From positions 1 to 19,651 of the forward strand of contig JACPQZ010000004.1 in NCBI GenBank assembly GCA_016190205.1: a stretch of 19,651 bases of DNA. The letters run 5' to 3'. How positions within the stretch are numbered: the first letter of the stretch is position 1; each line of letters begins with the position of its first letter. The notes under the pieces are model-generated. The model worked only from the letters and a program-made list of their open reading frames with translations. It did no database searches and was not told the origin of the DNA. Shown in pieces: positions 1 through 19,651 of the stretch. The translations under genes and the position numbers were made by a program. This DNA comes from Candidatus Omnitrophota bacterium (lineage in GTDB: Bacteria; Omnitrophota; JACPQZ01).

Positions 1-70
1 CGGGCCGAGTTCAGCCGTTCCCCGAGCCGGCCAGGAGAACACCGACCCCCCGTAGCTCCCCGGCGCACTG
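1..70 (-). ncRNA. Possible 5' part of an SRP RNA (Alu-type domain), cut by the window edge
   Basis: Downstream of the last secretin, the minus strand carries GAGCTA, then CGGGGGGTCGG, then TGTTCTCCTGG, and finally GGCTGAACTCGG. This order recalls the Alu-domain start of the long SRP RNAs of Bacillus and archaea (GTGCTA, GGGGAGG, CGGTGCCCTG, GGCCGAA). The segment GGGGAG can pair with CTCC about 20 bases later. The diagnostic GGAAGGAAGCAGCC loop would lie outside the window, so this rests on remembered similarity only. It could simply be intergenic DNA or the start of another gene. Confidence 0.3.
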
Positions 71-136
71 CAAGGTTCCGGGAGCGAAGGGGGGGAAAAC
101 AGACGGCGGCCCAAGGGGACGAGACGGGCATTTCAT

Positions 137-2077
137 TTATTGAAACGCGATGGCAATGGTGAAGGTCTCTTGGTCGGCAGGCATGTCATCGGCAAAGGGC
201 GGGAAGGGCGAGGAACCTTTCACGCTCTGGATGACCAGGGGATCCAGAAGCTCGTTGCGCCGGGTCTGAATGTAGGGCTCGCCCACGAGGTAGCCGTCGC
301 GGGACAGGACGAATGAAACGCGCACCTCGCCCGCGCGGTGCGCCTGCGGCAGGAGGTGGGACAGGGCGTCCAGGATTCGGCGCCTTAGGAAATCTTCATA
401 GCGGAAGTGCGCCGCCTGAACGCTGTCAGCCTTCTCCTCTTTCATTTCCACAGGCGGCTCCGGAGCTTGTGCGGCCTCTGGTACGGCGCCATACACGCTC
501 CTCGCCATAAGTTCCTCTCTCTCCTTGGGGCCGACCCCGGACCCTTCATAGGAAAAAAACTCCTCTTCTCCCGTCACGATATGGGGAGTCACAAAAATGA
601 CGAGCTCGCTCTTGTCGATCTCCCTGTCTTCGGACCTGAAAAGGCCTCCCACAAATGGAAGTCCCCCCAGAAACGGCACCTCCTCCATGTCCACGTTTTC
701 GGTATCCTTGATGAGGCCCCCGATGATGACCGTATGCCCGTCCTTGACCACCACCGTGGTTTCGGCCTCCGACGTCGCAATGATGGGGACGGTAGTCCTA
801 GCCGTCTGCTGGGCAGTGGTGTTGGAGGTCGTATTGGTCGCCCCGATGACCAGCGTGCGCGCGACAGAGCTCACCTCGGGCTTGATCTTGATGGTCACAA
901 AACCATCCCGGTTTACGGTGGGCGTCACCCCGAGCTTGGTGCCCACCTCGACGAACTGCACTTCATCGGAGGTATTGGAGCCCCCCGAAGAGACCACCGT
1001 CTGCTGGGTCACGAAGGCCTCGTCCGCGCCGATCAAGATGCGCGCCTCCTGATTGTTGGCCACGAGGAGCCGGGGGCTCGAGAGCGTGTTCGTCTGGCCA
1101 AACGTCTTGAGGGCCTCTACCACGGTTGTCACATCTCCCCGCGCGAATGAGAGCGTGCTTAAACCGCCGGAACCGGCGTTAAAATCCAAATCCGCATCAA
1201 AAAAGGGAAGGGTCGGTGCGAACTTACTCTGAAGGGCTTGCGCAAACACATTCCAGTCTATCCCGAAGGCATAGTCGTCCGAGAGGGTGATCTCGATGAT
1301 CTTGGCCTCGATCAAGACCTCCGCCGTCTTCTCATCAAATTCCTCGACGAGCTTCGAGATGGTCGGAAAGCGTTCCGGAAGATCGGTCACGGCGATCTTA
1401 TTGGTGCGCTCATCACTCTTGATCTTCCCGATATTTTCGGTCAAGACCTTCTCCACTTCTGGCACGATGTCCTCCACCTTGCCATAACTTAACTTGTACA
1501 CGTGCGTCTCGGTGGGGACATCCATCTTTTCTACCATGCCCTTCATCTGCTCAATCCGGTCGGGGATATCGATGAGGACGACGGTGCTCGAACGCGGGTC
1601 CGTGATGACCTTCCCGATCTTGGTCTTCGCCTGATTGAGGGCTGTGGCGATATCGGTTACGTTCGCGTGTTGAACCTCGACGAGTTCCGCCCGGGTCTTG
1701 TCCTGAAACCGGTCGCCGTACAAAAGCTCGTAATCGCGGTCCGTCATCACCTTGATGATGTCATTCTTGATCTCGTAGGCCAGGTTATTGGTTTCCAGGA
1801 TGATGACAAACGCGTCCCAGGGGTCGACCTCTTTTAAAAAAAGGGTCACCCGCCCGCGCACATTGGCGCCCGCCACGATATTGAGGCCGCTCTTGATGGA
1901 CAAAAGCCGGAGGACGTCTAAGATATCCATGCCCTTGAGCTCCAGAGAGAGCTTCCCCGGCTGGCCGGGGGCCTCGTGAATCGCGTCGGCGCCTTCCTGA
2001 CCTGCGAGGGGGGCAATCCATGCTGAAGCGAGGACGCAGGCCCCCACGAATACCCTTCCCAATCTCCCCGGTCTCAT
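137..2077 (-). CDS. gspD: Type II secretion-type secretin with a fused C-terminal TonB-like domain
   Basis: Outer-membrane channel subunit of 646 aa. A hydrophobic signal segment spans about residues 8-26. A secretin/TonB short N-terminal (STN/N0) domain follows at about 45-112, then an N1 ring domain at 133-188, an N2 domain at 193-250 and the secretin barrel at 253-502. The barrel has the family signature VPFLGGLPFVGGLF at 467-480 and ends ELVIFVTPHIV. A Pro/Glu-rich linker at about 505-555 leads to a region (560-646) that reads like a TonB C-terminal domain: GEVRVSFVLSRDG, then LLDPLVIQSV, PFPPF and TFTIAIAF. This fusion is unusual. No AMIN peptidoglycan-binding domain is seen. GGGAGGG lies five bases before the ATG and overlaps the gspC-like stop. 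It is the last gene of the merR-exeA-gspC-gspD operon. I infer the T2SS label from that company; a second T4P secretin is the alternative. Confidence 0.9.
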   Translation of the reverse strand: MRPGRLGRVFVGACVLASAWIAPLAGQEGADAIHEAPGQPGKLSLELKGMDILDVLRLLSIKSGLNIVAGANVRGRVTLFLKEVDPWDAFVIILETNNLAYEIKNDIIKVMTDRDYELLYGDRFQDKTRAELVEVQHANVTDIATALNQAKTKIGKVITDPRSSTVVLIDIPDRIEQMKGMVEKMDVPTETHVYKLSYGKVEDIVPEVEKVLTENIGKIKSDERTNKIAVTDLPERFPTISKLVEEFDEKTAEVLIEAKIIEITLSDDYAFGIDWNVFAQALQSKFAPTLPFFDADLDFNAGSGGLSTLSFARGDVTTVVEALKTFGQTNTLSSPRLLVANNQEARILIGADEAFVTQQTVVSSGGSNTSDEVQFVEVGTKLGVTPTVNRDGFVTIKIKPEVSSVARTLVIGATNTTSNTTAQQTARTTVPIIATSEAETTVVVKDGHTVIIGGLIKDTENVDMEEVPFLGGLPFVGGLFRSEDREIDKSELVIFVTPHIVTGEEEFFSYEGSGVGPKEREELMARSVYGAVPEAAQAPEPPVEMKEEKADSVQAAHFRYEDFLRRRILDALSHLLPQAHRAGEVRVSFVLSRDGYLVGEPYIQTRRNELLDPLVIQSVKGSSPFPPFADDMPADQETFTIAIAFQ

Positions 2078-2088
2078 GCTTACCCTCC

Positions 2089-2733
2089 CTAAAATCTCAA
2101 ATCCATCTGCTCACCATCATACTCGAGGGTCACAACCCCCGGCCGGACACGGCTGATCCTGATCTCCCCCAGAAGATCGCCCTCATGCAAAAAGTAAGTC
2201 TGTTGGCTCTTCCGGTCCTGTATCATCGCAAGAGGAGGCGGGCCCTCTTCCACCCCCATGAGCGCGAGCGGCGCGGCGAGATCTTTGAGAAACACGCTTT
2301 TTTCAGGTTTTTCCGGGATGTCCTCATCCGGCACAGCAGGCTTAAAGAGCGCGCGCCCTTCCAGGGCGCGCACAAGCTCGCCCGCGCGCGAACCTTGGGG
2401 TGATGGCAGGACCGGGACCGGCGTTTCGCCCTGAAGCGCCTTGACCCGCTCCGAGAGTTTAAACGGCGCGGCTTCCTTTATCGCGATTTCATAAAAAGCC
2501 CATCCCGTTGCGGCCACAAACACAGCGATCAAGGCCTGGTTGAGCCACCCCGCACGCCTGCTTCGAAGCGCCCCCGCCTTGTGAGAGAGTATGTCGAATT
2601 TGAGATCCGACGTCTTTTTCACATCCAGCGCTTTCCCCTCTCCTGCCGGCCGCATCCCGGCGGACTTTTCTTTTCCTTCTTCGCCGCGGATAAGCCGCAG
2701 GAGACGCTCCTCGGGAGTCGGGTTAGAGGGCAT
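2089..2733 (-). CDS. gspC: GspC-like inner-membrane protein with HR domain
   Basis: A bitopic protein of 214 aa. A charged cytoplasmic N-terminus of about 60 residues precedes one membrane segment at 63-83, a Pro-rich periplasmic linker, and a C-terminal domain at about 150-214. That domain (LALMGVEEGPPPLAMI, then FLHEGDLLG, then VVTLEYDGEQMDL) matches the homology-region domain of GspC/PilP proteins, which docks on the secretin N0 domain. No PDZ domain follows, so it is a short form. It starts in an 11-base overlap with the end of the ExeA-like gene and stops 11 bases before the secretin gene, which fits a clamp between inner membrane and secretin. GspB, the partner of GspA/ExeA, is an alternative family label with the same architecture. 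Confidence 0.75.
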   Translation of the reverse strand: MPSNPTPEERLLRLIRGEEGKEKSAGMRPAGEGKALDVKKTSDLKFDILSHKAGALRSRRAGWLNQALIAVFVAATGWAFYEIAIKEAAPFKLSERVKALQGETPVPVLPSPQGSRAGELVRALEGRALFKPAVPDEDIPEKPEKSVFLKDLAAPLALMGVEEGPPPLAMIQDRKSQQTYFLHEGDLLGEIRISRVRPGVVTLEYDGEQMDLRF

Positions 2734-3550
2734 GAACAGGCTCTTCCCTGCGAACCAACTCGGAGATCATCTGGCTGTCAACGATCCTTTCCGCCGTCAT
2801 CACAAGCTGCTCCAGCGCGTTGTGGCAGATGAGGGCAATCCGCCTCGGGTACCCTTGCGTGACCTCGTATATCTTTTTGACGGCCTCATCCGTGAAGAAA
2901 AGCGTCGAGCTCGACCAGCCCGCCTTGCGCAATCTAAATTCTATAAGCTCACGCGTCTCCTGGAGATTCAGGGGGTTGATGATGTACTTGAGATTGATGC
3001 GATCTGTGAAATTCCGGATTCTTTGGACCTTCGGCAAAAGTTCCATTTGCCCAAAGATCACGAGCTGGAGGAGCTTATACTCATTCGTCTCGAAATTGAG
3101 AAGTATCCTTAAAATCTCCAGGATGTTCGGCGAGAGCTTTTGCCCCTCATCGATCAGAAGGACTACAGTCTTATCCTCCTCCACCCCTTTCTGAAACAGA
3201 AATTTTTCGATCGCTTCCTTATAGTCCAGCGTGGACCGGAACAAAGGCTCCGCGTTCAGGAGTTTTGTCACTAGATGCAGAAATTGATACTCGGACTTAA
3301 AATCTGGGTCCAGCAGGATGTGAAAAAGGTACTTTCCGTCGCCTGAAAACGCATTGACGAGACAGCGGGCTAACGTAGTCTTTCCCGTCCCCACATCACC
3401 CAATATAACTGAAAGCCCCCGCCGTAACCGGATGGCAATTTCGAGCCTTTGGAGCGCTTGATTATGCGCCATGGACTTATAAAAGAAAGAGGGATCCGGA
3501 CTCGTGGAGAACGGCTCCCTTGAAAGCCCCAGGTTTAGAAAATAACTCAC
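2723..3550 (-). CDS. exeA: ExeA/GspA-type AAA ATPase
   Basis: A 275-aa AAA ATPase with Walker A GDVGTGKTT at 51-59 and Walker B LLIDEG at 131-136. The opening YFLNLGLSREPFSTSPDP and the motif GQKLSPNILEILRILLNFE are characteristic of the ExeA/GspA family. In Aeromonas ExeA, with ExeB, helps place the secretin through peptidoglycan. Here there is no membrane segment and no C-terminal peptidoglycan-binding domain, so only the ATPase half is present, about half the length of Aeromonas ExeA. The start is GTG, overlapping the merR stop as GTGA, so the two are translationally coupled. Its place directly before gspC and gspD supports a role in secretin assembly. MSHA MshM-like or transposase-helper (TniB/IstB-like) ATPases are the main relatives to exclude. 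Confidence 0.8.
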   Translation of the reverse strand: MSYFLNLGLSREPFSTSPDPSFFYKSMAHNQALQRLEIAIRLRRGLSVILGDVGTGKTTLARCLVNAFSGDGKYLFHILLDPDFKSEYQFLHLVTKLLNAEPLFRSTLDYKEAIEKFLFQKGVEEDKTVVLLIDEGQKLSPNILEILRILLNFETNEYKLLQLVIFGQMELLPKVQRIRNFTDRINLKYIINPLNLQETRELIEFRLRKAGWSSSTLFFTDEAVKKIYEVTQGYPRRIALICHNALEQLVMTAERIVDSQMISELVRREEPVHAL

Positions 3551-3777
3551 GCTTCCACCAGAAGTTTCTTTCTAATCTCTCCTAAGGAAAGCCGCTCTTT
3601 GCGAAGGGCCCTAACCTTCTCAAGGCGCTTCACGGACGACTCGTCGAAATATCTAAAATTTGTGTACGGACTTCTTCCAATTTCCTTGATCAGCCCAAGT
3701 TTGTAGTAAAACTTGATGGTGTAAATTGAACACCCAGTCTTACGCGACAAATCCTTAATTAAATAAATATCCTGCAT
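3547..3777 (-). CDS. Small MerR-family DNA-binding protein
   Basis: A 76-aa protein that is essentially only the MerR winged-helix domain. It has an N-terminal helix-turn-helix (IKDLSRKTGCSIYTIKFYYKLGLI, given here by its ends: I7 to about I30), a wing with NFRYFDESSVKRL at 40-52, and helices ending in LSLGEIRKKLL. There is no long dimerisation helix or effector domain. The ATG directly abuts a 38-base nested palindrome at 3778-3815, so autoregulation is likely. No clear Shine-Dalgarno site is visible; AGAGAG lies very close to the start. It heads the operon merR-exeA-gspC-gspD and overlaps exeA by four bases. I infer that it controls that operon; no inducer can be deduced. Confidence 0.8.
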   Translation of the reverse strand: MQDIYLIKDLSRKTGCSIYTIKFYYKLGLIKEIGRSPYTNFRYFDESSVKRLEKVRALRKERLSLGEIRKKLLVEA

Positions 3778-3815
3778 ACTCTCTGACCAGATAGTGAACT
3801 ATCTATCCAGAGAGT
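3778..3815. promoter_or_regulatory. Nested palindrome, probable MerR-type operator
   Basis: Outer arms ACTCTCTG (3778-3785) and CAGAGAGT (3808-3815) pair perfectly. Inner arms GATAGT (3790-3795) and ACTATC (3798-3803) are perfectly symmetric about the same centre. The spacers are four bases on each side and the core is two bases. It ends one base from the merR start codon and would cover the promoter -10 region and the ribosome site. Binding by the MerR protein encoded next to it is inferred. Confidence 0.55.
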
Positions 3816-3824
3816 AAACCAAAT

Positions 3825-3851
3825 AAAAAAAATGTCAACAAAAATTGACAT
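3825..3851 (-). terminator. Probable intrinsic terminator after pilT
   Basis: On the minus strand, 23 bases after the pilT stop, ATGTCAA and TTGACAT form a 7-bp stem with a 6-base loop (3832-3851), followed directly by a run of about eight T. The stem is AT-rich and therefore weak. One arm also reads as a perfect TTGACA -35 hexamer (3833-3838), so the site may instead or also serve the merR promoter, although no good -10 lies at the right distance. Confidence 0.45.
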
Positions 3852-3873
3852 CTCATTGCGTCATGCAGGCTAT

Positions 3874-4959
3874 TTAACGAGTTGCCGCGTGGGAAGTCCC
3901 GGTCCGGTGAGAAAGCTGCCTCAACTCATCCACATCCAAGGTGTGCTTCACAGCCTCCTCCCACCCTATCAGGCCATCATGATAGAGGCGAGCAAGAGAT
4001 TGATTCATGCTGCAGGTTCCGAATTTCTGCTCCATTTGGATAAGGGTACGCATTTGCGCCAAGTCGTTGTCACGGATAAGGTTTTGAATCGCCGGAACGA
4101 CGCGCATGGTCTCGCACGCAAGCACCCTTCCAAAACCATTTTTCTTGGGGATGAGCTTTTGAACGATCACAGCCCCCAAGACCAGAGAAAGCTGCACCCG
4201 GATCTGCTCCTGCTGGTCTGCGGGAAATACATCGATGACCCGGCTTATGGCATGCGTCGCATCCGTCGTATGCAGGGTGGCTATGATAAGGTGGCCCGTC
4301 TCGGCGAGGGTAAGCGCGGCGCGGATGGTTTCCAGATCTCTCATCTCCCCGATCATAATGATATTGGGATCCTGACGCATGACGCGCCTCAAGGCCTCCG
4401 GAAAGCTCAAACAATCAGAGCCGATTTCCCTTTGAGAAATCGTGCACTGGGCGTGCCGGTGGAGGTATTCGATGGGGTCTTCGATCGTCACGATGCGCGC
4501 CTTGCGGGTCCTATTGATGTGGTCAATCATGGCGGCCAGGGTTGTGGATTTTCCGCTTCCCGCAACCCCGGTCACGAGCACGAGCCCGCTGGGGCGCTCC
4601 GCAAACTCTTTGGCGATAGCCGGAAGCCCGAGGCTATCCAGGGAGGGGATCTTGTCCGGAATCATCCTCACCGCCGCCGCCACGGAGCCCCGCTCATAAA
4701 AAACATTGATTCTGAAACGGCCAAGTCCGGCAAGGCCGAAAGAGCAGTCCAACTCCTTTTCCTTCTCAAACTGCTCAATCTGTTTAGGGGTCAGAAAACT
4801 AAAGGCGACTTGCTTGCTATCCTCGGGTTTGAGTGCTTCGCCCGGGCTCGCCGTAAGCTCCCCGTCAATACGCATCTGGGGGGGTAAGCCCACCACGATG
4901 TGCATGTCCGAGGCCCGGCGCTCGACCATGTAGCGAAGCAGGCGTTCGGTTTCGATCAT
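3874..4959 (-). CDS. pilT: Type IV pilus retraction ATPase PilT
   Basis: A 361-aa hexameric ATPase that depolymerises pili at the inner membrane. Key motifs are Walker A GVAGSGKST at 131-139, Asp box EDPIEY at 160-165, Walker B IIMIGEMRD at 200-208 and His box GHLIIATLHTTDA at 222-234. Two PilT hallmarks follow: AIQNLIRDN (290-298, compare AIRNLIRE) and GTCSMNQSL (314-322, compare GMQTFDQSL). The opening ASDMHIVVGLPPQMRIDG is typical of PilT. Length is normal and there is no zinc tetracysteine motif, unlike the PilB homologue in this window. The ATG overlaps the stop of the upstream pilin gene as ATGA. It closes the pilA operon. PilU is an alternative, but the motifs favour PilT. Confidence 0.93.
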   Translation of the reverse strand: MIETERLLRYMVERRASDMHIVVGLPPQMRIDGELTASPGEALKPEDSKQVAFSFLTPKQIEQFEKEKELDCSFGLAGLGRFRINVFYERGSVAAAVRMIPDKIPSLDSLGLPAIAKEFAERPSGLVLVTGVAGSGKSTTLAAMIDHINRTRKARIVTIEDPIEYLHRHAQCTISQREIGSDCLSFPEALRRVMRQDPNIIMIGEMRDLETIRAALTLAETGHLIIATLHTTDATHAISRVIDVFPADQQEQIRVQLSLVLGAVIVQKLIPKKNGFGRVLACETMRVVPAIQNLIRDNDLAQMRTLIQMEQKFGTCSMNQSLARLYHDGLIGWEEAVKHTLDVDELRQLSHRTGTSHAATR

Positions 4960-5360
4960 GGCTCTGTTATAGCACCCGAGTCAAAATTGATGCGCCGCTC
5001 CCAGATATCACTTAGAGAGCGCGCTTCAGCGCCGGTAGGCGGAGTCCCGCCAGTAAAAAGGTAGTAAAAACGATGGCCATTCGCCCGGGCATTAGCGTTA
5101 CTTGTGCTTATGCCCGCCATGTCCAGGTAGTCGTCCAACGCATCCCAATCGGCTGTGTAACTATTGCTCCCATCCCGAAAAAAGAAAAAGCGTTCTGCAC
5201 TGCGGATGGCTTGGAGATTCACCTCGGCCCGGCGGAATTCTTCGCGTTGCATGATCCCCTGGTAACCGGGCAGTGCAATCGTAACAAGAATTCCCACTAT
5301 AACAATAACAACAATCAGTTCAATGAGAGTAACTCCCCGCACGCCCCTCCCCTTTGACAT
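4956..5360 (-). CDS. Second type IV pilin-like protein
   Basis: A prepilin of 134 aa from the chosen start. The leader MSKGRGVRG precedes the cleavage site and the mature N-terminus VTLIELIVVIVIVGIL, with Glu5 present. An in-frame ATG at 5390 would add ten residues (MDMLKRWVLP). I prefer 5360 because AAAAGGTGGG lies just upstream and the leader is then of usual length. The mature protein has a run of four phenylalanines at 49-52, followed by SNSYTADWDALDDYLDMAG, a helix-to-sheet transition like that of PilE/GspG-type pilins. It lies between the major pilin and pilT, overlapping the latter by four bases. It may be a minor or alternative pilin; which one dominates the fibre cannot be told from sequence. 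Confidence 0.85.
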   Translation of the reverse strand: MSKGRGVRGVTLIELIVVIVIVGILVTIALPGYQGIMQREEFRRAEVNLQAIRSAERFFFFRDGSNSYTADWDALDDYLDMAGISTSNANARANGHRFYYLFTGGTPPTGAEARSLSDIWERRINFDSGAITEP

Positions 5361-5394
5361 CGGTAAGACCCACCTTTTAAGCATGTCCAATGCA

Positions 5395-5429
5395 CTAGTG
5401 CCGTTCTGACGAATTCAGAACGGCACTAG
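5395..5429 (-). repeat. Perfect 15-bp inverted repeat between the two pilin genes
   Basis: CTAGTGCCGTTCTGA and TCAGAACGGCACTAG form a perfect 15-bp stem around a 5-base loop. It begins 30 bases after the pilA stop. On the minus strand no T-run follows, so it is not a standard terminator for pilA. It could be a 3' stabilising or processing hairpin, or an attenuator that makes pilA message more abundant than that of the downstream pilin and pilT. On the plus strand the stem is followed by an A-rich stretch. Confidence 0.7.
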
Positions 5430-5459
5430 AGTTTAAAAAACGCGTCCTGTTACGAATGT

Positions 5460-5855
5460 TTAGTATTTTGTCTTCCAGGCACCCGCAACAGTTCCACTTT
5501 GGGTGAGCGTAATAGCGTCATTGTCCGCTGGCCCGCCGTTACGTAGTGCTTGAATTGTAAAAGAGCCGCCGGCTGTAACAGCACCCACTGTGTATGTATC
5601 CCAGTCTTTATCACTAACCTGCACACGGTATTGTGCATTGGTCCCGGCAGTGGTAAGTGTTGCCCCGGTTGCACCCCCCTCCAATATAGCTGCCATCACA
5701 GCGCTGCGTATGGCGCCCATATTGGCAAGGGCTTCCGCACCGCGCGCCTTCTCCGTAAAATTCCCGAACTGCGGAATCGCCACGGTAGCAAGAATACCAA
5801 TGATTATCACCACGATCAGAAGCTCCAAAAGCGTAAAACCCTTATGACCTCTCAT
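5460..5855 (-). CDS. pilA: Major type IV pilin
   Basis: A 131-aa prepilin with a 6-residue leader MRGHKG followed by FTLLELLIVVIIIGILATVAIP, the classic methylated-Phe1/Glu5 hydrophobic helix. The soluble domain is Gly/Ala/Thr-rich (GGATGATLTTAGTNAQ, then DWDTYTVGAVTAGG) and has no cysteine, so there is no disulfide D-loop as in Neisseria or Pseudomonas pilins. The last residues are WKTKY. A good GGAGG (5863-5867) lies seven bases before the ATG. A long AT-rich leader and a near-consensus sigma70 promoter precede it, the strongest promoter in the window, as expected for a major structural subunit. It is first in an operon with a second pilin and pilT. The T2SS major pseudopilin GspG is less likely because of the pilT neighbour. 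Confidence 0.88.
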   Translation of the reverse strand: MRGHKGFTLLELLIVVIIIGILATVAIPQFGNFTEKARGAEALANMGAIRSAVMAAILEGGATGATLTTAGTNAQYRVQVSDKDWDTYTVGAVTAGGSFTIQALRNGGPADNDAITLTQSGTVAGAWKTKY

Positions 5856-5957
5856 CTGAATGCCTCCATGTTCCCTTTTGGATTATGTGCAAACAATCTG
5901 CTTATGAACTGTCAATATTTGTGTGCTTGTTTATATATATGGTTAATATCACGTAAA

Positions 5958-5985
5958 ATAATACCATACTATATAAAATTGTCAA
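5958..5985 (-). promoter_or_regulatory. Sigma70-type promoter of pilA
   Basis: On the minus strand a perfect -35 TTGACA (5980-5985) is followed after 16 bases by -10 TATTAT (5958-5963). It lies in an AT-rich island (about 5870-6000). Predicted transcription would start near 5951, giving a leader of about 95 bases before pilA. An AACCGGTT palindrome at 6002-6009 lies upstream of the -35 and could be a regulator site. Confidence 0.6.
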
Positions 5986-6031
5986 ATATTATTATTTTCC
6001 TAACCGGTTGCGTTATATCCAGTTACGTCTT

Positions 6032-7273
6032 CTAACGCACCGTCTGCCCCAACTTGAATATGGGCATGAACATGGATATGACCAGGAAACCCACTATCGC
6101 ACCCATAAATATGAGCATGACGGGCTCAAAAAGCGCCGTCATCCTCTCCACGGTGGCAGAGACGCGCTCTTCATAAAAGCGGGAGAGCCGCTCGAGCATG
6201 TTGGAGAGCTCCCCGGTTTCCTCCCCCACCTGCACCATCTGGCCCACGAGGAGGGGAAAGACCCCGCTTGCGGCCAACGGCCCCGCCATGCCCTTTCCCT
6301 CCTTGACGCTCTCGCGCACTCCCTGCAGGGCTTTCTTCACGACCCTATTTTCCGTGGTGTTGACCAAAATATCCATACTGCTGACGATCGGCGTGCCGCT
6401 CTTAATAAGAGTGGCGAGACTGCTTGCGAAACGGGCCGTAGCAAGGCGGCGCAGGAGATCGCCCACCACAGGGATTTGCATGGAAAAAAAATCCACGTTC
6501 CAGCGGCCGGCCTCCGTGCGCACGTAGAGATAGCCCCCATAAGCAGCCAGGCCTCCGGCAAAGATAAGAAGGATAAAGTATTTTCGGATCAGGGTGCTCA
6601 AGCCCACCACAATGCGCGTCATGAGCGGAAGGTCTACTTCGGCCGTCGCGAATATGCCGCTAAAGACCGGGATGATAAAAACCATGAAAAAGATGATGGC
6701 GCCTCCCGAGGCGCAGACGAGAAGGATAGGATACATGAGAGCGGACACCACCTTCCGCCTTAGCGCCCCTGCTTTTTCCAGGTGATTGGCGAGCTCCTCA
6801 ATGACGGTTGAAAGCTGGCCAGTGGCTTCTCCAGTCTCCACGAGGCTCACCCAATAAGCGGAAAAAATCTTGGGGTGTTTCGCCAGGGCATTCTTGAAGC
6901 TGGATCCTTCTTCCACATCTTTCCTGACCTGCTCCGCGGCGTTGAAAAGCGCTAGGCTTTCGATCTGCTGGGAAAGAAGCGTCAGGCTTTTTAAGAGGGT
7001 GACGCCGGCATCGAGAAGCACGGCAAGCTGGCGGGCAAAGACGATGAGGTCATCGAGCTTTACAGCCCTGTGAAAGCGTCTCTGGGCGGGCTTGAGCGCC
7101 CTTGCAATTCCCGCCCCAGCCTCCCCCTTCTGCGTCCTCGCCTCCGTGACGCTGATGACCGCATAACCTTTTTCCTGAAGGTGAGAGATCACCTGCTCCT
7201 GGGTCATATCTGTGAGCGTTCCCCGCTCGATCTCCCCGCGCCTATTTCTGACCGTGTAACTAAAAACCGCCAT
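6032..7273 (-). CDS. pilC: Type IV pilus inner-membrane platform protein PilC
   Basis: A 413-aa polytopic protein of the GspF/PilC family that couples the assembly ATPase to pilin addition. It opens MAVFSYTVRNRRGEIERGTL and has two T2SSF repeats at about 74-197 and 276-398. Both start with the family pattern (DLIVFARQLAVLLDAGV; RFASSLATLIKSGTPI), and membrane segments lie at about 181-203, 231-250 and 383-404. VGEETGELSNMLERLS at 348-363 is a conserved family stretch. An upstream in-frame ATG at 7351 would lie inside pilB. I reject it because the ATG at 7273 overlaps the pilB stop as TGATG and gives the normal family N-terminus. It ends the pilP-pilQ-pilB-pilC operon. Confidence 0.93.
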   Translation of the reverse strand: MAVFSYTVRNRRGEIERGTLTDMTQEQVISHLQEKGYAVISVTEARTQKGEAGAGIARALKPAQRRFHRAVKLDDLIVFARQLAVLLDAGVTLLKSLTLLSQQIESLALFNAAEQVRKDVEEGSSFKNALAKHPKIFSAYWVSLVETGEATGQLSTVIEELANHLEKAGALRRKVVSALMYPILLVCASGGAIIFFMVFIIPVFSGIFATAEVDLPLMTRIVVGLSTLIRKYFILLIFAGGLAAYGGYLYVRTEAGRWNVDFFSMQIPVVGDLLRRLATARFASSLATLIKSGTPIVSSMDILVNTTENRVVKKALQGVRESVKEGKGMAGPLAASGVFPLLVGQMVQVGEETGELSNMLERLSRFYEERVSATVERMTALFEPVMLIFMGAIVGFLVISMFMPIFKLGQTVR

Positions 7274-8982
7274 CAGTCCCCCACCGTAACGCCCGCCACT
7301 TCCTCCAGGCTCGTGATCCCTCTTTTTGCCTTCTCGAGCCCGCTCTCCCACAGGGTCATCATGCCCGCTTTCTTAGACTCCTGCCTTAAAAGCTCCGCCC
7401 TGGGTTTCTCATTAATGACATTCTTAAGGGCCTCACTCACAAAAAACATCTCATAAATGGCGCACCGCCCGTGGTAGCCTGTATTCCGGCATTCCGGACA
7501 GCCCCTGGGTTTATAAATAGTGTGCCCCGCCAGGTTGAGCTTTTGGGCAAGCTCCGGCTTCGGCTCGAAAGACTCCCGGCAGTTCTCGCACAGGCGGCGG
7601 ACGAGCCTTTGGGCCACGACCAGGACCACGGCGCTTGAAACGAGGAAGGGCTCCACCCCGATGTCCACGAGGCGCGTGACGGCCGACGGGGCGTCGTTGG
7701 TGTGCAGGGTGGAGAGAACCAGGTGGCCCGTCAGGGCCGCCTTGACACAGATCTCGGCCGTCTCCAGGTCTCGCACCTCGCCCACCATAATGATGTCCGG
7801 GTCCTGCCGTAAAAAAGCCCTTAAGCCCGCCGCGAAGGTGAGCCCGATTTGGGGCTTCGTCTGCACCTGATTGACGCCATCGAGGCGGTATTCCACGGGG
7901 TCCTCGATGGTCAAGATGTTTTTTTCGGGAGTCCGGATACGCCTCAAGGCCGCATAGAGCGTGGTCGTCTTGCCGCTTCCCGTGGGGCCTGTAAGAAAAA
8001 CGAGGCCATAGGGCCTCTTGATGGCCCGCTCGAATAGGGCGAGATGGGCGGGTTCAAAACCCAGGTCTTCCAGGTTTTCCGGCATCGCGCCCTTATCCAG
8101 GATGCGGATCACCACCTTTTCTCCATAGATGGCCGGGATGGAGCTTACCCGCAAATCCACAAGCTTGTTGTCCACCTTAATGCCAAAGCCGCCGTCCTGG
8201 GGCAGGCGTTTCTCGGCAATGTCGAGCTTCGCCAGAATTTTCACCCGTGAGACCAGAGCAGGCAGAAGGGCCGTCGAGGGAGGCGGGATCTCATACAGGA
8301 CCCCGTCGATCCTGAACCGGATCACGACACGGCTTTGAAAAGGCTCTAGGTGGATGTCGCTCGCGCGGTCTTTGACGGCCTGCATGAGCAGGAGGTTGAC
8401 GAGCTTTACGACCGGCGCCTCTTCCGCCCGCGCGATCAGGCGGTCGAGCGAGAGCTCCTCCTTTTCAATGGTAATGGCCTCGACCTTGCTGTCGTCGGCC
8501 GAGTATGAGCTCTGCACGGCTTCTTTAAGAAAATCATGCGCTCCATAGATCTCGTTGATCGCGTTCTCGACGTCGCTCTTCGTGGAGATGACGGGGTTGA
8601 CCTCGCACTTGGCCATGCGGCGGACATTGTCCGTCGTCATGAGATCCAGGGGGTCCACGAAGGCGCAGGTCATGGAACCCAGGTGTTTGGAGAGAGGCAC
8701 CACGAGGTGCGACCGGGCAAACTCCTCCGGGATAAACTCGCGCAGGTTTTGGGTGATTGCCGGCTCTATGACGGAATGGGTGAGAGAAAGGTAGGGAATC
8801 CCCAGCTGTTTTCCCAGGGCATCCACGATGTCTTTTTCGGCCAGGACCCCGAGACGGACCAGGATCTCCCCAATCCTTCCGCCCTCCTGTTTCTGGGTCT
8901 CCGTGGCATGCACGAGCTCCTCCTGGGTGATATAACCGCCCTTAATAAGGAGCTCGCCCAGCTTGACCTTGGATTTTCTCAA
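7273..8982 (-). CDS. pilB: Type IV pilus assembly ATPase PilB (GspE family) with MshEN domain
   Basis: A 569-aa secretion ATPase. Residues 7-61 form an MshEN-type N-terminal domain with two 24-residue motifs (7-30 and 36-59) separated by five residues, the arrangement known to bind c-di-GMP. The catalytic core has Walker A GPTGSGKTT at 332-340, Asp box EDPVEY at 360-365, Walker B IIMVGEVRD at 397-405 and His box GHLVLSTLHTND at 419-430. A zinc tetracysteine motif uses C465, C468, C495 and C498. The start is TTG, overlapping the secretin stop as TTGA. It is kept because the MshEN motif begins only a few residues later. The neighbours pilQ, pilC, pilA and pilT favour PilB over GspE. Loss of the first motif's Arg (Lys7 here) is the only visible deviation. 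Confidence 0.92.
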   Translation of the reverse strand: MRKSKVKLGELLIKGGYITQEELVHATETQKQEGGRIGEILVRLGVLAEKDIVDALGKQLGIPYLSLTHSVIEPAITQNLREFIPEEFARSHLVVPLSKHLGSMTCAFVDPLDLMTTDNVRRMAKCEVNPVISTKSDVENAINEIYGAHDFLKEAVQSSYSADDSKVEAITIEKEELSLDRLIARAEEAPVVKLVNLLLMQAVKDRASDIHLEPFQSRVVIRFRIDGVLYEIPPPSTALLPALVSRVKILAKLDIAEKRLPQDGGFGIKVDNKLVDLRVSSIPAIYGEKVVIRILDKGAMPENLEDLGFEPAHLALFERAIKRPYGLVFLTGPTGSGKTTTLYAALRRIRTPEKNILTIEDPVEYRLDGVNQVQTKPQIGLTFAAGLRAFLRQDPDIIMVGEVRDLETAEICVKAALTGHLVLSTLHTNDAPSAVTRLVDIGVEPFLVSSAVVLVVAQRLVRRLCENCRESFEPKPELAQKLNLAGHTIYKPRGCPECRNTGYHGRCAIYEMFFVSEALKNVINEKPRAELLRQESKKAGMMTLWESGLEKAKRGITSLEEVAGVTVGD

Positions 8983-10631
8983 TGTTCGATCCCGTCGGTG
9001 AGGCGTTTGACGGCTTCGTCGATCTTAATCTCTCTCTCCTCGTGCGCGCCGGCGTAGTCCAAAAGACTCTGTTCCCTCTCTCCCATCCCGCCCAGGGCCG
9101 TCATTGCGTCCGCACCAGGCCGGTCCAGAGAAACGCTCACCTCACCCCCGGGGACAAACTCGCCTCCAGCCATGTGAAAATTGCTTTCCTGAACCACGTG
9201 GGGCGTGATGAACATGACAAGCTCCCGGTCGGTGTCGTTGTGGTCCACGCGCGTGAACAGATATCCGACGAGCGGCATGTCGCCCAGGAGGGGCACCTTG
9301 CGGATGGTCTCGGTGTTGTCTTTGCTGATTAAGCCGCCGATCACGATGGTCTCACCGTCGGTGACGCGCACGGTGCTCTTGCTGCTGCGGATGCGAGGAT
9401 CCAGGAAGGAGGCCCCGGAAAGGCCGGTGGGTTTGGTGTCAATCACGGACGGCTCCACGAGCATCGTGATGTATCCGAAATCGTTCACCTGCGGCGTGAC
9501 GCGCAGGGAAATACCGGTCTCGACGCGCTCGGCCGTGTTCTGCGCCTCCGCACCCAGCCCCGAAGACGTCTCCGCCACGGTCGTGACATTGGCAATGGAC
9601 GCCTGGGTCGTGAGCTTGATGACCGCGGCCTCATTGGCCAAGGTCAAGATGCGCGGCCGGGCCAGGATCTCGGTATCCGTATTTTGGGTCAAGAGATCCA
9701 AGGTCATGTCCAAACTGTTGAAGCCCAAGGTGCCGGCCGTGATGGTGCCGTCGGTCCCTTTGTTAAACTTGCTCAAACGCCCTATCCCCAGATTGAACGG
9801 CCAGGAGGTGGGCCGGCTCGCCCCTGAGGCGGTTAGGACTTCTCCATCCGTGCCCGTGCCCCACTCAAACCCGATGTCATCCACTATCTGGGTGGTCGTG
9901 TCGAGGATATCAGCCGCGATCATGACCTGCGGGGTGCGGCTGTCCAGGCGCGCAATCGTCTCTGCGATTGTTTCCATGCGCTCCGGGGTGTCCGTCACAA
10001 TGAGGCTATTGGTCCTCTGGTCGGCCACGAGCTTGCCGTGCTCGGAGAGCATTTCTTCTATGACCTTATCAATCCCCTCCGTCGGCTCGCCGGACTGTTC
10101 GAGCTCAAGGGAGGGCAAAAGCTGGGATGTGGCCCCGCCGGACGAGCCCCCCAATGAGGTTCCGGCACCACCCCCCTGCACCGCAAACCCGAACCCGGTC
10201 ACCCGCGCGTACTGAAGCTTAAAGATACGCGTCTCCGTGGGGACATAGGCCGCCGGCGGCTCATCTACGATAAAGATGTCGCTTTCTTCGAGCTGGCGGT
10301 ACGTGAGGCCTGTGGCGTTGATGATGGAGGTGAGGGCGTCTTCCACCGAAACCTCAGATACATAGAGCGTCACCTTTCTCTCCTTGACCTCCTCCCCGGC
10401 AATAAAATTAAGCCCCGACTGCTGGGAAAATGCCTTGAGGAGGTCCTTGAGTTCGACCTCCTGCATGTTCATGGAGATACGCGGGATGGAGGCTTGAGCC
10501 AGGTCAGGTGAGACATCGGCCAGGCTGGCGAGCTGTATCGCTTCGCCGGCGTGGATTAGGGAGGGTCCGATCAAACCCGTCCCGGGTGTGGTCAGCAAAA
10601 GAAATGTCAGGAAACAAGCGGTCGTTTTCAT
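8979..10631 (-). CDS. pilQ: Type IV pilus secretin PilQ (short form)
   Basis: A 550-aa outer-membrane secretin. A signal peptide covers about residues 1-28. An STN/N0 domain lies at about 52-124 (ELKDLLKAFSQQSGLNFIAG), then an N1 domain at about 133-228 with a Gly/Ser-rich insertion at 152-166, then the barrel at about 235-480. The barrel carries the signature VPLLGDMPLVGYLF (446-459) and ends LVMFITPHVV. It is short for PilQ because no AMIN peptidoglycan-binding domains precede N0. A charged tail of about 60 residues follows the barrel. AAAGGGGTGAG just before the ATG is the ribosome site. It follows the pilP-like gene across a spacer holding heptamer repeats and overlaps pilB by four bases. 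Assignment to the pilus rather than the secretion system rests on this context. Confidence 0.9.
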   Translation of the reverse strand: MKTTACFLTFLLLTTPGTGLIGPSLIHAGEAIQLASLADVSPDLAQASIPRISMNMQEVELKDLLKAFSQQSGLNFIAGEEVKERKVTLYVSEVSVEDALTSIINATGLTYRQLEESDIFIVDEPPAAYVPTETRIFKLQYARVTGFGFAVQGGGAGTSLGGSSGGATSQLLPSLELEQSGEPTEGIDKVIEEMLSEHGKLVADQRTNSLIVTDTPERMETIAETIARLDSRTPQVMIAADILDTTTQIVDDIGFEWGTGTDGEVLTASGASRPTSWPFNLGIGRLSKFNKGTDGTITAGTLGFNSLDMTLDLLTQNTDTEILARPRILTLANEAAVIKLTTQASIANVTTVAETSSGLGAEAQNTAERVETGISLRVTPQVNDFGYITMLVEPSVIDTKPTGLSGASFLDPRIRSSKSTVRVTDGETIVIGGLISKDNTETIRKVPLLGDMPLVGYLFTRVDHNDTDRELVMFITPHVVQESNFHMAGGEFVPGGEVSVSLDRPGADAMTALGGMGEREQSLLDYAGAHEEREIKIDEAVKRLTDGIEH

Positions 10632-10665
10632 CTACTCACCCCTTTATTTAGTTTATAGCCTCTCC

Positions 10666-10703
10666 CGTACTGCGTACAGCGTACTGCGTATTGCGTACTG
10701 CGA
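10666..10703. repeat. Tandem heptamer repeat in the pilP-pilQ spacer
   Basis: Five tandem 7-base units of the form CGTACTG (variants CGTACAG and CGTATTG) run from 10666 to 10700, followed by a partial unit. The same family occurs inside gspK about 8 kb away. It lies in the 80-base spacer between the pilP-like gene and the pilQ ribosome site and so becomes part of the transcript. Confidence 0.85.
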
Positions 10704-10711
10704 TACTCTTC

Positions 10712-11362
10712 TTAATAAGAAGGCTCGGCGTCCGGCTCATATGGCATGCCTGGACTGTAGGCCATCCCGCTGTCGAGCCTTCCTCCCTCGTCCTTGTCGT
10801 ATTGCGAACGAACCGCCAGGACGAAATCCTTTCCTTTATATTCCACGTGCACGCCCTGCGCATCCAGGCCCGTGATGAGCGCGCCCTGAACAGTGTCTCC
10901 CACGCGCACGACCTGATTACCGATAATGGCCTGGGCAGGCTCCACTCCCCAAATAAGCCCCTTCACCTCCAATTTGGGCGGTTCCACAGGTAAATCGATG
11001 GGGACCATGAGTGGAGTCTCCGCCGCCGGCGGGCCGACGGGCCCGGGCGGAACAGGCTTGGGTTTAGTGAGAAGTGCGATCAGGGCCTCTGGTTTCTGCA
11101 GGGGGTCACGATACCCATGACCCTCATAGGCCACCTCCTTCAAAACATCCCCTCCTTTTTCAGGCCCGGCCTCGCCCTCGACCGGACCGGGGGCCGCTTC
11201 CTCATCCGGTCGTTCGGCGGCAGTAATCATCTGCTGAATCTCGCCGGCCCGTTCTTCATTGCGCGACTTCGAGTGCCCCCGTGCGATACTGCGCACCAGC
11301 ACAAGCCCAAAGACCGCGAGGAGTGCCGCGACAATGAGGAGCTCCCGCTTCTGTCTATCCAT
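10712..11362 (-). CDS. pilP: PilP/GspC-like inner-membrane protein
   Basis: A 216-aa protein with one N-terminal membrane segment at about 8-24 (ELLIVAALLAVFGLVLVRS), a long charged and Pro-rich linker, and a C-terminal beta domain at about 128-188 (PKLEVKGLIWGVEPAQAIIGN, quoted by its ends, then VVRVGDTVQG and VEYKGKDFVL). That domain matches the HR/PilP fold that contacts the secretin N0 domain. Classical PilP is a lipoprotein; no lipobox cysteine is present here and the anchor is a membrane helix, as in GspC. The ATG overlaps the stop of the upstream helix-turn-helix gene by eight bases. It lies directly before pilQ, the expected partner. The short tail after the domain is Tyr/Pro/Asp-rich. 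Confidence 0.75.
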   Translation of the reverse strand: MDRQKRELLIVAALLAVFGLVLVRSIARGHSKSRNEERAGEIQQMITAAERPDEEAAPGPVEGEAGPEKGGDVLKEVAYEGHGYRDPLQKPEALIALLTKPKPVPPGPVGPPAAETPLMVPIDLPVEPPKLEVKGLIWGVEPAQAIIGNQVVRVGDTVQGALITGLDAQGVHVEYKGKDFVLAVRSQYDKDEGGRLDSGMAYSPGMPYEPDAEPSY

Positions 11363-11582
11363 GATTGTTGCTCTCTCGTTCGTGCGACAGGACAGGCCTG
11401 CGGATCATATTTTTGTACCTCAATAGTTTCTGGATATCCGAGGGCGTAAACAACCTGAAGTTGTTACGGTCCCGGTAGACCTCGGGGATCTTGCCCTCCC
11501 GCAGCCATTTGTAGAGCGTGTTGCGCGCGATCTTTACCCGCCGGAGCACCTCTAGCGTGGTGTAGAGCTTTTTGGTCATCAT
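11355..11582 (-). CDS. Small MerR/excisionase-like helix-turn-helix regulator
   Basis: A 75-aa protein with a MerR-superfamily (HTH_17/excisionase-like) DNA-binding fold. TTLEVLRRVKIARNTLYKWL forms helix-turn-helix at about 8-27, followed by a wing (NNFRLFTPSDIQKLL, about 40-54) and a basic tail. The open frame extends upstream to 11753 but the extra 57 residues look non-coding. The double ATG at 11582/11579 fits the domain start and lies about 50 bases downstream of a good promoter. No strong Shine-Dalgarno site is visible. It overlaps the pilP-like gene by eight bases and so leads the operon ending in pilQ-pilB-pilC. I infer a regulatory role for that operon; it could also be structural DNA-binding debris from an excisionase. 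Confidence 0.7.
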   Translation of the reverse strand: MMTKKLYTTLEVLRRVKIARNTLYKWLREGKIPEVYRDRNNFRLFTPSDIQKLLRYKNMIRRPVLSHERESNNHG

Positions 11583-11640
11583 ATTCAAGCTATACCAAGG
11601 TTCATCAACTTCGACTCGCCATAAGTCTAGGATGGCAGTC

Positions 11641-11669
11641 AGTATCCCATAGCCCCGCCTAGGCGTCAA
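11641..11669 (-). promoter_or_regulatory. Promoter of the HTH-pilP-pilQ-pilB-pilC operon
   Basis: On the minus strand -35 TTGACG (11664-11669) and -10 GATACT (11641-11646) are separated by 17 bases. Transcription would start near 11634, about 50 bases before the HTH gene. The 10-bp palindrome CGCCTAGGCG (11656-11665) overlaps the -35 and spacer, where MerR-type regulators bind. Confidence 0.5.
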
Positions 11670-11671
11670 GG

Positions 11672-11696
11672 TCAAATGGCTTGCAGGTTCAAATGG
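11672..11696 (-). repeat. Pair of 8-base direct repeats upstream of the promoter
   Basis: On the minus strand CCATTTGA occurs twice (11689-11696 and 11672-11679), 17 bases apart start to start. The second copy ends two bases before the -35 hexamer. The rest of the spacer 11583-11765 shows no gene or clear terminator. An activator site is inferred from position alone. Confidence 0.4.
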
Positions 11697-11765
11697 AGTG
11701 AAAGGCAAAACTAGTTGTGGGGTTCTTGATCGGGCGGCGGGTAGAAGACCCACAAGGGATGGGGA

Positions 11766-12377
11766 TTACTTTTTCGGCCTGATTCCCGCCAATACCACGT
11801 GGACCGTCCCGCGGGGGGAAAAGGCGTCATCCCCGCCCGGAACGGACTCCATCCACGGTTGAGCGTCACGTCCGTATCCGCCGTAGCTTCTCGTAAGCCC
11901 TGCGGACTCGAGGGCCCTTAGATCTACAGACTCGATTCGGATGTGGGGACCCTGCGACTCGATCCGGCTCAAGAGCGTGCCGAGGGAATGGTAGGTACAC
12001 ACGAGGTCAATGGAGACCGGCTGGATCTCGACAAAAGTTTCATCGCGCACCGCCTGGGGCTCGATGCCGTTCACAGTTATCCCCAGCTCCGCGGCGAGGC
12101 GGTTGACGAGCTGGACAAGATCAGAGGCCTCGCGGAAACCACCCAACCGGGCCTCACCCTCCGCCACCTTTTTCTCTTCTTCCTCTAACGAGCGAATGAC
12201 CGCGAGCTTACCTTTAAATTCGACGGCATCGATCTCAAGCTGTGACGTCTCGCGGGTTCTCATCTTGTAGATGCCCTGATAGCCGATGAGATATATAACG
12301 AGGATAAGGCTTACGGAAATCAGGATATTGAATTGTGTCCCGCTCAGCTTCAGCCGGTCCTTTAAATCAAAGGCCAT
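11766..12377 (-). CDS. pilO: Type IV pilus alignment protein PilO
   Basis: A 203-aa bitopic inner-membrane protein. A short cytoplasmic N-terminus precedes a membrane helix at about 16-36, then a charged coiled-coil region (about 40-78, with EEEEKK), then a ferredoxin-like periplasmic domain from about 80 (LVQLVNRLAAELGITVNGIEP, quoted by its ends; IDLVCTYHSLGTLLSRIE). Those last patterns are typical of PilO. In the known complex PilO pairs with PilN and contacts PilP. It starts 21 bases after the PilM-PilN fusion gene and is the last gene of the pilV-W-X-MN-O group. The tail after about residue 157 is Gly/Ser/Asp-rich and then returns to a final strand VHVVLAGI. Confidence 0.88.
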   Translation of the reverse strand: MAFDLKDRLKLSGTQFNILISVSLILVIYLIGYQGIYKMRTRETSQLEIDAVEFKGKLAVIRSLEEEEKKVAEGEARLGGFREASDLVQLVNRLAAELGITVNGIEPQAVRDETFVEIQPVSIDLVCTYHSLGTLLSRIESQGPHIRIESVDLRALESAGLTRSYGGYGRDAQPWMESVPGGDDAFSPRGTVHVVLAGIRPKK

Positions 12378-12398
12378 GTTCTTATGGAGTCCTTTCCC

Positions 12399-13976
12399 CT
12401 ACTCCGTCGCGCACGAGATTCGAAATTGGTTGATAGGTACTTCCCCCAACATGCTTCTCCGCACCGAGACAAGCTGGGGCTCTTTAAGGCCTGCGAGAAA
12501 TTGCTTATTCTTTTTGAGGGTATCGACCCAGGAAATGACCCACTCGCGGCTCGCCTCGGGGGGGTCAGAATACACCCCGCCCTCGATAGACAATCCCGAC
12601 TCAGCGCCCTGCGCCTCCTGTCTTCCCCGGCCCTTCCCTGCTCGAGACTCCGCCGAGCCTCCAAATGCCAGGTGCTCCAGCCAGAAGCCGTCGGGCAAGA
12701 TTTCTGCCAAGGCATTAAATTTAGGAGTAAGCTTGATCCCCCCCTTGACATACGCCTGAATGACCCGCTGCCTTTCAATAGTATCCTGCTTCAGCTTCTC
12801 AAGCTCCTGGATCGTCAGATGGCCCCTTTCATTTGCCGCTAGCTGGCTCTTAAGTTCTAACCAGGGCCCCCTGGCCTGCTTGACCTGAACGGAAGTTAAA
12901 AAGTGGATCAGCAGAAGTATTAAGGCCCCTGCCAGCACTTCTTGAAACAAGAGCTTGCTATTGGCCTTTAGCGTGGCCTCGTGTTTACGGCTTTCAGGGA
13001 CGAGATTGAGCTCGAAAGGTCCGGCCTTCGCCCCCCTCAAGGCAAGCCCGAAAGCTGCGCTTAAGGAAGGAAGGAGTGACTGCGCCCCCCCGCCAAACAC
13101 GCTGACATCCCCCACCGTCACGGGCACGGCCAGGTCGTTCTTGAGCTTGGGTTCCCAGGCCGCCACACGGTCTTCACCGGACAAAATAACCGTCTCGACC
13201 GAATGCGGCGCGAACTGGCGTTTAAAATAATCCAGGGTAAGAGCGAGCTCGCTCTGCACCGTCTCATAAGAGCCCTCGGGGTCCGTGGAAATAGTGATAT
13301 CTCGGGAAAGATACGGAACCCCGTCCCTGACCACGGTGACATTCGCCAGGTCCTGACCGCCCGAAGAAAGAATGGCGTATATCCCCTTCTGGGTCACCTG
13401 CTTCGCCTCCAGGAAGGCTCTTAAAACCGCAAGCGGCGTGGGATCCAGGGCCGTCACCTTGAGTCCCGCCTGTTCCACGATATCCAGCTGGTTCGACACC
13501 GCCTCCTTAAGGGCAGCAACGCACACGACCCCCATGCGCTCATCTCCCTGCTCTTCGAGCACCTCAAAATCCATTTCCAGATCTTCCATCTTGAATGGGA
13601 CGTGCCGCTTGGCCTCGAAGCGCAGGGCATTGGCCCTTTCTTCCGCAGGGATCCGGACCATCTGGAAGTAGCGCATCACGAGCTCCCGCCCGGGGATGGA
13701 TGTTACGACCTCCCGGTCCTTGATCTTATAAGTGGTCCAGGCCTCGCGGACGGCGTCGATCACCGCCTCCCGGCACCGCTCCCGGTAGTGTTCTTCCTGC
13801 TCGCCCTGCTTGTGCTCCGGGCGCCGGATCTCGACCTGGCCGCTCTTTAAGACACGGATCTTCCCAAACACGTTGACCACACTCACGACGTCCACGGTGT
13901 GGGAACCGATAAATAGACCCGTCCCCCGTTTATAGACATTGAATAGCGAAGACCGGAGTCTTTTAGGCAGGATCAT
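12399..13976 (-). CDS. pilM: PilM-PilN fusion protein of the type IV pilus
   Basis: A 525-aa protein that joins two normally separate subunits. Residues 1-317 form the actin-like cytoplasmic PilM domain (GLFIGSHTVDVVSV near 20; FEAKRHVPFKMEDLEMDFEVL at 120-140, quoted by its ends; GGGAQSLLPSLSAAFGLALR). FELNLVPE at 321-328 then corresponds to the PilN N-terminal INLLP peptide that normally docks in the PilM groove. A membrane helix at about 343-363, a coiled coil (about 370-410) and a PilN-like periplasmic domain (FNALAEILPDGFWLEHL, 420-436) follow. An Arg/Gly/Glu-rich loop lies at about 441-460. The gene lies between pilX and pilO, as pilMNO order predicts. The first ATG is kept, although its ribosome site is weak. 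A paralogous fusion lies at 16058-17524. Confidence 0.9.
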   Translation of the reverse strand: MILPKRLRSSLFNVYKRGTGLFIGSHTVDVVSVVNVFGKIRVLKSGQVEIRRPEHKQGEQEEHYRERCREAVIDAVREAWTTYKIKDREVVTSIPGRELVMRYFQMVRIPAEERANALRFEAKRHVPFKMEDLEMDFEVLEEQGDERMGVVCVAALKEAVSNQLDIVEQAGLKVTALDPTPLAVLRAFLEAKQVTQKGIYAILSSGGQDLANVTVVRDGVPYLSRDITISTDPEGSYETVQSELALTLDYFKRQFAPHSVETVILSGEDRVAAWEPKLKNDLAVPVTVGDVSVFGGGAQSLLPSLSAAFGLALRGAKAGPFELNLVPESRKHEATLKANSKLLFQEVLAGALILLLIHFLTSVQVKQARGPWLELKSQLAANERGHLTIQELEKLKQDTIERQRVIQAYVKGGIKLTPKFNALAEILPDGFWLEHLAFGGSAESRAGKGRGRQEAQGAESGLSIEGGVYSDPPEASREWVISWVDTLKKNKQFLAGLKEPQLVSVRRSMLGEVPINQFRISCATE

Positions 13977-13992
13977 GCTGTATCGTTTTTCA

Positions 13993-14478
13993 TCACATGT
14001 ATGCGCGGAATCCGTCTGGATCCGTGACGTCCGTGACAGAACTTCCCAGGTGTGTCAACTCGCCTTCGGGATCGATAATAACTTCCACGCTCCGGCTGTT
14101 GGGTAATGGAGCGCCGCTCTCCGTCGTAACCCCTTCGGCGCTTATGACCACCAGTCCGATACGGACATGAAGCGACGTATTGAAAAGTGCTTCGGGGATG
14201 ACTGCCAGATCGGGGGGGGGACCCGTGGCCCTCACACCCACGAGGCGATGGGTTGCACCCATGTCGAAAGCGCCTCCGACCAATCCTCCATCTTGAATGC
14301 CGTTATGCGCCAGCACCGTCCCCGCCTGACTTAGATAGAGGGCGACCTTATGTTCGACGGTCTCCCCCGTCATTTCAGCCTGATGGGTGCTCATGAGAAA
14401 GATAGTTCCTGCCGCGATGGAGATCAAGAGGGCCATAACGATAGCCGTTAAAAGTGCCGCTCCCCTGTTTCCGTGCAT
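13993..14478 (-). CDS. pilX: PilX-like minor pilin
   Basis: A 161-aa protein with leader MHGNRG and the hydrophobic segment AALLTAIVMALLISIAAGTI, followed by FLMSTHQAEMTGETVEHKVALYLSQAG. The last part matches the PilX N-terminal family, which reads like AFYLAEAG and usually lacks Glu5; there is no Glu at that position here. Minor pilins of this type prime assembly and sit at the pilus tip. The rest (about 60-161) is not recognisable, and the protein is on the short side. GAGGAG lies seven bases before the ATG. It follows pilV and pilW and precedes pilMN, the usual minor-pilin order. A GspK-like role is a lesser alternative because no GspK domain is present. Confidence 0.75.
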   Translation of the reverse strand: MHGNRGAALLTAIVMALLISIAAGTIFLMSTHQAEMTGETVEHKVALYLSQAGTVLAHNGIQDGGLVGGAFDMGATHRLVGVRATGPPPDLAVIPEALFNTSLHVRIGLVVISAEGVTTESGAPLPNSRSVEVIIDPEGELTHLGSSVTDVTDPDGFRAYM

Positions 14479-14488
14479 ATCTCCTCAC

Positions 14489-15013
14489 TTATTGCGCCGT
14501 CATGGACTGGCTGGTCAGCTCGGAATGGAGCGTAATCGTTTCGCCGCCCGCATCCGCTGTGATGTCAACGACCACTGTATTCCTTGCCGGGCCCGGACGA
14601 GATACCGTGAAAGAGGTAATAGAATCTGCTATCGGCTGTATCGGTCCGGCAGTCAGTCCGACATTCATTTGAAAAAGGACCTGCCCCGACCCGTGTGAAT
14701 AAAGTAAAGTGGGGTCCTCTACATCATCAGCCTCATTAGTCGGCGTGCCGGGAAGGCCCCCGTCGATTTCAAAGTTGAGTGCGGACCGGGTTTCGCCAAC
14801 CGGCGGAATCAAAATGTCAACCGCCTCAATAAAATTTTTAGAAATATGCTCCATCAGAAACTGGGCCTCGGTCTGGACCCCGGTCTGGTCAATGACAGAG
14901 TGCTGCATCTTCATCCCTGTCACGAACAGACTTGACGCCACCATCAGGACCCCTCCCAGGATCGTAATAGCCGTCAAGACCTCGATCAATGTAACTCCCG
15001 CTTTTCCTTGCAT
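14489..15013 (-). CDS. pilW: PilW/GspJ-like minor pilin
   Basis: A 174-aa prepilin with leader MQGKAG and mature start VTLIEVLTAITILGGVLMVASSLFVTG, with Glu5 present. The later part (TEAQFLMEHISKNFIEAVDILIP, quoted by its ends; NFEIDG; VDITADAGGETITLHSELTSQ near the end) follows the PilW/GspJ pattern of a long helix and then a beta domain. It sits second in the minor pilin set, 46 bases after pilV and 10 bases before pilX. No cysteine is seen. PilW is preferred over GspJ because a clear gspJ exists in the other operon. Confidence 0.78.
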   Translation of the reverse strand: MQGKAGVTLIEVLTAITILGGVLMVASSLFVTGMKMQHSVIDQTGVQTEAQFLMEHISKNFIEAVDILIPPVGETRSALNFEIDGGLPGTPTNEADDVEDPTLLYSHGSGQVLFQMNVGLTAGPIQPIADSITSFTVSRPGPARNTVVVDITADAGGETITLHSELTSQSMTAQ

Positions 15014-15059
15014 CGCCTAACTCAATATTCATGAGACGCGGCATCGTCTGCACAGATTA

Positions 15060-15425
15060 CTACGGATCAGGCCAGTCTACCGTGACCGTTACCTTTTTCA
15101 GGATCACTCCCCCCACGTTCACGTCCTGAACGTCGTACCGGCGGGTGGTACCGGCAGGAAGCCCAGTCAATCCTGGATTCACGTAGGAAAAGCTCACATC
15201 CAGAGCTTGGCTTTCCGTCGTATCGCTGCTCACCGAGTTCTTGAGACCCTCCAGGGTCTCCTGGGCATAGTTCACGGCGAGGGTCCGCTGGTCAACCACC
15301 TGGGTCATCCTCCCGCCTGTCACAAAAACAGAAAGGATCCCTGCCGCCACGGTGGCCACGATTAACGAGGCCACAATGACCTCGACCAGCGTAAGGCCCT
15401 TTTCGCCACAAATCCGCTTTTCCAT
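15060..15425 (-). CDS. pilV: PilV/GspI-like minor pilin
   Basis: A 121-aa prepilin with a 10-residue leader MEKRICGEKG and mature start LTLVEVIVASLIVATVAAGILSVF, with Glu5 present. The pattern LAVNYAQETLEGLKN at about 83-97 is the conserved helix end of PilV/GspI proteins (compare A-x-Q-A-x-E). A short beta domain ends VILKKVTVTVDWPDP. The promoter at 15443-15471 lies only about a dozen bases upstream, and GGGAAG serves as a weak ribosome site. It is first of the group pilV-W-X-MN-O. Confidence 0.8.
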   Translation of the reverse strand: MEKRICGEKGLTLVEVIVASLIVATVAAGILSVFVTGGRMTQVVDQRTLAVNYAQETLEGLKNSVSSDTTESQALDVSFSYVNPGLTGLPAGTTRRYDVQDVNVGGVILKKVTVTVDWPDP

Positions 15426-15442
15426 ATTCTTCCCGACAATTA

Positions 15443-15471
15443 AGTATACCTTTTATAAGACATAGGGACAA
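15443..15471 (-). promoter_or_regulatory. Promoter of the pilV-W-X-MN-O operon
   Basis: On the minus strand -35 TTGTCC (15466-15471) and -10 TATACT (15443-15448) are separated by 17 bases. Transcription would start near 15436, leaving a very short leader of about a dozen bases before pilV. The spacer between the gspM-like stop and pilV (15426-15518) is otherwise empty. Confidence 0.45.
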
Positions 15472-15518
15472 GTGGAAAAATGACAAAAGCTAAATTCAAC
15501 ATTCGAGTTACGGCGTCT

Positions 15519-16061
15519 TCATGGCTCCTTGACAACCATCCGAATGGTGGAGACCTGCATGTTTGCGCGCAGGCTTTTGTCTCCGCTTCGGGGAGCCGCG
15601 AGCCGCATTTTTTCCACCCGGAGTCCCTCCCGGGACTCGCCAATGTTCAGCAGGAACCTGGCAATGGCCTCAAGAGACCCCTCGCATTCGAGCTGAAGAC
15701 TGAAGACATTCGAGAAATCCCCCTCCCGGACGGGGAGCGGCTTCATATCAAGAATCTTGACCTGGGCGCCCTGCCCCAATTGTTCCACCGCCTTCAGAGT
15801 CTCCTGCGTCTCCGCCTCGGGGGTGCGTATGAGGCCAAACACCTCCGCGTAGCGCCCGTATTCTCCAGCCACAGTCTCCTGCCCGGCCAGGAGGGCGTAG
15901 TTTCTGGCAAGTTTCGCCTCCGTCGACTCGAGCTCCTCCAGGTGGCTCTTAAAAAAACCCAAGGCCGGACGCAGGATAAACCGGTCCCCGGACGCCACCA
16001 GCACGACCCCGAAGGTCATGAGGAGGATGGCACGCTCACGTTTGGACAGATGCCGGATCAC
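15519..16061 (-). CDS. gspM: GspM/PilO-like inner-membrane protein
   Basis: A 180-aa bitopic protein with a membrane helix at about 11-30, a charged coiled coil at about 38-60 (HLEELESTEAKLARNYALLA, ends at H40 and A59), and a ferredoxin-like domain at about 82-178 (ETLKAVEQLGQGAQVKILDM and FSLQLECEGSLEAIARFLL, the GspM/PilO pattern). In T2SS, GspM pairs with GspL; in pili, PilO pairs with PilN. The start is GTG, overlapping the GspL-type stop as GTGA. It ends the gspI-J-K-L-M series, which is why I call it GspM, although the fold alone cannot separate it from PilO. Confidence 0.8.
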   Translation of the reverse strand: MIRHLSKRERAILLMTFGVVLVASGDRFILRPALGFFKSHLEELESTEAKLARNYALLAGQETVAGEYGRYAEVFGLIRTPEAETQETLKAVEQLGQGAQVKILDMKPLPVREGDFSNVFSLQLECEGSLEAIARFLLNIGESREGLRVEKMRLAAPRSGDKSLRANMQVSTIRMVVKEP

Positions 16062-17524
16062 CGCTTATCCCCGCCGGACTGCTTTTTAAGAGGGCAGTCG
16101 ATTTGAAAATCCGCGAAATCCTGCCCCTGGCGCTTGCGCGCAGTGGCATATTTCACCTCCACCTTTTCAAAGAGCTCGGATTTTTCGAGCGCATCCCTCG
16201 CCCGAAATACTGTGGCCAGATCATCCGTCGTCCCCCGCAGAGAAATCTCCTTGCCCTCATCAAAGGTATAGTGGGTGAATGTAACCCCCTGCGGAACGAC
16301 ACGGAAGAGCTCCGCCAGGGTCTCGAGACACTGATGGCGCCGCGCCAAGGCCCCGTGGATCCTCACCAGCCGTTCAGACAGGGTGCGCACCTCCTTCGCC
16401 TGGGGATCCGTTTCCGCAAGCCGGGACTTAAGAAAACGAAGGTAATCCTGATGGGCGGCGAGCCTCGCCATCCCCAGGGTGCCGAATGAAAAAGTGATGC
16501 CCAAAATCACGATAACCCTGAAGAGGAGCTCCCTTCTCTTGCGGTCGCCGTGCCGGCGGGCCTGCCATTCTTCGGGGAGAAGGTTCACCGTCCCGCGGGG
16601 ATCCTTAAGACACGCCCCCACCAGACCGGAAAAGCTGAACCTTTTCAGGTGCTCGGCCCAGGACACGCCCTTCGCCGCGGGGTCCCGGAATGAATCCACG
16701 AGATCCATATGGACAGGCGTGATTCCTATCAGGGACTTTGTCCTTGCGACGATTGTGGCAAGCCCCGGAAAACCCCGTGTGAACACCACCCTTTGAAAGG
16801 GGGGCGCCGGGTCCTGCTTCCGGTACGCCCGCAGCGTCATGGCAAGTTCCTCGAGCAGGCGGTCATTCCAAGCGTCCTGACCCTGCGGATCGCGCCCGGC
16901 GTCCTTCGTGCCGAAGCCGATATTGCGGGTAAAGATGAGCTTCCCCTGATGCACGACAGCCACCTCGACCTCGGCCTCACCCACGTCCACAAGGCAGTGG
17001 GTAAGCGCACGGTCCCTGGGATTCAGTCCATTGAGATAGGCTGCGGAGAGGGTCTGGGAAGAAAGGAGCGCGCGCTCCGGTACGAGCCCGGCCTCTTTCA
17101 GCAGGTTAAGCTGGGTGTCGATAAAGGCACGGGGGATAATAACGAGCATCGCCACCGTGTACCCCTGGGCGTCTACCGCAATCTTTTCGTAATCCACCGA
17201 TATCTCGTCCCGGCTGAACGGGATATGGCGCACGGCCTGAAAGCCCGCCATTTGCGCGAGCTCCTCATCTTTTACGGAAGGCAGCCGGACCATCTTGATG
17301 GTCGTCTGCTGACGGCCCACCACCAGCACCTTGCGCACGGCGCGGACCCGAACCCCCAGCTTCTTGACGGCCTCCGAGAGAACAGCCGGCCGATCTTTTT
17401 CAGGAACGCCCCCCAGGGACACGACGCCCGCGGCCTTTATCTTGCGCCTTCCCGTGTCCAGGAGCACGACCTTCACCCCATCGTCGCCCCATCCGATCGC
17501 CAGCACCTCGCCCCGGCCCATCAC
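16058..17524 (-). CDS. gspL: GspL-type protein built as a PilM-PilN fusion
   Basis: A 488-aa protein. Residues 1-310 form an actin-like PilM/GspL cytoplasmic domain (LAIGWGDDGVKVVLLDTGR; MAGFQAVRHIPFSRDEISVDYE, 92-113 quoted by its ends; CLVDVGEAEVEVAVVHQG). VNLLPEEW at 313-320 is a PilN-type INLLP peptide. A membrane helix at about 334-355, a coiled coil (about 360-395) and a PilN-like domain (LAELFRVVPQGVTFTHYTFD, ends at L403 and D422) follow. The C-terminus is DCPLKKQSGGDKR. It can start at GTG 17524 or the ATG three bases later; AGGAGG upstream serves both, and the gspK stop overlaps them. Its place after gspK and before gspM makes it the GspL of this system. It looks like a duplicate of the pilus fusion at 12399-13976. 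Confidence 0.88.
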   Translation of the reverse strand: MMGRGEVLAIGWGDDGVKVVLLDTGRRKIKAAGVVSLGGVPEKDRPAVLSEAVKKLGVRVRAVRKVLVVGRQQTTIKMVRLPSVKDEELAQMAGFQAVRHIPFSRDEISVDYEKIAVDAQGYTVAMLVIIPRAFIDTQLNLLKEAGLVPERALLSSQTLSAAYLNGLNPRDRALTHCLVDVGEAEVEVAVVHQGKLIFTRNIGFGTKDAGRDPQGQDAWNDRLLEELAMTLRAYRKQDPAPPFQRVVFTRGFPGLATIVARTKSLIGITPVHMDLVDSFRDPAAKGVSWAEHLKRFSFSGLVGACLKDPRGTVNLLPEEWQARRHGDRKRRELLFRVIVILGITFSFGTLGMARLAAHQDYLRFLKSRLAETDPQAKEVRTLSERLVRIHGALARRHQCLETLAELFRVVPQGVTFTHYTFDEGKEISLRGTTDDLATVFRARDALEKSELFEKVEVKYATARKRQGQDFADFQIDCPLKKQSGGDKR

Positions 17525-18747
17525 ATGAAGCCCTCCTGCCAGCGCCGCACCGTCAGGGTGGGTTTCGTCCCGCCCCCCCGCTCCACGAGGGCCCGGACGA
17601 GATAACGCCTTTCGGGATTTTCCAAAAATCCCCAGGAGGCTATTTGGAAAAGGCGGGAGGAAACCGTCAGGTAATGTTCGGCCATGTGGTCCATGAGACG
17701 CCTTTCCTCCGTGCCCAGAAGAAGCCGGCTCATATCGCCTTTGATATTCTGGAAGGGTTCGTCGCCTTCAGTCCCCTCCTCATCATCGAAGCCGTCCCGG
17801 TGGTCTATGATGCGCTCCACTAAGTGCTCGATATCGCGCTCGAGGCCGCCCACCTGGTCGAAAGAGGCGCGCGCCAGGACCTCGAGGACCGGCGCGGGGG
17901 CCGTGTTGATGTTCACCTTCCCGTCGCCGTACACCGTGAGCATGGGCTCAATCTCACGATAGACCTCATCGGTCATTCCCAGAACGAGCCGCAGTTCCTC
18001 CATGGCCTGAAACGGGGCATTCTTGCAGGAAAAGGCAAGCTCCTCGTACTGCTCCTGTTCCGCCCCAAAGGGTTTTTCGTTTCCCGACTCATCCAACAGA
18101 GGATCGTCATTCTTATCGCGCCAGTCAATCATGGCCGATGCCAGCGACGGGGTTACTCCCGGGAGGGCGGCGAGCAGCTCGAAAGGTGCCAAGTTGACAT
18201 TGATTTTGCGTTCCTCGTCGGTAAACCCTGGTTTCAATATCCACTTTCGGCTTTCTCGCACCGCATGGGAAATGGTGAAATACCCTTGACCAACGGGCAG
18301 TCTCTGAAACACCTTGTCCGGCTCCTCTTCATCCTCAAGGGTGATCCCGCATTCATACAGGCTGTCATAGGCATTCGCATCCTGTGCGAGCTGGGCAAGG
18401 CTCCATGAGAACCCTGCAAAGGCGAGTTCCCTCGCCACCTTGACGTCGCGCTTGTAACCCGCCATCTTGATGAGAAGCCCCATGCGGTAACCTATCCCGA
18501 CGGCGAACAAGGCCAGGATGGATACGACCCACAGCGTAATGATAAGGATGGTTCCGCGCTCGTACTGCGTACTGCGTACGGCGTACTGCGTACGGCGTAC
18601 GGCGTACTGCGTACTGCGTGAAAGTTGAGAATGGGTTTTCGTTCGCTGTACGCACGACGCTGTACGCTGTACGAATCCCGCTCGCCCCGACGCCACGCTG
18701 TACGCTGTACGCTGTACGCTGTACGAACCTTTATCTTTAAAACTCAT
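17521..18747 (-). CDS. gspK: GspK minor pseudopilin with a repeat-expanded leader
   Basis: A 408-aa protein of the pseudopilus tip. The hydrophobic segment TILIITLWVVSILALFAVGI begins at residue 66, and Glu5 is absent, as is normal for GspK. The helical domain follows, with the two characteristic motifs KINVNLAPFELLAALPGV and KVNINTAPAPVLEVLA. The ATG overlaps the gspJ stop by 11 bases, which supports it as the true start. The leader is therefore 65 residues instead of the usual ten or so. Between an ordinary MSFKDKG and ERG it consists of heptamer-repeat translation such as STQYAVRRTQYAVR and VQRTAYSV. The insertion keeps frame, so the gene looks intact, but processing of so long a leader is uncertain. 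No start codon lies between the repeats and the hydrophobic segment. Confidence 0.88.
   Translation of the reverse strand: MSFKDKGSYSVQRTAYSVASGRAGFVQRTASCVQRTKTHSQLSRSTQYAVRRTQYAVRSTQYERGTILIITLWVVSILALFAVGIGYRMGLLIKMAGYKRDVKVARELAFAGFSWSLAQLAQDANAYDSLYECGITLEDEEEPDKVFQRLPVGQGYFTISHAVRESRKWILKPGFTDEERKINVNLAPFELLAALPGVTPSLASAMIDWRDKNDDPLLDESGNEKPFGAEQEQYEELAFSCKNAPFQAMEELRLVLGMTDEVYREIEPMLTVYGDGKVNINTAPAPVLEVLARASFDQVGGLERDIEHLVERIIDHRDGFDDEEGTEGDEPFQNIKGDMSRLLLGTEERRLMDHMAEHYLTVSSRLFQIASWGFLENPERRYLVRALVERGGGTKPTLTVRRWQEGFM
18561..18620. repeat. Heptamer array A inside gspK
   Basis: Eight tandem 7-base units CGTACTG or CGTACGG run from 18561 to 18616 and end in a partial unit. Because 7 and 3 share no factor, three units encode a seven-residue period, seen as TQYAVR repeats in the GspK leader. 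Confidence 0.92.
18644..18726. repeat. Heptamer arrays B and C inside gspK
   Basis: Units CGCTGTA occur at 18644, 18658 and 18665, with a degenerate copy CGCACGA at 18651, and again four times in tandem at 18696-18723. The two blocks are separated by a GC-rich 20-base spacer. They encode the VQRTAYSV and VQRTASCVQRT parts of the leader. The unit is a rearranged relative of CGTACTG. Confidence 0.88.
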
Positions 18748-19561
18748 CGGGTTCCTCCGGAAGCAGTTCTTCGGGCAGCCAATCCGGCGGTTCGTCTATC
18801 ATGCCTTCGGGAGGGCCCCCGACATCCGGCAAGGGTTCCTCAACCCCAGGCCCCTCTGTCCCCCCAGGAAGAGTCCCTGCAGTCCCACCCGGTTGCGCGG
18901 GAGGGATGAGCGGAACGAGCTCCGAGGCCAGGGGCTGTCCCCCCGTAGGAAGATAGAGGGTGCGCGCAAGTTCCACCGGCTCACCCGCTTCCGGGTCGCG
19001 GATCGTCAGGTACACTTCGATTCCGATCGGCAGCGTGTCTTTTTCCCACTCCTCGCTCCACACAAGTTCTTTCTTATCACCCTCCGCCGCTTCCTCTTCA
19101 TTCTCCTCATAACCGCCGTACAAAAATGAGAGCGATTCAACCGGACTCACCAAAGTGAGCGCCTCTCCTCCCGGCAGGGTGTCTCCGCTCAAAAGGTGAC
19201 GTTCCCAGACAAACGCGCGGCCTTGGCTGTGAGAATCCGGACCGAGCCCGAAAGCAGCCCATCCCATTTGGTGCCCTGTCTCCCACCCTTCTCCCGACGT
19301 GCGGATTCGGGCGGCATAGGTCATGCGGCCTGGTTCACCCTTAAATTCAGCCTCGGGAAACGAAAGGGGTTCGAGGGCGCGGACCTCCCTCGCCACGAGG
19401 TCCAGGGCGCGGTGGGCCAGGTAGCGCGCGCCTCCCCCCTCCTTTCCTTTATTAAATGTGGTGATACCCGTTTGCACCGTCATCTGAATCGTGGCCGCCA
19501 GCACCGCGAAAATCGCAAGGGCCGTGATGAGTTCGAGAAACGTAAACCCCCTGCGGCTCAC
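18737..19561 (-). CDS. gspJ: GspJ minor pseudopilin with Pro/Glu-rich tail
   Basis: A 274-aa prepilin with short leader MSRRG and mature start FTFLELITALAIFAVLAATI, with Glu5 present. RYLAHRALDLVAREVRALEP at 47-66 is the conserved long-helix pattern of GspJ. The beta domain continues to about 205 and includes an acidic insert (EENEEEAAEGDKKE, about 152-165). The last 58 residues (217-274) are rich in Pro, Gly and Glu and end PEELLPEEPDEF; this tail is not part of the family fold. The start is GTG, overlapping the upstream stop as GTGA. It lies between the gspI-like and gspK genes, the canonical T2SS order, and overlaps gspK by 11 bases. Confidence 0.88.
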   Translation of the reverse strand: MSRRGFTFLELITALAIFAVLAATIQMTVQTGITTFNKGKEGGGARYLAHRALDLVAREVRALEPLSFPEAEFKGEPGRMTYAARIRTSGEGWETGHQMGWAAFGLGPDSHSQGRAFVWERHLLSGDTLPGGEALTLVSPVESLSFLYGGYEENEEEAAEGDKKELVWSEEWEKDTLPIGIEVYLTIRDPEAGEPVELARTLYLPTGGQPLASELVPLIPPAQPGGTAGTLPGGTEGPGVEEPLPDVGGPPEGMIDEPPDWLPEELLPEEPDEF

Positions 19562-19651
19562 TTCTCAAGCCTTTCCCTCGCCGTCTCGGGCAGATAAAAA
19601 TACGTGTCCATCCTGATCTCCTCGCGCCGGCGGCCTTCCTCCCAGTTCACG
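19558..19651 (-). CDS. gspI: C-terminal end of a GspI-like minor pseudopilin (partial)
   Basis: Only the last 30 codons are inside the window. They read VNWEEGRRREEIRMDTYFYLPE and then TARERLEK (first block quoted in two parts: VNWEEGRRREE and IRMDTYFYLPE). The pattern V-x-W-x-E-G-R-R-R followed by a hydrophobic strand and TY-x-Y is the end of GspI/PilV-type pseudopilins. The TGA overlaps the GTG of gspJ, so the two are coupled. Position before gspJ-gspK supports GspI. The N-terminus lies beyond the window. Confidence 0.6.
   Translation of the reverse strand, partial: VNWEEGRRREEIRMDTYFYLPETARERLEK

Follow-up and report, generated by a model that had tools for sequence, protein, structure and literature searches.

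Secretin #1 of the window, by which we mean the whole stretch of DNA analyzed here (one entire contig of 19,651 bases belonging to a 1.65-Mb genome), serves an Omnitrophota bacterium as the outer-membrane channel of its T4P/T2SS-like machine, and it ends beyond its barrel in a disordered linker followed by a domain of the TolA/TonB C-terminal type. We describe the architecture, fold, conservation, selection and distribution of this tail, and propose, as a preferred reading held with slightly less than even confidence, that it acts as a docking arm which tethers or positions the secretin by gripping, through strand addition, a peptide from a different protein of the envelope. The Omnitrophota are uncultured and for the most part ultra-small, and their T4a and Tad pili are suspected of serving a predatory or parasitic way of life (PMC10066038); close relatives of secretin #1 were found almost exclusively in Omnitrophota records. 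Beyond a few model systems, it is not settled by what means secretins are placed and retained in the envelope; a tail kept on a T4P/T2SS-like secretin across much of a phylum, and recurring on Tad secretins, offers a testable handle on how such machines are fixed in place.

The layout of secretin #1 and its neighborhood is summarized in the table below. The full-length structural model consisted of N0, N1 and N2 domains, a barrel ending at residue 501, disorder across residues 502-546 and an ordered domain at residues 547-646. Both secretin families of Pfam exceeded their cut-offs, Secretin (PF00263) with 157.8 bits against 27.5 and Secretin_N with 80 bits against 28.2 over two stretches. Scores against the NCBI class models fell below the respective cut-offs for both GspD (TIGR02517, 242.1 against 351.35) and PilQ (TIGR02515, 235.6 against 284.35). 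Instead of the N-terminal inner-membrane helix of a TonB energy transducer, secretin #1 has N0-N2 and the barrel. Across the family, the linker between barrel and tail spanned 13-149 amino acids (median 43) and was enriched in K, E and P.

Features of secretin #1 and neighboring genes (positions in the window; residues are those of secretin #1)
Feature	Position	Strand	Basis
Secretin #1 with TolA/TonB-type tail, 646 aa, uninterrupted frame	137..2077	-	ORF list, Pfam
N0/STN-like domain, residues 43-112	1742..1951	-	Sub-threshold Pfam STN/N0; secondary structure of model
N1 and N2 (Secretin_N) domains, residues 129-250	1328..1693	-	Pfam Secretin_N x2; model
Secretin barrel region, residues 253-501	575..1321	-	Pfam Secretin 322-501, E 2.5e-46; model
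Disordered Pro/Glu/Lys-rich linker, residues 502-546	440..574	-	pLDDT 41-55
TolA/TonB C-terminal-type domain, residues 547-646	140..439	-	Pfam, PDB profile search, structure models
Gly-Glu-Pro (GEP), residues 599-601; proline 601 marks the secretin-tail subtype	275..283	-	
PFPPF motif, residues 624-628; common to the phylum's TonB family proteins	194..208	-	
GspC/GspB-like periplasmic protein, upstream of secretin, operon partner	2089..2733	-	Weak Pfam T2SSC, E 1.8e-3; conserved synteny
ExeA-like AAA ATPase without peptidoglycan-binding half	2723..3550	-	AAA-type Pfam matches only; conserved synteny
Secretin #2 (PilQ-like), without TonB-type tail	8979..10631	-	Pfam, NCBI models, tail HMM

An earlier, sequence-only reading of this DNA had placed a TonB-like domain behind the barrel, at residues 560-646. 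For the window protein by itself, the Pfam evidence was marginal. TonB_2 matched residues 564-634 with an E value of 1.8e-3 in the full protein and of 6.8e-5 (23.4 bits, cut-off 22) when residues 500-646 were scanned alone; its score depended on how much was scanned: 22.4-23.4 bits for the tail alone, 21.9 for a 105-aa fragment and 18.8 for the whole protein. TonB_C stayed below threshold (20-21 bits against 24.6), and the Pfam search proposed in that reading as a check hence succeeded in part, for TonB_2 with the tail scanned alone. When the window tail was combined with 54 relatives from genome contigs, TonB_C matched 50 of the 55 tails and TonB_2 matched 47, with a best E value of 2e-9. Searched against all PDB sequences, a profile of the tails retrieved H. 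pylori TonB (6sly with E 5e-9, 5lw8 with 2e-8) and HasB (2e-3).

The structure pointed the same way. The AlphaFold model of the tail, built from the 55 sequences, reached a mean pLDDT of 87.7 and ran helix-strand-(short strand)-helix-strand, its long helix beginning at about residue 547. As measured with VIA-align, the model superimposed on V. cholerae TolA domain III with a Z score of 11.2 (97 residues, 2.3 A), on P. aeruginosa TolA with 10.9 and on H. pylori TonB with 8.4 over 85 residues, the first unrelated chain following at 4.5, which places the tail within the TolA-III/TonB-CTD fold. Foldseek agreed, with 6sly as its best match. The tail is thus nearest to TolA-III by fold and nearest to TonB-type profiles by sequence, and we refer to it as TolA/TonB-type, an identity that rests on the Pfam matches of the relatives, the PDB profile search and the structure taken together. 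The domain called from sequence was therefore confirmed, as was the TonB-type fold that structure prediction had been expected to recover; the start of the domain was set too late, since the long helix at about residue 547 opens it.

The tails of the secretin #1 type form a recognizable subtype. The GEP proline occurred in 90% of the tails of this type, and also in the PilQ-type tail and both of the giant coiled-coil proteins described below; it did not belong to the residues commonly seen at the same site in 23 stand-alone TonB-type domains, 10 Tad tails and 2 TolC-like proteins. In a tree of the domains, which has few columns and is poorly resolved, secretin #1-type tails clustered apart from stand-alone TonBs and Tad tails. 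In the tail model the proline lies close to the second strand, a short one, and the binding surface may accordingly differ from that of TonB.

We then asked how widely the fusion is distributed. A first scan of genome contigs with the window protein as single query gave no match. In a sample of 285 genomes spread evenly over the Omnitrophota, 191 had a secretin match with an E value of at most 1e-60. Taking the best secretin per genome and assigning classes by reading the match rows (from match range, open-frame length, or sequence ends scored with a tail HMM), the tail was present in 67 and absent in 63 of the 130 judgeable genomes, among the matches listed. The architecture, described from sequence as unusual, is indeed so, but it is not unique to the window's genome and is common in the phylum. 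A tblastn search of two fused secretins against 72,556 plasmid records returned no record covering 80% of either. Since the survey covered Omnitrophota genomes and plasmid records, confinement of the fusion to the phylum cannot be claimed.

The tail is under purifying selection, weaker than that on the barrel: dN/dS in close pairs was 0.08-0.38 for the tail and 0.03-0.16 for the barrel part. On a FastTree phylogeny built from 120 secretin cores, with tail columns excluded, presence and absence of the tail required 8 state changes, compared to 29.6 with shuffled labels. These 8 changes are consistent with a single early gain followed by several losses, without proving it. The sequence-only reading had named a sequencing frameshift joining two genes as the result that would overturn it. 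Interrupted copies do exist, three with in-frame stops and one with a poly-A frameshift, but the same continuous frame in dozens of independent genomes from many families, together with the purifying selection on the tails, rules out a frameshift or chimera and leaves an artefact next to no chance.

The interrupted copies deserve separate mention. An in-frame stop separates the barrel from an otherwise intact tail in L041 (3262-3266, TAA), L048 (7650-7654, TAA) and L070 (7352-7356, TAG), and a poly-A frameshift lies at about 830-863 in L161; decay, readthrough, slippage or sequence error are possible causes. The 67 tail-bearing genomes include three such interrupted copies, two of them with in-frame stops and the third with the poly-A frameshift. 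L059 (3355-7041) holds a single frame of 1229 aa with secretin, tail and GspE ATPase, a topologically odd arrangement that is probably an assembly error near the junction. Other secretins (L027, L168, L170, L171, L173 and L174) end about 65-80 residues past the barrel in a short conserved peptide, DKxKGxKEY, which is possibly a docking peptide.

The same type of domain was found on other Omnitrophota proteins by searching the genomes with the tail profile and inspecting the retrieved regions. It is found on secretins containing T2SS-T3SS_pil_N, where TonB_C matched with E values from 3e-8 to 2e-22; because two of their loci are flanked by RcpC/CpaB on one side and by ParA/MinD-type and T2SSE ATPases on the other, we assign these secretins to the Tad/RcpA type. 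Single C-terminal copies occur in L216, L217, L218, L219, L220, L221 and L229, L227 has two copies in 1021 aa, and L228 is a further domain-bearing case. The Tad tails belong to a different subtype, mostly with YPPFP and without the GEP proline. A PilQ-type secretin with the domain (L222) adjoins PilO and GspB-like genes. Two TolC-like outer membrane efflux proteins have a TonB_C-type domain at the N-terminus (L223, 2608-4437, with a HlyD-like gene after it; L224, 2558-4399), and two giant coiled-coil proteins end in the Pro-marked domain (L225, 2907-10949, 2681 aa; L226, 3350-6001, a 1055-aa frame). In the genome of L225 (G038), a tail-less paralogous secretin is followed by a TPR gene and then by the 2681-aa protein. 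The recruitments by T4P/T2SS-like and by Tad secretins, at least, seem to have been separate events. We consider it plausible, though we lean somewhat against it, that TolA/TonB-type domains serve as a general docking tag of Omnitrophota trans-envelope channels, attached separately to T4P/T2SS-like, Tad and PilQ-type secretins, TolC-like proteins and giant coiled-coil proteins, and gripping a common envelope partner. If so, the topology of Tol and Ton would be reversed, with the gripping domain hanging from the outer-membrane channel.

The operon context was similar with and without the tail. The order ExeA-like ATPase, GspC/B-like protein, secretin was found in most sufficiently long loci of either class, and the ExeA-like protein measured about 270-320 aa beside fused and plain secretins alike; a few ExeA frames reach 340-380 aa, as measured from the preceding stop codon. 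No stand-alone TonB-type gene, as expected of a split version, was found in the flanks of plain loci, except for the giant coiled-coil gene of G038. The sequence-only reading was correct that, in the window, no AMIN domain is present and the ExeA-like ATPase lacks a peptidoglycan-binding half (Pfam). Its suggestion that the tail compensates for these absences did not hold up, since ExeA is equally short in plain operons, meaning that the tail does not track loss of the ExeA half, and since tail charge is not conserved. Likewise rejected was the idea that the tail replaces an S-domain, as tail-less close relatives stop 6-80 residues past the barrel and show no substitute.

As for how a docking arm would work, secretin topology places the root of the linker on the periplasmic side of the outer membrane. 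Each subunit would present a TolA/TonB-type docking domain on a flexible linker leaving the barrel, and a complete secretin ring, with at least a dozen subunits, would thereby be fringed with such domains in the upper periplasm. As TolA and TonB do, each domain could take hold, by strand addition, of an extended peptide belonging to a second envelope protein, and the grip would tether or position the channel. Target binding by strand addition is established for the C-terminal domains of TolA and TonB (PMC12204202, PMC11658791), and the fused domain retains the fold and the long final strand on a disordered TonB-like linker. That Tad secretins, TolC-like proteins and a PilQ-type secretin have recruited the domain type separately suggests a generic docking function for outer-membrane channels; the purifying selection on the tail, its retention across families and the G038 locus also favor docking. 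It counts against the proposal that 63 of the 130 judged secretins do without the tail, so that it is not essential to a working channel, as do the possible change of binding surface near the proline and the partner comparison below. An anchoring or positioning role had been suggested from sequence as well; tethering or positioning remains our preferred reading, stripped of the compensation argument that had led to it.

Other functions were weighed against this proposal. The tail might bind peptidoglycan directly and anchor the secretin in the cell wall, as would suit an operon whose ExeA has no peptidoglycan-binding half, the absence of AMIN, and linkers that are, at 13-149 aa, long enough to reach the wall; in Aeromonas, contact of ExeA with peptidoglycan is required for secretin assembly (PMC4098917). 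However, ExeA-like proteins have the same short length beside fused and plain secretins, the net charge of the tail is not conserved (median +1, range -7 to +13), and a review assigns the peptidoglycan contact of the Ton system to ExbD, not to the C-terminal domain of TonB (PMC11658791). With no specific support for peptidoglycan binding by the tail, we rate the wall anchor as unlikely. The tail could also aid assembly in cis, protecting, pairing or targeting subunits as pilotins or the S-domain do. TonB C-terminal domains are capable of pairing, the tail occupies the same C-terminal place as the S-domains of other secretins, and a paralogous secretin (L035, 1312-3414) has TPR repeats at its C-terminus in place of the tail; the known T4P pilotins are TPR proteins. 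Against this, tail-less close relatives manage without a substitute and the disordered linker argues against a fixed seat on the barrel, and we judge such a role unlikely.

The remaining candidates involve partners whose presence was compared between 33 fused and 27 plain genomes. ExbD-type proteins occurred in 59 of the 60, equally with plain secretins, and were therefore uninformative. In one reading, the tail would connect the channel with a proton-driven motor of the ExbBD/TolQR type, either by itself or paired with a TonB or TolA protein, and the motor would gate or move the channel. The wide presence of ExbD-type proteins would suit this, as would a TonB-like and a TolA-like protein encoded in the window's genome; yet the fused domain lacks the inner-membrane helix through which TonB and TolA meet the motor, and we find this coupling improbable. 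Docking of TonB-dependent receptors is highly improbable. Although TonB C-terminal domains bind the TonB boxes of receptors (PMC11658791) and most genomes encode a Plug domain protein, Plug domains showed no association with the fusion (25 of 33 fused versus 22 of 27 plain genomes; Fisher p 0.76). Eight fused genomes, some well covered (97% and 94% complete), had none, and we rejected these receptors as an obligate partner. TolB was likewise set aside: TolB_N matched none of the 60 genomes while three control genomes gave matches, a result compatible with a diverged TolB. In sum, none of ExbD, Plug and TolB_N tracks the fusion.

Secretin #1 resembles GspD and PilQ secretins (PF00263 plus Secretin_N) in its N0-N1-N2 domains and barrel, and their operons in its GspC/B-like and ExeA-like neighbors and the pilus genes of the window, but it has no S-domain, closes with a linker-borne TolA/TonB-type domain and scores below the NCBI GspD and PilQ cut-offs. 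With TolA domain III and the TonB C-terminal domain (PF13103, PF03544, PF06519) the tail shares its fold, sequence motifs and a preceding disordered, charged, proline-rich linker; in contrast to these, it hangs from an outer-membrane channel rather than an inner-membrane helix and bears the subtype-specific GEP proline. TolA/TonB-type domains are hence not limited to inner-membrane force transducers. PorE of Bacteroidetes, a proposed tether between outer membrane and wall, also joins Tol-Pal-type domains genetically to a secretion part, but its parts are CpoB-, TolB- and Pal-like instead of a TolA/TonB tail on a secretin (PMC12204202). As in Aeromonas ExeA/ExeB, ExeA-like and GspB/C-like genes adjoin the window secretin, whereas the Omnitrophota ExeA-like proteins lack the peptidoglycan-binding half (PMC4098917). 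In the literature searched, which included few subscription journals, we found no published description of a secretin-TonB-type fusion or of a link between TonB-type domains and type II secretion in Omnitrophota; papers pairing secretin with TonB C-terminal concerned other subjects, judging by title and abstract.

Two further observations concern the rest of the window. Within its pilus cluster, between the PilO-like and PilP-like genes, 11355-11753 (minus strand) encodes a MerR/HTH_17-type DNA-binding protein. Tandem repeats of heptamers (CGTACTG; ACGCTGT) lie at 10666-10707, 18561-18619 and 18695-18725, upstream of or within the annotated starts of two genes, and the true start of the gene at 17521-18747 (minus strand) is probably further downstream.
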